Positions 1 through 64,000 of a stretch of DNA of 64,000 nt are shown in pieces; positions within the stretch are counted from its first letter, which is position 1, and every line of letters starts with the position of its first letter. The notes under the pieces are model-generated. The model was not told where the DNA came from, searched no databases, and saw only the letters and a program-made list of their open reading frames with translations. The stretch spans positions 124,001-188,000 of the forward strand of contig JASLKG010000001.1 in the NCBI GenBank assembly GCA_030747695.1. The letters are read 5' to 3'. Origin of the DNA: Candidatus Poseidoniaceae archaeon. GTDB taxonomy: Archaea > Thermoplasmatota > Poseidoniia > Poseidoniales > Poseidoniaceae. The translations under genes were made by a program, and so were the position numbers.

Positions 1-282
1 GCAAGGAAAATTACTGAAGTTGCAGAAGTAGCAGGAATGGAAGGCGACAAACCAAGATTGAATGCAATCTGGAAATATAATGCTGCCACCGATCAGATTG
101 AGGAAACTGGAATTCCTTCTAAGATGAGAGAAACAATATGCACAGCTGCAGGTATTACTCCTGCACAATTTGAGCAGCATGTAAAGCAACGAGAACAAAT
201 CTTATCTGATTTAGTTTCAAGAGATATCACAGATATTGAAACTGTAACTAAAGTAGTACAAGGGTTTTATGCAAGTCGTTAA
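1..282 (+). CDS. C-terminal fragment of type II/IV secretion system (archaeal pilus/archaellum-like) ATPase, truncated by window edge
   Basis: Frame 1 is open from base 1 (ARKITEVAEVAGMEGDKPRLNAIWKYN...), resembling GspE/FlaI C-termini; TAA at 280-282. Confidence 0.6.
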   Translation, partial: ARKITEVAEVAGMEGDKPRLNAIWKYNAATDQIEETGIPSKMRETICTAAGITPAQFEQHVKQREQILSDLVSRDITDIETVTKVVQGFYASR

Positions 283-1944
283 TCATCGCGAGATTCTTAA
301 TCTTGCCAACAAATCATCCACACCATCTAATTTGTTTCTTGCCTTGCTTACTCTATCTGCAGCATCAGCTACAGACTCAGCAACTTCGAGATCAATGTCT
401 GCAGAATCTTCCACGTTTCCGGGTTTAAATTGTTGAGCAAGTCTCTTTAAATCAGTAATGATTGAATCTATTTCAGTATCTGAAACTTTGATTCCAGGGG
501 CTAACCTAGGTATTTCACCTGGTGTGATGTATCCTAATTCTGCACCGATTATTCCAGCGGCTGCAACAACTCTAGGCCTTATTTCGGATGTATTAACCTC
601 GTATCCTTTCTTTTCTAAGAAACGAACCACAAGTGCCTGTTGGGCATCATCGTAGTTACCCTCTGATTTGTCGAAAATTGCTTCACATAGTTGTTCAAAA
701 CCACTAAGATTTCTTTCGAGTCGATCCAATGTTCTTCTTTCAGAAGGCTGTAAATGCACAGCTCCATGTTGTAATACTCTAGTTACACGGGTTCTTCTAG
801 CAGTTCTTGGGTCGCTTGCTGCGATCTCATCATCTAGAGAAATTTGAAGATCAAAAAGGGCATGTAATCTTCCTGAGATTGATGGTAATCGCAGATCTAG
901 TCCCAATTCTCTAGCTTTTTCTTCGAATGTCATCCTTGCTTTGACCTGATCACCGGGATTTTCTAGTATAATTTCGGGAAGTGAATCTCTTAGTATAGTT
1001 CTAGCATCTTCAAACGAACGTAAAGCCTCTTTCTCTCTCCATGAGCCTGGCAATGAGTGCATAGCATCCTTTTCTTGTCGAGAACGACTATCTAATGCAT
1101 TCAATCTTTTCCTGACAAAGGAAATTGATGATTCATCCTTTGCCATCAGACCATGTGTAGAAAGGCTATTGATGAAAGCTGTGACATCTTCAGAATCATT
1201 GATAGATCCTACCAAAAGAAAATCTCTACACAATGCATCTACTTCCGCTTGTCTCTTTTCTATGGCTAAAAGTTCCTCTGTTATTTCTTGATGTTCAGGT
1301 TCAGCAATAACTGGTGCTTGAATTACTTCAATAATTTCTACATCATTGTTTTCAGTAATTTCTTCAGCAGGGGGGGCCTCAATAATTTCTTCATTTACTG
1401 GTAATTCTTCATGCACTATTGATTGTTCATCATCCTCTAAAGGATTTGGAATTGAAATAGCTTTTACTTTACCACGTGGCCTTCTGAGGCTCTTTTTTAT
1501 TTGTCCCCATGATCCTAATTGCGACATCAATACACCTGCAACTCTCATTGTTAGTATTTGTTTTGAGCCAGATCTAGGTAAGTCTAATTTTACACAAAGT
1601 TCGTGTAATTTCTCTCTTGAAAGTGTATCTAATTTCTCAGGTACAAGTTGTTTTGCATCATGATTAAGATGCAAATATAATCGCTGCCTACGTTCACGTA
1701 TCGATCCCGATTTTTTGATTCCAAATACAGCCAAGACCTCGCCTAATTCATTGTTTATTATTTTTGAAATACCTTCAGGAGATAAATCCCAGTCCTTTAG
1801 AATCAAATCAGCAATCAATCTTGCTCTTAGAAATTCCACCGAACCATTTCTCGACAAACCATGTTGTGCACAAATCTCTTTCAGTCGGTCGAGTCGTGCC
1901 TGATGAATTTCACTTAGAAGGGCTTGAGCATCACTCATTTGCAC
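283..1944 (-). CDS. Multi-SAP-motif protein of unknown function
   Basis: 553 aa ORF; three repeated SAP-like helices near the N-terminus (GLSRNGSVEFLRARL, GIKKSGSIRERRQRL, DLPRSGSKQILTMRV). Confidence 0.6.
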   Translation of the reverse strand: MQMSDAQALLSEIHQARLDRLKEICAQHGLSRNGSVEFLRARLIADLILKDWDLSPEGISKIINNELGEVLAVFGIKKSGSIRERRQRLYLHLNHDAKQLVPEKLDTLSREKLHELCVKLDLPRSGSKQILTMRVAGVLMSQLGSWGQIKKSLRRPRGKVKAISIPNPLEDDEQSIVHEELPVNEEIIEAPPAEEITENNDVEIIEVIQAPVIAEPEHQEITEELLAIEKRQAEVDALCRDFLLVGSINDSEDVTAFINSLSTHGLMAKDESSISFVRKRLNALDSRSRQEKDAMHSLPGSWREKEALRSFEDARTILRDSLPEIILENPGDQVKARMTFEEKARELGLDLRLPSISGRLHALFDLQISLDDEIAASDPRTARRTRVTRVLQHGAVHLQPSERRTLDRLERNLSGFEQLCEAIFDKSEGNYDDAQQALVVRFLEKKGYEVNTSEIRPRVVAAAGIIGAELGYITPGEIPRLAPGIKVSDTEIDSIITDLKRLAQQFKPGNVEDSADIDLEVAESVADAADRVSKARNKLDGVDDLLARLRISR

Positions 1945-2038
1945 ACCACTAAATCATCTCTCCACTTCTCACCATATTTGAGGTTGCACCTTAAATTGAG
2001 GCAAATAAGCCTGTTATGCTAGTGAATTGAATATCCCA

Positions 2039-2055
2039 AGGCCCCTATGGGGCCT
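2039..2055. promoter_or_regulatory. Perfect 7-bp inverted repeat, 3-nt spacer
   Basis: AGGCCCC-TAT-GGGGCCT in divergent intergenic region. Confidence 0.5.
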
Positions 2056-2057
2056 AA

Positions 2058-2089
2058 ACAAGCAACATCTTCAAACATCGTTGCCTTGT
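2058..2089. promoter_or_regulatory. Imperfect stem-loop in leader of the 2113 gene
   Basis: ACAAGCAAC ... GTTGCCTTGT, 9 bp stem with one bulged C and 13-nt loop. Confidence 0.35.
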
Positions 2090-2112
2090 AACGTAGGATA
2101 GGGCGGCACAAG

Positions 2113-2745
2113 ATGGGGCGATATGAGAAGTCTGCAAGGAATTCTTTGAAGAGTTCTACGTCCCTTAGTGGTTCGATTATTGACATAATCCGTCATGATT
2201 TACGTAAACAAGAAGTAAGAATCGAAGAAGAACTTCGTTCTAGATTAGAAGATGTACAAGATACATTAGTTGAAATTGCATCCATACAGGATGCAATCAT
2301 TGCAGGTTCTATAGAAGTGCGTAAAGAACTGGAAAAAGCCAGCAAAAAGCACACAAGGCATCCTGACCGCGAATCAATGATTGTAACCATAATAGATACT
2401 GCTACAAGACTTGGAGAATTGAAAAAATTGCATAATGATGCAATAGCAAGACTCCAAGGAGTTTTGTCAAGGCCCCCGAATGCGGTTGAATCCGTTGAAA
2501 GATTGTCCAAAGATTTATTGAAATTATCAGGTTCTTGGGAATCAGCAGCTAGAGAGATAGATGAATCTATGGTTGAGGTTGTCGATCAAAATCTTCCAAT
2601 AGAACTGGTTAAGTTACAAAGAGAGTTAGATCGAGGCGGATATGATTTGATATTAGCAGGAAATGATCGTAATCAAGAAAATATAGAGTCGGCACGTGCG
2701 AAAATCCGTGAATTAACAGATGATTTATCAGACTCGTCTGAATGA
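2113..2745 (+). CDS. Hypothetical coiled-coil protein
   Basis: 210 aa ORF, charged heptad-like composition; divergent from the SAP-motif gene. Confidence 0.6.
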   Translation: MGRYEKSARNSLKSSTSLSGSIIDIIRHDLRKQEVRIEEELRSRLEDVQDTLVEIASIQDAIIAGSIEVRKELEKASKKHTRHPDRESMIVTIIDTATRLGELKKLHNDAIARLQGVLSRPPNAVESVERLSKDLLKLSGSWESAAREIDESMVEVVDQNLPIELVKLQRELDRGGYDLILAGNDRNQENIESARAKIRELTDDLSDSSE

Positions 2746-3852
2746 TTAGAAATCACTCATCATTGGAGAGCCAATATTTTCTTCATTGAAGCTTCCAGAT
2801 TCTATTAGTTCTGCAAGATAGGTATCCATCAATTCTTTCATACGCCCTCTTTTTTCTCCATCAATTGTTTCTTCTTGCATTATTTGTAATAATGAATTCC
2901 AATTGTTGATTACTGTAAGAATGGCTGAATGACTTTCTTCAGGAGGAAATACTCGTTCCACACTAGCAGTAGTAGTTCCGGATTTGTTCAGTAATTCGAT
3001 TATTGCATGGATTCTAGTTGGACCATCAATCTCTCCAGTGAGTGGATTAATCATCCCCTTTCTTGCCAATTCATCTCCAGCTTTCTCAGCTTCAGTTAAG
3101 ACAGTAGAAACCTTTCTTTGCTCTACAAAAATAGCGACACGGTCATGCATTTCTTCTGGTATGCTGTCGAGCATCATAATTTCTAATCTCATAGAAAGTG
3201 CAGCTCCTTGATCAATAATTGGGGCGAATTTGTGTGTGGGAAAATCGGTTCTACTAAGCAAAACAGTATATCCCTCAAGTGGCAATGGAACAAAACGAAA
3301 TCTGACAGGATTATCTCTTTGCAATCCTAGAGTATGTCTTCGCGTTCGATGCGAAATGGTAGAATACAAGGGACGTGGAATTATGTATCCATCAATTTTC
3401 CCTTCTGTACGTAAATTTTCTAGCCAATTAACCATTTCAATATCAGTTGATGGACATTTACCATATTCATGAGGTAATTGTACTGACACATCAGGCCTTG
3501 CACGAATCATTTGCCTTCTTGCAATTTCTTTGCATGCAATTACAATACCCTTTGATGGAAGATATTCAGGTTTATCTTCCGAAACCAATACGCACGTTGG
3601 TTCTCTACGTGGCATTACTATGGAAGCAGACAAATTGTTTGTTCGATTTTCATACCACCAATTGGCAGAAACAGCAAGTAAATCACAAAGTCCATTGTTA
3701 AGCAACTCTATTCCAGATTCTAGATGTGGAATCTCTTTTATTTCTAAATCAAAATCGAGTGGATTACTATCTTCCATTTTTTTTACATGTGTGTAGACGC
3801 CATCGCCGATTTCTGGGGCAACGAGAAGTTCAAAACGTTCTTTCTCGTCCAT
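2746..3852 (-). CDS. HemC (porphobilinogen deaminase)-like divergent protein
   Basis: ORF 2746..3900; likely start MDEKERF preceded by GAGGTGAT. Segments align by eye with HemC (SGIELLNNGLCDLLAVSANWW; RREPTCVLVSED; ARRQMIRARPDVSVQ). Confidence 0.45.
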   Translation of the reverse strand: MDEKERFELLVAPEIGDGVYTHVKKMEDSNPLDFDLEIKEIPHLESGIELLNNGLCDLLAVSANWWYENRTNNLSASIVMPRREPTCVLVSEDKPEYLPSKGIVIACKEIARRQMIRARPDVSVQLPHEYGKCPSTDIEMVNWLENLRTEGKIDGYIIPRPLYSTISHRTRRHTLGLQRDNPVRFRFVPLPLEGYTVLLSRTDFPTHKFAPIIDQGAALSMRLEIMMLDSIPEEMHDRVAIFVEQRKVSTVLTEAEKAGDELARKGMINPLTGEIDGPTRIHAIIELLNKSGTTTASVERVFPPEESHSAILTVINNWNSLLQIMQEETIDGEKRGRMKELMDTYLAELIESGSFNEENIGSPMMSDF

Positions 3853-3920
3853 GACATCACCTCGGCAGGCCTTGGCCCACAAACTCACTCCACCAGCCAC
3901 CCGTTAAGAAGGGCTCCCCT

Positions 3921-4907
3921 GTGGGATGTCCGATGGAGTACGAGTTAGCCGAATCTCGTATCGATTCAATTCGACAGTTAGTTGAAACAAGACTATCTGA
4001 ACTAATCAAGCAACAGACCGGCATTTATGGCGAGGTTGCACATAATTCTGGCGAAGTGTTACTTGCTGGAGGAAAGAGATTGCGGCCTATACTTTTGTTA
4101 TTGGCATATGAATTGGCAGGGGGAAAAGATAAGGAATCAATAATTCCACTTGCTCTAGCTTTCGAATTAATACATACTGCAACATTAATTCACGATGATA
4201 TTAATGATCAGGCGGATAAGAGAAGGGGAAAACAAACAATTCATGACAAATATGGAGTTCCTAAAGCAATAATTTCTGGTGATTGGTTATTCACTCAAGG
4301 TTTTAGTTTCGGGGGAAGATATGGGGAAAGAGTAGTTGAAATCATTACAAGGAGTTGTTCTGGTCTTGCGGCTGCCGAGTATTCTCAATTGAATCATGTT
4401 TTAGATCTCTCAACATCTCCTGAAGATTATCTAGAAATAATCATAGGAAAAACAGCTGGCCCATTTAGTTGCGCCTGTGAAGTAGCAGGAATAATTGCAG
4501 GACTAGACGAGGAAAAGTGTCAGTTACTTTCAGAATTTGGAATGGAATTGGGGATTACATTTCAGTTGGTAGATGATATTCTAGATGTCAAAGGAGATGA
4601 ACGAATGGGTAAGCCTCGTGGGGCTGATGTTTACGAGGGTAAAATGACTCTACCATTGATACATTCACTTACATTATTACATGGTGAAAAAAGACAACGA
4701 CTTGCTGAAGTTATAAGAGATTTTGATGATGAAAAATTTGAGGAATTAATTACTTTGCTAAATCATTCTGGAAGTTTGGATTATTGCGAAATTCTTATAC
4801 AAAATCATATAGAAAGAGCACTTGGAAAGTTAGAGCTATTTGGAGACTCTGAAGCAAAAAAATTGCTTCTTCATGTTGCAAGATTAGTACAAGTTCGTCA
4901 TTCGTGA
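3921..4907 (+). CDS. Polyprenyl (geranylgeranyl/farnesyl) diphosphate synthase
   Basis: GGKRLRP, DDIND, QLVDDILDVKGDE motifs of trans-prenyltransferases; start may be ATG 3933. Confidence 0.92.
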   Translation: MGCPMEYELAESRIDSIRQLVETRLSELIKQQTGIYGEVAHNSGEVLLAGGKRLRPILLLLAYELAGGKDKESIIPLALAFELIHTATLIHDDINDQADKRRGKQTIHDKYGVPKAIISGDWLFTQGFSFGGRYGERVVEIITRSCSGLAAAEYSQLNHVLDLSTSPEDYLEIIIGKTAGPFSCACEVAGIIAGLDEEKCQLLSEFGMELGITFQLVDDILDVKGDERMGKPRGADVYEGKMTLPLIHSLTLLHGEKRQRLAEVIRDFDDEKFEELITLLNHSGSLDYCEILIQNHIERALGKLELFGDSEAKKLLLHVARLVQVRHS

Positions 4908-4916
4908 GGTGTTGAA

Positions 4917-6017
4917 TTGTCTGAAACTGAACACAGAGATGTGATTATTATAGGTGGGGGTCCTGCTGGAAGTACTGCAGCTAGGTATGCTGCTGAGAAG
5001 GGGATAGATGTTCTTGTTATTGATGGCAGGGACCCTATTGGTTCTCCTTTGCAATGTGGGGAATTAGTACCAAGTAATGATGAAATGAGAAGATTATGTC
5101 CTGATGTTCCTGATATTGATGATTTATTCAAGACTCCTCAAAAAGCGATATCTAAATTGTCAAAAGAAATGCATATTGTTCCACCGTCTGGCAAACCATT
5201 GAAGTTTGCTTTTGAGGGTTTGATATTGAATAGAGTAATTCATGACGAAGAATTGGTCAAATTGGCAAGAAAAGCTGGTGCTGATTTTCTATTGGATTCT
5301 TATGTACAAAGAATAGAGGAAAATACAGTAATTTTGCGTGATGGCACGCGCTATTCTGCAAAAGTGATTGTAGGTGCTGGTGGACATAATGACCCTCTTC
5401 GAAGGGATTATTGGGATGAATCGTCAACAAAAATCCCTGTGAAATTTGTATTAATGGAAGGTGATTTTGGAAATGCAGTAGAACTGCATTTTGGTTCTAT
5501 GGCGCCTGGGGGTTATGCGTGGATGTTCCCGAAATCAAATTGTGCTAATATTGGGCTTGGCATACAACGTAATTTTTCAAAGGGACGTAATTTGAACAGT
5601 TATACTGAAGATTTCCTTTCAAATTATGATGGTGAAATTAAATTTACAGGCGCAGGTTCTTTGCCGATGTCTGGAACAATAAAGAAATTTGTAAAAGGGA
5701 ATTATTTGCTGGTTGGAGATGCAGCAGGCATGGTGCTTCCTTCAAATGGAGCAGGCATTACAATAGCAATGATTGGAGGGCGTATTGCAGGACAAGTAAT
5801 CGCTGAACATTTGCATAACGGGACTTCATTGCATGATTATGAAGTTATATGGAAAAGACAGATGGGGAAAGTGATGAGAAATTCAAAACGTTCATTCAAG
5901 ATAGGTAGCCTCTTCTTTAGACTACCTGATAAAATCTTGAATTTGCTCTTTAATCGATTTACAAAAGTAATAATCTGGCGTGCTGTAACATGTCGACGAA
6001 TGTTTTGGTTATTGTGA
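4917..6017 (+). CDS. Geranylgeranyl reductase family FAD oxidoreductase (archaeal lipid saturation)
   Basis: N-terminal Rossmann GGGPAGSTAA and GDAAGMVLPSNGAGI; TTG start. Confidence 0.88.
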   Translation: MSETEHRDVIIIGGGPAGSTAARYAAEKGIDVLVIDGRDPIGSPLQCGELVPSNDEMRRLCPDVPDIDDLFKTPQKAISKLSKEMHIVPPSGKPLKFAFEGLILNRVIHDEELVKLARKAGADFLLDSYVQRIEENTVILRDGTRYSAKVIVGAGGHNDPLRRDYWDESSTKIPVKFVLMEGDFGNAVELHFGSMAPGGYAWMFPKSNCANIGLGIQRNFSKGRNLNSYTEDFLSNYDGEIKFTGAGSLPMSGTIKKFVKGNYLLVGDAAGMVLPSNGAGITIAMIGGRIAGQVIAEHLHNGTSLHDYEVIWKRQMGKVMRNSKRSFKIGSLFFRLPDKILNLLFNRFTKVIIWRAVTCRRMFWLL

Positions 6018-6104
6018 GTTGTAATTGAGATTGTAGTACGTATTATGCAATTTCTAGGCGTATTTAGGCGGTTATTTCAAGTGGCTTGGATGCAAGGGAC
6101 CATC

Positions 6105-6587
6105 ATGCAGAGGAATGAGCAGGCGGTAAGCCCGGTTATTGCAACAGTCCTTCTGCTTGCAATTACAGTATTACTTTCAAGTATGGTATTTGTCATGATG
6201 TCATCTACTTTAGACTCAGTTGAAAAAGCGGATCCTAAGGGTAGTCTTTCTGTTAGGGCGCTTTCAAATGGCTACCATGTTGTGACATTTTCATCATTAG
6301 ATCAATCACTAAATCCAAACAAAGTAGTATGGACAATAATGTCAGACACTGGAGATGATAGAACTTTGTTGTCAGGAAAAGCAGATGATTCTGATGTATA
6401 TGGAACCGTAGGCTCAAACGTTTCTTTCCAGGATAGGGATGCAGGATGGTCCGTGACTAAGGGTGACTATTTTGTAATTAATTGTGAAGAGTTAGGATGT
6501 GACGATGGCAATCACATTTTTCAAATTGTAGATCAAAATAGCAACACTGTAATTTCAGAAATTAGATTACCAGTCGATGTAGATTAA
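6105..6587 (+). CDS. Archaeal type IV pilin N-terminal domain protein
   Basis: MQRNEQAVSPVIATVLLLAITVLLSSMVF class III signal/pilin N-terminus. Confidence 0.85.
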   Translation: MQRNEQAVSPVIATVLLLAITVLLSSMVFVMMSSTLDSVEKADPKGSLSVRALSNGYHVVTFSSLDQSLNPNKVVWTIMSDTGDDRTLLSGKADDSDVYGTVGSNVSFQDRDAGWSVTKGDYFVINCEELGCDDGNHIFQIVDQNSNTVISEIRLPVDVD

Positions 6588-7612
6588 CCACCAATAAAAG
6601 ACATCTCGATTTTCGGTCTATTGGTTGTACTTCTTGTTTCAGAATAAGCGTCATCTCTAGATTCCCATATGGTACATATAGCATCGCGAATATCTTTACG
6701 CGTTGCACCTAACCTAATCATTGCTTTAAGATCATGACCTACTGATGCAAATAGGCAAGTAAACAAAGAACCATCTGCTGATAGTCTTGCTCTATTACAA
6801 TCACCACAGAAGGGCTTTGATACACTTTCTATGAATCCTAACTCTTGTTGACCATGCAAAAACCGTTTTGCAACTTCTCCATTATGATTAGGTTGAACCA
6901 TTTCTAAGCTTTCGAACATCTTTCTCATTTGTTCACCAGTTAGGACTTCGTCTAGATTCCAAGAATTAGTTTCCCCAACATCCATGAATTCTATAAATCG
7001 AACAATTACATCACTTCCGACAAACCTTTCACTTATTTTATTGATTGAATGTTCATTATATCCAGCTCTAATAACAGTGTTTATTTTGACTTTTAATCCA
7101 GCCAATCTTGCAGTTTCAATTCCTCTAAGTACAGTTTCAGGAGTTTCTTTTGTGTCCCCCATTGCCTGAAAAGTCTCAATATCAATTGCATCTAATGATA
7201 CTGTAACTCTTTTCAGTCCAGATTTCTTTAATTTAGGAGCATATTTTTCAAGTAAGATTCCATTAGTAGTCATTGCAATATCAAGTTCTTCCGGTAGCAT
7301 CTTGATTAATTCACATATGTCTTTTCTTAGCAGCGGTTCACCACCAGTTAATCTTACTTTTTTTAACCCTAAAGGGATTAGAGAATTGACGATTAGAACG
7401 ATTTCTTCATAGTCTAATATTTCCGATCTTGGAAGGAATTTATGTTTAGAATCAAAGTGTTCTTTTGGCATACAGTATTTGCATCGCATGTTGCATTTAT
7501 CCGTCAAAGAAATACGTAGATCTCTTAGATCACGCCCTCTTTTGTCTTTGACCATGGCGTTGCTAACAATAGGCACTCCTTCAAGATGTTCTTCGGATGA
7601 ATTGATGTCCAA
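6584..7612 (-). CDS. moaA: GTP 3',8-cyclase (molybdenum cofactor biosynthesis radical SAM)
   Basis: LRISLTDKCNMRCKYCMP and C-terminal FCGDCNRARLSADGSLFTCLF. Confidence 0.93.
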   Translation of the reverse strand: MDINSSEEHLEGVPIVSNAMVKDKRGRDLRDLRISLTDKCNMRCKYCMPKEHFDSKHKFLPRSEILDYEEIVLIVNSLIPLGLKKVRLTGGEPLLRKDICELIKMLPEELDIAMTTNGILLEKYAPKLKKSGLKRVTVSLDAIDIETFQAMGDTKETPETVLRGIETARLAGLKVKINTVIRAGYNEHSINKISERFVGSDVIVRFIEFMDVGETNSWNLDEVLTGEQMRKMFESLEMVQPNHNGEVAKRFLHGQQELGFIESVSKPFCGDCNRARLSADGSLFTCLFASVGHDLKAMIRLGATRKDIRDAICTIWESRDDAYSETRSTTNRPKIEMSFIGG

Positions 7613-7630
7613 TGGAGTTTTGGGGGCTTC

Positions 7631-8800
7631 ATGCGAGAATTAGTAGATACTGTTTCCGCATATGAAAATAAACATGAATCTTCAATAATTGTTGAACCTT
7701 CAATCTTGTCAGGAAGTCTTACCTTACCCTCGTCTAAGAGCCATTCAATGCGTTGGATAATATTATCATCAATGGATACTAATCCAACAAAGATCAATAT
7801 GAATGAGATTGGAAAAGATGTCGAGGCATTATTGCAATGCCTTCAAAAATTAGGAATTCAATGGGATGGCCATTCAATTACTGGCGGTTCATTGCATCCT
7901 ACACAAAAAATATTGAATTGCGAAAATAGTGGTACTGCATTGAGGTTTTTAATTGCACAAGTTTCAACCTTAGATTCTATTATGACCTTGGACGGGGACT
8001 CAACATTACGTGTAAGGGACTCCTCACATTTGACAAAACTACTTGGAGTTAATGTTAATTATTTATTGGAAACAAACGAATTACCGATTGAAATCAAGGG
8101 CCCTTTTTCTTTAGAATCAGTAGATATAGATGTTTCAAAAACATCTCAATATTATTCAGCGGTAATGTTGATGACTCCTAGAACATCTGGATTCGAAATA
8201 AATACAATCGGGGAACATGTCTCAAGAAATCATTCTGAATTAACTTGGGAACTATGTAAGAGAACCGGGGCAGTAAAAGTTGGCGTACCTTGGGAAGTTA
8301 GGTGCCCGGAAGAAGTAACAATACCTCCGGATGCGTCAATGTCAGCATTTGCAAGATTAGCTCAATTAGAAATTATTAATCCTGCAAATAAATCTGATAG
8401 CCTTGGCCACATTTTGGACCGTCTAGATCTTACGAACTCTAATGATCTGATTACGCCCATGGCAGCTTGGTTGGCTATTGGGGAAGGAGGTACCATCACA
8501 GGAGCAAGACATGCCATTTACAAAGAGTCTAACCGTTTAATAAGGACTAGAGATCTTCTTTCCTCATTCGGATTGTCTTGTGAATTAACAAGTGATGGCA
8601 TTGTAATTCCGGGTAATCAGATATTGAAGAAACCTCAAGGTATAGTAGAAACATATGGCGATCATAGGATACAAATGACTGCTATAATCTTGGCATCAAA
8701 AGTTGGAGCAATAATCGAAAATTCAAATTTACATCAAATTGCTTGGCCATCATTTCTATCTCAATTAGAAGAATGCGGTTTGAAATATCAAATTGAATAA
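7631..8800 (+). CDS. aroA: 3-phosphoshikimate 1-carboxyvinyltransferase (EPSP synthase)
   Basis: LPSSKSHSMRWIILSS, NSGTALRFL, YGDHRIQM motifs. Confidence 0.92.
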   Translation: MRELVDTVSAYENKHESSIIVEPSILSGSLTLPSSKSHSMRWIILSSMDTNPTKINMNEIGKDVEALLQCLQKLGIQWDGHSITGGSLHPTQKILNCENSGTALRFLIAQVSTLDSIMTLDGDSTLRVRDSSHLTKLLGVNVNYLLETNELPIEIKGPFSLESVDIDVSKTSQYYSAVMLMTPRTSGFEINTIGEHVSRNHSELTWELCKRTGAVKVGVPWEVRCPEEVTIPPDASMSAFARLAQLEIINPANKSDSLGHILDRLDLTNSNDLITPMAAWLAIGEGGTITGARHAIYKESNRLIRTRDLLSSFGLSCELTSDGIVIPGNQILKKPQGIVETYGDHRIQMTAIILASKVGAIIENSNLHQIAWPSFLSQLEECGLKYQIE

Positions 8801-8802
8801 AT

Positions 8803-10704
8803 TTAACCATGACGACCAAAGTGCTGGTCTAGTGCATTTAGTGGTATGCGCATTGCAGTTGGTCTCCCATGTACGCATGCCCAGGGATTAGGTATTCTCC
8901 TCATGTCATCTAACAATCGTCGCATTTCAGGTAATGTTAATTTCTCATTTGCTTTTACAGCACCTCTACATGAGTTTAGGAATGCTAGATGATCCTTTCT
9001 TTGTTCTAAGGTTTCAAGTGGCGCCCCATCTTCACTCAGGTCTAGTAACAAATCGTGAACAAATGGTTCTATGTCATCCCCTGTTAGTAAGGCAGGTGCG
9101 CTTGTAATACTAAATCCAGCAGCACTTGATGCAAAACGGAATCCTAGTTTGTCAAATGTTAATTTTGCAGCATCTAGGCGTGATTTCTGTCTCGCATTCA
9201 ATTCAAGTGGAATTGAAGATATACGTTCTTGGGGTTCCCACAATTTCTCATTGTGACGTAATCTTTCATACCTTACTCTTTCATGCAATGCGTGTTGGTC
9301 AATTAGTAATAATTCTTCACCACTTTGAACCAGTATGTAGGAATCTGCAAATTGAGCTAGAGGCTCCATTGATGGTAGATCATTGATTACAGGCCCTATA
9401 GGTCCATCATCTGCAGGGCTTGTTTTTTCTTTTCCTGCGTGCCTATGTAATTCTCTTTCTTGAATAGAAAGTGCTGGGGCAATTGCCTTTTCACCTGTGA
9501 TTGTTTTTTGACTACTAAGAGATGAGGATACAGGCCTAGATTTCTCTTCTTTGTAAGTATCATTAACTTTCTCTCCGGTTAGTGAAATTTGGGCAGAATT
9601 TGCCCAAGCGGGTTTTTCCACATTACGTTGAAATTTTGTTTCTGCTGCTAATGACGTAATTCCTGTAATTCCTCCACTAGATTCAGGTTCAGTAGGTGTT
9701 GTTTCTAATGTGAATGCTATGGCTCTCTCCAATCTTTCGAGAACTCTCCATGAATTTCGTAGTCTAACTTCTCTTTTTGTAGGATGAACGTTAACATCAA
9801 CTTCATTCGGCGGTAGTTCTAGTTTGAGGACAGCAACGGGGTGTCTACCTTGCATAAGTCTTGTTTTGTAGCCTCTGCGTATAGATTGCAAAAAGGGTTG
9901 TGCAGCAACAGGTCTATCATTAATCAGTACATGTATTTCATCGCCTTTACCTCTAGTAATATCTGGAGTGGAAATCCAACCACTCCATCGTTCTTCACCG
10001 GGGGCATCATCATCAGCTTTTGGTGATGAAATTTCAATCATTTTTCCTGCTTGCCCACCCAGGACATCATACAGTCTATCTTCTATTTCTTCAACGATTG
10101 GTACTTCCAAAAGTATACGATCATCACTGATTAATTTGAATCCCACTTCGGGGTGGGCGATAGCATGAGAAACGACTACATCGACAATACTACTTGTTTC
10201 AGTTGCAGGTCTCCGTTGAAATGAAAGTCTAGCAGGCTGATTTCTGAATAGATGATTTACTTCAATCGTTGTACCCTCGGGCATCCCTATTGGTTTTACT
10301 TCTCCTTTATCCCCATCTTCCATGATAATTTGACGCCCTTCCATTCCTTCAGGCCTAGAAGAAATTGATAATTTGCTAACCATCCCTATACTTGCTAAAG
10401 CTTCTCCACGGAAACCAAGTGTCATTATTGAAGAAAGGTCATTTTGGTGTTTCAATTTGCTAGTTGCATGCCTATCTAAGGCTAGAGCCAAATCTTCTTC
10501 ATGGATTCCACTTCCATTATCTGATATTGAAATAACATCAAAACCACCTCGCTCAATAGATATTACCAAATTTTTCGCACCTGCATCTATTGAATTTTCA
10601 ATCAATTCTTTTACTACTTGTGCAGGCCTTTCTACAACTTCTCCAGCAGCAATATGACCTATTGTATTTTCATCAAGTTGTGTTATCCTATTGGGTGTTT
10701 TCAT
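8803..10704 (-). CDS. mutL: DNA mismatch repair protein MutL, endonuclease-type
   Basis: N-terminal GHKL (IAAGEVVERPAQVVKELIENSIDAGA, GFRGEAL) and C-terminal DQHALHERVRYE motif. Confidence 0.96.
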   Translation of the reverse strand: MKTPNRITQLDENTIGHIAAGEVVERPAQVVKELIENSIDAGAKNLVISIERGGFDVISISDNGSGIHEEDLALALDRHATSKLKHQNDLSSIMTLGFRGEALASIGMVSKLSISSRPEGMEGRQIIMEDGDKGEVKPIGMPEGTTIEVNHLFRNQPARLSFQRRPATETSSIVDVVVSHAIAHPEVGFKLISDDRILLEVPIVEEIEDRLYDVLGGQAGKMIEISSPKADDDAPGEERWSGWISTPDITRGKGDEIHVLINDRPVAAQPFLQSIRRGYKTRLMQGRHPVAVLKLELPPNEVDVNVHPTKREVRLRNSWRVLERLERAIAFTLETTPTEPESSGGITGITSLAAETKFQRNVEKPAWANSAQISLTGEKVNDTYKEEKSRPVSSSLSSQKTITGEKAIAPALSIQERELHRHAGKEKTSPADDGPIGPVINDLPSMEPLAQFADSYILVQSGEELLLIDQHALHERVRYERLRHNEKLWEPQERISSIPLELNARQKSRLDAAKLTFDKLGFRFASSAAGFSITSAPALLTGDDIEPFVHDLLLDLSEDGAPLETLEQRKDHLAFLNSCRGAVKANEKLTLPEMRRLLDDMRRIPNPWACVHGRPTAMRIPLNALDQHFGRHG

Positions 10705-13322
10705 TTTTCACCCTCCATCATTTTGATTAATTTATACAATGAATCTTGAGCTTCTCTCGGAGATAAGGAATCAGGATCAATTTCACTTAATGCACGTTTT
10801 AGTGATTCAGAAACAGGGTCTTTCTCAATTTTTACTTTTGGAGTACCTACGAAACCTAACAGTGATGATTGCCCATTTTCTCTTGCAATAGGAGTGCCAG
10901 TTTGGCCAGCCTTTGCACCACCGGCTTGCTTTTCTAAGAATCCAAGTAAATCACCTGCACGTTCTACCACATGCCTTGGTAATCCTGCTAGAGCAGCAAC
11001 TTGTACGCCATAAGAATCATCACAGGGGCCATTTTCAACAGTATGTAGGAATCTTAACTCTCCATCACTTTGAGCAACTCTAACAGAAACATTGGCTAAT
11101 CCATTTGTTTCACCTTCTAATCCAATCAATTGATGATAATGTGTTGCAAATAATGTTCTAGCATTAATTCTTGAACAAATATCCTCAGTTACCGACCAAG
11201 CAATTGAAAGCCCATCAAATGTGGAAGTACCTCTTCCAATTTCATCCAATAAAATTAGCGAATTAGAGGTTGCTCTCTTCAAGATGTGAGCTACTTCCAT
11301 CATTTCCATCATGAATGTTGAACGCCCTCTTCTTATGTCATCACTAGCACCTACTCTTGTGAAGATTCTATCAATTAACCCTACTTGAGCAGATTCTGCT
11401 GGAACAAAAGAGCCCGACTGTGCTAATATAGAAAGCAATGCAGCGCATCGAAGATGTGTGGATTTACCACCCATATTGGGGCCTGTAATCAGTAAGAAAT
11501 TCCTCTTTTTATCCATTCGAATATCATTTGGCACATATCCAGTATTTGTTTCTAATACCGGGTGTCTAAGACCCTTGGCAATTAATCGCTGGTCTTCATG
11601 GATTGAAGGCCTCTTCCAAGATCTGTTCCTTGCAACTTGTGCAAAGCATTGCAGTACATCTATAATCGCAATATGGGCACTTATTCTTCTCAAAGCATGT
11701 ACATGATCCCTGCATCTATCTCTCAGGTCACGAAACATATCGTATTCGATTTGATTAGCCTTTGTATCGGCCGTCAACAACTTGTCATCCCATTCAATTA
11801 AATCGTCAGTCACATATCGATTTCCATTAGTCATCTGTTGTTTTCTACGCCAATCTTCAGGAACTTTACTTTCATGTGTTTTTGTTACTTCAATAAACCA
11901 ACCAATCTGGCGGTTATATCTTACCTTAAGCGATGGAATTTCCAATCTAGCCCTTTCTTTTGTTTCCAAATCTTTGAACCATTTATGCCCGGTTTTTGCA
12001 GCATTTCTCAATTCATCTAATTTTGAATTTATGCCATTACGAATCAAACTACCATCTCTCAACGAAAGAGGTTGTTCATCATTTAGGTTCGCTTGTATGT
12101 CAATTCTCATCAATTCTAAACAATCTAGATCACTTGATAGATTATACAGAAGAGGGTCATCTATTTCAGAAATTAGAGTTTTCATTTTCGGCATTCTTTC
12201 GAGAGCAAGAGCGATTGCAACTAAATCACGACCGCCAGAACGGTTGTAGGATAGTTGTGTAGCCAATCTTTCCATATCTCTTAAGCCCTTTAAGACATCT
12301 CTAATGGCATCTAATCTTCTTGAAGAGCGCATTAGGGCTGCAACTGAGTTTTGCCTTTCAACAATTCGTTCAATAACTGAAAGTGGACGCAGTAGCCATG
12401 ATTTTAGCGTTCTACGTCCCATTGAAGTTCTGCAGTTATCTATGGCCCCTAGGAGGCTTCCTTCTTTTTCACCTGAGAGCGTTTGGGTTAATTCGAGATT
12501 TCGAAGTGTGGTTTGATCTAATACCATACTAGATGTATCACTCAAAATTTCAATCTCTCTTAAATCAATTGAGTCAACTAATTGCATAGATGCCAAGTAA
12601 TCAGCAGCCAATCCTGCTGCAGACATGGCTAATGGTGAGTCTCCCAAATCGATGTGCCCCAAATCGCCAACTTCTAGAATTCTTTTTAGTGAATTTTCAC
12701 CACGATTTTTACTAGAGCTGTGTTGTGAAAAGGTCACTCTATCAAGATTAGAAATTATTTCACGCATTTCTTCTCTATCAGCATCTCTTGGTGAAAATAC
12801 GAGCTCATTAGGTGCAGATCTAAGCAGATCATCCAATAGTCTATTCCATCTATCATCGCCCTTGTGTTCAGCAGTCCATGCATAACCAGTTGATGCATCA
12901 ATTGTAGCTAATCCTATCCCCTCAGATTTCACAATAACTGCAGCTAGAGCCGCAACATCATCTGTTCCAATCAGACTTTCCTCGTACAATGACCCTGGCG
13001 TATATATTCTCGTAACAACACGTTCCAACAATTTGGATCCTTCTCTCAGTTCTTGTTCTTGTTCAGCAACACATACTTTGAATCCAGCTTGTAACATCTG
13101 TTTTAGATAATCTTCTAGTGCATGCCACGGAAAACCAGACATTGGTATTGGGTTGTCTGCTTTTTTGTCTCTACTAGTTAGTGTAATACCCAGAATTTCT
13201 GATGCTATAACTGCATCATCATGAAATTGCTCATAGAAGTCTCCCATTCTGAAAAATAGTATAGAATCGGGGTGTTCATTCTTGATGTCCATATATTGAT
13301 CCATCATGCCCCGCTTAGTCAT
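10701..13322 (-). CDS. mutS: DNA mismatch repair protein MutS
   Basis: FFRMGDFYEQF mismatch-recognition motif, GPNMGGKST Walker A, LLDEIGRGTSTFDG; ATGA overlap with mutL. Confidence 0.97.
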   Translation of the reverse strand: MTKRGMMDQYMDIKNEHPDSILFFRMGDFYEQFHDDAVIASEILGITLTSRDKKADNPIPMSGFPWHALEDYLKQMLQAGFKVCVAEQEQELREGSKLLERVVTRIYTPGSLYEESLIGTDDVAALAAVIVKSEGIGLATIDASTGYAWTAEHKGDDRWNRLLDDLLRSAPNELVFSPRDADREEMREIISNLDRVTFSQHSSSKNRGENSLKRILEVGDLGHIDLGDSPLAMSAAGLAADYLASMQLVDSIDLREIEILSDTSSMVLDQTTLRNLELTQTLSGEKEGSLLGAIDNCRTSMGRRTLKSWLLRPLSVIERIVERQNSVAALMRSSRRLDAIRDVLKGLRDMERLATQLSYNRSGGRDLVAIALALERMPKMKTLISEIDDPLLYNLSSDLDCLELMRIDIQANLNDEQPLSLRDGSLIRNGINSKLDELRNAAKTGHKWFKDLETKERARLEIPSLKVRYNRQIGWFIEVTKTHESKVPEDWRRKQQMTNGNRYVTDDLIEWDDKLLTADTKANQIEYDMFRDLRDRCRDHVHALRRISAHIAIIDVLQCFAQVARNRSWKRPSIHEDQRLIAKGLRHPVLETNTGYVPNDIRMDKKRNFLLITGPNMGGKSTHLRCAALLSILAQSGSFVPAESAQVGLIDRIFTRVGASDDIRRGRSTFMMEMMEVAHILKRATSNSLILLDEIGRGTSTFDGLSIAWSVTEDICSRINARTLFATHYHQLIGLEGETNGLANVSVRVAQSDGELRFLHTVENGPCDDSYGVQVAALAGLPRHVVERAGDLLGFLEKQAGGAKAGQTGTPIARENGQSSLLGFVGTPKVKIEKDPVSESLKRALSEIDPDSLSPREAQDSLYKLIKMMEGEK

Positions 13323-13397
13323 AATCGCACCTCCACCGCTTACGCTGGACCAGTGCTACTTCAACGGGGGTTCGTAAACAATCCCCTCAAAATTGCC

Positions 13398-13416
13398 CTC
13401 ATTCCTACGGAATGAG
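13398..13416 (-). terminator. Hairpin just downstream of the 13426..14568 gene
   Basis: CTCATTCC-TAC-GGAATGAG perfect 8-bp stem, about 10 nt past the stop codon on the minus strand, followed by TTTT. Confidence 0.5.
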
Positions 13417-13425
13417 CAAATCTAA

Positions 13426-14568
13426 TTAGAAAACCTCTCCTTTTCTTAATGCATCAGCTATATTCCATCCCATCATGCCCAATATCAACAGAGATGTGAA
13501 TATAAATCCTAAATCAATAAGTCCTCTCATGCTGGTAAAAGAAAGTCTTTCTTCAGGATCAATTGAGATAGCAGAAGGAGAATCTTGCGCATCTATTCCA
13601 TGTATCGAAATAACTCCAGAATCATCTATAGAAGCATACGTAGGTTGTATGCTCATTGCATAAGGTAGCTTTTCAATTTCGGCATTACCATCACTAATTA
13701 TTGCTACTGTAGAAGAACCAATCTCTCCAAATAACCACACATCCGAATTTGTATCCATTGCGGCTGCAGTACTTGCCAAACCGATAGAAGAAATACCCGA
13801 ATGATCAATTCTTACAGTATCAGAACTTCCAGCAGCAAAGTAAACTCCATCAGATCCTAGCATTGTGTGAATTTCTCCTTCATCACCAAGATGTATGATT
13901 TTAGTGTCAGGTGAGTTGATACCATCCCATGTAATTTCAACAACTAATTCATACATAGGAGGCGATGCAGGATTACCCCCTATCCAGGAGGAGGGGGCCA
14001 TCCATGATCCGCCAGCCAACCATCCATTTTCTGTAGGAATAACGCTGTTGATAATGATGTCATCACTCATTTGTGATTGGTTAGAAGCATCTTCTAGACC
14101 ATTAATCCAAAATCCAGCAAATGAATGAGTCATTCCGTTTTGTATAATTAACAGGATAGCATCTCCATTGACAGATAAGTCTGTGGTAGTATAATCCTGG
14201 CCAAGATACATTGCAGCCCATGCTCCATCATGTTCCCATTCGTCTTCATGAAAATGAATCAGGCCTTCTTCTCCGAAACATGCAAATGTTATGTGCACAT
14301 GCTTTGCAAGGCATGTTGCATTTTCTTTTTGAATTGAACTATCTCCAAGATCAACGTACAAACCATCGTCTTGCATATTGAGAACAGCATCGCCAGCAAC
14401 GTCTATTACCATACCATTTGCACTGACACTAGCTCCATCTCTTACTCCAGATAATTCGTTGGACCAATCTACCATTAGGCCACCAATAATTATGAAAATG
14501 GCAAATAAGACAAATGAAAGCCACTGATGCTCAGACTCTTCTTCTAGTAACCGCTTCCACCCGCTCAT
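13426..14568 (-). CDS. Membrane-anchored secreted protein, probable beta-propeller
   Basis: N- and C-terminal hydrophobic segments with extracellular-type repeats between. Confidence 0.5.
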   Translation of the reverse strand: MSGWKRLLEEESEHQWLSFVLFAIFIIIGGLMVDWSNELSGVRDGASVSANGMVIDVAGDAVLNMQDDGLYVDLGDSSIQKENATCLAKHVHITFACFGEEGLIHFHEDEWEHDGAWAAMYLGQDYTTTDLSVNGDAILLIIQNGMTHSFAGFWINGLEDASNQSQMSDDIIINSVIPTENGWLAGGSWMAPSSWIGGNPASPPMYELVVEITWDGINSPDTKIIHLGDEGEIHTMLGSDGVYFAAGSSDTVRIDHSGISSIGLASTAAAMDTNSDVWLFGEIGSSTVAIISDGNAEIEKLPYAMSIQPTYASIDDSGVISIHGIDAQDSPSAISIDPEERLSFTSMRGLIDLGFIFTSLLILGMMGWNIADALRKGEVF

Positions 14569-14602
14569 GAACTGTTCGGAGGTGAGCCCCTTCTATCGGT
14601 TT

Positions 14603-14617
14603 TCCCCCTACGGGGGA
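14603..14617. promoter_or_regulatory. Short hairpin with TAC loop in rpl10e upstream region
   Basis: TCCCCC-TAC-GGGGGA. Confidence 0.45.
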
Positions 14618-14684
14618 GTTTCAAGTGGTATCGGTATCGTCTTAAGGAGAGTGTAGGTCGCACGGATGCCCGGAGGTACCAATC

Positions 14685-15224
14685 ATGGCACGTAAGCCCG
14701 CAAAGATGTATCGCAGACTCAAAGGTCCTGCATATACACGACGCAAGTATATTGGCGGTGTACCAAACAACAGGATTCTATCTTACTACTCCGGCAACCG
14801 CCGTGCTGCAGAGATTGGTGAATTCAAAATGGAGATGAGTCTTTTCGCAGATGAATCATGCCAAATCCGCCATACAGCACTTGAAGCAGCACGTGTAATT
14901 TCTAATTCTACAATTAGGAATGTGGCTGGTGCATTAGGATATGCATTGAGAATCCATACTTATCCTCACCACGTACTTCGAGAGAATAAGCAAGCTACAG
15001 GTGCTGGTGCAGACCGTGTATCTCAAGGTATGCGATGTGCTTTCGGTAAGAACGTAGGTACAGCAGCACGTGTCAAGAGAGGCCAGAGAGTAATTTCACT
15101 AAAGTTCAGACCTGAAGACTATCTTGTAGCAAAGGATGCTCTAAGAAAAGCATCAATGAAATTCCCAACTCCTTGTACAACAAAGTTGATCACTGGTCAT
15201 GAGCATGTAAAAGGACTAGTTTGA
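14685..15224 (+). CDS. rpl10e: 50S ribosomal protein L10e (L16 family)
   Basis: MARKPAKMYRRLKGPAYTRRKYIGGVPNNRI; GGAGGT upstream. Confidence 0.95.
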   Translation: MARKPAKMYRRLKGPAYTRRKYIGGVPNNRILSYYSGNRRAAEIGEFKMEMSLFADESCQIRHTALEAARVISNSTIRNVAGALGYALRIHTYPHHVLRENKQATGAGADRVSQGMRCAFGKNVGTAARVKRGQRVISLKFRPEDYLVAKDALRKASMKFPTPCTTKLITGHEHVKGLV

Positions 15225-15229
15225 TAGTT

Positions 15230-15252
15230 AATCCCATTGAGGGATTTTCTTT
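15230..15252 (+). terminator. Putative terminator of rpl10e
   Basis: AATCCC-ATTGA-GGGATT followed by TTCTTT. Confidence 0.55.
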
Positions 15253-15355
15253 AACTGGTTAATTCCTCAAAATCTGATAAAACGACTTGAGGTTAAATGA
15301 AACACCGGCTGATTGATGAATAATCGTTAGGACGCATATATAGGAGGAGATAGTC

Positions 15356-17134
15356 ATGCGTATTGCAGTTCTGAAAGAAGACAACTGTCAACCAAAGAAA
15401 TGTATGGACGAGTGCATGGTATTTTGTCCTCCTGTTCGTAATGGGCAGGAATGTGTTGTGATGGATGAAAAAACAGGCAAGCCTCACATTTCTGAATCGC
15501 TTTGCATAGGCTGTGGGATTTGTGTAAACAAGTGCCCACATGACGCTTTGATAATTACGCAACTTCCTTCAGAGTTAGAAAGTGATATGATTCATCGCTA
15601 TTCATTAAACGGATTTCGTTTGTTCCGTTTGCCAACTCCCTCTAAGGAATCTGTAGTTGGTATTTTGGGTCCGAATGGAATGGGTAAATCTACTGCATTC
15701 AATATTCTCAGTGGTTCTTTAACTCCAAATCTTGGAGATTTTGAAGCAGATGAAGTGTGGTGGGAAGATGCAATAGAGAGCCTACCTAGAGGCGAACTTC
15801 GAGATTTCTTTATAGATCTAAGTAATTCTGAAGTAACAGTTGCATTGAAGCCTCAATATGTTGATCATATTCCTAAAGCGGTCAAAGGAAAAGTGGGGGA
15901 ACTCTTGAGATCAGTTGATGAAAGGGATATGTGTGAAGTGATGGTTTCCAAATTAGGACTGGAACATCTTGTTGAAAGAAATTTAGATCAATTATCTGGA
16001 GGAGAGTTACAACGAATAGCAATTTGCGCAACATTGCTTAAGGATGCAGATGTCTATTTCTTCGATGAACCATCATCATATCTTGACATACATGAGAGAA
16101 TGAGAATAGTTAGGATTATTCAAGAACTTGCTGAGACGGCAAGAGTCATTGTAATTGAACACGATTTGGCAGTATTAGATGTACTTGCAGACCTTGTACA
16201 CATCGTTTATGGCCAGAAAGGAGCATTTGGAATTTTCACACCAGCTAGATCTACAAGGCAGGCAATAAATTCCTATCTTGATGGCTTCTTGGTCGAGCAG
16301 AATGTAAGAATTAGGGATAAACCAATCAAATTCAAGACTCACACAGATCGGATGTCGGAATTAGGCAGCCCAGTTGTTGAATGGGGAGAAGTAGAAAAAA
16401 GCCTTGGAACATTCAATCTTAAGACAGGTAATGGCAAAGTCCATCAGTCCGAAGTAGTTGGAGTAGTTGGTCCAAATGGTACAGGAAAAAGTACAATGGT
16501 CAAAATCCTAGCTGGTGAGTATGAATATGAGGGAGGGTGGGTAACTGCAAATGCATCCATTTCATACAAACCACAACATATTGATACAGATTTGGATTGT
16601 ACAGTTCAGACATGGCTAGATAGTGAGGTAGGGCCAAAGTGGCGAAGCGGAGAATTTCATGTTAATGTGATAAGAGCATTAGGAGTAGATGAATTACTAG
16701 CAAAGCAGGTGGATACGCTTTCAGGAGGAGAAGCACAGTCAGTAGCGATTGCAGTGTGTTTAGGAAAAGAAGCAGATCTATACCTACTTGATGAACCAAG
16801 TGCCCATCTAGATGCTAATGCTAGAATGGAAACAGCAAAAGCGATTAGAAAAACAATGGAGACAAATGAAAAAGCAGCATTTGTTATTGATCACGATGTT
16901 TATTTTATTGATATAGTTTCAGATTCCTTACTTGTATTCGAAGGAGAAGGTGGCATTAATGGCATGGCTGAAGGCCCCTTTGCTTTGAGAGAAGGTATGA
17001 ATAGATTTCTGAAGGGCGTAGATGTAACCTTCCGCAGAGACCATGATTCGAAACGCCCACGAATCAATAAGGGATCCAGCCGTAAAGATAGAGAACAGAG
17101 GCAGAAGGGAGATTACTACTCCTTTGATTCATGA
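15356..17134 (+). CDS. ABCE1 / Rli1 ribosome recycling ATPase
   Basis: N-terminal Fe-S ferredoxin-like cysteines, two ABC domains (GPNGMGKST, GPNGTGKST; LSGGELQR, LSGGEAQS); AGGAGG upstream. Confidence 0.96.
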   Translation: MRIAVLKEDNCQPKKCMDECMVFCPPVRNGQECVVMDEKTGKPHISESLCIGCGICVNKCPHDALIITQLPSELESDMIHRYSLNGFRLFRLPTPSKESVVGILGPNGMGKSTAFNILSGSLTPNLGDFEADEVWWEDAIESLPRGELRDFFIDLSNSEVTVALKPQYVDHIPKAVKGKVGELLRSVDERDMCEVMVSKLGLEHLVERNLDQLSGGELQRIAICATLLKDADVYFFDEPSSYLDIHERMRIVRIIQELAETARVIVIEHDLAVLDVLADLVHIVYGQKGAFGIFTPARSTRQAINSYLDGFLVEQNVRIRDKPIKFKTHTDRMSELGSPVVEWGEVEKSLGTFNLKTGNGKVHQSEVVGVVGPNGTGKSTMVKILAGEYEYEGGWVTANASISYKPQHIDTDLDCTVQTWLDSEVGPKWRSGEFHVNVIRALGVDELLAKQVDTLSGGEAQSVAIAVCLGKEADLYLLDEPSAHLDANARMETAKAIRKTMETNEKAAFVIDHDVYFIDIVSDSLLVFEGEGGINGMAEGPFALREGMNRFLKGVDVTFRRDHDSKRPRINKGSSRKDREQRQKGDYYSFDS

Positions 17135-17143
17135 GGATTAGAT

Positions 17144-18751
17144 ATGCCCATTCAAATACCTCCAGAAGCTCAATCTATTGGAAGAGCAAGAGGTCGTCTT
17201 TCAGCATCATCATTGACTACATTCAATCGATGCAACAAACAATGGTTTCTTAATTATAGAATAGGCCTTAGGGGGCCATTATCTCCACATCAGGTACTAG
17301 GAGTTCATGTTGAAGATGGTTTGTGTTCTTTGTTTATGGAAAGGGCACCTTATGTTGATTCTCAATCAGAATTACGCGATTGGATAATGGGTAAAACTGC
17401 AAACAAAGCAATTGAAGTATTCGAGCAAGGTAAATCCGAGTTTGAAAATGCATTATGGTCCAAAGGATCATGGGATGAAACATTCACTATAGAAATGATT
17501 GAATCAATGCTCATAAATGGCTTAGAATTACAACTAGAAGAGGTTGAATCTTGCCATAAAGCGGGAGGAGGGATAAATGAATTTGATATACCGTCTCCTT
17601 GCTGGGATTCTCCTCCTTATTTTGCGCAACCAGATAAAGTAAATCAGATGATGAATTGGAAAGATGTCCCGTATGAATTTAGTAAAGAACAACTTACTTG
17701 GAGTGATGCGTGGGAGATTGCAAGGCCATGGGTCAAAGATCCAAGAAACCCTCAACCCCAAAGAATGTACCATAATGACAAATGGGCTGCAGGTGAATGT
17801 GATTTAGTTCATAGATGGGATGGAAGAATTAGAATCATTGATGTTAAGATGGGAGATGGAAGTGGCAAATTTGCCTCATCATTGCCGGATCAACTTAATT
17901 TCTATTCATGGTTATGGGATCAAACCCACGAATCAAACTGTGAGGGTTTAGAAGGATGGTATTTGACAAATGGCCTACGTAAGATTGTAGATCTCGAAAA
18001 TAAAGATTCTTCTTATTACAAATCAGTATATGACAAGATGAAAAAATGGCCATCAGATAATCAATTCCCACTCGCTGAAAGATGCGATGGTGAATCAGGA
18101 GGATGTTTGTGGTGCTCTATCGATAATGTAGAGTATGATAAACCAAATATTTCCATGCCATATGAATCACTTTCTTCTATACCATCCAGAGTTAATGTGA
18201 AAGGTGTGCTGCAAGGATCTTGGGGGCCATTGCCAAATCATTATGGAGAACCTGTATTGGGTGCAATGATCCAAGCAGGCGACAAAATGGTCACAATAGA
18301 AGAAAGCCAACCTGGATCATATCCATTGATGCATAGCGCAGAAAATGGAGAGGTCATCATTACTGGCGCATTGCCAGGAGTATGGAGAGGACAACCTCGC
18401 CTTTATCTTGATTCAAAGAGCCAAATAGTAAACGAATCAAGCTTAGAATTGACGCGTATGGGTATGTTGCGCACTAAAGCAAACGTGCAAGGAATCATAA
18501 TGTCATGTTCAAAGAGAGACGGAAAAAGATCAGACGGGCGCCCATGGTCAATGGTTTCATTCCATTTATGGGATGGAGATAGGGTTGCTGAAGTTGTTGC
18601 ATTCGGTTCATCAATCAATGGTACAATGCTTTCATTGAAGCCAGGGATGGAGATTGGTATCTATGCAGCCGAACTAGGTTGGAGAGAAGGATTGGTCCAA
18701 CTAAGAATTGATTCCCGCAATACTCGAATAGAAATCAAAACGAAGAGTTGA
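17144..18751 (+). CDS. Cas4/RecB-like PD-(D/E)XK nuclease with C-terminal OB-fold-like domain
   Basis: GECDLVHRWDGRIRIIDVKMGDG catalytic-type motif; C..C cluster near CDGESGGCLWC; C-terminal OB-like segment. Confidence 0.7.
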   Translation: MPIQIPPEAQSIGRARGRLSASSLTTFNRCNKQWFLNYRIGLRGPLSPHQVLGVHVEDGLCSLFMERAPYVDSQSELRDWIMGKTANKAIEVFEQGKSEFENALWSKGSWDETFTIEMIESMLINGLELQLEEVESCHKAGGGINEFDIPSPCWDSPPYFAQPDKVNQMMNWKDVPYEFSKEQLTWSDAWEIARPWVKDPRNPQPQRMYHNDKWAAGECDLVHRWDGRIRIIDVKMGDGSGKFASSLPDQLNFYSWLWDQTHESNCEGLEGWYLTNGLRKIVDLENKDSSYYKSVYDKMKKWPSDNQFPLAERCDGESGGCLWCSIDNVEYDKPNISMPYESLSSIPSRVNVKGVLQGSWGPLPNHYGEPVLGAMIQAGDKMVTIEESQPGSYPLMHSAENGEVIITGALPGVWRGQPRLYLDSKSQIVNESSLELTRMGMLRTKANVQGIIMSCSKRDGKRSDGRPWSMVSFHLWDGDRVAEVVAFGSSINGTMLSLKPGMEIGIYAAELGWREGLVQLRIDSRNTRIEIKTKS

Positions 18752-18764
18752 ATAGAGAGCAAAG

Positions 18765-20549
18765 TTGCAAGCATTAGTCATGCCAGTCAGGTTAGCAGAT
18801 GTTTCCAACGACCCCGTTGGACCGTATAACCGCTTATCTGCATCACAGGCAAACACTTGGGATGATTGTCCAAGACTATGGTGGTATCAGAACAAGCAAC
18901 GTTTGAAATTTCCGCAAACACCACCCCTATTTCTTGGCAGGGCTGTGGAAGAAACAGTGTGTAGAGTTCTTATGGAATCTCCAGGACTAGTAATGCCAAG
19001 TGCGCCGCCTGATGTAATGGCGAGGGGTGCAGATAATCTCCTACCCTTATTTCCAGAAGAAATCCCCTCTGATTTTCATAAATGGTCTATAGAACGAATT
19101 AATAAACACTGGCCAAATATTAGAGACACAATGCATATGGAGTGGCAAAAGCATGAACGCAGAGGTGGTAATTGGCATGATTATTCCATGGATTCTTACA
19201 GAGACATGTGTATTGCAGCATTAGAAATGCATCTAGAAGAAGTAATTAGCTGCAAGAATTCAATTACAATGGAAGAACTTTCAGATTGGAGAAGCGGTAA
19301 CAGAGGACTTATTCCCGCTCCAGATGGCCGAAATGAAATAATCAATCCCCACCCACTATCTGCAGATGGAGAATGTACTTTATTGGAAGCATGGGAAATA
19401 GCAAGGCCATGGTTTGTAGATCCAGATGCTGAGCAATTTTCTATGAATGCCATACACCCCGATCACTGGTTCCAAGGAGAATATGATTTAGTCTATAGAC
19501 ACGGTAATTTAATACGTATTATGGATTTGAAAGCAAGCCTAGGAGTAGGCGACAGATCAGGTAATTATGTAGAGCAATTGCGGATATATGCTATGTTATG
19601 GTCAGTAACTCACCAAGGGCAAATTCCAGATTCATTAGAAATATGGTATCTTGGTGTAGGTGTCAGAAAAATAATCCAAGTTCCAAGCGCTAAGGAAGTA
19701 AAGGATTTAGAATATAAATTGAATAATCTATGGAAGGAGATTAAGGAAATAGACGTTGAGAGAGAAGATTGCCCTCCAATACCTCGTCCAGTACGCGGAT
19801 TTTCTGAAGGTGGAGTAAAAATTCAAGATCCAGATGAAATACGTTGTACTTCATGCGATTGGTCAAATCTATGCCCAAATGGAAATGGAGATGATGACTT
19901 GCCTGATGGAGGCCAACATCAACCCCCTAGCGAGCTTAAGGTATACGATTTGACACCGTTAGGAAAACTAAATCCGCGCATAAACATGTTCTGTGAAGTA
20001 TTCAGTGCAACCCATGTCCCTGAGAAAGCACCAAATATTTTGGTTGAAACTACAGACGGTTATGCGTTTGTCAAGATTATTGCAGATGAGGTTGATGGCG
20101 AAAAAACATATCCTGAAGATATTTCAAAAGGAGACAATGTAAGGCTTGTTGGAGTAATACCTTCAACAAATTGGAAAGGCGAGATTCAATTCAAAGTAGA
20201 TCCTTATGCACGTGTAGTGAAGGCTAACCAGGCCGAAGAAGAAGATACTGGCATGCTTGATTTTAAGCCACGTTGGAATATTGTTGGAAGAATAGCATAC
20301 AAAACTTACAAATCTGGAATTGGAAAAAATGGCAAACCATGGGCGAGAAAAGGATTAGTACTCTTGGATAAGACCGGTAGGATTTCTGTTGAAGGATGGG
20401 ATAACGCATGGCCTAGCTTATACAATACCCTTCAACAAGGCGATGAAATTGCTATACTAAACGTATCATTAGATGCCTGGGCCATAGATCTCAAAGCAAA
20501 TCTAGAGAAAAATAGTTCAATGCATGTGGTTTCAAGATTGGATGATTGA
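18765..20549 (+). CDS. Paralogous Cas4/RecB-like PD-(D/E)XK nuclease with OB-fold-like C-terminus
   Basis: GEYDLVYRHGNLIRIMDLKAS; IRCTSCDWSNLCPNG cysteine cluster; same layout as upstream gene; possible ATG start at 18780. Confidence 0.7.
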   Translation: MQALVMPVRLADVSNDPVGPYNRLSASQANTWDDCPRLWWYQNKQRLKFPQTPPLFLGRAVEETVCRVLMESPGLVMPSAPPDVMARGADNLLPLFPEEIPSDFHKWSIERINKHWPNIRDTMHMEWQKHERRGGNWHDYSMDSYRDMCIAALEMHLEEVISCKNSITMEELSDWRSGNRGLIPAPDGRNEIINPHPLSADGECTLLEAWEIARPWFVDPDAEQFSMNAIHPDHWFQGEYDLVYRHGNLIRIMDLKASLGVGDRSGNYVEQLRIYAMLWSVTHQGQIPDSLEIWYLGVGVRKIIQVPSAKEVKDLEYKLNNLWKEIKEIDVEREDCPPIPRPVRGFSEGGVKIQDPDEIRCTSCDWSNLCPNGNGDDDLPDGGQHQPPSELKVYDLTPLGKLNPRINMFCEVFSATHVPEKAPNILVETTDGYAFVKIIADEVDGEKTYPEDISKGDNVRLVGVIPSTNWKGEIQFKVDPYARVVKANQAEEEDTGMLDFKPRWNIVGRIAYKTYKSGIGKNGKPWARKGLVLLDKTGRISVEGWDNAWPSLYNTLQQGDEIAILNVSLDAWAIDLKANLEKNSSMHVVSRLDD

Positions 20550-20567
20550 TAGTTGAAACCCTTTTCA

Positions 20568-20801
20568 CTACAGCTTTGATGATAATCCATGCATTGCCAA
20601 TGCAAAGCCAAGTACTAAAAAGATAGTAGCTTCAATTAGGGGGATGTATACTAATTCCATCAAATTAGTACCAAGTTTAATGGCCAAATCAATAAGTCTA
20701 ATAATTTTGAAACCACTAAACAAAAATAGTAAAATCCCAGAATAACCGAGTAGAATTGAAACTGGTGGCGAGCGTATTTTCTTTCGTTTCCTCTTTCCCA
20801 T
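20568..20801 (-). CDS. Small membrane protein
   Basis: 77 aa with two hydrophobic stretches. Confidence 0.4.
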   Translation of the reverse strand: MGKRKRKKIRSPPVSILLGYSGILLFLFSGFKIIRLIDLAIKLGTNLMELVYIPLIEATIFLVLGFALAMHGLSSKL

Positions 20802-20898
20802 ATTGTATTGGCTTTGTAATTAATAATATATTTTACTTGTGAAATTTTCCGGGAAAAAGTCCTGCTCTCCGGGGAAAATACTCTTCGCCGATTGTGAG

Positions 20899-20981
20899 CG
20901 CCGAGAGGGAGATTTGAACTCCCGCGTCCAAGGGACAGTGGATTTCGAATCCACCGCAATACCGGGCTATGCGATCTCGGC
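20899..20981 (-). tRNA. tRNA-Ser (anticodon CGA), intronless, no encoded CCA
   Basis: Acceptor GCCGAGA/TCTCGGC, anticodon arm GTGGA-TTCGAAA-TCCAC, long variable arm, G discriminator, T arm GGGAG TTCAAAT CTCCC. Confidence 0.93.
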
Positions 20982-21037
20982 TGACAGGCCGCCCACCTGC
21001 AAGACCATCATAAGAGTGATTATACTCGCATGTACCA

Positions 21038-21238
21038 ATGAAGATAGCATTGAAAGGCTACGGGCATGACCACGTTGTTGATTTGGAAACTGGTTCTACA
21101 GTTAGTGATGCACTGAAGAAGATAGGTATACATCCTTCTACTGTAATCGTTAGTTGTGATGATGTGGTTCTACCACATACAACAAAAATAAATTCTGATG
21201 TGAGTCTTGACCTGACTATTGTTAGTTCAGGCGGCTAA
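21038..21238 (+). CDS. MoaD/ThiS-type ubiquitin-like protein (SAMP-like) with C-terminal Gly-Gly
   Basis: 66 aa ending ...LDLTIVSSGG. Confidence 0.75.
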   Translation: MKIALKGYGHDHVVDLETGSTVSDALKKIGIHPSTVIVSCDDVVLPHTTKINSDVSLDLTIVSSGG

Positions 21239-21976
21239 TCACATATAGATTGAATTTTGATTCTCAGAAAGTTCTGAAATTAAGTTGTCAGCCTTTCCAG
21301 GATGCATTTCTTTCAATTTTTCTGCAAGCCTTGTGGTAGCATCAATAGGCACAGGTAGTGGTAACGACCACCACTTTCTTACAGTTTCAAGTAAAAGTTG
21401 TGCAGCTACAGGATCAGCACTATTTCCAACTGTTGTAGCAATAGTGCAAGAAGACTTAACGTCGAAGACCGGTCCTAGTGCTGTAATTAGAGCAGCCATG
21501 CCTATAACGCCTGCTTTTGGCTCATCTCTACGAACATCTACACCCTTTCCTTCTAATGAGATTCTATGTTCAGAATTACTACAAATGGTGAATACTTCTT
21601 TCCTTTCTGCAGATGAAGCCATACCTGCAAGAACTAAAACTTCACCTCCTTTGAACATTCCAAGAATTTCTGTGGCCATCTCATGTTGCCCTTCTGGGGC
21701 CATTGGTTGTGCATCACCAGTCAGTGTGAAAATTTCCATTTCATCAATGCATATACGTGAAAGCAGTATGTGGGGTGGAGACAGCAATCCTTCATCATCA
21801 AGTTTAGCAAGAGGAGGTAAGCTAGGGTGGATAAGTTTAGCAATGGGTTCTGCATCTAATTCTTCATTCACAGCATCTATTGCTAATTTACCTACATCAC
21901 CAACTCCTGGCATGGCTACTAGTAGCCTGCTGCCTGCAGTTGAGGGCTGTGAAAGCCACTCGATGAGTACACCCAT
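21239..21976 (-). CDS. Proteasome assembly chaperone (PAC2) family protein
   Basis: LLVAMPGVGDVGKLAIDAV and PAC2-like layout; start MGVLIEWL inside longer ORF. Confidence 0.75.
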   Translation of the reverse strand: MGVLIEWLSQPSTAGSRLLVAMPGVGDVGKLAIDAVNEELDAEPIAKLIHPSLPPLAKLDDEGLLSPPHILLSRICIDEMEIFTLTGDAQPMAPEGQHEMATEILGMFKGGEVLVLAGMASSAERKEVFTICSNSEHRISLEGKGVDVRRDEPKAGVIGMAALITALGPVFDVKSSCTIATTVGNSADPVAAQLLLETVRKWWSLPLPVPIDATTRLAEKLKEMHPGKADNLISELSENQNSIYM

Positions 21977-22016
21977 GAAAGTCACAGCGTCTCTTGACGC
22001 GGTATAATGATTCGCC

Positions 22017-22229
22017 TCATTCTGATTTCTTAGGTGGCAATGTAGGGAGTGATTCTGACCATCCGGGTTCTTCAACACCCTCGAGTTGTCTACGTAGATG
22101 TGCTCTTTTATCTTCAGGAGACCATTTCATTGGAGCAGCAGCCTTAGCAAATCCTCCACAAGTTGGACATTTTGTTGAAAGGCAATGTTCTCCACATTCA
22201 GTGCATTTTTGCATCTTCTGGCGTGCCAT
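22017..22229 (-). CDS. H/ACA RNP protein Nop10
   Basis: MARQKMQKCTECGEHCLSTKCPTCGGFAKAAAPMKWSPEDKRAHLRR. Confidence 0.9.
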   Translation of the reverse strand: MARQKMQKCTECGEHCLSTKCPTCGGFAKAAAPMKWSPEDKRAHLRRQLEGVEEPGWSESLPTLPPKKSE

Positions 22230-22230
22230 G

Positions 22231-23022
22231 TCAATCCCTCTGAGACACTGCAGAGCCGCCCGCCTCATTGATTATTTCGATACAAGCAGTGCTTGCATTT
22301 TCCCAAGCCTTCTCAGCAGATTTGAAGTCAGGAGCACGGAGGTCCATTCGGTATGATGGCGCTCCATCATAATGGCAAGTGATAGTAAGTTCAGCTTCAG
22401 GATTACTGAATTCTTCTGCAGCAATTAGCGCATTACGTATGACATCTATACCATCTGGATGATCTACAGTTATTGTAAAAGTACCTCTTAATTCAACGAA
22501 ATCAGGAATAATATTCTTTATTGCCGTTTCAACGAAAGATTTGGTCCAATCTCCTTCAAAACCAATTTCAGCAAGTGATTCAGGATTCTGAGCAGCTTCT
22601 TCGAAGGATCCATAAAGCGTTCCATAAGATTCAGTTAATTCTGTTTGAGTTTCAGAGAGTTGTTTTTCATTCCAACCCACTTGTTCGCCAATGACTTTCA
22701 GGAGTTGTTTTGCACGCTCTTCATTCTTCCATTGTTGAAGGCGATCTCTTTTTCTCTCTTCATTAACTGATTTTAATGATAATTCTAGCGACTTGCCATC
22801 TTTACGTGCACGCATTACTTTGCAAATCAAACGTTGTCCTGGGCGAACAAATCCTCGTATATTCTTTACCCAACCACTAGCAATTTCACCAATAAATATG
22901 AAACCTTCAATGCCATCAAATTCGTCAAGATCTACGTAGGCACCATTTTGTTTTACTTCACGAACTGTACAAACTACAAGTTCACTTTCTGCAGGGCCAT
23001 TTTCTAAGATATCTTCAGTCAT
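22231..23022 (-). CDS. Translation initiation factor aIF2 subunit alpha
   Basis: S1-domain VREVKQNGAYVDLDEFDGIEGFIFIGEIASGWVKNI; start MTEDILEN. Confidence 0.93.
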   Translation of the reverse strand: MTEDILENGPAESELVVCTVREVKQNGAYVDLDEFDGIEGFIFIGEIASGWVKNIRGFVRPGQRLICKVMRARKDGKSLELSLKSVNEERKRDRLQQWKNEERAKQLLKVIGEQVGWNEKQLSETQTELTESYGTLYGSFEEAAQNPESLAEIGFEGDWTKSFVETAIKNIIPDFVELRGTFTITVDHPDGIDVIRNALIAAEEFSNPEAELTITCHYDGAPSYRMDLRAPDFKSAEKAWENASTACIEIINEAGGSAVSQRD

Positions 23023-23039
23023 GGAGGTCTTGCCTCCAT

Positions 23040-23210
23040 TCACTCAAGAGTATCAACGACGTTACATCCAACCAACTGTGCTCTTCCTCCAGCTGGGTTA
23101 GTCAGTGTTGCACCACATACACTGCAAGCAATTATAGTGGTTGCACGAGAAAATATAATGCTCTCATTAGAACAGTCACGGCATGAAACTTTTAGAAAAC
23201 GACTTGCCAT
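23040..23210 (-). CDS. rps27e: 30S ribosomal protein S27e (below ORF-track length cutoff)
   Basis: Read directly: MASRFLKVSCRDCSNESIIFSRATTIIACSVCGATLTNPAGGRAQLVGCNVVDTLE, zinc ribbon CxxC...CxxC, between L44e and aIF2-alpha. Confidence 0.92.
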   Translation of the reverse strand: MASRFLKVSCRDCSNESIIFSRATTIIACSVCGATLTNPAGGRAQLVGCNVVDTLE

Positions 23211-23221
23211 ATTTGTTCACC

Positions 23222-23506
23222 TCAATTGTCAACCAATTCAAATTTCTTTGCACGTTGGCAAGGAGCATAGTGCGCTTTACCTGTTTCAGTGCAACGGAAT
23301 AGAATGTTAACTCTCTTTGTTGGTTTTTCACGACCATCTGGCTTTGGACGAGGGAAACCGCGGTATCCAGCCATGACTCGACGGAACCGGCGCTGACCCC
23401 ATTTCAATTCACTAGCGCGCCTTTTCTTTACACGCTCTACAGTGTGCATGGTATGCTTACCAGCACTAGGACTGTATCGTTTGACTTGACGTGGCATTTT
23501 CACCAT
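23222..23506 (-). CDS. rpl44e: 50S ribosomal protein L44e
   Basis: VKMPRQVKRYSPSAGKHTMHTVERVKKRRASELKWGQRRF. Confidence 0.94.
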   Translation of the reverse strand: MVKMPRQVKRYSPSAGKHTMHTVERVKKRRASELKWGQRRFRRVMAGYRGFPRPKPDGREKPTKRVNILFRCTETGKAHYAPCQRAKKFELVDN

Positions 23507-23638
23507 GGTCTCACCTTGAGCATTCGCCCCACTTTTGGCCCCTATTTAGTGGTGCCGGATACGATGAGTACTTGGAAATGAACTACTGCGTGACGATTTT
23601 GTGGTCATGTTGATATATTGAGTTGCTGGCGTAAGCAT

Positions 23639-24418
23639 ATGGATTGGCTGCCAGATGCTGCAATATGGTTTTGGGTGCCTCTTTGCCTTATTCCTCTAGG
23701 AGGTTGGATCACAATTTCTGGAAAGAGTCGTAAAAGGGGTCTCTTACTTTCATCTCTTGGTCTGATATTAGTTATGGCCTCTTCTTGGACAGTTCCGGAA
23801 TCAGACTCTTCTGCTAGTGGGCATTTATTGCTTACAATCTTGGGCCCTTCTTTGCTTCTTGTATATGGCCTGTACGGCATGGTTTTTGGAGGAAACGTCC
23901 CTGTTGGACGTTTGGATGATTCATCTAGATGGAGTGGTTTCGTAGCAGTGTTAGCATCTCTAGCAATCTTTTCAGCTATGCATTGGGCTAATTATACGCC
24001 CATTTGGAGAGGGCAAGTCAATCCATATTGGCTAGTATTTTTTCCTACTTTCCTACTTTTCTCTACATCAATCACTTCTTTGGCTTCAATCGCATTGGTT
24101 GGTTATGGAAACGAAAGAAGTTCAGAAGCAACAAAAATGGCAATGTTATCAGTGACTCTCTCTGGAATTGCACTTTCTGCAATGTTATTTGATGGATCAA
24201 GTACTTCTGCTGAAGAATTTAGAGGACATTTTTGGATGACAGTGGCTGATTTGCTTGGAACTGTGATTGGCATAATCTTTGCAATAACTGCTTTTGCTGT
24301 AGTTATTTGGATGTATGAGAGAAATTTGGCACAACCAAAATCATCACCTCCCCCAACTGAAAAAGAAATTAAACATGTTGTTGAATTGTCAGAAAAGCAC
24401 ATAGGTGGTGAAGAATAG
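23639..24418 (+). CDS. Hypothetical multi-pass membrane protein
   Basis: Multiple hydrophobic segments; translationally overlapped with next gene. Confidence 0.6.
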   Translation: MDWLPDAAIWFWVPLCLIPLGGWITISGKSRKRGLLLSSLGLILVMASSWTVPESDSSASGHLLLTILGPSLLLVYGLYGMVFGGNVPVGRLDDSSRWSGFVAVLASLAIFSAMHWANYTPIWRGQVNPYWLVFFPTFLLFSTSITSLASIALVGYGNERSSEATKMAMLSVTLSGIALSAMLFDGSSTSAEEFRGHFWMTVADLLGTVIGIIFAITAFAVVIWMYERNLAQPKSSPPPTEKEIKHVVELSEKHIGGEE

Positions 24419-24873
24419 TGCAGAACTCTAAAGCCTCATGGAAGCTTTTGGTACTGGCTGGAGTACTTCCGATTCTTGTTTTGGCTACTATCAATTTGTC
24501 ATTGGGAGATGATTTTGAATCAGAGACATTCAAGAGATTCGGAAATGCATTGCTGACAAGTTATATCATAATGGGGACCTTACTTCTTGGAAACCTATTC
24601 TTTTATGCAAATTCAAGACATAGACCAGCGGCTCCCTTTGTTGGAATGATTGTAGCAATAGGAATTGGTTTATCTTTAGGATGGGTATTAATCTCATATG
24701 ACGATTTATTGCTTGAAGCAAATGGTTCTTTGAGGGCACAAGCTCTATCAAACATTGTTCATTTCCTAGTAATTGCAACTGCAATGTTATTGGGCAGTAT
24801 ATTGGCAATAGGTGCGACGTTTGCAGCTATCACAGGACGTCCAAGAAGAGTACTTTTTAGAGAAGAAGAATGA
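24418..24873 (+). CDS. Hypothetical membrane protein
   Basis: Four hydrophobic segments, GTG start. Confidence 0.6.
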   Translation: MQNSKASWKLLVLAGVLPILVLATINLSLGDDFESETFKRFGNALLTSYIIMGTLLLGNLFFYANSRHRPAAPFVGMIVAIGIGLSLGWVLISYDDLLLEANGSLRAQALSNIVHFLVIATAMLLGSILAIGATFAAITGRPRRVLFREEE

Positions 24874-24933
24874 ATCTTAACTTCCGTCGATTTCATAAAG
24901 GGAGGGCCGGTGGCCGAGCCGTCAGGTGATTTC

Positions 24934-25107
24934 ATGTCTAAGGGTACACCATCCATGGGTAAGCGCCAGAAGACTACACACATCCGATGTAGACGTTGTG
25001 GACGTAATGCTTACCACAAGCAGAAGAGCCAGTGTGCTTCATGTGGGTATGGTGTGACTGCAAGAATGAGAAATTATAGTTGGGCAAAGAAGACCCATCG
25101 CCCCTGA
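24934..25107 (+). CDS. rpl37e: 50S ribosomal protein L37e
   Basis: [50 protein letters not shown]. Confidence 0.95.
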
Positions 25108-25130
25108 TTAGTATCCTTAAGTTTGAGAAA

Positions 25131-25144
25131 GGGCTGTAAAGCCC
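25131..25144 (+). promoter_or_regulatory. GNRA-type hairpin in purF leader / rpl37e trailer
   Basis: GGGCT-GTAA-AGCCC. Confidence 0.35.
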
Positions 25145-25174
25145 CCGCGAATCGAGTCAATTGGGCGAGACAAC

Positions 25175-26704
25175 ATGTGCGGCATAATTGGTCTCGTTGG
25201 AAGGCGCAATTACCATATCAATCAATTGTTGTATGATGGCCTTACTGTATTACAGCATAGGGGGCAGGATGCTGCTGGAATGGTTACGGAGCACAAAGGA
25301 AGATACCATCTTAGAAAATCTAATGGTTTGGTCAAGGATGTATTCCATGACAAACACATGCAGAATCTTTTGGGATCAATTGGTATTGGGCATTGTAGAT
25401 ATCCCACAGCAGGTTCTTCATCAGCAGCAGAAGCTCAACCATTCTATGTCAACTATCCATTTGGAATCTCATTAGCACATAATGGTAATTTAACAAATGC
25501 GGCATATATTTCGGAATTACTTACCAGTACTCATAGGCGCCATGTAAATACTACTAGCGACTCGGAATTATTACTCAATTTACTTGCTATGGAGTTGCAT
25601 ACTCGTACTCCTAATGTTCAGATAGATGGTGAATCTCATATTGATGTTAGCACTATTTTTGAAGCAGTGTCCGCATTGCATTCCCAGATAATAGGGGGTT
25701 ATGCCTGCGTATCTTTGATTTCAGGATATGGAATTCTAGCATTTAGAGATCCGAATGGAATAAGACCTCTTATCTTTGGATCAAGGGAAATCGATGGCGA
25801 AAAGGAATGGGTAGTTGCTAGTGAATCAGTGGCTATCCATGCGCTTGGTTTTGAAGTTGAGCGTGATGTTAATCCTGGTGAAGCAGTATTCATTACATCA
25901 TCAGGACAGTTGTTTACCAAACAGTGTGCTGAAAACACATTGCTTTCACCTTGTATCTTTGAGCATGTCTATTTCGCTAGACCTGATTCAATAATAGATG
26001 GCATTTCAGTTTACCAATCTCGACTAAACCAAGGAGAAAGATTAGCTAAGAGAATTCTTGAACAATTCCCTGGGCATGATATTGACGTAGTAATACCTGT
26101 TCCAGACTCAGGAAGATATGCAGCCTTACAGATGGCTCGCACTTTAGGAGTCGAATATCGAGAGGGTTTTGTCAAGAATAGATATATTGGCAGAACATTC
26201 ATTATGCCAGGCCAAGCAATGAGGAAAAAGTCGGTTAGACGTAAGTTGAATGCGATACCTCATGAGTTTTCAGGAAAGAATGTATTACTCGTCGATGATT
26301 CTATAGTTCGAGGCACTACATCGGCACAAATTGTAGAAATGGCTCGTGATGTAGGTGCGAATAAAGTCTACTTTGCATCAGCAGCACCTCCAGTTAGACA
26401 TCCAAATGTGTACGGCATTGATATGCCAGCTATAGCCGAGTTTATTGCAAACGGACGCACAGTTGACGAGATAGGTGATGAGATAGGTGCAGATAGGTTG
26501 TTTTACCAGTCATTAGATGATCTTGTCGAAGTTACTAGCGTTACAGGCAATGAGTTATGGGATACAAGTTGTTTTGATGGAAAGTATGTCACTGGAGATG
26601 TAACTGATGAGTATTTACAGGATCTAGAAGAAGCGAGAAAGGATAGTGCAAAATCTCAAAGAATATCTCCAGATGTGATTATTGAATTACATAACGACGA
26701 GTAG
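25175..26704 (+). CDS. purF: Amidophosphoribosyltransferase
   Basis: MCGIIGLVG Ntn nucleophile, LLVDDSIVRGTTSAQIV PRPP motif. Confidence 0.96.
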   Translation: MCGIIGLVGRRNYHINQLLYDGLTVLQHRGQDAAGMVTEHKGRYHLRKSNGLVKDVFHDKHMQNLLGSIGIGHCRYPTAGSSSAAEAQPFYVNYPFGISLAHNGNLTNAAYISELLTSTHRRHVNTTSDSELLLNLLAMELHTRTPNVQIDGESHIDVSTIFEAVSALHSQIIGGYACVSLISGYGILAFRDPNGIRPLIFGSREIDGEKEWVVASESVAIHALGFEVERDVNPGEAVFITSSGQLFTKQCAENTLLSPCIFEHVYFARPDSIIDGISVYQSRLNQGERLAKRILEQFPGHDIDVVIPVPDSGRYAALQMARTLGVEYREGFVKNRYIGRTFIMPGQAMRKKSVRRKLNAIPHEFSGKNVLLVDDSIVRGTTSAQIVEMARDVGANKVYFASAAPPVRHPNVYGIDMPAIAEFIANGRTVDEIGDEIGADRLFYQSLDDLVEVTSVTGNELWDTSCFDGKYVTGDVTDEYLQDLEEARKDSAKSQRISPDVIIELHNDE

Positions 26705-26712
26705 GTGATTGA

Positions 26713-27639
26713 TTGCAAAAAGCTTGGATCTTGAGATTCGGCGAGATTGGCCTGAAGAGCAAAGTTGTTCGTCGTCAATTCACACGAGCCTTAACAACCA
26801 ACATGAAGGCACAATTTAGTGCAGCTAAAATTCCAATCATCAAGGATAGAATTGAGACTATGGACGTTGTAACTTCAACATCAGCTACGGAAGATGTAGA
26901 AGATTTGCTTTGCCATGTATTAGGAGTTGTAGCAATAGATCCTGCAGAGTTGATTTCAGACATTTTAGATCCTGATTTTGTTGCAGCAGAAATACTATCT
27001 CGTGATCAAGATATTGGAAAGAAGAGAACGTTTGGCGTTCGTGTTCGTCGAATAGGACCAAAAGGCGAATGGAATAGTCAGAGTTATTCCAGCGCAATTG
27101 GTTCATCAATGTATTCTAGAGATAATAATTTGAAGGTTAATTTGACAAATCCCGACATGTGGGTAAGGCTAGTTCTTGGACCACATAATGTATGGCTTAT
27201 GGGTGAGAGAATAGAAGGCGCTGGAGGTTTACCACCAGGCGTCCAAGGCAATGTTCTTAGTAGAATAAAAGATGAAGAATCACTACTTTCAGCATTCCTA
27301 ATTATGCGCCGTGGTTCAAGGATTATTCCCGTTGATGGTAGTGAAACTCAATTCGTAGATTTGTTAAAAAAATGGGATCCGTTTTTGGGAACATATTCAA
27401 CAGAGAATTCTGTAACCGGGGGAAAAAGAAAGCGCCATCCTTGGGGAGTAGTGGGGATTTCTCTAGAGGAAGGTGAAAGTTTGATAGAAAGACGCGAAAG
27501 CGATGTAAAAACAGTGCCATTATCTACTTTAGAACCACTTTGTGGCTGGACTAATAAAGAAAAAGAATCACTATCTCAGCATGTTAGAAATCCCTCTAAT
27601 TACACATGTATGCCAGACATAGAGGGATGGGTATCTTGA
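26713..27639 (+). CDS. ThiI-like THUMP-domain protein with degenerate PP-loop
   Basis: WILRFGEIGLKSKVVRRQF N-terminus; GAGGLPPGVQGNVLSRIKDEESLLSAFLIMRRG where ThiI has SGGxDS. Confidence 0.75.
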   Translation: MQKAWILRFGEIGLKSKVVRRQFTRALTTNMKAQFSAAKIPIIKDRIETMDVVTSTSATEDVEDLLCHVLGVVAIDPAELISDILDPDFVAAEILSRDQDIGKKRTFGVRVRRIGPKGEWNSQSYSSAIGSSMYSRDNNLKVNLTNPDMWVRLVLGPHNVWLMGERIEGAGGLPPGVQGNVLSRIKDEESLLSAFLIMRRGSRIIPVDGSETQFVDLLKKWDPFLGTYSTENSVTGGKRKRHPWGVVGISLEEGESLIERRESDVKTVPLSTLEPLCGWTNKEKESLSQHVRNPSNYTCMPDIEGWVS

Positions 27640-27662
27640 ACTAGAGGCTCCTCAGTGGTATT

Positions 27663-29105
27663 ATGTCGCTTACAGTACCGGTCGTTGAGAGCTTTGAAAC
27701 AACGTCAAGAGTTACATGTGTGTCTAGTGGTGTAAACCTCTCCTTTGGGCAAGAAGATGGGACATTAGTAATTGGTAATGACCATCTGAAATTAATTGGC
27801 ATCACTGATATTGCAGAATTTTCTTGTGGCGATTTATTGGTGGCATGCTCTGATGGATTACATTGTTACAGAGGAGTGGATGAAATTTGGGGACACCCAA
27901 TGGAATCAGGAGCGGAATCGATTTCAATTAACGGGCAACATGCAGTAGTTGTAGATGGAATTGGAAATGCGCATGTATTTTCTTTGGATGGAAGTCATTT
28001 GAAATTAAAATCTTCTTCAGTAGTACATTCAAGCGTTGCAAATAATATCGCTATAGCGACAGATTCTGGCGATGTAATCACATACTCACTTGATGGTGAT
28101 CAATTGTGGAAAAGGCCAATGAGAGGAGAAATTGGTGAAACAATAACAGCAATTGGATGGGATTCAAACAATTTGGTAGTAGCTCGCGAAGGCCATGGTT
28201 TGGTTCCTGGTGAAGAAGAAGCACTTGAAGTGGAAGTTTGGTCAGATGGTGTGCTATTGTCCCGTTCCGATACTAGATCTCGAATTGTTGCAATAGACGG
28301 GGGGTGGAGAGGATTAGATATGGGTGGTGTAATGTTAGATGATGAATTAGTTGCAGAATTACAACATCCTGTTCATTTGATTATAGATTTTGGTGAATAC
28401 TGCTTAGCAGGAAGTTGGTTCCATCTTCATCGAATAAATAAATTAGGAATAGAATGGTCTGTTGAAACTGCAGGAATGGTTGAATTTATTTCTTCTAATA
28501 GTGCCGGTAATCAAGTATTAATTGCTGGCGAAGATCAAAATGATTTCACAGATTCAGAGCCGGTAATATTGATTGATTCTACTGCGAATGCAGTTGCTTT
28601 AGTTGATGAAGAGACTACTATAGATGATTGGGGAGAAGCACCTGCAATAGAAATTTCAGCAGATGATCTATATGGGGAAGAAAAGAGCATTGAAGAGTTA
28701 GCAGGAATTACTGAAACAAACTTAATTCAAAACGAAGGAAATTTGCTAGAAGCACTTAATGACGAGATTGAACAGAACAATGAGGAGACAGAAGAGGAAG
28801 ATTTGATGCTGTCACTCTCATTAGATGCTGAAACTATAATCGCACCAACACCAGATGCAGGGGGAGATCAGCAAGTATCAGTTTCAGAAGAGGGCACAGC
28901 AATAGTAACTCTAGATGGGACCTCAACAACGGATCCACAAGATAGAATTCAAGTTTGGTCATGGGTTGACTCCACAGGTAGGGAAATAGGAAATACTAAC
29001 AAAATAAGAGTCAAACTGAAATCTGGATTACACAAATTTGAATTACGTATTAGAGATAAAGATGGTCGTTGGTCATCAGATTCAGTAGATGTAAGGATTG
29101 GTTGA
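27663..29105 (+). CDS. Beta-propeller-type protein with C-terminal PKD/Ig-like domain
   Basis: Repeated propeller-like strands; C-terminal PDAGGDQQVSVSEEGTAIVTLDGTSTTDPQDRIQVWSW. Confidence 0.6.
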   Translation: MSLTVPVVESFETTSRVTCVSSGVNLSFGQEDGTLVIGNDHLKLIGITDIAEFSCGDLLVACSDGLHCYRGVDEIWGHPMESGAESISINGQHAVVVDGIGNAHVFSLDGSHLKLKSSSVVHSSVANNIAIATDSGDVITYSLDGDQLWKRPMRGEIGETITAIGWDSNNLVVAREGHGLVPGEEEALEVEVWSDGVLLSRSDTRSRIVAIDGGWRGLDMGGVMLDDELVAELQHPVHLIIDFGEYCLAGSWFHLHRINKLGIEWSVETAGMVEFISSNSAGNQVLIAGEDQNDFTDSEPVILIDSTANAVALVDEETTIDDWGEAPAIEISADDLYGEEKSIEELAGITETNLIQNEGNLLEALNDEIEQNNEETEEEDLMLSLSLDAETIIAPTPDAGGDQQVSVSEEGTAIVTLDGTSTTDPQDRIQVWSWVDSTGREIGNTNKIRVKLKSGLHKFELRIRDKDGRWSSDSVDVRIG

Positions 29106-29106
29106 G

Positions 29107-29832
29107 ATGGTAAAAAACCCATCGATAACTCATTTCTATGTGACTGCTTTAGAACAAAGATGTTCGGTAGTAACTAATCCAAATAATGGCGAGACTGTAA
29201 TCATTGACGGAGGAGGAGATAGTGATAGAATCATCTCATGGATTGACTCAAATGAAGGGGTTCCTGATGCTGAAATTGGATCCTTTACAGGTAAAAGGAA
29301 AGTAGTTGCATTATTGAATACTCATGCACATTTTGATCACTCGGGACATATACCATTTCTCAAAGAACATTATGGAGTTGATTGGTGGATGCACGATGAT
29401 GATGCATATTTACAATCATTGGCCAAAGTTTCTGGAGAAAGATGGGGATTCCAATTACCAGAACCCGCGATTGCAGATTACAATTGGAATCATGGAGAAT
29501 TACATACCTTTGCAGGAATGGATTTTGAGATTATACATACTCCAGGACATACTTTGGGTGGTTGTTGTCTGAGATTAATTGTAGAGGATGGTTCAGATCA
29601 TTTGTTTGCAGGAGATACATTGTTCCAAGGGTCAATTGGACGTACAGATTTACCTCATTCCGGAGGAGACATGGATCTATTGTTGAAAATGATAAGAGAA
29701 AGGCTATGGCCACTAAATGATGATACTATTGTACATCCAGGGCATGGGCCATTAACAACAATCGGGTATGAGAAATCTCACAATCCTTTCCTAAACGGCG
29801 AAGGCTACATTGGCCGCGGTGCTTGGTTGTAA
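29107..29832 (+). CDS. Metallo-beta-lactamase fold hydrolase (glyoxalase II-like)
   Basis: NTHAHFDHSGH, HTPGHTLGG, AGDTLF. Confidence 0.9.
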   Translation: MVKNPSITHFYVTALEQRCSVVTNPNNGETVIIDGGGDSDRIISWIDSNEGVPDAEIGSFTGKRKVVALLNTHAHFDHSGHIPFLKEHYGVDWWMHDDDAYLQSLAKVSGERWGFQLPEPAIADYNWNHGELHTFAGMDFEIIHTPGHTLGGCCLRLIVEDGSDHLFAGDTLFQGSIGRTDLPHSGGDMDLLLKMIRERLWPLNDDTIVHPGHGPLTTIGYEKSHNPFLNGEGYIGRGAWL

Positions 29833-30759
29833 TCACGACATCATGGAACTCAATGCAGCTTCAAGTATGGGTAGCGTTTCTTCCCAGGTAGATACTATTC
29901 CATAGTCTGCATGTGAGAAAATCGGAGCATCGGCATCTTTGTTTATTGCCACGATATATTTTGAAGATCTCATTCCAGCAAGATGTTGAATTGCACCAGA
30001 AATACCAACCGCAATATACAGATTTGGATTCACTGTTTTACCAGTTTGTCCAACTTGCATGTTATGTGGAATTTCATCCCAAGTGTCTACAGCAGCCCTT
30101 GATGCGCCAACAGCAGCCCCTAATACATCCGCAATACGTTCAAGATGGCTGAAGTTATCGGGACTTCCCATGCCTCTTCCGCCAGAAATAATTACATTAG
30201 CTTCAGAAACATCAAGGCGTGCAGAAGCCCTTTCCATTATTTCTTGTACAGCAGTTGCAACATCTCCAGATTGATCAATAACAGAAACATTAGCAGTACC
30301 TTCTGAAGCACTTTGAAAGATATTAGCGCGCACAGATATTACAAAATCACCTGTTGCAGATACAGTTTGCATTGCTTTGCCCGAAAATACAGGGCTTGTC
30401 AAATTCTTTCCATCAATTTTCACAACATCTTGAACCACTGCAAGGCCTCTTTTTGCAGCAATACGTGCAGCTAAATCCTTGGATTGTGGTGTGGCTGCAA
30501 CAACGATACTCCCTGAAGGCATAACAGCATCTATTGCAGATGCCCATGAAGATGCATCATAATTTGTAAAGCAGTCTCCCTTTATTGCGATTGTTTTTGC
30601 AACGCCATCATAACCAGCGCTATCTGCAATTGAAGAATCTGTACATGGTACAATAACGGTAGGATTTGTACCTAGTGCAATAGCTGCAGAAACTAATTCT
30701 GCGGTTACAGGGGATACTATGCCTTTGCTTGTTTCAGCTATAATCATACTTTCACTCAT
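29833..30759 (-). CDS. etfA: Electron transfer flavoprotein subunit alpha
   Basis: GGRGMGS, C-terminal VGQTGKTVNPNLYIAVGISGAIQHLAGM FAD signature. Confidence 0.93.
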   Translation of the reverse strand: MSESMIIAETSKGIVSPVTAELVSAAIALGTNPTVIVPCTDSSIADSAGYDGVAKTIAIKGDCFTNYDASSWASAIDAVMPSGSIVVAATPQSKDLAARIAAKRGLAVVQDVVKIDGKNLTSPVFSGKAMQTVSATGDFVISVRANIFQSASEGTANVSVIDQSGDVATAVQEIMERASARLDVSEANVIISGGRGMGSPDNFSHLERIADVLGAAVGASRAAVDTWDEIPHNMQVGQTGKTVNPNLYIAVGISGAIQHLAGMRSSKYIVAINKDADAPIFSHADYGIVSTWEETLPILEAALSSMMS

Positions 30760-30768
30760 GTTTACACC

Positions 30769-31512
30769 TCAAATTACGTTTGCCTCATCACGAAGCAATT
30801 TTGCAACTTCATTTGCAGAAGAAGCCCCTTCATACTTTTTCCCTGCAGGTTTCGCAGGCGGAGGAGAATGTGATACAAAAGTAATACTTGCAGATGGAGC
30901 AGAAGCACTCACAACATTAACTTGAGATCTCTTTGCCATCATAATACCCTTAACATTTGGTTTACGAACCTTTACACTACCTTTGTCACAACTAATTACA
31001 ACATTAGTTGGAAGCGAAATCTTTGCAGAACCTCCATCAGCAGGCGCTGTAACGGTAACTCCACCATCAAAAGAAACATCACTTATGTTAGATACACTGG
31101 CCCATCCAAGGCGTTCTGCAATACCGGGACCAGTAGAACCAGCGCCAGTATCAGCAGCGTTTTTGCCACAATATACCACATCAGCATTTAGATTTGTAAT
31201 AGCTTCAGTGAGTGCTATTTGAACTCCATTGGAATCTAATTCTCCCCATGAATCATCCCATACACGAACAATCTCATCAACACCAATTGCTTTCGCATCT
31301 TTCAGCACTTTGTCAGCATCTGATGGGCCCAAAGTTAGTGCAGTAACAGACCCACCATGAGCTTCTCTGTGCTGTAATGCATTTTCAATTGCAAATTCGT
31401 CATATGGACTAATTACCCATTTAACTGCAGACAAATCTACTTGATTTCCGTTTACCACTATGCGTGCATTTGTATCGGGTACGCGCTTGACTAATACAAC
31501 GATGTTCGCCAT
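30769..31512 (-). CDS. etfB: Electron transfer flavoprotein subunit beta
   Basis: VLVKRVPDTNARI; adjacent to etfA. Confidence 0.93.
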   Translation of the reverse strand: MANIVVLVKRVPDTNARIVVNGNQVDLSAVKWVISPYDEFAIENALQHREAHGGSVTALTLGPSDADKVLKDAKAIGVDEIVRVWDDSWGELDSNGVQIALTEAITNLNADVVYCGKNAADTGAGSTGPGIAERLGWASVSNISDVSFDGGVTVTAPADGGSAKISLPTNVVISCDKGSVKVRKPNVKGIMMAKRSQVNVVSASAPSASITFVSHSPPPAKPAGKKYEGASSANEVAKLLRDEANVI

Positions 31513-31578
31513 CTAAATCACTACTCCAACAAGTTGGGTAGCCAAAGCCATTCAAAACCCGTTGATGAACCTTGTTCT

Positions 31579-32703
31579 TCATTTGGTTAGTTCAGTAACA
31601 CGGCTTAATTTTTCAGGATTGGCATCAAAATAATCGGCAATCGATTTTAGCCCATTTGAAATACCAGCAGCAACTCCCATTTTAGCATCAAATGGATGTA
31701 AGGTTCCATCCGAAACGGCAGTTCTGAAATTTTCAAGAGATGTCCATTTAGAAGGTTCTCCAAATTCAGGTTTAGGCGTAACCATTATCTCTCCAAATTC
31801 AGGCATTATAATATGTTCAATCAACTCATATATTGGGGATTCAGGATTTTCAGGATCTAAGTATGCTTTACGCATTTTCTTAGAGAGAATATCAGGGCTA
31901 TCATGCAACAATATAGCACCATTTGGGTCAGATTTACTCATTTTGTGATCAAATGACTCCATACGAGCACCACTTGATTTCAACCCCGAAATAATAGGTG
32001 TATGCAGACATGTTGCTTTGTACCAACCCCATCTATCAGCAACATCTCTCATGTACATGTGTGCCTTTCTTTGATCCATGCCTCCAATCGCAACATCAAT
32101 GTCCATTTCAAAAATATCTGCTGCCTGCAATGCGGGATAAAAGAATCTTGATAAATCTCCATCAGAAGAATCTTCACTTCTTCCCATTATTGAGAAGGTT
32201 CTGCGAACTCGCGCTAAACTCATATTTTTCGAGCATCGTAATACGCGTGCCCAGTAATCTCCAGATTCCATTATGTTTGATGCCCAAACAAATCTTAATT
32301 CACCTGGGCCATCACCCTCAGGTGGGTTGCCAAGTAATGTTCGAAAGCAATCTTCCATATACAGTGCAGTAGTTTGAATATCTTCCATTTTACCTTCGAA
32401 TTTATCATTTACCCAAGCATGCCAATCAGCTAAGAAAATCATAACATTTGTTTTCGCATCTAGCATTCTCTTTAGCTGCAATGATAGAACTTTCCAACCA
32501 ATGTGTGCTTTTCCAGATGGCTCAAATCCAACATAGCATCTGATAACGCCGTCACCTCCCGCCGAAGTACCATCTGCCAAACAATTTACAAGATGTTCAA
32601 TTCCAACTGATTCATCAACATCATCAATCATCAAGTGCAATCTTTCTAATGAAACATCATCGAGATCAGCGACTCTTGCACACCGCTCGACTAATTCATC
32701 CAT
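31579..32703 (-). CDS. tyrS: Tyrosyl-tRNA synthetase
   Basis: CYVGFEPSGKAHIG (HIGH variant), DQRKAHMYMRDVA, KMSKS. Confidence 0.92.
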   Translation of the reverse strand: MDELVERCARVADLDDVSLERLHLMIDDVDESVGIEHLVNCLADGTSAGGDGVIRCYVGFEPSGKAHIGWKVLSLQLKRMLDAKTNVMIFLADWHAWVNDKFEGKMEDIQTTALYMEDCFRTLLGNPPEGDGPGELRFVWASNIMESGDYWARVLRCSKNMSLARVRRTFSIMGRSEDSSDGDLSRFFYPALQAADIFEMDIDVAIGGMDQRKAHMYMRDVADRWGWYKATCLHTPIISGLKSSGARMESFDHKMSKSDPNGAILLHDSPDILSKKMRKAYLDPENPESPIYELIEHIIMPEFGEIMVTPKPEFGEPSKWTSLENFRTAVSDGTLHPFDAKMGVAAGISNGLKSIADYFDANPEKLSRVTELTK

Positions 32704-32712
32704 CCAAACACC

Positions 32713-33243
32713 TCAACTGAATAATTTGTTTAATTTCTCAGATAATGAAAGTGCCCTTGTAGCATTCTGTTCTGCAAGTTTACTTTCAATCTCTGCAATT
32801 AGTTCCTCTGCTTGCTGTTTCTTTTCATCGGAAACGTTAGTACTAACTTCCATGAATTTACGAGCCATTGAAATTGCAGATTTTGATTTTGAGATCTTTT
32901 TTGCACCTTCTTTTGCTTTGTCGCCTCTTTGTTTGGCATTATATCCAGTAGCACTATCTAAGAATGTAGACCATCGTTTCCTTGCTTCCATTGCCTTTTC
33001 TCTTCCACCATCTCCTGAAAGAAATGAACTCAATTCATCTCCTTTCATTTGTTCAACATCAACTAGAAGTTTTCCATCATCAGTGAATTGGCCTTCTACT
33101 TTGGTCATTATACTGAAAGAACCAGTAAATATTCCCTCATTATTTACTTCAACATCATCGAACTGCTCTGCTGCTAACTTAGCTAGGCCTGCATTTCCAC
33201 CTAATGACTTGATTATTCCTCGCTTGACTTCGAAACTCTCCAT
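32713..33243 (-). CDS. Conserved archaeal hypothetical protein
   Basis: Start MESFEVKRGIIKSLGG within longer ORF; coiled-coil C-terminus. Confidence 0.55.
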   Translation of the reverse strand: MESFEVKRGIIKSLGGNAGLAKLAAEQFDDVEVNNEGIFTGSFSIMTKVEGQFTDDGKLLVDVEQMKGDELSSFLSGDGGREKAMEARKRWSTFLDSATGYNAKQRGDKAKEGAKKISKSKSAISMARKFMEVSTNVSDEKKQQAEELIAEIESKLAEQNATRALSLSEKLNKLFS

Positions 33244-33334
33244 GCAATGCCCAAGAGTGCCCCGTCCATAAGGCCTACCGTTGGAATTGCCTATTTGAGC
33301 GGGTCCTTTTTCAAGGGTATTACATCGCCGAAAC

Positions 33335-34501
33335 ATGCGCAGGGTTGCAATCCTACTGGCAATCATCCTCTTTTGTCCAGGAGTTATTGCTGAAACAGAA
33401 TCAACAGTGCATATAGAATTGGAAAGAAGAATTGCAAATACTGATTTAGGACTTGAAGGAGGGGAGATTTCTCCTAACGGAGCATCAATACTTGCGTACG
33501 GTTCTGATGGTTTTGCAATTATCATTTCTGCAAATTCAGCAGGTACAGAAGAAGGTGATGTTTCGTTAGAAAATGAAACTACAAATGTCTATAGAGATGC
33601 ATCCTGGCATCCACAAGGCCGTTCCGCATTGCTAGTTGGAGATGGCGGTACAATATACAGGTATAATTCAACGACTTACGCATTAGAAGATGTAACTCCA
33701 TCATCTACATTTAATCATAGAGATCTTAGATCAGTTTCATGGAATTCTGCTGGTTCTGCCGCATATATTGGAGCAGAAGATGGTACATTATGGAAATATC
33801 AAGCTGATGAAATAACATTGATTAACAACACTGCAGTAAGTAGAATCAATGATATTGATTGTTTGAAGAACAAAAATTATTGCGTAGTGGCCTCATTAAA
33901 TGACGGTGCTGCGGTTATTGATCCAACACACAATGTGGAATGGATAAGTAGTACAGGTCACATAACTTGGATAGGAGTTTCATGTGTAGATCCTTCTAGA
34001 AACGCCTGTACACTCTTAGGTAGTGGCAAAAAAATAGGAGACCTTAGGGTCGACCTCATAGATACTAGTGCTTCATATCTATCATCTACAATAGGAATTG
34101 ATGATTTACAAGGGGATTTCATTGGAGAATCCGATGGTTCTGAATCTACTACGTTAGTTGGTTTAGCACCAATTGGGTTAGTAAGGTGGACACAATATGA
34201 AAATGAAGCAATGCTATTGTTTGATAGTAATCTCGCTACAGAAGAAGAAGTAATGCTGGGAGGCGACTCATTTGTTTGTGCGTGGGAGGTTGAGTTGAGT
34301 AGAGGTTATGTCTTAACAGAAGATGGCAGAATTGTTTCTTTTATTCCTGCTGAAGAAGCGCAAGAAACTTCAACTGGTGAAATAGTATTAGCATACATAG
34401 TTGCAATCTGTGTGTTAGGCTTACCGCTTGGTATGATTTATTGGAATAGTCCTTGGCTCCAAAGAAAGTACAAAGAAATCTTTGTAAAGAAATTGAAATG
34501 A
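33335..34501 (+). CDS. Secreted WD40-like beta-propeller protein with C-terminal TM anchor
   Basis: Signal peptide, propeller repeats, C-terminal IVLAYIVAICVLGLPLGMIYW. Confidence 0.6.
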   Translation: MRRVAILLAIILFCPGVIAETESTVHIELERRIANTDLGLEGGEISPNGASILAYGSDGFAIIISANSAGTEEGDVSLENETTNVYRDASWHPQGRSALLVGDGGTIYRYNSTTYALEDVTPSSTFNHRDLRSVSWNSAGSAAYIGAEDGTLWKYQADEITLINNTAVSRINDIDCLKNKNYCVVASLNDGAAVIDPTHNVEWISSTGHITWIGVSCVDPSRNACTLLGSGKKIGDLRVDLIDTSASYLSSTIGIDDLQGDFIGESDGSESTTLVGLAPIGLVRWTQYENEAMLLFDSNLATEEEVMLGGDSFVCAWEVELSRGYVLTEDGRIVSFIPAEEAQETSTGEIVLAYIVAICVLGLPLGMIYWNSPWLQRKYKEIFVKKLK

Positions 34502-34542
34502 GGATACCAACCTTCATTTGGTATGTCCAACCGCCAAGACTC

Positions 34543-35718
34543 ATGGAGCCCTTTGAAGGTCTCGACTTCTATGATATAGAATCATTACTTACTGAAGAAG
34601 AAGTAATGATACGAGATATGGTTAGAGAATGGGTGGATGAAGAAGTATTACCAAAGATCGAGCATGCTTGTGAAAAAGGTATTTTTCCAGATGAATGGAG
34701 AGTTGCTTTGGGAGAGATGGGTGTGCTTGGTGCTCCACTGAAGGGCTATGATTGCCCAGGGCTTTCTTATGTCGCATATGGGTTGATTTGTCAAGAACTT
34801 GAACGTGGAGATTCTGGATTACGTTCGTTTGCATCTGTCCAAGGGTCACTTGCAATGTATCCGATATGGGATTTTGGAAGTGAAGAGCAGAAAAACAAGT
34901 ATTTGCCAAAGATGGCTTCAGGCGAATGGGTTGGATGTTTTGGATTGACTGAACCTGATTATGGTTCTAACCCTGGAGATATGATTACGAAAGCAGAAGA
35001 TAAAGGAGATCATTACTTACTCAATGGTGCAAAGATGTGGATCACAAATGGCACTATCGCAGATGTTGCAATAGTATGGGCTAAGCTTGATGGTGTAATC
35101 AAAGGCTTCATTGTTGAAAAGGGAGATGAAGGTTTTACTGCTCCGGAGATGAAGGGCAAACATTCTCTAAAGGCATCTGTAACAAGTGAATTAGTATTTC
35201 AAGATTGTAAGATACCAAAAGATCGTATGTTGCCCAATGTGAAAGGCCTACGCGGTCCATTTTCTTGTTTAAATAATGCCAGGTTTGGAATTTCATGGGG
35301 AGCCTTAGGTTCCGCCATGGCATGTTTCCATTCAGCGAAAACATATTCATTGAGTAGAATACAATTTGATGAACCTATTGCAAGTTATCAATTGGTCCAA
35401 AACAAATTAGCATGGATGTTACGTGAAATCACAAAAGGTCAACTTCTCGCTTATCATTTGGGAAGAAAGAAAGATGATGGCACTTGGTTCAACGAACAAA
35501 TTTCCTTGGCTAAGATGAACAATGTCGACATTGCATTAGAAATAGCGCGCGTAGCACGAGATATTCATGGCGCAAATGGAATTCTAGATGAATATCCTGT
35601 AATGAGACATATGGCTAATTTAGAATCTGTAAAAACATATGAAGGTACACACGATATACACAATTTGATTATTGGAAGATATATTACTGGAATTCAGGCT
35701 TTTACTAGGAATTCTTAA
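34543..35718 (+). CDS. Acyl-CoA dehydrogenase (glutaryl-CoA dehydrogenase-like)
   Basis: CFGLTEPDYGSNP, WITNG, DIHGANGILDEYPVMRHMANLESVKTYEGTHDIHNLIIGR. Confidence 0.92.
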   Translation: MEPFEGLDFYDIESLLTEEEVMIRDMVREWVDEEVLPKIEHACEKGIFPDEWRVALGEMGVLGAPLKGYDCPGLSYVAYGLICQELERGDSGLRSFASVQGSLAMYPIWDFGSEEQKNKYLPKMASGEWVGCFGLTEPDYGSNPGDMITKAEDKGDHYLLNGAKMWITNGTIADVAIVWAKLDGVIKGFIVEKGDEGFTAPEMKGKHSLKASVTSELVFQDCKIPKDRMLPNVKGLRGPFSCLNNARFGISWGALGSAMACFHSAKTYSLSRIQFDEPIASYQLVQNKLAWMLREITKGQLLAYHLGRKKDDGTWFNEQISLAKMNNVDIALEIARVARDIHGANGILDEYPVMRHMANLESVKTYEGTHDIHNLIIGRYITGIQAFTRNS

Positions 35719-37242
35719 TCAATTACCAATCCATGTTTTGCAATATTCATATTCATTGCTATCCAAAGGATTTACCCAGGTTTTTATTTCATTAACAGGG
35801 GTCCCATCTTCCCAATAACCCATGAATCTATTTTCGTTACTATCAATTAACTTTTGATGTGCTTCGGTAATTTCTTCTAGATTGCCATCTATATTTGCAT
35901 TCAACCAATCTGCTTGAGATGCAATCCTTCTATAGAAGCCCCAATCTGCTAGAGAATCATGAGTTTGAGTTGCTTGGAGGTAGTGACTTGCCACTAGCCT
36001 TGGAAAACCATGACGATCACTCGGTATTTTCAACATCAGTGCCTTATCTCCAAGGATTTCACTATGATACACTGCAAAGCAATCATTCACACTCATATCA
36101 TCTTCACTAACCGCAATGTGGGCAATGAAATTATCAGGAAGCCCTGTGAAATTAACTTGCAAGTGTGATTGTACAGGCCTTGCATAAGGTGCTTCTAAAT
36201 CTATGACTAGTGATTGATTTGCCCAACCACGTTCAAGTGCTGAATCAAGTACTAATAATGCATAACCTGCACCTAGAGAATGTCCTGAGACTAACAGATT
36301 AGAATAGTCAACATAGTTTGGCGTAATAGTAGTAAGATAATCGAGTGCAGATTCTATTGCAATTGCTCTTGGTACGTGATAAGGATGGTTAGACATACCT
36401 TGTTTTTCTTCTAGAACATATGTGTCCCATCCTTCTGGCATGACATCTGAAGGGTATTGTATGAAAGCTACTGCCATTCCTTTTGATGCTAATGTTTCAA
36501 TCCAATCTTGGTATGAAGCAAAATCCGGATTTGCAAATCCGTGTAATATTATTGCCAGAGGTATTCTTCCAATAGATTGAGAAGGAAGTGAGAGATATAT
36601 TGAGAAATCAATATCACCTTCAATTTCTCCTCTTATATCTTCAACTTCTACTGGCATTGGGTATTGATGAATTGTGGTTTCGAATTCAACATCTCCTCCT
36701 AAATGAGAGGGATAAGCTGGAGGTTCAGGGGAGATTCCAAGAAATGGCCCAATGCCTGGTGTTATGAGATATATTGCAAAAACAATTAGCAACAAATTAC
36801 CAATATTATTCAATGACCAATCTTTATTTTTAATGTCTATTTTTGGAATACCATTTAATGCAGTAATAATGTTCAAAATAATAAATCCGTATATTGATGG
36901 TAAGAGGACAAAAGCCCCCCTTAGGTAAGCAGCGTCTAACAAGAAAAACACGCTTAGGAAACCTAGCACTGATCCGATTATTCCAATTCCTAACATACGT
37001 AAATATTTGTTATTTATTTTGCCAATTGAGATAATTAATGCTAGAGAGATGATACAAATTGCAAAATATATCTCTCGATTTTCTCTTAGTATGAAACTCC
37101 ATTCTAGAGTGTCAATAGCAAGAGGCCATAATGCATTTGAGATATTATTGCCAGATACTAGTTTGAAAATAGGTCCGATCCATATTAGAAAGAAACCTGA
37201 AAATAACGAAAGCATTGCTTTACGCTTAGATAGTTCACTCAT
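35719..37242 (-). CDS. Membrane protein with C-terminal alpha/beta hydrolase domain
   Basis: N-terminal TM segments; LLVSGHSLGAGYALLV nucleophile elbow. Confidence 0.75.
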   Translation of the reverse strand: MSELSKRKAMLSLFSGFFLIWIGPIFKLVSGNNISNALWPLAIDTLEWSFILRENREIYFAICIISLALIISIGKINNKYLRMLGIGIIGSVLGFLSVFFLLDAAYLRGAFVLLPSIYGFIILNIITALNGIPKIDIKNKDWSLNNIGNLLLIVFAIYLITPGIGPFLGISPEPPAYPSHLGGDVEFETTIHQYPMPVEVEDIRGEIEGDIDFSIYLSLPSQSIGRIPLAIILHGFANPDFASYQDWIETLASKGMAVAFIQYPSDVMPEGWDTYVLEEKQGMSNHPYHVPRAIAIESALDYLTTITPNYVDYSNLLVSGHSLGAGYALLVLDSALERGWANQSLVIDLEAPYARPVQSHLQVNFTGLPDNFIAHIAVSEDDMSVNDCFAVYHSEILGDKALMLKIPSDRHGFPRLVASHYLQATQTHDSLADWGFYRRIASQADWLNANIDGNLEEITEAHQKLIDSNENRFMGYWEDGTPVNEIKTWVNPLDSNEYEYCKTWIGN

Positions 37243-37256
37243 GAACTACTCCCCAC

Positions 37257-38552
37257 TCAAACATTAGGAAGGATTCCAAATTTGGATAGACCTGACCAAA
37301 CAGGGTTTAACCATCCTGGAATAAATCTGTGACGTAGATATACTGCTGCTGCTAGACTTAATTTTTGTATTTTGTTTAACTTGACGCGCTTTGTAAATAC
37401 ATCACCCTGTTGTCTTTCGATTTGCCTTAGAATCTTATCGTAAAAAGCAATCATTGCAGCTGGTGAATATCTACTTCTTCTTGGTAATAGTGGTAGTAAT
37501 TTTTTTGCCTCTTTTAGATAGGTCCTTGCTCTCTTTGCATAATGGTGAATATATGGTTCCCATGTAGTATTAAGGACAACATTACCATCTAATTCAGATT
37601 CTTGTATGCCATTAGCTTCTAATTCATCAAGCGGAAGGTATACGCGGTCTCTTTCAATATCTTCTCCAATATCACGAAGAACATTTGTTAATTGCATGAA
37701 AATACCCCATGATTCAGCATACTTCTTTGCCATTGGGTCTTCATATCCATAAATTTCTATGCACATGAGACCGACAACAGATGCAACACGGTAACAGTAA
37801 AGGTATAATTCATCAAAAGTACGATATCTGTTGTTGTATAGATCATCTTCCATTCCAGTAATTAGGTCATCGAATACACTACGTGGAATGTTGTATTTAT
37901 TTACAGTATCTTTGAGTGCTAAAAATACAGGATCTGTACTGCTAACTTCAGAGTAGCATGTTGAAAGTTTCTTTCTGAAGAAGAACAATTGCGTAATTTT
38001 TTCTAGGTACATTTCTTCTTTCAAAATTGTATCTTTATTCTGAAGACTTTCCAATTTTTCACGGTACGCTACAGCTTCAGGATCAATTTCACCCATAGAT
38101 CCAGGGAATCTATCTTGCCAATCACCATCTGCTATGTCATCTGCACGGCGACAGAATGCATACACTGCACACATAGCTTGTCTCTGCTCGTCTGGTAAAT
38201 ACTTGAATGAGTGGTAGAAGTTACCTGCCTCTCTCATTGTCAACTCTTCACAATATGAATATGCTAATCGGAGCAATTCAAGTGGCGGGTCACGTGCCCA
38301 TATAGGGGCATCAAGGTGGTAGAATGGATCAATCAGTTCATCTTGCTCTCCAACAATACCAACAAGTGCAGCACCTTCTCTTAATGCTTCCATTGCAGTT
38401 AAGCTAACGGCTTTAACAGCATCTTTGGTTAGAGTTACAGCGGCACGTAACCTATCCAAGTGAGAGATTCTTTCTCCGTCAACACCGACCTTTTTGCTTG
38501 CTCCTCCTTCTAAGGGAAAGAGAAGGTCAAGTGGTTTTCGGCGTTCCAACAT
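37257..38552 (-). CDS. Squalene/phytoene synthase family protein (1)
   Basis: FCRRADDIADGD and LTNVLRDIGEDIERDRVYLP. Confidence 0.9.
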   Translation of the reverse strand: MLERRKPLDLLFPLEGGASKKVGVDGERISHLDRLRAAVTLTKDAVKAVSLTAMEALREGAALVGIVGEQDELIDPFYHLDAPIWARDPPLELLRLAYSYCEELTMREAGNFYHSFKYLPDEQRQAMCAVYAFCRRADDIADGDWQDRFPGSMGEIDPEAVAYREKLESLQNKDTILKEEMYLEKITQLFFFRKKLSTCYSEVSSTDPVFLALKDTVNKYNIPRSVFDDLITGMEDDLYNNRYRTFDELYLYCYRVASVVGLMCIEIYGYEDPMAKKYAESWGIFMQLTNVLRDIGEDIERDRVYLPLDELEANGIQESELDGNVVLNTTWEPYIHHYAKRARTYLKEAKKLLPLLPRRSRYSPAAMIAFYDKILRQIERQQGDVFTKRVKLNKIQKLSLAAAVYLRHRFIPGWLNPVWSGLSKFGILPNV

Positions 38553-38612
38553 GTCGCTCGATATACTCTTGGAGCATCCTCATTTATCAGTTTGAGGGTA
38601 TTTTGATTACTA

Positions 38613-38625
38613 CGCCCTACGGGCG
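38613..38625. promoter_or_regulatory. Short hairpin with TAC loop between the two prenyl-synthase genes
   Basis: CGCCC-TAC-GGGCG. Confidence 0.4.
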
Positions 38626-38701
38626 ATAATAATATTTTGAACAAAGTACATGATATAAGAATACAAGTTTTCAATTAATAAAATCAAATGCAATAAACGG
38701 A

Positions 38702-39718
38702 TTATACATCTTTGTTTTTCTCTAATAAACGACGCACCCCGCCGGGAATTATCAATGCACGAAGTAATTTCCTTGCGTAGGATTTTATTTCATCCCTTGT
38801 AACTTTGATTCTTTCATCTGAATTTAGAATATTTCCAGTTCTTAACAAAGTAACAGTACGTTGTCCTATGAGTACAGGTAGCATACATGAAGCCTTCAGT
38901 CTGAATTGCCCCTCGGGTAACATTCGAATATAGTCTACAGCATCATCAAGGTAGTCATTGGTCAAGTCCAGATATCCATCATATAATGGTCTGAAACGGT
39001 CGATGTTTTTGTGGTCTAACAAGTCTTCAGGTGTCAAACCATGTGCTTCTAGTGATTGTCCAGGTATGTAACATCTACCAAATCGTAAATCTTCAGGTAT
39101 ATCTCTAAGGATATTTATCATTTGGAGCGCTTTGCCAAATCTAATGCCCTTGTAGAAAAATTCCTCTTCTTTCTCGGCAGGTAATGAAATGACGTGATCT
39201 AATGACATTTTGCTCCAAAATACACCGACGCTTCCGGCCACTCTGTATGCGTAATCATCCATTTGGTCATTAGATTCTAGGGATGAAATTTCTCCCCCTT
39301 CATTTGCCGGGCCAAATCTTTCCAAATCTAGTACTTGGCCGCTAACGATAATTTCTAGACACTCCAATATTCGTAGCCTATCCCTTTCATCATAAATCTC
39401 TAATCCATTCACCACTTTCTGAACATTTCTAAGCAGTTCAGCTTCATTTTCATTTCTCTGAATATCAGCGAGTTCAGAAAAATTTGGTAAATCAGTAGAT
39501 CGTCCTTGTACAACATCATTGTATTTTTGAAGAAGATTCAGCAAAAATTCAGTCTCCCCATGCTTTGAATCAGCAATTGTGTCTGCGACTCTGGCGAGCA
39601 GATACAATAATCCAATTTGCCCACGTATCTTCTTTGGTAGATATTTGAGAGTAGGATAAAAAGAGCGTGATGTAGACTCAAGTAATGAATCAATTTCCGC
39701 ATTGATGAGTACAGCCAA
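38702..39718 (-). CDS. Squalene/phytoene synthase family protein (2)
   Basis: LARVADTIADSK and MINILRDIPEDLRFGRCYIP. Confidence 0.88.
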   Translation of the reverse strand: MAVLINAEIDSLLESTSRSFYPTLKYLPKKIRGQIGLLYLLARVADTIADSKHGETEFLLNLLQKYNDVVQGRSTDLPNFSELADIQRNENEAELLRNVQKVVNGLEIYDERDRLRILECLEIIVSGQVLDLERFGPANEGGEISSLESNDQMDDYAYRVAGSVGVFWSKMSLDHVISLPAEKEEEFFYKGIRFGKALQMINILRDIPEDLRFGRCYIPGQSLEAHGLTPEDLLDHKNIDRFRPLYDGYLDLTNDYLDDAVDYIRMLPEGQFRLKASCMLPVLIGQRTVTLLRTGNILNSDERIKVTRDEIKSYARKLLRALIIPGGVRRLLEKNKDV

Positions 39719-39913
39719 TCAATCCCCTCAATCTCCGGGAATAGCGCTTCACTCTTGACTCTGTGGGATGAATGATGAGACTCAAATTAAATACAATTTA
39801 ATCAATTAGAGTTTGTTTCTCAATAATTTCATTCATTGCCCACAATCAAAAACAAACTCAATCTATCATGATGTGTCAGTTTGATAGCAAGACTTTATTT
39901 CACATCCACCCAG

Positions 39914-39928
39914 CCCCTCTACGAGGGG
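39914..39928 (+). promoter_or_regulatory. Hairpin immediately preceding start codon of zinc-ribbon gene
   Basis: CCCCTC-TAC-GAGGGG then ATGGACATG. Confidence 0.55.
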
Positions 39929-41401
39929 ATGGACATGCAGTGTGGCTCTTGTACCGAAGAAATCCCCGAGGATAGCATATTTTGTCCAGAGTGTGGTTCA
40001 CGACAGGAAATGAGTCGTGCCGGCGGACTCCCCGGTGTCGGAGGGGTTGGTTTAGGTGGCCAAGATGTTAGTGGCGGACGTAATTTCGGAGTAGTATCTG
40101 GCGAGGCTGTCATGAATCAAAATGTCGGAATTCCTGGCCAAGGACTCCCACCTGGAGCTATGCCAAATATCATGGGACAAATTGTTCCTGGTATGCAACC
40201 ACAACAAACACCTCCTGGAATGCCACTTCAAGGTGCACCTCCAACAAATATTGGTGATTCTAATTTACCACCACTAACTGGCGGGATGAATCCTTCACAG
40301 GTTATTGACAATGATCCAAATCTATCCGGTGGTATGTCCATCTCAAACAACCCTTCGTTATCACCTACTGATGCTATGGTCAATCGCATTGCTGAAGCAG
40401 AGAGGGCGGTGAAGAACGAACGTCGAAGTCAATGGTTGCAAATGCAAGAATCAGCTGCAAATGTTCTTACTTCTATTGGAGGAGAATTACCTTCACATCT
40501 AAGAGGAAATGAAGGAAATACTGCAGAATTCCTTGCAAATGCGATTGGAACAGGAAAAGATGATTCAGGTAATGATGCGCTTTATCGTAGAATGAGTGAA
40601 GTTGCTATCAGAAGAGTTGCTCGCAAAAGAGGAGTTGCAGTTGAAACACCACAAATTAAGTCAGAAGGCGGGATATTGACAATCAATGTAACATATGCTG
40701 ATGATGGCCGCGTACTTGATACTCCAGATGACTTATCTCAAGCATTTGAGCACGCAATCACTACTGAAATTGCTCTAAAAGGTCTTGATTTAGTTGTTGA
40801 AATGAATTTGTTTAGATCAAAAGATGGAGCAATAGAACAGGTAGTTGGATCTTCATCAGGATTTCTTCCAACCACTTCTGAACCCCAAGAAGAAATGTTT
40901 GCGTGTGAAGTCTGTGATGGTTTGGTAAAAGAATCCGACAACGAATGTCCACACTGTGGTGCAATGTTTGAGGACGATGAAGCTTCAAGCCCACCACCTT
41001 CTCGAAGTGGACCACCTGGTCCTGGTCGCGGAGGCCCACCTGGCCCTAGTCGAGGAGGTCCACCCGGGCCTAGCCGAGGAGGTCCTCCTGGCCCTAAGCG
41101 AGGCGGCCCACCGAGTGGTCCAAAGAAAGAATCACCATCAGGAGGAGGCCCGCCTAAAAGATCAGGGCCTCCAAGTGGAGGTCCAGGTGGAGGCCCCCCT
41201 AAGAAAGGAGGCCCTCCAGGAGGAGGAGGTCCGCCTAAGCGAGGCGGCCCACCCGGAAGTGGAGGTCCACCTAAGCGAGGAGGCCCACCCGGAAGTGGAG
41301 GCCCGCCTAAGAAAGGAGGCCCTCCAAGTGGAGGTCCAGGTGGCGGCCCACCTAAACGAGGAGGTCCACCGTCCGGACCAAAGCGTGGTCCGCCAAAGTG
41401 A
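39929..41401 (+). CDS. Double zinc-ribbon protein with low-complexity Gly/Pro/Lys C-terminus
   Basis: CGSCTEEIPEDSIFCPECGS and CEVCDGLVKESDNECPHCG; C-terminal GGPPKRGGPPGSGG repeats. Confidence 0.75.
   Translation: MDMQCGSCTEEIPEDSIFCPECGSRQEMSRAGGLPGVGGVGLGGQDVSGGRNFGVVSGEAVMNQNVGIPGQGLPPGAMPNIMGQIVPGMQPQQTPPGMPLQGAPPTNIGDSNLPPLTGGMNPSQVIDNDPNLSGGMSISNNPSLSPTDAMVNRIAEAERAVKNERRSQWLQMQESAANVLTSIGGELPSHLRGNEGNTAEFLANAIGTGKDDSGNDALYRRMSEVAIRRVARKRGVAVETPQIKSEGGILTINVTYADDGRVLDTPDDLSQAFEHAITTEIALKGLDLVVEMNLFRSKDGAIEQVVGSSSGFLPTTSEPQEEMFACEVCDGLVKESDNECPHCGAMFEDDEASSPPPSRSGPPGPGRGGPPGPSRGGPPGPSRGGPPGPKRGGPPSGPKKESPSGGGPPKRSGPPSGGPGGGPPKKGGPPGGGGPPKRGGPPGSGGPPKRGGPPGSGGPPKKGGPPSGGPGGGPPKRGGPPSGPKRGPPK
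40995..41400 (+). repeat. Degenerate tandem Gly/Pro/Lys-coding repeat
   Basis: Repeated ggaggcccacctaagcgaggaggcccaccc-type units. Confidence 0.85.
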
Positions 41402-41412
41402 AGGTTAAGATC

Positions 41413-42336
41413 TCATCTTAGTCCTGCATTTTTCAAACTAGATAGTAGAACTTGTCCTAATTCACTAGGATCTTTTGCACATGCAATTCCTGCTTCTTCG
41501 AATGCTTTGAATTTTTCTTCAGCGGTCCCTTTACCACCAGATATAATCGCTCCTGCGTGACCCATTCTTTTCCCAGGAGGAGCTGTGGCACCTGCAACAA
41601 ATCCAACTATTGGCTTTGAGCAATTTTCCTTTGCCCAAGCAGCAGCTTCTTGTTCCGCATTACCTCCAATCTCTCCAATCATAACAATGGCTTCAGTTTG
41701 TGGATCCGCCTCGAATGCTGTTAAGCATTCAATAAATCCAGTTCCATTGACAGGATCTCCACCTATCCCTATGCATGTAGATTGGCCTTCGTCGATGCTC
41801 ATAGTTTGCGCTACTGCTTCGTAAGTTAGTGTACCGGACTTTGAAACAATACCTATTCGTCCTTTTGCATGAATATGGCCCGGCATAATTCCAAGTTTTG
41901 CTCCGCCAGTTTCACCGGGAGTAATAATCCCAGGGCAATTTGGACCAATTAATCTAACTCCAGGCTTATTTTCTACATATGCTGTAGCTTTGACCATATC
42001 GATAGTGGGTATCCCTTCTGTAATACATACAATAACTCCTTCTCCCTTATTCGAATCAAAAGCCTCAGCAGCTTCAATTATTGCTTTACCAGCAAATCTA
42101 GGCGGGACATAGATTACTGTCGCATCAGCATCAGTTGTTTTTATAGCTTCATCCATGGTATTGAATACGGGAAATTCCACTCCCTTAAATTCAACTATCT
42201 GTCCACCTTTTCCGGGAGTACATCCTCCAACAAGATTGGTGCCATATTCAACCATTTTCCCAGAATGAAACATTCCTTGTTTTCCAGTAATGCCCTGCAC
42301 TAGGACTTTAGCATCTTCTTCTATCCATATGGCCAT
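41413..42336 (-). CDS. sucD: Succinyl-CoA ligase subunit alpha
   Basis: [48 protein letters not shown]. Confidence 0.96.
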
Positions 42337-43551
42337 CTATTCACCCCCTCCTATTAGTGAGACAATTTTCTTTGCTCCTTCTGCTAAATCATCAGCAGGA
42401 TGGATATTAAGTTCAGACTTTGATAAAATTGCTTTTCCTTCATTGACATTTGTTCCAGCAAGCCTTACTACTAATGGTACATCAAGACCCAGTGATTTTG
42501 TTGCACCTATAACTCCTCTAGCAATTATATCACAACGCATTATTCCTCCAAAGATATTTACCAAGATTCCTTTGACATTTTTGTCTTCTAAAATAATTGA
42601 AAAAGCAGTTTTTACTTGTTCTTCGTCAGCCCCGCCTCCGACATCAAGGAAATTAGCAGGTTCACCACCGTAGAGTTTTATCACATCCATAGTTGCCATT
42701 GCTAATCCAGCACCATTTACCAAGCAACCGATATTTCCTTCTAATTTAACATATGATAATCCCGCTTCTTTCGCTCTAATTTCAGTAGGTTCTTCTTCAG
42801 AAACATCACGTAATCCAACGATATTAGGGTGGCGGAACAATGCATTATCATCAAAACCCACCTTTGCATCTAATAGTACGATTTGGTCATCATTTGTTCG
42901 CACCATTGGATTAATTTCAACCATTGCACAGTCATTTTCAACAAAGAAATTGAATAGACCAGACACATTTTCGACAAATGAAGAAATGGCTTTGCCAGTA
43001 AGATTAAGTGAATTTGCTAAACCTTCTAATTGCTCTTTTTGCAAACCAGTTTGTAAATCTACATGAATCTTAAAAATCGCTTCAGGAGTATTTTCAGCAA
43101 CCTCTTCAATATCCATTCCTCCTTCACAAGAGGCCATAATTAGGGGCATTTTTTCTTCACGATCAACTAGGATGGCTAGATAATATTCGTGTGCAATATC
43201 ACAACCTGCTTCAAGGTACAAGTTGTTAACGATCTTTCCAGAAGCTCCAGTTTGTTTCGTTATGAGATTGTTTCCAAGTATATTTTTAGCGTAAGTTTCA
43301 ACTTCAGACTCGGAGAATGCAATTTTAACTCCACCTTCCATTACAAGTTCTTCAGTTTCAGGATCATATAGGCTACCTTTACCGCGGCCTCCGGCGTGGA
43401 TTTGACTCTTAACAGCAACTACTTTTGACTCAGAGAGTTCATTTCTATAGTATTGCAAAGCCTCTTGTACAGTAGTACAGTGATATCCATCTTGTACATT
43501 AAGTCCAGCTTCACGGAATAGGGCTTTTCCTTGATATTCGTGGATATTCAT
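42337..43551 (-). CDS. sucC: Succinyl-CoA ligase subunit beta
   Basis: MNIHEYQGKALFREAG, GGRGKG, FLDVGGGADEEQV, NIFGGIMRCD. Confidence 0.96.
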   Translation of the reverse strand: MNIHEYQGKALFREAGLNVQDGYHCTTVQEALQYYRNELSESKVVAVKSQIHAGGRGKGSLYDPETEELVMEGGVKIAFSESEVETYAKNILGNNLITKQTGASGKIVNNLYLEAGCDIAHEYYLAILVDREEKMPLIMASCEGGMDIEEVAENTPEAIFKIHVDLQTGLQKEQLEGLANSLNLTGKAISSFVENVSGLFNFFVENDCAMVEINPMVRTNDDQIVLLDAKVGFDDNALFRHPNIVGLRDVSEEEPTEIRAKEAGLSYVKLEGNIGCLVNGAGLAMATMDVIKLYGGEPANFLDVGGGADEEQVKTAFSIILEDKNVKGILVNIFGGIMRCDIIARGVIGATKSLGLDVPLVVRLAGTNVNEGKAILSKSELNIHPADDLAEGAKKIVSLIGGGE

Positions 43552-43654
43552 CAGTCTCTCCAACCATTGCGACAAAGAGCCCATCCTTGAATGATGCGAT
43601 GCAATATGAGTAATATGGGGATGCGTTCAAGTGCCAAGCCGGGGTCGCCTAAAT

Positions 43655-44626
43655 ATGCAGGTCGTGGTCCTTGCCGGAGGTGTTGGATCACGCCTTAGGC
43701 CTTGGACAAATACAATTCCAAAGCCATTGTTGCCGATGCTTGATTCTACTTTGCTGGAGAGAGTTGTTGAGGGAATACCAAAAAACTTGGTTGATGAATT
43801 AATAGTTGCAGGCGGATATAAGATTGAAATGATTGAGCAATATTTCCGCAATACTGAAGTAGATTTTGAGGTTACAATAGTTCCAGAAAAAGAGCCGCTA
43901 GGTACAGGAGGTGCTCTTGGGAATTGCAGGGATGTAATTTCAGGAAGGTTTGCATGTTTCAATGGAGATATCGTATCTTCACTAGATGTGGGGGAAATGT
44001 TGAATCAGCACATGAAAATGGGCGTAAAGGGTAGCTTAGCACTGTGGGAAGTAGAAGATCCAACACGATTTGGAATAGTTGGAATTGATTCAGAAAATGT
44101 GATTACACGTTTCAAGGAAAAACCAAGAGTAGATGAAGTATTTTCAAATTTGATTAATGCAGGGTCATATATTCTAGAGGATGAGATATTTGATATTATG
44201 CCTAAGGGTAAGCACAGCCTTGAAAGAGATGTTTTTCCAATGATGGCCAGTGATGGTTTACTCGGTGGATTCCCGTTTGAAGGATATTTTATTGATGCAG
44301 GCACACCGAAGTCTTGGATGGATGCAGTACGCCGCTGTATAGAAGAAAAGAGATTCAATAATGGAACAATTCAGGGAGATTCATGGGTTGAAGATGGAAT
44401 TATATCTGCATCCTCTTCGATGATTAAATCGGGATGTGAAATTTCAGGTAAAGTAAAATCTTCCACTTTGCTACAAGGGGCGAAAATATTAGACAATGCA
44501 ATAGTAGAAAATTGCTTAATTGGTGAAGGAGTTATTGTAGGTAAAGGTTCACAACTTAGAGAAGTAATAGTAGATCATGGCGTAATTGTTCCAGAGGGCC
44601 ATATTCAGACTGGTGGAGTACTATAG
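43655..44626 (+). CDS. Sugar-phosphate nucleotidyltransferase
   Basis: MQVVVLAGGVGSRLRPWTNTIPKPLLPM; left-handed beta-helix-like C-terminus. Confidence 0.9.
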   Translation: MQVVVLAGGVGSRLRPWTNTIPKPLLPMLDSTLLERVVEGIPKNLVDELIVAGGYKIEMIEQYFRNTEVDFEVTIVPEKEPLGTGGALGNCRDVISGRFACFNGDIVSSLDVGEMLNQHMKMGVKGSLALWEVEDPTRFGIVGIDSENVITRFKEKPRVDEVFSNLINAGSYILEDEIFDIMPKGKHSLERDVFPMMASDGLLGGFPFEGYFIDAGTPKSWMDAVRRCIEEKRFNNGTIQGDSWVEDGIISASSSMIKSGCEISGKVKSSTLLQGAKILDNAIVENCLIGEGVIVGKGSQLREVIVDHGVIVPEGHIQTGGVL

Positions 44627-44666
44627 TGCCGTAGGCATCAAGTGTAAGTTCCGTTTCGACAGATAC

Positions 44667-45326
44667 ATGGCAGAGCCACTAGTAGTAGTCAATTTCAAAA
44701 CTTATACTACCGCATTAGGTCTTCAAGCAGAGACTTTGGGTAAGGAGATGGCAGCAGTAATTACAAATGCTAGAATGATTGCAGTTACTAGTGCATTTGA
44801 TCTTTCTAGTGTTTCAAAAATAGATGGTCTTGAAGTTTGGTCACAACATCTTGATCCAGTTGGACAAGGCTCACATACAGGTTGGCTTGAACCTGAAACT
44901 GCTATCCAAAGAGGAGCATCAGGGACAATAATCAATCATGCAGAACACAAAGTCTCTCTTGAACACGTAAAACAATTAATGGAAATGCTTCCTGAAGGTT
45001 TCCCAATTTGTGCTTGTGCTGCAGATGTAGAAGAAGCTCGTAATTTGGCTAAGTTAGGGCCGACCTTCATTGCGGTTGAACCTCCAGAGTTGATTGGAGG
45101 GGATATCTCAGTTACTACTGCAGACCCAACAATTGTTAGTAATACAGTTGATGCAGTTAAAGAAGTAAATCCTGCTGTAAGGGTACTTTGTGGTGCAGGT
45201 GTAAAGAATGGTGCAGATGTTGCAAAAGCGATAGAATTAGGCGCTGAAGGAGTACTTCTAGCCAGTGGCGTAACGAAATCAAATAATCCTTCAGAAGTTT
45301 TAGCAGATTTAGTTTCTTTATTGTGA
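44667..45326 (+). CDS. tpiA: Triosephosphate isomerase (archaeal type)
   Basis: VVVNFKTYTTALG, IINHAEHK, VLCGAGVKNGADVAKAIELGAEGVLLASGV. Confidence 0.94.
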   Translation: MAEPLVVVNFKTYTTALGLQAETLGKEMAAVITNARMIAVTSAFDLSSVSKIDGLEVWSQHLDPVGQGSHTGWLEPETAIQRGASGTIINHAEHKVSLEHVKQLMEMLPEGFPICACAADVEEARNLAKLGPTFIAVEPPELIGGDISVTTADPTIVSNTVDAVKEVNPAVRVLCGAGVKNGADVAKAIELGAEGVLLASGVTKSNNPSEVLADLVSLL

Positions 45327-45333
45327 CTGCAAT

Positions 45334-47637
45334 TCAAATTAGTCCAATAGAACTAGCATTTAGTATTGCATCAATTGTCACCCATATCGAAATTGGAATC
45401 AATGCCCAACCTAATGCCTCTGAAAATGGTCCAGAGCCAAATGATCCAAATGCTCTAGAAAGTGGACCTCCCCATGAAGCAACAAATCTGATAATTAGAG
45501 TTAGAATTCCAGCTGTAATAATATGCATTATGAGCATAAGGGGTCCGAAAACCCAGTTGAAACCACCTGTGAGAGTTGCTGCAACAACACCTTGTGTCAA
45601 TAATGCAGGATGAGCTAGCCAGATAAACCAACCTAGCCAGAAACCAATAAGTAAGTCCCTCTCTACATCCTGTACTTCTCGCCATTCTCTGAAATTATTT
45701 GGATAAATAGAATGTAATTTAGACGCGAGATATTTCACCTCAATGGGCGTTCCATTTATTGCAGATCTTAGTGCTGCTGTCATAAACCAAATCAGTAATA
45801 CAAGATCAATCCAAAGTCTGAAATCATTATCAGTAGGAATAAATGAAACGAGCATTGGGATGATATTTGTAATTGTAAAACCAATCCCCCCTGCAACAAT
45901 TATGCTAGCCCAAAGTGAACCAGGCATCAAGGGTTCTTCGGGCGCTTCATACTTTTTCCTAGGTAACGCTACTAGTAGTAGTGCAAGGCCAGGCCCCCAG
46001 AATAAGTCGAGCGTATCAAATATGGATTGTTGGCCTCCATAACCGATTTCTTCTACAGCATCAATCAAATCTTCTGAACTTGAAGTTCCTACAGCATGGT
46101 ATGTAATGTGCCCTGATGAATCAATGATTACAATAGAGTCCGATGCTCCAAGTGGCATTCTGTTTGCAAATCGGTTTTCGCCATCATCTTTCAATATAGG
46201 CCAACTAACATTCAATGATTCTTTGAGGAAGTAAACATCTTCCATTCTTGCATCATCACCTGTAATTATTTGTGCTGCGCTAACGCGCCCATCTAACCGA
46301 TCAACTGCATTTTCAATTTGTGCAGCTTGATCCTTGGCATTACTTGATGCTGGCATTGATATACCAATAATCACAGCTTCTTTACCATCTAATAATTCAT
46401 CCAATGACACAGAACCATTTTCAGATTTATGCAATATGAAAGATGGCGCTCTAGCATCATCTGCAACAATTGCTTCACCTCCTATGTCAGGAATATCTGA
46501 TGCAAGAGGAATCATCAACATGGCCATTACAACTAATGCTGCAATAAGCGGTAAGGGTAGTAAAATACCTTGCCTGATTAGGAAATACAGATAGGCGATG
46601 ACTGAAATGAAACCAGAAATACTTAGCCATAGTTGTGCACTAGCAATTGGCTCATCCTCTCCTTCTACTTCAAAACGAATAATTCCTTCATGGTTACAAT
46701 TCTCTTTCGAAAATTGGCTATCAACTGTTTTCAAGCATATGATTAGAACATTGTCTCCAGTTGGCAAAGGCACTCTTCCAGTGAAGACCTTAGCCTCTCT
46801 ACCCATTTCATCAGTTCTAGTGATGTATGTGCTAGTTGGTGTGAAACCTTCAGGCCTCATATCTTCGTCATATACTCTCTTTTCATCAGGTTCAACAGGG
46901 CCATAAATGTTCATAGTGGTATAATCCTGGTTTAGATCTTCAAAGCCCCATGGCAGAGTTGCGACAAATTGTATGTGTGCCAATCTAGCATCATCTACTG
47001 TAACGCTTGCTTCTGGTGTGAATAGATTGCCTTCTATTGTAATTCCACCACTGTTCTGTTTACTCCCTCCCCAATGGATGTATATCGCATTTGGACAGGC
47101 TGTATTTGCTTCTAAGCTAAATGAAATGATATCTCCTTCTCTTGCAGTTATGTTCATCATTTCAGTTTGAGTAGTCATATTAATTGCATCTGCAGAACCT
47201 TCGTCGATGTAGTCATTTACAGTTCCAACATATGTTGAGTCACCAATTGTCACAGTCGTTGTCACTTCTAAGGGCCACTGCGAGCGACATAATGCTTGAT
47301 TGACTGTTCCTGGCCCTAGGTATGCTGAGACAAAACTCGATATGTTGAATGTGCCACTAAATCCCATTTCTAGGGGAGGCATAGTAAGTGGACCCAAAGA
47401 TCCGGATTGACCAGCCCTTACCATTACAGTACCTTCATCAGTTGCTTCATAATCTCTGGTCAGGTTGACATTATTTCCATCTCCTGAGATGTAAATTCGA
47501 TGTCCTTGTCCTACATTCCATTCTACAAAACCGGGCTCATATGTTTCATCAGCAGCACTAGCTTCGAAAGCGATATCAGAAAGTTGGGGCAATGTCATGC
47601 ACAGGAGTGCAATAAACAGAATTAGACCCCGGCGCAT
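45334..47637 (-). CDS. Secreted/membrane protein with thioredoxin-like and C-terminal multi-TM domains
   Basis: Signal peptide MRRGLILFIALLCM; peroxiredoxin-like middle (AVIIGISMPASSNAKDQ...SDSIVIIDSSGHITYHAVG); multi-TM C-terminus. Confidence 0.55.
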   Translation of the reverse strand: MRRGLILFIALLCMTLPQLSDIAFEASAADETYEPGFVEWNVGQGHRIYISGDGNNVNLTRDYEATDEGTVMVRAGQSGSLGPLTMPPLEMGFSGTFNISSFVSAYLGPGTVNQALCRSQWPLEVTTTVTIGDSTYVGTVNDYIDEGSADAINMTTQTEMMNITAREGDIISFSLEANTACPNAIYIHWGGSKQNSGGITIEGNLFTPEASVTVDDARLAHIQFVATLPWGFEDLNQDYTTMNIYGPVEPDEKRVYDEDMRPEGFTPTSTYITRTDEMGREAKVFTGRVPLPTGDNVLIICLKTVDSQFSKENCNHEGIIRFEVEGEDEPIASAQLWLSISGFISVIAYLYFLIRQGILLPLPLIAALVVMAMLMIPLASDIPDIGGEAIVADDARAPSFILHKSENGSVSLDELLDGKEAVIIGISMPASSNAKDQAAQIENAVDRLDGRVSAAQIITGDDARMEDVYFLKESLNVSWPILKDDGENRFANRMPLGASDSIVIIDSSGHITYHAVGTSSSEDLIDAVEEIGYGGQQSIFDTLDLFWGPGLALLLVALPRKKYEAPEEPLMPGSLWASIIVAGGIGFTITNIIPMLVSFIPTDNDFRLWIDLVLLIWFMTAALRSAINGTPIEVKYLASKLHSIYPNNFREWREVQDVERDLLIGFWLGWFIWLAHPALLTQGVVAATLTGGFNWVFGPLMLIMHIITAGILTLIIRFVASWGGPLSRAFGSFGSGPFSEALGWALIPISIWVTIDAILNASSIGLI

Positions 47638-47672
47638 GTTGTGGGCAGCACATAGGGGTTGATGAATCCACA

Positions 47673-48425
47673 TCATAGATGTGGAGTTCCAAGGTAACAC
47701 CACATTGTTATGATTCCAAACGTAATTGCAGCAGCATTTACTGTGCCTTTATTCATGAAACCTCTGTTCTCCAAAAGAGCACCTAGGACGCTATCAACTT
47801 GGCAACCCAGCCATCCAATTAATGCTACCATGGATGCCAATTCGACATTCATTTCTACAGCAAAAGCAGCAATAGCAATCAGACATGAACCTGCAGCAGC
47901 AGCGAGTTGACCATTTGGCGAAAATCCACCATTAATCCCGGCTTCACATTTTTTCATTGTAGTAATCATACGTACTCTATCATCTAAACATCCGATTTCA
48001 CTTGCGAAAGTATCTGCAGTAGCTACTGCAACAGAAGCTGTGAATACCCATAACCCAGTTTCATGATCATCAAGCAAAAATGCGATTATTGTGACTAATC
48101 CTGGTAAGCCACCATTTGCAACAACATTCCCCCAACTTCTATGTCCATCTATTGACTCGCAAAGACCCTTTTCAGCTTTTTCTTCAAATCTCCATTTTGT
48201 TGCTTTATGCGAGGAACCAAGGAACATGAGTAAAATAACGAGCCAGGTCCAATGCCCTAGAACTCCTACAAGTAATCCTAATGCAGCAGCAGCATAAACA
48301 CCTGTGCGATCTAGTACACGGTATTTTTCTGAAATAATAATCAGTACACCAACAATAGAAGTTGTAACAACTACGTTTCCGGTTTGAAGACCATGCTCCC
48401 AAATCTCCATAGGCTCCAGCAGCAT
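47673..48425 (-). CDS. DUF92-family membrane protein
   Basis: GHRSWGNVVANGGLPGLVTI, VATADTFASEIG. Confidence 0.75.
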   Translation of the reverse strand: MLLEPMEIWEHGLQTGNVVVTTSIVGVLIIISEKYRVLDRTGVYAAAALGLLVGVLGHWTWLVILLMFLGSSHKATKWRFEEKAEKGLCESIDGHRSWGNVVANGGLPGLVTIIAFLLDDHETGLWVFTASVAVATADTFASEIGCLDDRVRMITTMKKCEAGINGGFSPNGQLAAAAGSCLIAIAAFAVEMNVELASMVALIGWLGCQVDSVLGALLENRGFMNKGTVNAAAITFGIITMWCYLGTPHL

Positions 48426-48493
48426 TTGGATCTTCTCCCCTATTTACTTCCCACGGGAATCAATGCCTATATCTTACCCCTAGTAATGTTTCA

Positions 48494-49906
48494 TTAAGTT
48501 CGTTTGTTGAATTCTATCTGAAAATGCGGAATATGTAGTACTGAAGCCAAAACCTGTCTGGCAATAAACCACAAACCTGAGATTAATATTCCAATCCAAA
48601 CTAAATTGATGATCAAGTGACTAATCAGACTCATATCTTCAGTAATTTTGGAAATAATCCATGAAGAACCATTCCATATTGAATGACCACTAATAGCAAA
48701 CATAATTCCAATTATTGGCTCTTTAGGCAAACTCCATGTCCTCTCAACTGGTTTGTACAACCATCTTTTTAATTTGAGTGAAATTGCGGAATCACTACTA
48801 TTGACATCAACCAATTGTCCACTATTTGAATCAAACACCATCCAATTTTGTTGAATCTGCCTGTTTTCACTATTGATTACCATTCCACGAGTTCGGCAAA
48901 GCCACCATCCTATAGACAATCCTGAAAGACTTGTCCAAAAGGCATGACCTGGTATGGATCCAATACCTCTTATTATGGCAGTTAGAGAATAGGATATAGC
49001 AGCTTCTTCGTTTAGTAATGAGAATAAAATATATTGTAAATTCTCTAACATTGCAAAGCCTAATCCAACTGAAAAACCAATCTGAAAACCTCTTCTTGGT
49101 GAGTCTATAAGTCTGTAGAGTAGTAATACAAAACCTGCCTTGCATAATTCTTCTCCAACTGGTGCACTAATAGCAAGAATTAGTAGCTCCCCTATTGATC
49201 CTGGGCCATGATCAGTAATTCCAATAAAATTCAGAGTTTCAGGGAAAATTAGTGAATTGATAATTATCGCTGGAATGGTTGATAGCATACCTGCAATCAG
49301 CATATTTTCAGCAGCATATCTTGTAGTCATAATTTCTAGATATCTTGTTGAAAAGGCCCACCATGCATGAACTGGCAATGAGAATCCGAATAACCAAGCG
49401 GGGATTCCAATCATTAGTGCTAAAACTACGTATAATGGGTTGCTATTATCCAAAAACACAGGTAATAATCCTAGGAATGAAACTAGTACTGTGACGCCAA
49501 ATACAAACCATAACGTACTTGTTTTGGGAAATTCTACTGGTTCAGAATTCCTGACAAGATGATGTTCAAAGGTTGTGGGAATAGGAGTTTGTAACATTCT
49601 ATTTTTTGTAATCATGTGCTGATTAGATCCTTCTTGATTAGGAGATGCCACCAATATGTGAGTTAATTTCGGACGAGTTACAAATAGATGCAATGCAAGT
49701 AATGGCAATAAACAAATCCCTCCAACTGCTGTCAAAAATGGATCGTTTTCATACAAACCATAAACCACAATTACAAAGAATTGTGTTAACAGGTATAGAA
49801 GAATGACAATACCAAGCATTTTCCATATTACTTTCCATGGAGATGAAGAGCTTGCCAATTTCAAATTAGCAGGGGGAGGGGATAGTGGAGAAATCCCTCT
49901 CTGCAT
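48494..49906 (-). CDS. PrsW-like intramembrane metalloprotease family protein
   Basis: APVGEELCKAGFVLLLYRL, GLGFAMLENLQYILF, GHAFWTSLSG in multi-TM context. Confidence 0.75.
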   Translation of the reverse strand: MQRGISPLSPPPANLKLASSSSPWKVIWKMLGIVILLYLLTQFFVIVVYGLYENDPFLTAVGGICLLPLLALHLFVTRPKLTHILVASPNQEGSNQHMITKNRMLQTPIPTTFEHHLVRNSEPVEFPKTSTLWFVFGVTVLVSFLGLLPVFLDNSNPLYVVLALMIGIPAWLFGFSLPVHAWWAFSTRYLEIMTTRYAAENMLIAGMLSTIPAIIINSLIFPETLNFIGITDHGPGSIGELLILAISAPVGEELCKAGFVLLLYRLIDSPRRGFQIGFSVGLGFAMLENLQYILFSLLNEEAAISYSLTAIIRGIGSIPGHAFWTSLSGLSIGWWLCRTRGMVINSENRQIQQNWMVFDSNSGQLVDVNSSDSAISLKLKRWLYKPVERTWSLPKEPIIGIMFAISGHSIWNGSSWIISKITEDMSLISHLIINLVWIGILISGLWFIARQVLASVLHIPHFQIEFNKRT

Positions 49907-49953
49907 AATTATTCATAACAGAGACATCATACAAACTTTGAGATAATAATGGT

Positions 49954-50020
49954 CCCGCTCAGTTCGCCCATCAATCGTCACTGAAACAGCAGTCCGCTCT
50001 CAAGCAATCATCATCGCGGG
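49954..50020 (-). ncRNA. Putative C/D-box sRNA (2'-O-methylation guide)
   Basis: Minus strand: CCCGC G ATGATGA(C) ...26 nt... GTGACGA(C') TTGATGGGCGAA(guide) CTGA(D) GCGGG; 5-bp terminal stem; intergenic. Confidence 0.65.
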
Positions 50021-50072
50021 GTTGCTGCTGTCACCGATTACTCATCAATGCACCGATTCAGAATCAATATTT

Positions 50073-51707
50073 CTAGTCATTTAGGAATCCATACGTCCAA
50101 TCATGTGGTGGAGCAAATGTTTCCTTTATCGATCTAGGGCTAACCCATCTTAGTAGGTTTAGAGGGCTCCCAGCCTTATCATTAGTTCCACTTCCTCTTG
50201 CACCACCAAATGGTTGTTGTCCAACAACAGCACCTGTTGGTTTATCGTTAATGTAGAAATTACCCGCACTATATCGTAGTGCACTCATTGCAGTTTCAAT
50301 ATTCACACGATCACTTGCAAAAATAGATCCTGTTAGTGCATATTCTGAAGTTTTGTCACAAACCTCTAGAATACGTTCAAAGTCATCATCTGGATATACA
50401 TGTACTGAAAGTACTGGTCCAAATATTTCTTCAGCCATACTTTCATATCGTGAATCTTCACAAACAATAGTTGTAGGTTCGACAAAGTAGCCAACGGAAT
50501 CATCATAATTTCCTCCAGTTATAATTTCACATCCGGGGTCTTCTTTGGCACGATCAATGTATCCTGCTATGTTATCGAATGATTTTCTATCAATAACCGC
50601 AGACATGAAATTTGTAAAGTCTGTTGGATCACCCATCGTTATTTTGCTTACTTCTTCACAATAATCATCCTTTATTGCTTCCCAAACGCTTTGAGCAACA
50701 TATACTCGACTTGCAGCACTACATTTTTGGCCTTGATATTCGAAACCACCTCTTAGCATAGCAACCAGTAATGCCTTTCTATCACAATCAGGATGTGCAA
50801 CAATGAAATCTTTGCCACCAGTTTCGCCAACAATTCGTGGGTATGAGCGAAGATTTTCTAGGTTATTAGCAACATCCTTCCACATTTTTCTGAACACAGC
50901 AGTAGACCCAGTGAAATGAATTCCTGCTAATTCTGGATGAGAGATACAAATGTCACCAACTAAAGCAGCTCGGCCTGGTATGAAATTGATCACACCAGCT
51001 GGTAAACCAGCATCCATCATTAGTTTCATTAATCTATAGTTCGACACATAGGAGTTCCTTGAAGGCTTCCACACACCAGTATTGCCCATTATTGCCGCAG
51101 AAGAAGGAAGGTTTGCTGCAATACTACTGAAATTGAAAGGTGTAACGCTGAAAACAAATCCTTCTAGAGGTCTAACTTCACTAGAATTCCACATGCTAGA
51201 CGGAGAGACAGGTGGTTGCAGATCTTCGTATATCTGTCTACAATAATCTGAATTAAATCTCCAGAAATCTATGAGTTCGCAAGCAGAATCAATTTCAGCT
51301 TGATGGCATGTCTTTGATTGATTGAGCATAGTTGATGCATTGATTTCAGATCTCCTTGGCCCAGCAAGTAATTCACTTGCCTTGAGGAAAATAGCACAAC
51401 GTGCCTCCCATGGCATAGTTGACCACATCGTGTGTGCAGACAAAGCAGCATCAATAGCAGCATTGACTTCATCTTCTCCTGCCATGTGTACCTTTGCAAT
51501 AACATGAGAATGATTGTGAGGCATTACTTGTTCAACAATATCTCCTGTATAGACTTCTTTTCCATTAATGATGCATGGTATCTCGATTACTTCGTTTTCC
51601 TGACGAGTTAATTCCGCTCTGAGTTCTGTACGTTCTATGCTACCTGGAAGGTATCCTTTGACAGGTTCATTTACAGGGGTAGGTGGAGTCACTACGTTGT
51701 TGACCAT
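50073..51707 (-). CDS. L-glutamate gamma-semialdehyde (1-pyrroline-5-carboxylate) dehydrogenase
   Basis: GFVFSVTPFNFSSIAANLP, VGETGGKDFIVAHP, FEYQGQKCSAASRVYV; start MVNNVV. Confidence 0.93.
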   Translation of the reverse strand: MVNNVVTPPTPVNEPVKGYLPGSIERTELRAELTRQENEVIEIPCIINGKEVYTGDIVEQVMPHNHSHVIAKVHMAGEDEVNAAIDAALSAHTMWSTMPWEARCAIFLKASELLAGPRRSEINASTMLNQSKTCHQAEIDSACELIDFWRFNSDYCRQIYEDLQPPVSPSSMWNSSEVRPLEGFVFSVTPFNFSSIAANLPSSAAIMGNTGVWKPSRNSYVSNYRLMKLMMDAGLPAGVINFIPGRAALVGDICISHPELAGIHFTGSTAVFRKMWKDVANNLENLRSYPRIVGETGGKDFIVAHPDCDRKALLVAMLRGGFEYQGQKCSAASRVYVAQSVWEAIKDDYCEEVSKITMGDPTDFTNFMSAVIDRKSFDNIAGYIDRAKEDPGCEIITGGNYDDSVGYFVEPTTIVCEDSRYESMAEEIFGPVLSVHVYPDDDFERILEVCDKTSEYALTGSIFASDRVNIETAMSALRYSAGNFYINDKPTGAVVGQQPFGGARGSGTNDKAGSPLNLLRWVSPRSIKETFAPPHDWTYGFLND

Positions 51708-51710
51708 GTT

Positions 51711-51725
51711 CACCCCGAAGGGGTG
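51711..51725 (-). promoter_or_regulatory. Hairpin containing the ribosome-binding site of the P5C dehydrogenase gene
   Basis: Minus: CACCCC-TTC-GGGGTG-AAC-ATG. Confidence 0.55.
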
Positions 51726-51797
51726 CCCCTCAAAGAATTGCCTGCACAACTTCAATTTCTTAAAAAAGCATAAATTCACCATTTGTGACAGATAATC

Positions 51798-52316
51798 ATG
51801 GCAAGAGCAGTATTAGGTGCTGGCTGTTTCTGGTGTATCGAAGGAGCATACAAGAATATGCGAGGTATAGATTCAGCATTGCCATCTTATACCGGTGGTT
51901 CAGATCCTAATCCTACATACAAAGCAGTATGTGGAGGAAATACTGGTCACGCAGAGACTGTTGAATTGGTGTTTGATGAATCAGTCATTTCTTATGAAAA
52001 AATAATTGAAGTATTTTTTGCAATACACGATCCAACACAGATGAATCGACAAGGAAACGACATAGGTACTCAATATAGGTCAGCTATTTTCTATGAAAGT
52101 GATAATCAGAAACTAATTGCTGAATCAGTTAGAGATAGATTTAGCAATTATTTTGATAAAGAAATAGTGACCGAGATCACCTATCTGAACAACCACCATA
52201 TTGCCGAAGAGTACCATCATGATTATTTCAACAATAATCCAGGTAATCAATATTGCCAATTTGTAGTTGCACCAAAGTTGTCATCGATAAGACAGAAATT
52301 TTCAGAATTGTATTGA
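51798..52316 (+). CDS. msrA: Peptide methionine-S-sulfoxide reductase
   Basis: LGAGCFWCIEGAYKNMRG, YTGG, TGHAETVE. Confidence 0.95.
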   Translation: MARAVLGAGCFWCIEGAYKNMRGIDSALPSYTGGSDPNPTYKAVCGGNTGHAETVELVFDESVISYEKIIEVFFAIHDPTQMNRQGNDIGTQYRSAIFYESDNQKLIAESVRDRFSNYFDKEIVTEITYLNNHHIAEEYHHDYFNNNPGNQYCQFVVAPKLSSIRQKFSELY

Positions 52317-52353
52317 TAGTCAAAATCATGTCCTTTGACTTAATCGGTAGCAT

Positions 52354-55011
52354 GTGCGGGCACAAGTCATTGTAGCAATATTGCTCCTTTCTTTAGTTCC
52401 AGTGGCATCTGGTGTTGAAGGTAGAGCAATGACCGCATCAGTAGTAATTTCAGATCATATTTGGACTTCAGATCAAACAATTGATGCAGATGTATATGTT
52501 TCTGGAGCGCCTTACAATCAAAATATCACTTTGACATGGACACTAAGTGACGAAAATGGGGTACTTGTGAGCAATCAAGTAATATTCCAGATGGCTGGAT
52601 CAACACAAATAATACCGATAGAAGTTAGTCAATTCTTTTCAGGAGAGAATTTTTACGAAATTGAAATAGAGGTCAGTGTTGGTTCTACTACTGTAATTGA
52701 CTCGGTTGCATTTACAGTCTTAAGGAATACAATATTGCCCTCAATTAGTAATATCTTGGTTTTTGGAGACTCATTATCTGATATGGGTAATGCAAAAGAT
52801 TCCATCTTAAATGTTCCAGACGTACCACCTTACTGGGCTGGAAGATTTTCAAATGGAGAAGTATGGATTGAACACGTCTCGGCAGAGTTTGGATTGAATA
52901 CAACTCATGGCTCTGGCACAGCACAAGGTGACAATAGAGCATTTGGAGGGTCACAAACAGGACAAGGTTACTCTTACTTATTGTTACCAAATACGGGGAC
53001 ACAAATTAACAATTATTTGGGAAATGTACAATCTAATATTTCATCTTCTGAGTTGGTATTTTTGTGGGCTGGAGGAAATGATTTTCTTTATGGTACAGCC
53101 AACCCTGATTTGATTAGCCAGAATATGGCATCGCATGTAAGGGCACTTGCATTGGCAGGAGCTACACAATTTGTTGTAGCTAATTTACCTCCATTGGAAG
53201 TAACACCCGAGGGGGCATCACGTTCAGCACAACAAAGAGCTACAATGGCTAATGATGTGGTGACATACAATAGTAAATTGACACAAGAAATGTCAAATCT
53301 ATCTTCCTCAATGAATATTGAAATTACATTAATCGATGCCTGGACTATATTCAATCAAATCGTATCTAAGTCGCAACATGTGGGAATTACAAACACTCAA
53401 GACCAGGCATGTATCACTTCTGGAACAATTCTTCCCTTACCAATTTGTAATGCAGGAGACACAGTAGTATCAAATGCGAATGAATATTTGTTCTTTGACA
53501 AAGCACACCCTACTGCAACGATGCATCGAGTAATTGGCGCGTTTGCAATCGAGATTATTGGTGAACCGGATACAGATGGCGACGGTATTATCGATTCTGA
53601 TGATTTATGTGATTGGACTGATGATTTATCTACTGTCAATGTAGATGGTTGTGATTGGTCACAACAAGATGAAGATGCAGATGGTGTCACAAATGGTATT
53701 GATGATTGCTTGGAAACTCTAGCTGGATATGATGTTGATTCAAACGGTTGTGCTGATTACCAAAGAGATACAGATGGAGATGGGCTAACTGATGATGTAG
53801 ATCCTTGCCCAGAAGATATCCCCTACAATGATCATGATTCTGATGGTTGTGTAGATTTAGTTGATGATGATGATGACAATGATGGAATAGATGATGGTGA
53901 TGATAATTGCCCATTAGGAATGTTAGGTATTCATGATTATGATTATGATGAAGATGGATGTCACGATATAGAAGATGATGATGACGACAATGATGGGTTA
54001 TCTGATCTAGATGAATCTGAAATAGGAAGTGATTCTAATGATGTGGATTCTGATGATGATGGCGTTTGGGATGGAGTCGATGCATTCCCATTAGATCCTA
54101 CAGAACACAAAGATAGTGATTCAGATGGATACGGGGATAATTCAGATGAATTTCCAAATGATCCGAATGAATGGTTTGATTCTGATTATGATGGAGTGGG
54201 CGATAATTCAGATGCATTTCCAGATGATTCAAATGAATGGGATGACAGTGATAGTGATGGAATTGGAGACAACGCTGACGAGTGCCCCTATATTTACGGA
54301 GAAGCTTGGTATCCAGCAGGATGCCCAGATATAGATGGTGATGGTTTCGGAGATGAAGTCGATATCTTCCCAGAAGACCCTAATGAATGGCTAGATTCTG
54401 ATTATGATGGATATGGGGATAATTCAGATTTGTTCCCTTCAGATCCAAATGAATGGCATGATAGTGATTCAGATGGATATGGTGACAATAGTGATGCATT
54501 CCCACTAAATCCTTCAGAGTGGCTGGATACAGATTTAGATGGTTGTGGTGACAATTCAGACCAACTTCCACTAGATGGTACAGATTGTTTCGATTCTGAT
54601 AATGATGGAGTGGGTGATTCAACAGATCCTTGGCCAGATAATCCGAATGAATGGATGGATTCAGATTATGATGGAGTAGGAGACAATTCTGATTTTGCAC
54701 CGTATGATTCTTCAGAATCAAAAGATACTGATGGCGATGGAGTAGGCGATAATACTGACCCATGGCCTTTAGATCGGACGAAAAAGAGAGATAGTGATGG
54801 TGATGGAGTAGCAGATTCTGCAGATGCTTTCCCAGACAATCCAAACTTAGATTCATATCTCACAATTATTCTAAGTCTTCTTTTCCTTACATCATTAGTT
54901 ATTGGCGGTATAGTATTGTTCCTGAGAAAGGATAGTAATTCAACTAAATCAGAAGAAGTTTGGTCGTCCGGCGTTCCGCAAGAGGCCCCATCATTCGATG
55001 ATTGGGACTAA
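52354..55011 (+). CDS. Secreted GDSL/SGNH hydrolase with thrombospondin type-3-like Ca-binding repeats and C-terminal TM anchor
   Basis: NILVFGDSLSDMGN, FLWAGGNDFLY, FFDKAHPTATMH; many DSDGDGYGDNSDAFP repeats; YLTIILSLLFLTSLVIGGIVLFLRK. Confidence 0.88.
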   Translation: MRAQVIVAILLLSLVPVASGVEGRAMTASVVISDHIWTSDQTIDADVYVSGAPYNQNITLTWTLSDENGVLVSNQVIFQMAGSTQIIPIEVSQFFSGENFYEIEIEVSVGSTTVIDSVAFTVLRNTILPSISNILVFGDSLSDMGNAKDSILNVPDVPPYWAGRFSNGEVWIEHVSAEFGLNTTHGSGTAQGDNRAFGGSQTGQGYSYLLLPNTGTQINNYLGNVQSNISSSELVFLWAGGNDFLYGTANPDLISQNMASHVRALALAGATQFVVANLPPLEVTPEGASRSAQQRATMANDVVTYNSKLTQEMSNLSSSMNIEITLIDAWTIFNQIVSKSQHVGITNTQDQACITSGTILPLPICNAGDTVVSNANEYLFFDKAHPTATMHRVIGAFAIEIIGEPDTDGDGIIDSDDLCDWTDDLSTVNVDGCDWSQQDEDADGVTNGIDDCLETLAGYDVDSNGCADYQRDTDGDGLTDDVDPCPEDIPYNDHDSDGCVDLVDDDDDNDGIDDGDDNCPLGMLGIHDYDYDEDGCHDIEDDDDDNDGLSDLDESEIGSDSNDVDSDDDGVWDGVDAFPLDPTEHKDSDSDGYGDNSDEFPNDPNEWFDSDYDGVGDNSDAFPDDSNEWDDSDSDGIGDNADECPYIYGEAWYPAGCPDIDGDGFGDEVDIFPEDPNEWLDSDYDGYGDNSDLFPSDPNEWHDSDSDGYGDNSDAFPLNPSEWLDTDLDGCGDNSDQLPLDGTDCFDSDNDGVGDSTDPWPDNPNEWMDSDYDGVGDNSDFAPYDSSESKDTDGDGVGDNTDPWPLDRTKKRDSDGDGVADSADAFPDNPNLDSYLTIILSLLFLTSLVIGGIVLFLRKDSNSTKSEEVWSSGVPQEAPSFDDWD
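53570..54850 (+). repeat. TSP3-like Asp-rich calcium-binding repeat region
   Basis: Repeated gat-tct/tca-gat-ggn coding units. Confidence 0.85.
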
Positions 55012-55066
55012 AAACACTGTCGATGCTAAATAGTGAGTGCTAGCGGCCGGTTTTGGAGGACGTGCA

Positions 55067-56476
55067 ATGGGGATTCGATTTGCTGATTTAGGCGTAAGCC
55101 CTCAACTCAATCACGAACTCAAAAGAGCAGGTTTCGAAGAGCCCTTTGAAGTCCAGCGCGAAACGATTCCAGATATGCTACTTGGGAGAGATGTTTGTTG
55201 TCGAGCTCCTACTGGCAGTGGTAAGACTCTAGCATTTGGGATACCAATGCTTGAAAGAGTAGGAAAAGGTGAACCAAGCCTCCCTAGAGCATTGATATTG
55301 ACTCCTACAAGAGAATTAGCGGAACAGATCCATGGAGTATTGGATCCAATAGCGTGGGGTCTAAATCTCAGGGTTATGACAATTTATGGAGGAGTCTCAT
55401 ATTCTAAACAAATTCGCCGTTTAGATAGAGGTGTTGACATTGTAGTTGCATGTCCTGGCCGTCTACTGGATTTAATTGATAGAGAAAATTTGTTTCTTGA
55501 TGAAGTCGAGATTGTTGTTCTAGATGAGGCAGATAGAATGGCAGATATGGGGTTCACAGAATCTGTATGTCAAATTTTGGAAGAATGTAATCCAGTAAGG
55601 CAGACCGTTATGTTTAGTGCTACTCTTGATGACGAAGTTGCACACATTCGTAACAAATACCAAACTGATCCAGTTACTATAGAAGTTGGGCCAAAAGAGA
55701 TTTCAGTTACAGAAATGGAACATCATTTTTGGCTGATGCCGAATTCAATGAAAAGCAAAATAACAGCAGAGGCAATTCGCAAATCAGGAAGAGGGTTCAT
55801 CTTTTGTCGGACAAGAGCAGGAGTTGAACGTGTTGCTGAAGATATAGAACGAGAGGGGCTACGTGTAACTTCTATACACGGAGGCATGGTTCAAAATAAG
55901 CGTCAAAGAGCCGTCACAGATTTTGCTGAGGGCCGCAGTCATGCAATAGTAGCAACTGATGTTGCAGCGCGTGGCCTTGATATCAAAGGGATACATTGCG
56001 TAGTACATTATGACCCTCCTGAAAATGGTAAGGCGTTCAAACATCGCAGCGGAAGAACGGCTAGGGCTGGCGGTTCTGGCAACGTGATTAGCCTAGTACA
56101 GAATCCACAGAAGGGTAAGTGGAACCGAATTCAGAGAGAAGTTGGCCTGAATATAAAATTCAAACCACCCGAATTCAATGATTTATCACAACATGAAAAG
56201 ATACCTTTCATCCCACCATCACGTAAGGGTAGATCTGGTTCAAGAGAACGCAAAGATAGACGAGGTAGACCAAATGATCGTAATGATAGAGATAAGAGAA
56301 AGCATTACGGTAAGAGGAATAGAAGAGGTTCAGAGGGTTCCGAAAATAGATCATCAAGGGGAAGAGGTAAGCCTCGCTTTGATAGGAATAAAAGGCCACC
56401 AAAAGGCGCAGGTAGAAGTCGCGGAAGAGGTGGAGACAATAAGAGAAAATCTCGTAATAAACATTCTAGAAATTGA
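55067..56476 (+). CDS. DEAD-box RNA helicase with basic Arg/Gly-rich tail
   Basis: APTGSGKT, PTRELAEQ, VLDEADRMADMGF, SAT, HRSGRTAR; C-terminal RGRGKPRF... Confidence 0.93.
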   Translation: MGIRFADLGVSPQLNHELKRAGFEEPFEVQRETIPDMLLGRDVCCRAPTGSGKTLAFGIPMLERVGKGEPSLPRALILTPTRELAEQIHGVLDPIAWGLNLRVMTIYGGVSYSKQIRRLDRGVDIVVACPGRLLDLIDRENLFLDEVEIVVLDEADRMADMGFTESVCQILEECNPVRQTVMFSATLDDEVAHIRNKYQTDPVTIEVGPKEISVTEMEHHFWLMPNSMKSKITAEAIRKSGRGFIFCRTRAGVERVAEDIEREGLRVTSIHGGMVQNKRQRAVTDFAEGRSHAIVATDVAARGLDIKGIHCVVHYDPPENGKAFKHRSGRTARAGGSGNVISLVQNPQKGKWNRIQREVGLNIKFKPPEFNDLSQHEKIPFIPPSRKGRSGSRERKDRRGRPNDRNDRDKRKHYGKRNRRGSEGSENRSSRGRGKPRFDRNKRPPKGAGRSRGRGGDNKRKSRNKHSRN

Positions 56477-56551
56477 GCGGGCGTACGGGGATTCGAACCC
56501 CGGTAATCGGCTTAGAAGGCCGAGATGATATCCAGGCTACATCATACGCCC
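56477..56551 (-). tRNA. tRNA-Arg (anticodon UCU)
   Basis: Acceptor GGGCGTA/TACGCCC, anticodon arm TCGGC-CTTCTAA-GCCGA, T arm CGGGG TTCGAAT CCCCG. Confidence 0.93.
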
Positions 56552-56583
56552 AACACATGGCTGAAGTATTACCTCTATGAGGA

Positions 56584-57072
56584 TTACAGTTGTCTAGCAC
56601 ATTTGAAACAGCGCTTGGGCTTACGTATTGTTGAACGTTGCCAAACATATCCACAATGCGAGCAAGTCCAATTTTTAATACGCGTATCTGAGAGGAACTC
56701 TTCCCTTTTTTCTTGTAGTAAATTACTATCTGATATGGCAACGCCAGGGGCTATTTTTTCAACGGCGTCATGTAATTCATTAGTATGTTCTAGAACCCCA
56801 CTTGCATGTAGTAGTTCATGTGCGAGCGTATGACGTAGTAGTTTTGGCTCATCGATTAATCTGGGGTGTAAACCTATTGTTATATTACCAGGATCAAGCT
56901 TTAGCCTTCTTCTTCTAACTAATTCTACAGAACCTTCTTCAAAGCGAGTCATTCCTAATCTGTCATCATTATCATCGAGCCAAATCAATTTTACTCTTTG
57001 TTCTAGCCAGTTCGAAAAGACATTTTTCGGAACTTGAGGCATTAGTTCAGACAGCACTGCCTCCACGTTCAT
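56584..57072 (-). CDS. SprT-like zinc metalloprotease
   Basis: LRHTLAHELLHASGVLEH and C-terminal zinc ribbon CSHCGYVWQRSTIRKPKRCFKC. Confidence 0.82.
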   Translation of the reverse strand: MNVEAVLSELMPQVPKNVFSNWLEQRVKLIWLDDNDDRLGMTRFEEGSVELVRRRRLKLDPGNITIGLHPRLIDEPKLLRHTLAHELLHASGVLEHTNELHDAVEKIAPGVAISDSNLLQEKREEFLSDTRIKNWTCSHCGYVWQRSTIRKPKRCFKCARQL

Positions 57073-57148
57073 GAAGAGCCGAGAGGCTAGCCATTGACAA
57101 CTGTTATGATTGGGCGATTAGTGGACGGATTGCTTCAAGCAACGTATT

Positions 57149-57221
57149 GGGCGCTTAGATCAGTTGGAAGATCGCTTGAGTGGCACTCAAGAGGCCGGGG
57201 GTTCAAATCCCCCAGCGTCCA
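57149..57221 (+). tRNA. tRNA-Ala (anticodon GGC)
   Basis: Acceptor GGGCGCT/AGCGTCC with G3:U70 identity pair, A73, anticodon arm CTTGA-GTGGCAC-TCAAG, T arm GGGGG TTCAAAT CCCCC. Confidence 0.92.
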
Positions 57222-57223
57222 TC

Positions 57224-60200
57224 TTAACCTTGCCATAAATTCCATTCTGAATTTGTATTTGGCAATCTGTAGTAATTTTGACCATTGTGAGTTAACCATT
57301 CATATCCATCAGAACTCACAGTTCCAGAAGTGGTAATGTCTGGAACTGATTGGACAGGCTGCTCTACGACTTCTTGAATAATAGGATCTTGTTCTGTAAT
57401 TACTTGTTCAGTTTCAACAGTATCTCTAATTTCAGGCATTTCTTTTTCAACTAGTTGAGTTTGATCTTCTCCAGCATATTCAAATGAAGCCTCATACTTT
57501 TCGAAATGGTCATCAAGCTCAGCACGTAATCTCTCTAAGCGTATTCCTTGGTGTGGTCCAAGCATTCGCAACATTAGCGAGTATTCCCATCTCAATGCAA
57601 TTCGATGTAATTCATCTCTCGAACGGGCTCCATTAAGCATAACTTCGTATTTCGCACACCGCTTATTTCTTGTAATAAATCCAAACATAATCCAAGAGAA
57701 AAGAGGGATACCTCCAAACATTCCAATTAAATCCCATGCCCCGAGACCAACATTCGTTCCAGGAATCACGATTTCAAAACTTTCTACAGGCACATCATTT
57801 TTGTCATAAGGATCAGTTTCTTGTCTAATCTCATCAGTGTCTGCATAACCATCACCATCATCATCAGGATCTTCGTTATCCCCTTTACCGTCGCCATCAA
57901 AATCAGACCATTCACGATAATCAGAAGGCTTCCAATCTAACTCATCAGGAACCCCATCATTATCTAGATCTCCCGGAGAATAGAAATTAGGTAAAACGTC
58001 AATACTGTCATTGTATCCATCATTATCAAAGTCGAATAAATAAGGATCAGCTTCAGTACCGGTCAAATTGTCACCTAAACCATCTCCATCTTTATCCTCC
58101 CATTGAGTGGGATTATCTGGGAATAAATCAGCTCCTGATCCAAGAGGATTGTCTCCATAGCCATCTCCATCTCTATCGGTGGTCTGTGTTGGATCGAATG
58201 GGAAAGCATCAGCATTGTTTCCTACGCCATCTCCATCAGTATCTTTCCATTCTGTTGGATCATCAGGAAATTCGTCAGCTCTATTTCCAAGGGGGTCATC
58301 TCCGTAGAGATCTCCATCTCTATCTGAGGATTGTGTTGCATCATTTACGAAAGCATCGTCTTCATCAGCGACTCCATCTCTATCTGAATCAGCCCACCTT
58401 TCTGGGTCATTAGGAAACCAATCACCTTCTGTACCGTATTTGTTGTCTCCATGCCCGTCGCCATCAGTATCATTCCATTGCGTTCCATCGGAAGGGAATT
58501 GGTCGACAAATTCAGCACCCGCTGATTGATTATCTCCCCAACCGTCACCATCTCTATCTGCCCATTGTGAATCTGCAAATGGAAACGCGTCACCATTATC
58601 AGACCATCCATCTGAATCAGAATCTGGGCATCCATAAACATCCTTTGTACTATAACCTTCTAATGTTGGACAAGAATCTCCTCTTGTTCCAAATTCATTA
58701 TCTCCATATCCATCACCATCTGTATCAAACCATTGTGATGAATCTAGAATCCAAACATCAGGTGTAGTTCCATTTGGATTATCTCCATATCCATCGCCAT
58801 CTGTATCCTTCCATTGTGTATCATCATCATCGAAAGGATCGATAAGATCTGCCCACCCATCACCATCTGAATCAGGGCAACCAATGTAACCTCCAAGTGT
58901 AGAAGTTCCTGCTTGACTTGGACAATTATCAAGGCTGTCTAGATTGCCATCATCATCGTCATCATAATCTTCAGCATCTGGTATTCCATCACCGTCAGTA
59001 TCACGAATTACAGCGATTGTTATTTCGACAGTTGCGACGTAAGGACCCGCGACAGCTGAAATATTGTGTCTACTCACACCGAATGTTGAGTTTCCAATTG
59101 AATAAATAGTACCAGTGTTTTCATCAAGTTCAAATCCTTGTGGTAATGTTGGTGAAACAACAAATGTGTAATTCCACCCTGAAACATAATTTTCATTTTG
59201 TTTTGTTTCACCTTCAAGATAAGTTAGAATTGAAGATGGAGTTGGTAAATCCATGTCAATGAGTCCAGGATATGGGTTTTGTTCTTGCGTTCCATCTCCG
59301 AGGCGCCCATCATTATTATCTCCCCAGCATTGTATTGCACCATCAGATGTAGTAGCACACTTAAACGTGGAACCAGAGGCTATCGAAGTTGCAGTAACTC
59401 CTCCATCTAGTTGTATGGATATCGGTGAATAAGTATCGCCACCAATTAGGCCGGTACCAATTTGGCCGTAAATGTTAGACCCCCAACAATTTAGTGATCC
59501 GTCATCATGTAAAGTACATGTTGAATCTCTTCCAGCACTTAGAGAAACTATCGGGGAATAATATTGCATATCAATTTTCACAGGCCTTCTAATTATTTGT
59601 GAATTAGAATTAGAAACATTTCCTACTCCAATTTCTCCGTATGCATTTCGCCCCCAACACCATAGAGAATCATCAGTCATTACTGCACATGAATGGCGCA
59701 TACCAACAGACATGAATGAAACTTCATACCCTCGAGGTAGATCTACAGGTATAGGAGTGTGAGCATATGACGCAGTACCACTTAAGTGCCCACTCCCAGT
59801 CCCCATATTTCCATAAATTTGGTTGCCCCAACAATACATGGTACCATCATCCATTACTGCGCATGTATAGGATTCAGTGGAGTCTATTGAAATTGCAAAT
59901 CTGTCTTCAGGTAGCATTACAGTTTGAGGTAATCCTGAATATGATGGAGATGTACTACCAATTCCTAGTTGTCCGTAACTATTCCATCCCCAACATTCGA
60001 CAGAACCGTCATCCATCAGTGCACAAGCAAATTTGTCTCCAGTGCTAATCATCGTGGCGTTACTCGACCAAGGTAGAAGTACTTCTCTGGGATTCAATCT
60101 ATCGTAATCTGTCGCATCAGTATTCCATGAACCTTGCCCATTCTGTCCATATTGACCATCGCCCCAGCACATTACTCTATTTCCTTCAGTAAGTATGCAT

Positions 60201-63200
60201 GTATTATAGCGTCCTACTGATACCTGTTTCACTACTGGATCATCTCCATTAAACCTTACAGGTGTGGGGCTTCTACGTACATTGGTAGAAAGATCTCCTA
60301 ATTGTCCATCTCCATTGTTTCCCCAACAGTATAATTTTCCTTCTTGATCAATTCCACATGAATGGCCATAATTTGCATCGACAGCAATCATTGAAACTTC
60401 TGAATTAGCATCCTTGTATGAGATTGAATTTGTCCAAGCAGGTGCAGAATTTTGTTTACGATCAATTATCATTGCATCATAATCTATTGTTCCCTGATTA
60501 CTTGCATCTAGTGTGTTGACATTCCACAATAGTAATCCACTTTGATTTGCATTTGATGAAATTGTTAGAGTAGATCCATTCATTGACATTCCTTGAGGTA
60601 ATTGAGTCACTGAGTAGTTATTTATTCCCCATCCTATCGGTTGTATGATTTTGGTATATTCTTCAGAAATCACATAACGGAATCTATCCGAGTTCCCCTC
60701 ATTTAAGCTGATTATTCTGCCAGCTGAATCGTAACCCCAACATGTAATTTCAGCATTCTCTGTAATGCCACAAGTAAATAGATGCCCTATGCTGATTGAA
60801 ACAAATCGATGATTATATTTTGATTCTACATAAATTGGTGAATAAACATTTGATGGCTGTTCATTGTTAATAGAACCTTCAACTTGGTTATAATTATTGT
60901 AACCCCAACAATAGGCAGATCCATTTTTCAAAACAGCACAAGAATGATGTTCTCCAGTAGAAATTTGGACAGCAATTGATCCACTTGGTAACTCAACGAA
61001 TTCAGGAGTCCATGCATCTCCAGCCTCTCCTATTCCTAGCTGTCCGTAATTATTCCGGCCCCAACAATAAACTGAGTTATTGTCCAATATTGCACACGAA
61101 TGGCTAACTGCCAATGAGATGCCTATTGCTTTCCGGTTTTGTGGTAATTCAACATAGATTGGTAAGTGGCTGTTTGTTTGGCTATTATCTCCTAATTTAC
61201 CATTGCCGTTATCTCCCCAACAGTAAACCGAACCATTATCAGTGATTGCACAAGTGTGATAATTTCCAAGTGAAATATCAGTTGCTCTTTGATTACCAGG
61301 TAAATCTACAATGTATGGCCGATTATAGCTAGATTGTGACCCTATTCCAAGTTGTCCAGCGCTGTTATATCCCCAACAGTATAATTCTAGATCTTCAAAA
61401 ATACCACAACTATGTCCATAACCAACTCCAATTTGTAATGCACGGGTTAGATCATTTCCATTGGAATCAACATCTATTTTTTGTGGGATGTCGTATTTGG
61501 AGTTACCATGTGAGTATCCGTTACCAATTTGTCCGTAATTATTTCTTCCCCAGCAATACAATGTACCTTCATAGTCGATACCACATGTGTGATCCTGGCC
61601 TGTTGACAAACTTTCCAACGGTTCTTCGAAATTGTATATCTTGTAAGGAGATGTATAAGCTCCAGAATAGGAACCAGATCCTAATTGCCCATAACTATTG
61701 TCGCCTTGACAATAATTGTACATATTGGATGTAATGAAACAAGTATGCCCTCCTCCGGATTCAATTTGTATTGGGATCAGAGAGTTTTCTCCTAATATGG
61801 ACATTCCGATGGAATGTGAAGCAACACGATTACTCCATGGATCAATGCGCTCAATTATTTGAAAACTAATCGTTACTGTGATATTCTTAATAGAATTTGA
61901 AAATACGACTGATGCACTGTGGTTTCCAACTGTTAAGTTACCATTTAATTCCATCGAGTAAGTACCATTATTCCACGCAACACCATTCGGATATGATCCA
62001 ATCGGTGTTGAAATATAATCCCATCCAGCAATATGTATTGGTATTGAAATTTGAGTTCCATGAATGAATTGAATTGAATCATTTAAGCGCTCACCATAAT
62101 CCTTGACCAATACTGGAACAGAATTACTCGAACTTACTCCACTCCCCAATTGCCCAGAAGTTCCTATTCCCCAACATCTTGGTGCGCCATCATGGAATAA
62201 AGCACAAGCAAAATTTGTTCCTACAGTCACCTGTGATGAATCTAAGTGTGAGATCGCAGTAAGTGTTTGAGGAGAATTTTGTTGACTATTGCTGCTGCCA
62301 CTACTCCCGAGACCAAGTTCGCCATTGTAGTTTGAACCCCAACACTTTATTTGGCCGTTATCGAATAAAGCACATGTTGAAGATCCTCCTGCTGAGATTT
62401 GAATTGGATTATTTAATCCAGATAATATTACAGAAGTCGGCGAATTTTTATCATCAATATTTCCATTGCCAAGTTGCCCGAAGGTATTTTGACCCCAACA
62501 TTTTATCGAATAATCATCTAATATTGCACATACGTGGTAATCGCCTGCTTCTATCGCCAAAGCATAGCGGCCATTTGGTAAGGATACTTTTGTTGGATAG
62601 TTTTGATCAGTCAAATTACCTACACCTAATTGCCCTTGATTATTACGACCCCAGCAGTATATGGCACCAGTATCTACAATTGCACAAGAATTAGAGTAAC
62701 CTAAAGTTAAACTAATTGCAGATAAATTATTTGGAAAATATACTTGCTTTGGCATGATTCCTGATGAATAGATATTGCCATCTCCTATTTGCCCATAATT
62801 GCCAATTCCCCAGCACCAAGTGGTAGTGTCGAACTTAATCGCACAAGTGTGTGCGCCTCCAGCAGAAACACTTGCTAATTTGTGCCCGTAAATATCAGAA
62901 TCACTTGTGTATTCTCTTGGATATTCAACATGTCCTGAATTTGATCCATCACCCAAGCGATAATGTGCACGAGAGCCCCAGCATAGTAATTCAGATTCAT
63001 CGTTTAGGGCACATGAGTGTACTGCTCCAGTAGATACTGTAGAGAAGTTAGTCTGTTCATTAACATTGGACTCTCTTGGATAATTGTAATTTACATTGCT
63101 ACCAGTGCCCAATTGTCCAGAATTTCCTATTCCCCAGCAATACAAGTCACCTTGATGTTCAACAAAACATGCGTGATTATGGAATGCATTAATCATACTA

Positions 63201-64000
63201 ATTTGGTTGTTTTCATAGATAGAATTAGCAGAGGCATTACCCAACCATGGCCCTTCAACTCGCCCTTCCATAGAATTTATTTTTACAGATTTATATGCAA
63301 TTTGTATATTTCTTGTACCAAAAATATCAACAGTTTGCAGATTAAATGTCCCCGGAGTTAATGGCGTCCCATCATATGACAAAATTCGTGTGGATGAATT
63401 GAATGTTATGCTATTTGGCAAAGTCCCAGAAATAGAGAAATTGGAATTCCATCCCACATCTATAATGGTATTATTTATTTGATTCCCCTCAACGAAATTT
63501 AGATGTGTAGTTAGTTTGACAGAACCATCATATTCTTCAGTTGGGTAAATGAATGTAGAAGGTTGGTATCTCGTAGTTTGTGTAGCATCACCTAATCCAT
63601 AGTAGGAATTGGCTTTGCCCCAACAACTCACAGCACCATTGTCATATTGTGCACAGGTTTGGTAGGCACTATTGTCCATTGAAATTATGCCTATGTCATT
63701 GTTAGATGTATGTTTTTTTACCCAAGTTGGTGTAGTCATTTCGGTATTATTTCCATTACCAATTTGCCCATATGCATTGTCACCCCAGCATAATGCCGAA
63801 CCATTTCTAAGCCATGAACAGGTGGTGCCTTGACCGGTAGTCACTCCTACTACCTGGTATGATGAATCTAGGATCTGTATTGGTGTGAAAATATTGGTCT
63901 TGTTACCGTTTCCGATTTGTCCATTATTATTAGATCCCCAGCAGTACAAACTGAAATCATCAAAAATAGCACATACATGCCTCCATCCTGATGATAATGA
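57224..64000 (-). CDS. Giant secreted protein: RCC1 repeat blocks + Ig-like domains + TSP3-like repeats + TM + cytoplasmic tail; 5' end outside window
   Basis: 2241 aa ORF; frame stays open upstream of the listed TTG start to base 64000 (SLSSGWRHVCAIFDDFSLYCWGSNNNGQ), so N-terminus is missing. Confidence 0.9.
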   Translation of the reverse strand, partial: SLSSGWRHVCAIFDDFSLYCWGSNNNGQIGNGNKTNIFTPIQILDSSYQVVGVTTGQGTTCSWLRNGSALCWGDNAYGQIGNGNNTEMTTPTWVKKHTSNNDIGIISMDNSAYQTCAQYDNGAVSCWGKANSYYGLGDATQTTRYQPSTFIYPTEEYDGSVKLTTHLNFVEGNQINNTIIDVGWNSNFSISGTLPNSITFNSSTRILSYDGTPLTPGTFNLQTVDIFGTRNIQIAYKSVKINSMEGRVEGPWLGNASANSIYENNQISMINAFHNHACFVEHQGDLYCWGIGNSGQLGTGSNVNYNYPRESNVNEQTNFSTVSTGAVHSCALNDESELLCWGSRAHYRLGDGSNSGHVEYPREYTSDSDIYGHKLASVSAGGAHTCAIKFDTTTWCWGIGNYGQIGDGNIYSSGIMPKQVYFPNNLSAISLTLGYSNSCAIVDTGAIYCWGRNNQGQLGVGNLTDQNYPTKVSLPNGRYALAIEAGDYHVCAILDDYSIKCWGQNTFGQLGNGNIDDKNSPTSVILSGLNNPIQISAGGSSTCALFDNGQIKCWGSNYNGELGLGSSGSSNSQQNSPQTLTAISHLDSSQVTVGTNFACALFHDGAPRCWGIGTSGQLGSGVSSSNSVPVLVKDYGERLNDSIQFIHGTQISIPIHIAGWDYISTPIGSYPNGVAWNNGTYSMELNGNLTVGNHSASVVFSNSIKNITVTISFQIIERIDPWSNRVASHSIGMSILGENSLIPIQIESGGGHTCFITSNMYNYCQGDNSYGQLGSGSYSGAYTSPYKIYNFEEPLESLSTGQDHTCGIDYEGTLYCWGRNNYGQIGNGYSHGNSKYDIPQKIDVDSNGNDLTRALQIGVGYGHSCGIFEDLELYCWGYNSAGQLGIGSQSSYNRPYIVDLPGNQRATDISLGNYHTCAITDNGSVYCWGDNGNGKLGDNSQTNSHLPIYVELPQNRKAIGISLAVSHSCAILDNNSVYCWGRNNYGQLGIGEAGDAWTPEFVELPSGSIAVQISTGEHHSCAVLKNGSAYCWGYNNYNQVEGSINNEQPSNVYSPIYVESKYNHRFVSISIGHLFTCGITENAEITCWGYDSAGRIISLNEGNSDRFRYVISEEYTKIIQPIGWGINNYSVTQLPQGMSMNGSTLTISSNANQSGLLLWNVNTLDASNQGTIDYDAMIIDRKQNSAPAWTNSISYKDANSEVSMIAVDANYGHSCGIDQEGKLYCWGNNGDGQLGDLSTNVRRSPTPVRFNGDDPVVKQVSVGRYNTCILTEGNRVMCWGDGQYGQNGQGSWNTDATDYDRLNPREVLLPWSSNATMISTGDKFACALMDDGSVECWGWNSYGQLGIGSTSPSYSGLPQTVMLPEDRFAISIDSTESYTCAVMDDGTMYCWGNQIYGNMGTGSGHLSGTASYAHTPIPVDLPRGYEVSFMSVGMRHSCAVMTDDSLWCWGRNAYGEIGVGNVSNSNSQIIRRPVKIDMQYYSPIVSLSAGRDSTCTLHDDGSLNCWGSNIYGQIGTGLIGGDTYSPISIQLDGGVTATSIASGSTFKCATTSDGAIQCWGDNNDGRLGDGTQEQNPYPGLIDMDLPTPSSILTYLEGETKQNENYVSGWNYTFVVSPTLPQGFELDENTGTIYSIGNSTFGVSRHNISAVAGPYVATVEITIAVIRDTDGDGIPDAEDYDDDDDGNLDSLDNCPSQAGTSTLGGYIGCPDSDGDGWADLIDPFDDDDTQWKDTDGDGYGDNPNGTTPDVWILDSSQWFDTDGDGYGDNEFGTRGDSCPTLEGYSTKDVYGCPDSDSDGWSDNGDAFPFADSQWADRDGDGWGDNQSAGAEFVDQFPSDGTQWNDTDGDGHGDNKYGTEGDWFPNDPERWADSDRDGVADEDDAFVNDATQSSDRDGDLYGDDPLGNRADEFPDDPTEWKDTDGDGVGNNADAFPFDPTQTTDRDGDGYGDNPLGSGADLFPDNPTQWEDKDGDGLGDNLTGTEADPYLFDFDNDGYNDSIDVLPNFYSPGDLDNDGVPDELDWKPSDYREWSDFDGDGKGDNEDPDDDGDGYADTDEIRQETDPYDKNDVPVESFEIVIPGTNVGLGAWDLIGMFGGIPLFSWIMFGFITRNKRCAKYEVMLNGARSRDELHRIALRWEYSLMLRMLGPHQGIRLERLRAELDDHFEKYEASFEYAGEDQTQLVEKEMPEIRDTVETEQVITEQDPIIQEVVEQPVQSVPDITTSGTVSSDGYEWLTHNGQNYYRLPNTNSEWNLWQG
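57800..58995 (-). repeat. TSP3-like Asp-rich repeats in the giant protein
   Basis: DTDGDGYGDN / DRDGDGWGDN units. Confidence 0.85.
59270..64000 (-). repeat. RCC1 repeats (24 CWG/CQG-type units visible) in blocks separated by Ig-like spacers
   Basis: HxCAxxxxxSxYCWGxNxYGQLGxG consensus counted in the translation. Confidence 0.88.

Follow-up and report, generated by a model that had tools for sequence, protein, structure and literature searches.

Between two minus-strand genes of a Candidatus Poseidoniaceae archaeon, one of the aldehyde dehydrogenase family (50073-51782) and one for a PrsW-like protease (48494-49906), lies an intergenic element of 67 nt. Two questions are raised by it: does it encode a guide RNA, and if so, which ribosomal RNA would the guide address? 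All positions refer to the window, that is the whole stretch of 64,000 nucleotides that was analysed.

Anatomy and distribution of the element

On the minus strand, from 50020 to 49954, the interval reads CCCGC-G-ATGATGA-TTGCTTGAGAG-CGGA-CTGCTGTTTCA-GTGACGA-TTGATGGGCGAA-CTGA-GCGGG. The original prediction had seen here an exact C box, a C' box with one mismatch, an exact D box, a 12-nt guide between C' and D and a closing stem of 5 bp, and this reading is borne out, see Table 1. A search requiring the strict C/D layout and all 5 bp of the stem gave a single match in the window and none in 100 random windows generated with a first-order Markov model.

Only the internal box had to be moved. CTGC had been proposed as D', a choice that we reject because relatives carry CCGA or an exact CTGA immediately upstream; CGGA (49996-49993) is the more plausible D' box. 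Both internal boxes of the element deviate, C' by one mismatch and D' as a degenerate box, while D' is an exact CTGA in several relatives and in many members outside the order.

Table 1. Features of the element at 49954-50020 of the window
Feature	Position	Strand	Remarks
Closing stem, 5' arm, CCCGC	50016..50020	-	Paired with GCGGG (49958-49954); stem covaries in relatives
C box, ATGATGA	50008..50014	-	Exact RUGAUGA; TGATGA invariant in 15 relatives
C-D' interval, TTGCTTGAGAG	49997..50007	-	Varies between genera; without supported rRNA target
D' box, CGGA	49993..49996	-	Degenerate CTGA; CCGA or exact CTGA at the same place in relatives; ACUGA of Rfam sR1 aligns here
D'-C' spacer, CTGCTGTTTCA	49982..49992	-	Unusually long, 11 nt; contains conserved CTGCTGTTT
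C' box, GTGACGA	49975..49981	-	One mismatch; exact TGATGA often seen in relatives outside the order
D guide, TTGATGGGCGAA	49963..49974	-	12 nt; pairs with 23S UUCGCCCAUUAA and 16S ACCGCCCGUCAA; core nearly invariant over many families (invariance partly set by the scan pattern)
D box, CTGA	49959..49962	-	Exact; invariant in 15 relatives
Closing stem, 3' arm, GCGGG	49954..49958	-	Partner of CCCGC; covariation

The element is conserved well beyond its own species. With blastn it was matched in 37 of 61 genomes of the same genus, family or order (the own genome included), and the matches are mostly limited to the 67-nt interval, with little beyond. Among the 15 relatives that were aligned, no variation is seen in the D box or in the cores of the C box and of the guide. 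Further, two covariance models, for which the original prediction had called together with box conservation, found nearly always a single copy per genome: R1 matched 204 of 294 genomes of the class, and R2 matched 220 of 297 genomes sampled from the phylum.

The closing stem changes in a compensatory manner. In alignment A4, which covers many families, all six pairs show changes on both sides, with 75 such cells against a mean of 19.6 after shuffling. The covariation score is 0.654 compared with 0.160 for shuffled alignments; no shuffle scored as high, and slid controls were far lower.

In the window's own genome the fibrillarin gene directly adjoins a gene with a Nop domain (Nop5). Taken together, the conservation, the stem covariation and the presence of these two genes support the identity first proposed, and we conclude from them that the element is almost certainly an archaeal box C/D guide RNA.

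The neighbourhood of the element could suggest another role. In most Poseidoniales loci examined the PrsW-like gene lies beside it, as would be the case for a conserved regulatory element of this downstream gene, acting as DNA or in the mRNA leader without any guide RNA. However, the same boxes and guide are present in other lineages at loci where the PrsW-like gene was not found, and the compensatory changes in the stem also speak against such an element, which we consider highly improbable.

About 25-60 nt upstream of the stem, many loci of the same genus (L003-L025) have a block like TGTTTATTTCAACCGGATGGTTAA in common, a possible promoter; the copy in the window shows no clear likeness to it.

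A motif scan for TGANGANNGAYGGGCGRNCTGA gave at least 120 stretches. Among the matches listed are Methanobrevibacter, Methanosphaera, Archaeoglobus, Altiarchaeota, Diapherotrites, Methanofastidiosum and Aenigmatarchaeota, as well as a few records labelled bacterial. Some of the latter (L283, L289, L300) have no C/D layout upstream of the match and look like chance matches; others (L276, L318) do have one, and may be mislabelled records or mixed bins. In Archaeoglobi the same guide is placed between C and D'.

In box order, spacing, the 12-nt C'-D guide, the closing stem and the fibrillarin and Nop5 genes of the genome, the element is like other archaeal box C/D sRNAs. It differs from them in its degenerate D' box, in a C-D' guide that is not conserved and in a D'-C' spacer of 11 nt. 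An Rfam search at the locus gave no family above threshold. The best match was sR1 (RF01152), which has the same general C/D layout, but at 28.6 bits the window stays below the curated threshold of 45. The consensus guide of sR1 differs from GAUGGGCGA; despite this, two Archaeoglobi relatives (L410, L412) whose C-D' interval contains the guide of the window element exceed the sR1 threshold. The sRNA is a known, ordinary kind of archaeal guide RNA that Rfam does not cover at threshold. Among the results listed by a limited literature search there were no C/D sRNAs of Poseidoniales or Thermoplasmatota.

Predicted pairing of the D guide with 23S and 16S rRNA

According to the original prediction the D guide matches the A-loop region of 23S rRNA. 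The window's own assembly (87% complete) does not contain that 23S stretch, and the 16S and 23S rRNA of relatives are used for the comparison. The proposed target UUCGCCCAUUAA does occur in same-genus 23S, as GGTTGTTCGCCCATTAAAA, and TTGATGGGCGAA forms 12 bp with it, one of them G:U. None of 300 shuffled guides reached the score of this duplex.

The same guide also fits helix 44 of 16S rRNA. With ACCGCCCGUCAA it forms 10 bp over positions 3-12, again with one G:U. For the window guide the computed energies of the 23S and 16S duplexes are almost equal, -18.0 and -18.3 kcal/mol. In general the guide before box D has the form GAYGGGCGRN, which fits the 23S A-loop and 16S helix 44 about equally; in Poseidoniales the duplex with 23S is longer than that with 16S. 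Under the box D+5 rule, the nucleotide opposite position 5 is 23S C2558 or 16S C1402 (E. coli numbering; the placement is consistent with PMC7049736 and PMC7005279).

A target scan of nine genomes gave divided rankings. The top rank went to helix 44 of 16S in three genomes (G385, G389, G401) and to the 23S A-loop in four (G300, G303, G431, G026). In G036 a stretch outside rRNA scored highest, with the A-loop second, and in G465 another stretch of the 23S region was slightly above 16S helix 44.

Covariation between guide and 23S was sought and not found, the A-loop segment being unchanged wherever 23S was found. In two loci (L062, L063) the 23S and 5S rRNA are adjacent, with no 16S within the stretches of 7.6-8 kb; the 16S is located elsewhere in the same genomes.

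Guide variation and the choice of target

We collected 27 distinct guides from the model matches, in which the letters are not forced; the models were built on sequences of the T8/A2 type and may favour them. G stands at position 10 in 25 of the 27 and forms a Watson-Crick pair with 16S and a wobble pair with 23S. At position 8 there is T in 20 guides and C in seven, where C8 pairs with 16S G1405 and mismatches 23S. Position 2 shows the opposite preference: it is A in 22 guides (G in four and C in one), and A2 pairs with 23S U2555 and mismatches 16S C1399. In most guides positions 1-2 are complementary to 23S U2554-U2555.

When the guides of the motif scan are added, the 178 distinct sRNAs among the matches listed show the same tendencies, counts that are partly built in because the scan pattern allowed only G at position 10, C/T at position 8 and A/G at position 2.

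One clear compensatory change between guide and 16S was found. In G389, where the 16S is CCGCCTGTC (C1404U), position 7 of the guide GACAGGCG has changed so as to restore the pair, and the 23S is unchanged. G529, from the same family, has 16S CCGCCCGTC with guide GACGGGCG. In G523 and G524, 16S CCGCCCATC is combined with T8 guides, giving full pairing over positions 3-10, while in G381 and G507 the 16S is CCGCCTGTC without a change in the guide, which results in a G:U pair.

At positions 7, 8 and 10, judged by these sequences, the guide evolves with 16S, so that it mostly tracks 16S and not 23S; only the positions adjacent to box D, mostly A2, point to 23S. The earlier assignment to the A-loop holds as far as the pairing goes, but the same guide fits helix 44 and its variation mostly follows the latter. 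A guide that serves the 23S A-loop stem only, methylating C2558, would account for the long duplex with its score beyond all shuffled guides, for an A-loop segment that occurs without variation in every 23S found, and for the pairing of positions 1-2. Against it, C8 in seven of the 27 guides and A7 in G389 mismatch the unchanged 23S, and G10 is retained as a wobble though A would pair better. The methylation sites named for the archaeal A-loop are U2552, G2553 and C2556 (PMC4644070, PMC7994747), and in the literature on this methylation (supplements and most subscription papers lay outside the search) no report of Cm2558 was found, which also counts against this explanation. We find it unlikely.

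In bacteria the ribose methylation of C1402 is made by a protein enzyme. The equivalent nucleotide is m4Cm in bacteria, and it is Cm in the 30S of P. abyssi (Cm1376), in yeast (Cm1639) and in human (Cm1703) (PMC7005279); for Haloferax volcanii no Cm1402 is listed (PMC2584109). The yeast guide for Cm1639 is the snoRNA snR70 (PMC5199042), and a search of the text of the P. abyssi 30S paper found no guide for Cm1376 (PMC7005279). The proposed C1402 target is the nucleotide equivalent to that of snR70 (18S Cm1639), the likeness considered here being that of target position (PMC7005279 Table 4; PMC5199042).

Since the guide variation mostly tracks 16S and C1402 is known to be 2'-O-methylated in an archaeon, 16S C1402 is in our view the target of the C/D sRNA with the most support, and probably its ancestral one, and 23S C2558 is a possible second target; we hold this with reasonable confidence. 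The sRNA gene of this Thermoplasmatota archaeon would be transcribed into a box C/D RNA, whose kink-turns are expected to be bound by L7Ae, Nop5 and fibrillarin. The C'-D guide would then pair with rRNA, and fibrillarin would methylate the ribose opposite guide position 5. The main target would be C1402 in helix 44, at the P/decoding site; in addition the guide may address C2558 in the A-loop stem.

However, 16S alone does not explain the guide, because A2, found in 22 of the 27 guides, pairs with 23S and mismatches 16S. One guide, conserved in several archaeal lineages, might therefore methylate both C1402 and C2558, its sequence being a compromise in which pairing with 16S maintains G10 and Y8 and pairing with 23S maintains A2; neither target by itself explains all conserved positions, and the near-equal duplex energies of the window guide agree with this. 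On the other hand, CGCCC is common to both rRNA segments, so a partial double fit is expected by coincidence. The 23S fit is also lost in the C8 lineages, and there could be other causes for the retention of purines beside box D. We regard the double role as an option of some weight, yet short of an even chance. If true, one RNA would mark both tRNA-binding centres, the decoding site and the A-loop stem.

Returning to C1402 as the main target, a widely conserved archaeal guide for this nucleotide would, if true, link the archaeal and eukaryotic mechanisms. A guide common to several lineages is worth testing because a review from 2021 found no single position that is targeted in all of seven archaea (PMC7994747).

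The C'/D' region

The other half of the RNA behaves differently. The C-D' interval is not conserved between genera, and for the window organism TTGCTTGAGAG gave no significant rRNA match. In G036 the C-D' guide has an isolated 10-bp match to rRNA, which was absent from the other genomes tested and was set aside. In some genera the C'/D' region is swapped for a GC-rich hairpin or strongly shrunk, and the D guide is retained. Because the C-D' interval varies and the C'/D' region can be replaced while the D guide stays, it seems to be for the D guide that the sRNA is retained, and from this pattern the sRNA looks like a single-function guide.

Unlike the C-D' guide that precedes it, which is not conserved, the spacer CTGCTGTTT (49982-49992 in the window; also in L026-L030 and L095-L099) is kept in one family and in parts of a second. 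Neither CTGCTGTTT nor the string GACTGCTG gave a significant rRNA match.

In part of one genus a GC-rich hairpin, for instance GCGGCTTTGCCGC, is found in place of the C'/D' region (L109:1548-1614, L112:419-484, L119:1477-1543 and L120:1575-1641). These four loci keep the C box, the D guide and the D box, and other members of the genus retain the form with CTGCTGTTT.

Follow-up and report, generated by a model that had tools for sequence, protein, structure and literature searches.

The RCC1-fold proteins UVR8, RPGR, HERC2, and RCC1 are intracellular and carry one to three propellers per chain, each of seven four-stranded blades, compared with six on a putative surface stalk in the protein described here. 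Secreted RCC1 proteins occur in bacteria. Examples from Rhodococcus (cutinase-RCC1), Euzebya, Pseudomonas (Ig-RCC1), Gemmatirosa, and Hymenobacter (T9SS) contain 7 or 14 units, forming one or two propellers; they use other sorting signals, and have neither the giant chain nor the membrane anchor considered below. BLIP-II, also secreted, is a single small soluble domain, and shows that RCC1-fold propellers include protein binders (PMC9218822). In other families, the blade numbers of highly repetitive propellers form a continuum (PMC9218822).

Marine Group II archaea (MGII; Ca. Poseidoniales) are the most abundant archaea in ocean surface waters, and have no cultured representatives (PMC6461757). 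The window analyzed here, a stretch of 64,000 nucleotides (C1:124001-188000) from a 1.79 Mb, 87% complete genome of a Ca. Poseidoniaceae archaeon, contains most of a gene for a giant RCC1 protein. Its fold, its unit count in sevens, and its paired cysteines are known or found elsewhere; new is a six-propeller chain that stands on a stalk and ends in an undescribed anchor. The protein is an unusually large member among secreted propeller proteins of known type. Our search of open-access journal papers found none that combines RCC1 with Marine Group II; one candidate (PMC10804542) was rejected, as RCC1 there is part of a strain name.

Gene and protein layout

The reading frame is open up to the window edge, and the parent contig completes it: the whole gene (C1:181224-191717) reaches 3,717 bases past the window, and encodes 3,497 residues from an ATG. 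A TTG at 63949 was rejected as the gene start; the true start lies outside the window. The complete protein contains 42 RCC1 units in six blocks (7,7,7,7,7,7), with successive units about 50-62 residues apart and blocks 138-162 residues apart. Features in the window are:

57224..64000, minus strand: 3' two-thirds of the giant gene (residues 1240-3497 of 3,497)
63533..64000, minus strand: RCC1 block 3, visible units 5-7 of 7 (the block reaches 64654 in window numbering)
63230..63532, minus strand: spacer 3, Ig-like (weak He_PIG match, E 0.018)
62084..63229, minus strand: RCC1 block 4, seven units with seven C-x9-C pairs
61802..62083, minus strand: spacer 4 (no He_PIG match)
60650..61801, minus strand: RCC1 block 5, seven units (AlphaFold model, a closed seven-bladed propeller)
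60419..60649, minus strand: spacer 5, Ig-like (weak He_PIG match, E 0.0033)
59237..60418, minus strand: RCC1 block 6, seven units with seven C-x9-C pairs
59006..59236, minus strand: spacer 6, Ig-like (weak He_PIG match, E 0.018)
57800..59005, minus strand: Asp-rich, TSP3-like stalk (402 aa, 26% Asp)
57668..57736, minus strand: single transmembrane (TM) helix at approximately residues 3328-3350; basic TRNKR comes next, where the cytosolic side is expected
57317..57667, minus strand: tail, conserved and helical (GPHQGIRLERLRxELDD), with a disordered acidic linker (unmatched in Pfam, NCBIfam, and the PDB)
57227..57316, minus strand: C-terminal three-stranded mini-domain, GYEWLTHNGQNYYRLPNTNSEWNLWQG

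An earlier note, made from the window sequence, had counted 24 RCC1 units, arranged as three full blocks of seven and one block cut by the window edge. Both counts are right (3 + 7 + 7 + 7, the first three being units 5-7 of block 3), as is the single TM helix, found at residues 3330-3348. Sequence upstream of the window raises the total to 42 units and supplies a probable secretion signal: the N-terminus, MARHYQLLVSIFLASLMLMMPQ, has a basic stretch and then a hydrophobic one, and looks signal-like by eye, as do the N-termini of the orthologues. The N-terminal half, which lies beyond the window, and the shared C-terminal anchor module were absent from that earlier reading.

Two proposals for the intervening segments stand in part. 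A spacer does follow each of the six blocks; all six are similar in length, and most keep an LPxG-type motif. Their Ig-like character is less certain: the He_PIG profile (PF05345) reaches 24.6 bits against the window protein (cut-off 24), but with each spacer searched alone, numbers 1, 3, 5, and 6 match below the cut-off (E 5e-4 to 0.018), and numbers 2 and 4 give no match. Similarly, the stalk is Asp-rich as proposed, but the thrombospondin type 3 profiles PF02412 and PF18884 score 18.4 and 16.3 bits against the window protein, under the cut-off of 25; its DxDGDG pattern is TSP3-like only.

Predicted seven-bladed propellers and paired cysteines

Three profiles recognize the repeats in the window protein: PF25390 (795 bits, cut-off 150, E 9e-240), PF00415 (555 bits, cut-off 21.7, 22 stretches), and PF13540 (481 bits, cut-off 22, 23 stretches). 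One block of the six, block 5, was modelled with AlphaFold, with an alignment of 18 blocks as input (mean pLDDT 81.7, pTM 0.82). The model contains 28 strands in seven groups of four. A Foldseek search with it returns UVR8 first, followed by RPGR, HERC2, and RCC1; UVR8 superposes with a TM-score of up to 0.89 (by target length) and an rmsd of 2.0-2.1 Å, and also is the best PDB match by sequence (E 2.5e-82). Block 5 is thus predicted to be a closed seven-bladed RCC1-like propeller. The other blocks probably fold alike, as judged from their common unit number and alignment. The earlier note had envisaged a string of complete seven-bladed propellers, and had named blocks failing to close as the outcome that would count against it. 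The block 5 model with its fold search, and the six-by-seven arrangement in this gene and its orthologues, both speak for the string.

Unit counts across the order agree. Of the 293 genomes of Ca. Poseidoniales, 228 have RCC1 propellers, and so do 19 of the 22 genera; when 390 genomes of the phylum were sampled, only five with a match did not belong to the order. Among 45 RCC1 frames that run to completion within their stretch, 40 contain a multiple of seven units (7, 14, 21, 28, or 42), where chance would give about one in seven; these frames were picked from the strong matches and the large genes, orthologues included, so that the sample is neither random nor fully independent. Several of the non-multiple frames contain degenerate units or are fragments that overlap one another (3 + 11 in L221), and in some proteins an inserted domain interrupts the propeller, with the total still a multiple of seven. 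Most RCC1 frames of the order contain 7, 14, 21, or 28 units; the other proteins have fewer propellers than the giant one, and often long or inserted domains. Among the frames examined, only this orthologue group has 42 units in regular alternation of propeller and spacer.

Each blade also carries a pair of cysteines. The spacing, first put at about 12 residues, is in fact exactly 10 (C-x9-C), in 42 of 42 units; these pairs, one per unit, comprise 84 of the 89 cysteines in the giant protein. In the block 5 model, the paired residues (46/56, 98/108, and so on) occupy adjacent strands of a hairpin. Both positions could be aligned in 993 units: both are cysteine in 990, only one in none, and neither in three. 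(The profile prefers cysteine-bearing units, which biases the frequency, but that bias alone would not erase all singles.) Because the two cysteines are kept or lost only together, the pair probably forms a cross-strand disulfide in each blade; the proposal of disulfide-stabilized blades thereby gains indirect support from both geometry and pairing. UVR8, by contrast, has no C-x9-C pair at the aligned positions. Six bacterial RCC1 proteins were sampled, every one with 7 or 14 units; the pair recurs in nearly all units of four, and is missing throughout from two (from Hymenobacter and Geobacillus). Since both the pair and the seven-count occur in bacterial proteins, they are traits of secreted RCC1 proteins more widely, rather than of this archaeon.

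Conservation of the six blocks and their likely role

Orthologues with 42 units are present in four other genomes: SAG AH-273-F07 (G267), a single-cell genome; SAT2971; SP189; and G168, in which the copy is split over two contigs (28 + 14 units). Each intact orthologue has the arrangement 7,7,7,7,7,7. Blocks are 54-67% identical to the same block of the G267 orthologue and 29-40% identical to its other blocks; within the giant gene, they share 30-39% protein identity with one another. Units at the same position in different blocks are barely more alike than units at different positions (33% versus 31%), so the array is old, and recent block duplication is ruled out. By these comparisons, the six blocks appear to be old heads, each separately conserved.

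Repeats are a known assembly hazard, and although those in the DNA of this gene are short, blocks 1 and 3 share one exact repeat of 41 bp. An artefact of assembly or duplication, which the earlier note had raised as a concern, nevertheless has a negligible probability, given the low protein identity among blocks and the recurrence of 42 units in five genomes (one a single-cell assembly), with the same block order where compared. Each block best matches its own counterpart, which argues against collapsed or duplicated copies.

This pattern bears on function. The propellers might be stiff bricks in a structural envelope or spacer protein, giving height or forming a coat and having no specific ligand; great length, regular blocks, an Asp-rich stalk, and a cysteine pair in every blade all would suit such a protein. 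However, block identities stay separate between species, which suggests binding heads rather than bricks. Moreover, the gene is patchy: of the 27 genomes in the genus, 4 contain it (the genomes are incomplete), unlike a coat component, and so does not appear to be a core surface component. We regard the structural reading as quite unlikely. (The gene just upstream, for a 256-aa membrane protein, was considered as a source of a partner and rejected, as it is not beside the orthologues.)

The signal-like N-terminus, a TM helix flanked by basic residues on the expected cytosolic side, the Asp-rich stalk, and cysteines of the disulfide type all point to the outside of the cell, presumably its surface. 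MGII archaea are described as partly particle-attached, and their widespread thrombospondin genes have been linked to adhesion (PMC6461757). Together with the separate heads, these signs lead us to favor, with moderate confidence, a putative multivalent adhesin or binding stalk. An array of inhibitors or decoys that neutralize enzymes of competitors or viruses seems very improbable. BLIP-II provides the precedent, a secreted propeller of RCC1 fold that inhibits the enzyme to which it binds (PMC9218822), and it does match by sequence (E 3e-8); this similarity is weak, however, compared with that of UVR8, no known defence gene was noticed adjoining the locus, and the giant protein has a membrane anchor.

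A shared membrane anchor

The TM helix and tail constitute a conserved module, new here and previously undescribed. Of the 22 genera in the order, 16 carry it, as do 118 of the 293 genomes. A neighbouring gene provides an example: its 1,442-aa product combines a DUF4886 domain with SBBP-like repeats and an Asp-rich stalk, and ends in a TM and tail 58% identical to those of the giant protein. Ectodomains carried on this anchor include RCC1 (7 or 42 units), SBBP, FG-GAP, and DUF4886. An AlphaFold model of the anchor shows helices at 16-51, 56-71, and 77-102, a disordered linker, and the three-stranded C-terminal mini-domain, their arrangement being unreliable at a pTM of only 0.41. The mini-domain also ends other large proteins of the order.

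Searches with TM and tail match no NCBIfam family, and give only a chance match in Pfam (E 0.15); the fold search against the PDB yields no usable match (best E 0.36), and a sequence search with the mini-domain only chance matches. In the GTDB collection, the anchor occurs in Poseidoniales/Euryarchaeota records. (The exception is two anchor loci under a Deltaproteobacteria single-cell title, which may be mislabelled.) A viral origin was rejected, as viral contigs contain no relative.

Such conservation raises the prospect of a receptor, with an ectodomain for sensing or capturing ligands and a cytosolic tail that signals, or docks to an intracellular partner shared by all proteins on this anchor. 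Across unrelated ectodomains, the module remains 48-60% identical to that of the giant protein, with invariant residues GPHQG and ER.R.ELDD; the tail is predicted to form ordered helices and a separate C-terminal mini-domain; and the module is widespread in the order. A plain anchor would require none of these features. Yet the tail contains no kinase, phosphatase, methyl-accepting, or other known signalling domain, has no Pfam or PDB match, and may be conserved merely for membrane insertion, sorting, or clustering; a receptor seems unlikely.

The multivalent adhesin or binding stalk remains the favored reading. In this model, the protein would be secreted, anchored in the membrane, and exposed at the surface. 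Its long arm would consist of six RCC1-like propellers, all closed and seven-bladed, with an Ig-like spacer after each. A cross-strand disulfide would clamp every blade; the Asp-rich stalk, probably calcium-binding, would raise the arm off the membrane; and the single TM helix and conserved cytosolic tail would hold it. Each propeller would be a separate, independently conserved binding head, and the whole would most likely serve for multivalent binding outside the cell, whether its ligands are proteins or something else (secreted proteins, cells, or particles).

More tentatively, MGII archaea may possess a dedicated surface receptor class of their own: interchangeable, mostly propeller ectodomains (RCC1, SBBP, FG-GAP) on Asp-rich stalks, all joined to the same undescribed module of TM helix and cytosolic tail, which would recruit a common intracellular partner. 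If so, the six-propeller protein would be its largest member seen here. With defined, foldable heads and a shared anchor, the giant protein offers concrete molecules bearing on the attachment of MGII to particles and cells. Moreover, unit counts almost strictly in sevens, and cysteine pairs that are either whole or absent, provide clean natural data on RCC1 propeller closure and extracellular stability.

Genes near the giant

The RCC1 giant has the following features near it (L025 is the stretch that carries its gene):

Window 52354-55011: protein with a GDSL lipase domain (match E 3e-20)
Window 57148-57223, plus strand: tRNA-Ala (GGC), abutting the giant stop codon with no intervening sequence
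L025 11794-12564, same strand as the giant: multi-pass protein of 256 aa, weakly similar to DUF6962/ceramidase

The GDSL lipase protein has an Asp-rich stalk of the giant's kind and a transmembrane segment but a different tail. The gene for the multi-pass protein lies 75 bp upstream of the giant; no such gene was seen adjoining giant orthologues.

Shared-anchor proteins

The giant's C-terminal anchor recurs on a divergent neighbour protein:

L028 1141-5469: DUF4886, SBBP-like repeats, Asp-rich stalk, shared anchor

This DUF4886 neighbour stands head-to-tail behind the giant in SAT2971 and in the single-cell genome SAG AH-273-F07, where two TAA codons in frame interrupt its copy (L111 10708-15198). 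Anchor proteins (L163 and L169) also occur in a record whose title reads Deltaproteobacteria single cell AH-558-G13; it is possibly co-sorted or mislabelled.

RCC1 proteins elsewhere

Three further RCC1 genes lie at these loci:

L027 372-13361 (contig C7 of the source genome), plus strand: second RCC1 giant, a 4,329-aa frame with 21 RCC1 units
L249 2821-6015: Geobacillus plasmid protein with 7 RCC1 units, without cysteines
L194 2991-7967: RCC1 gene of a related genome, with 14 nearly identical units in a row

Inserts of about 175-180 aa break up the second propeller of the second giant, which lacks the shared anchor and ends instead in a transmembrane segment, a coiled-coil-like stretch, and a helix-hairpin-helix-like terminus. 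The Geobacillus gene is flanked by genes for a T2SS/T4P-type ATPase and a type II secretion F-protein.

Repeats within genes

Blocks 1 and 3 of the original giant share an exact 41-bp repeat (gene nucleotides 764-804 and 3305-3345, minus strand of L025), outside which the gene is diverged; perhaps this repeat reflects gene conversion. The run in L194 is a recent blade amplification.
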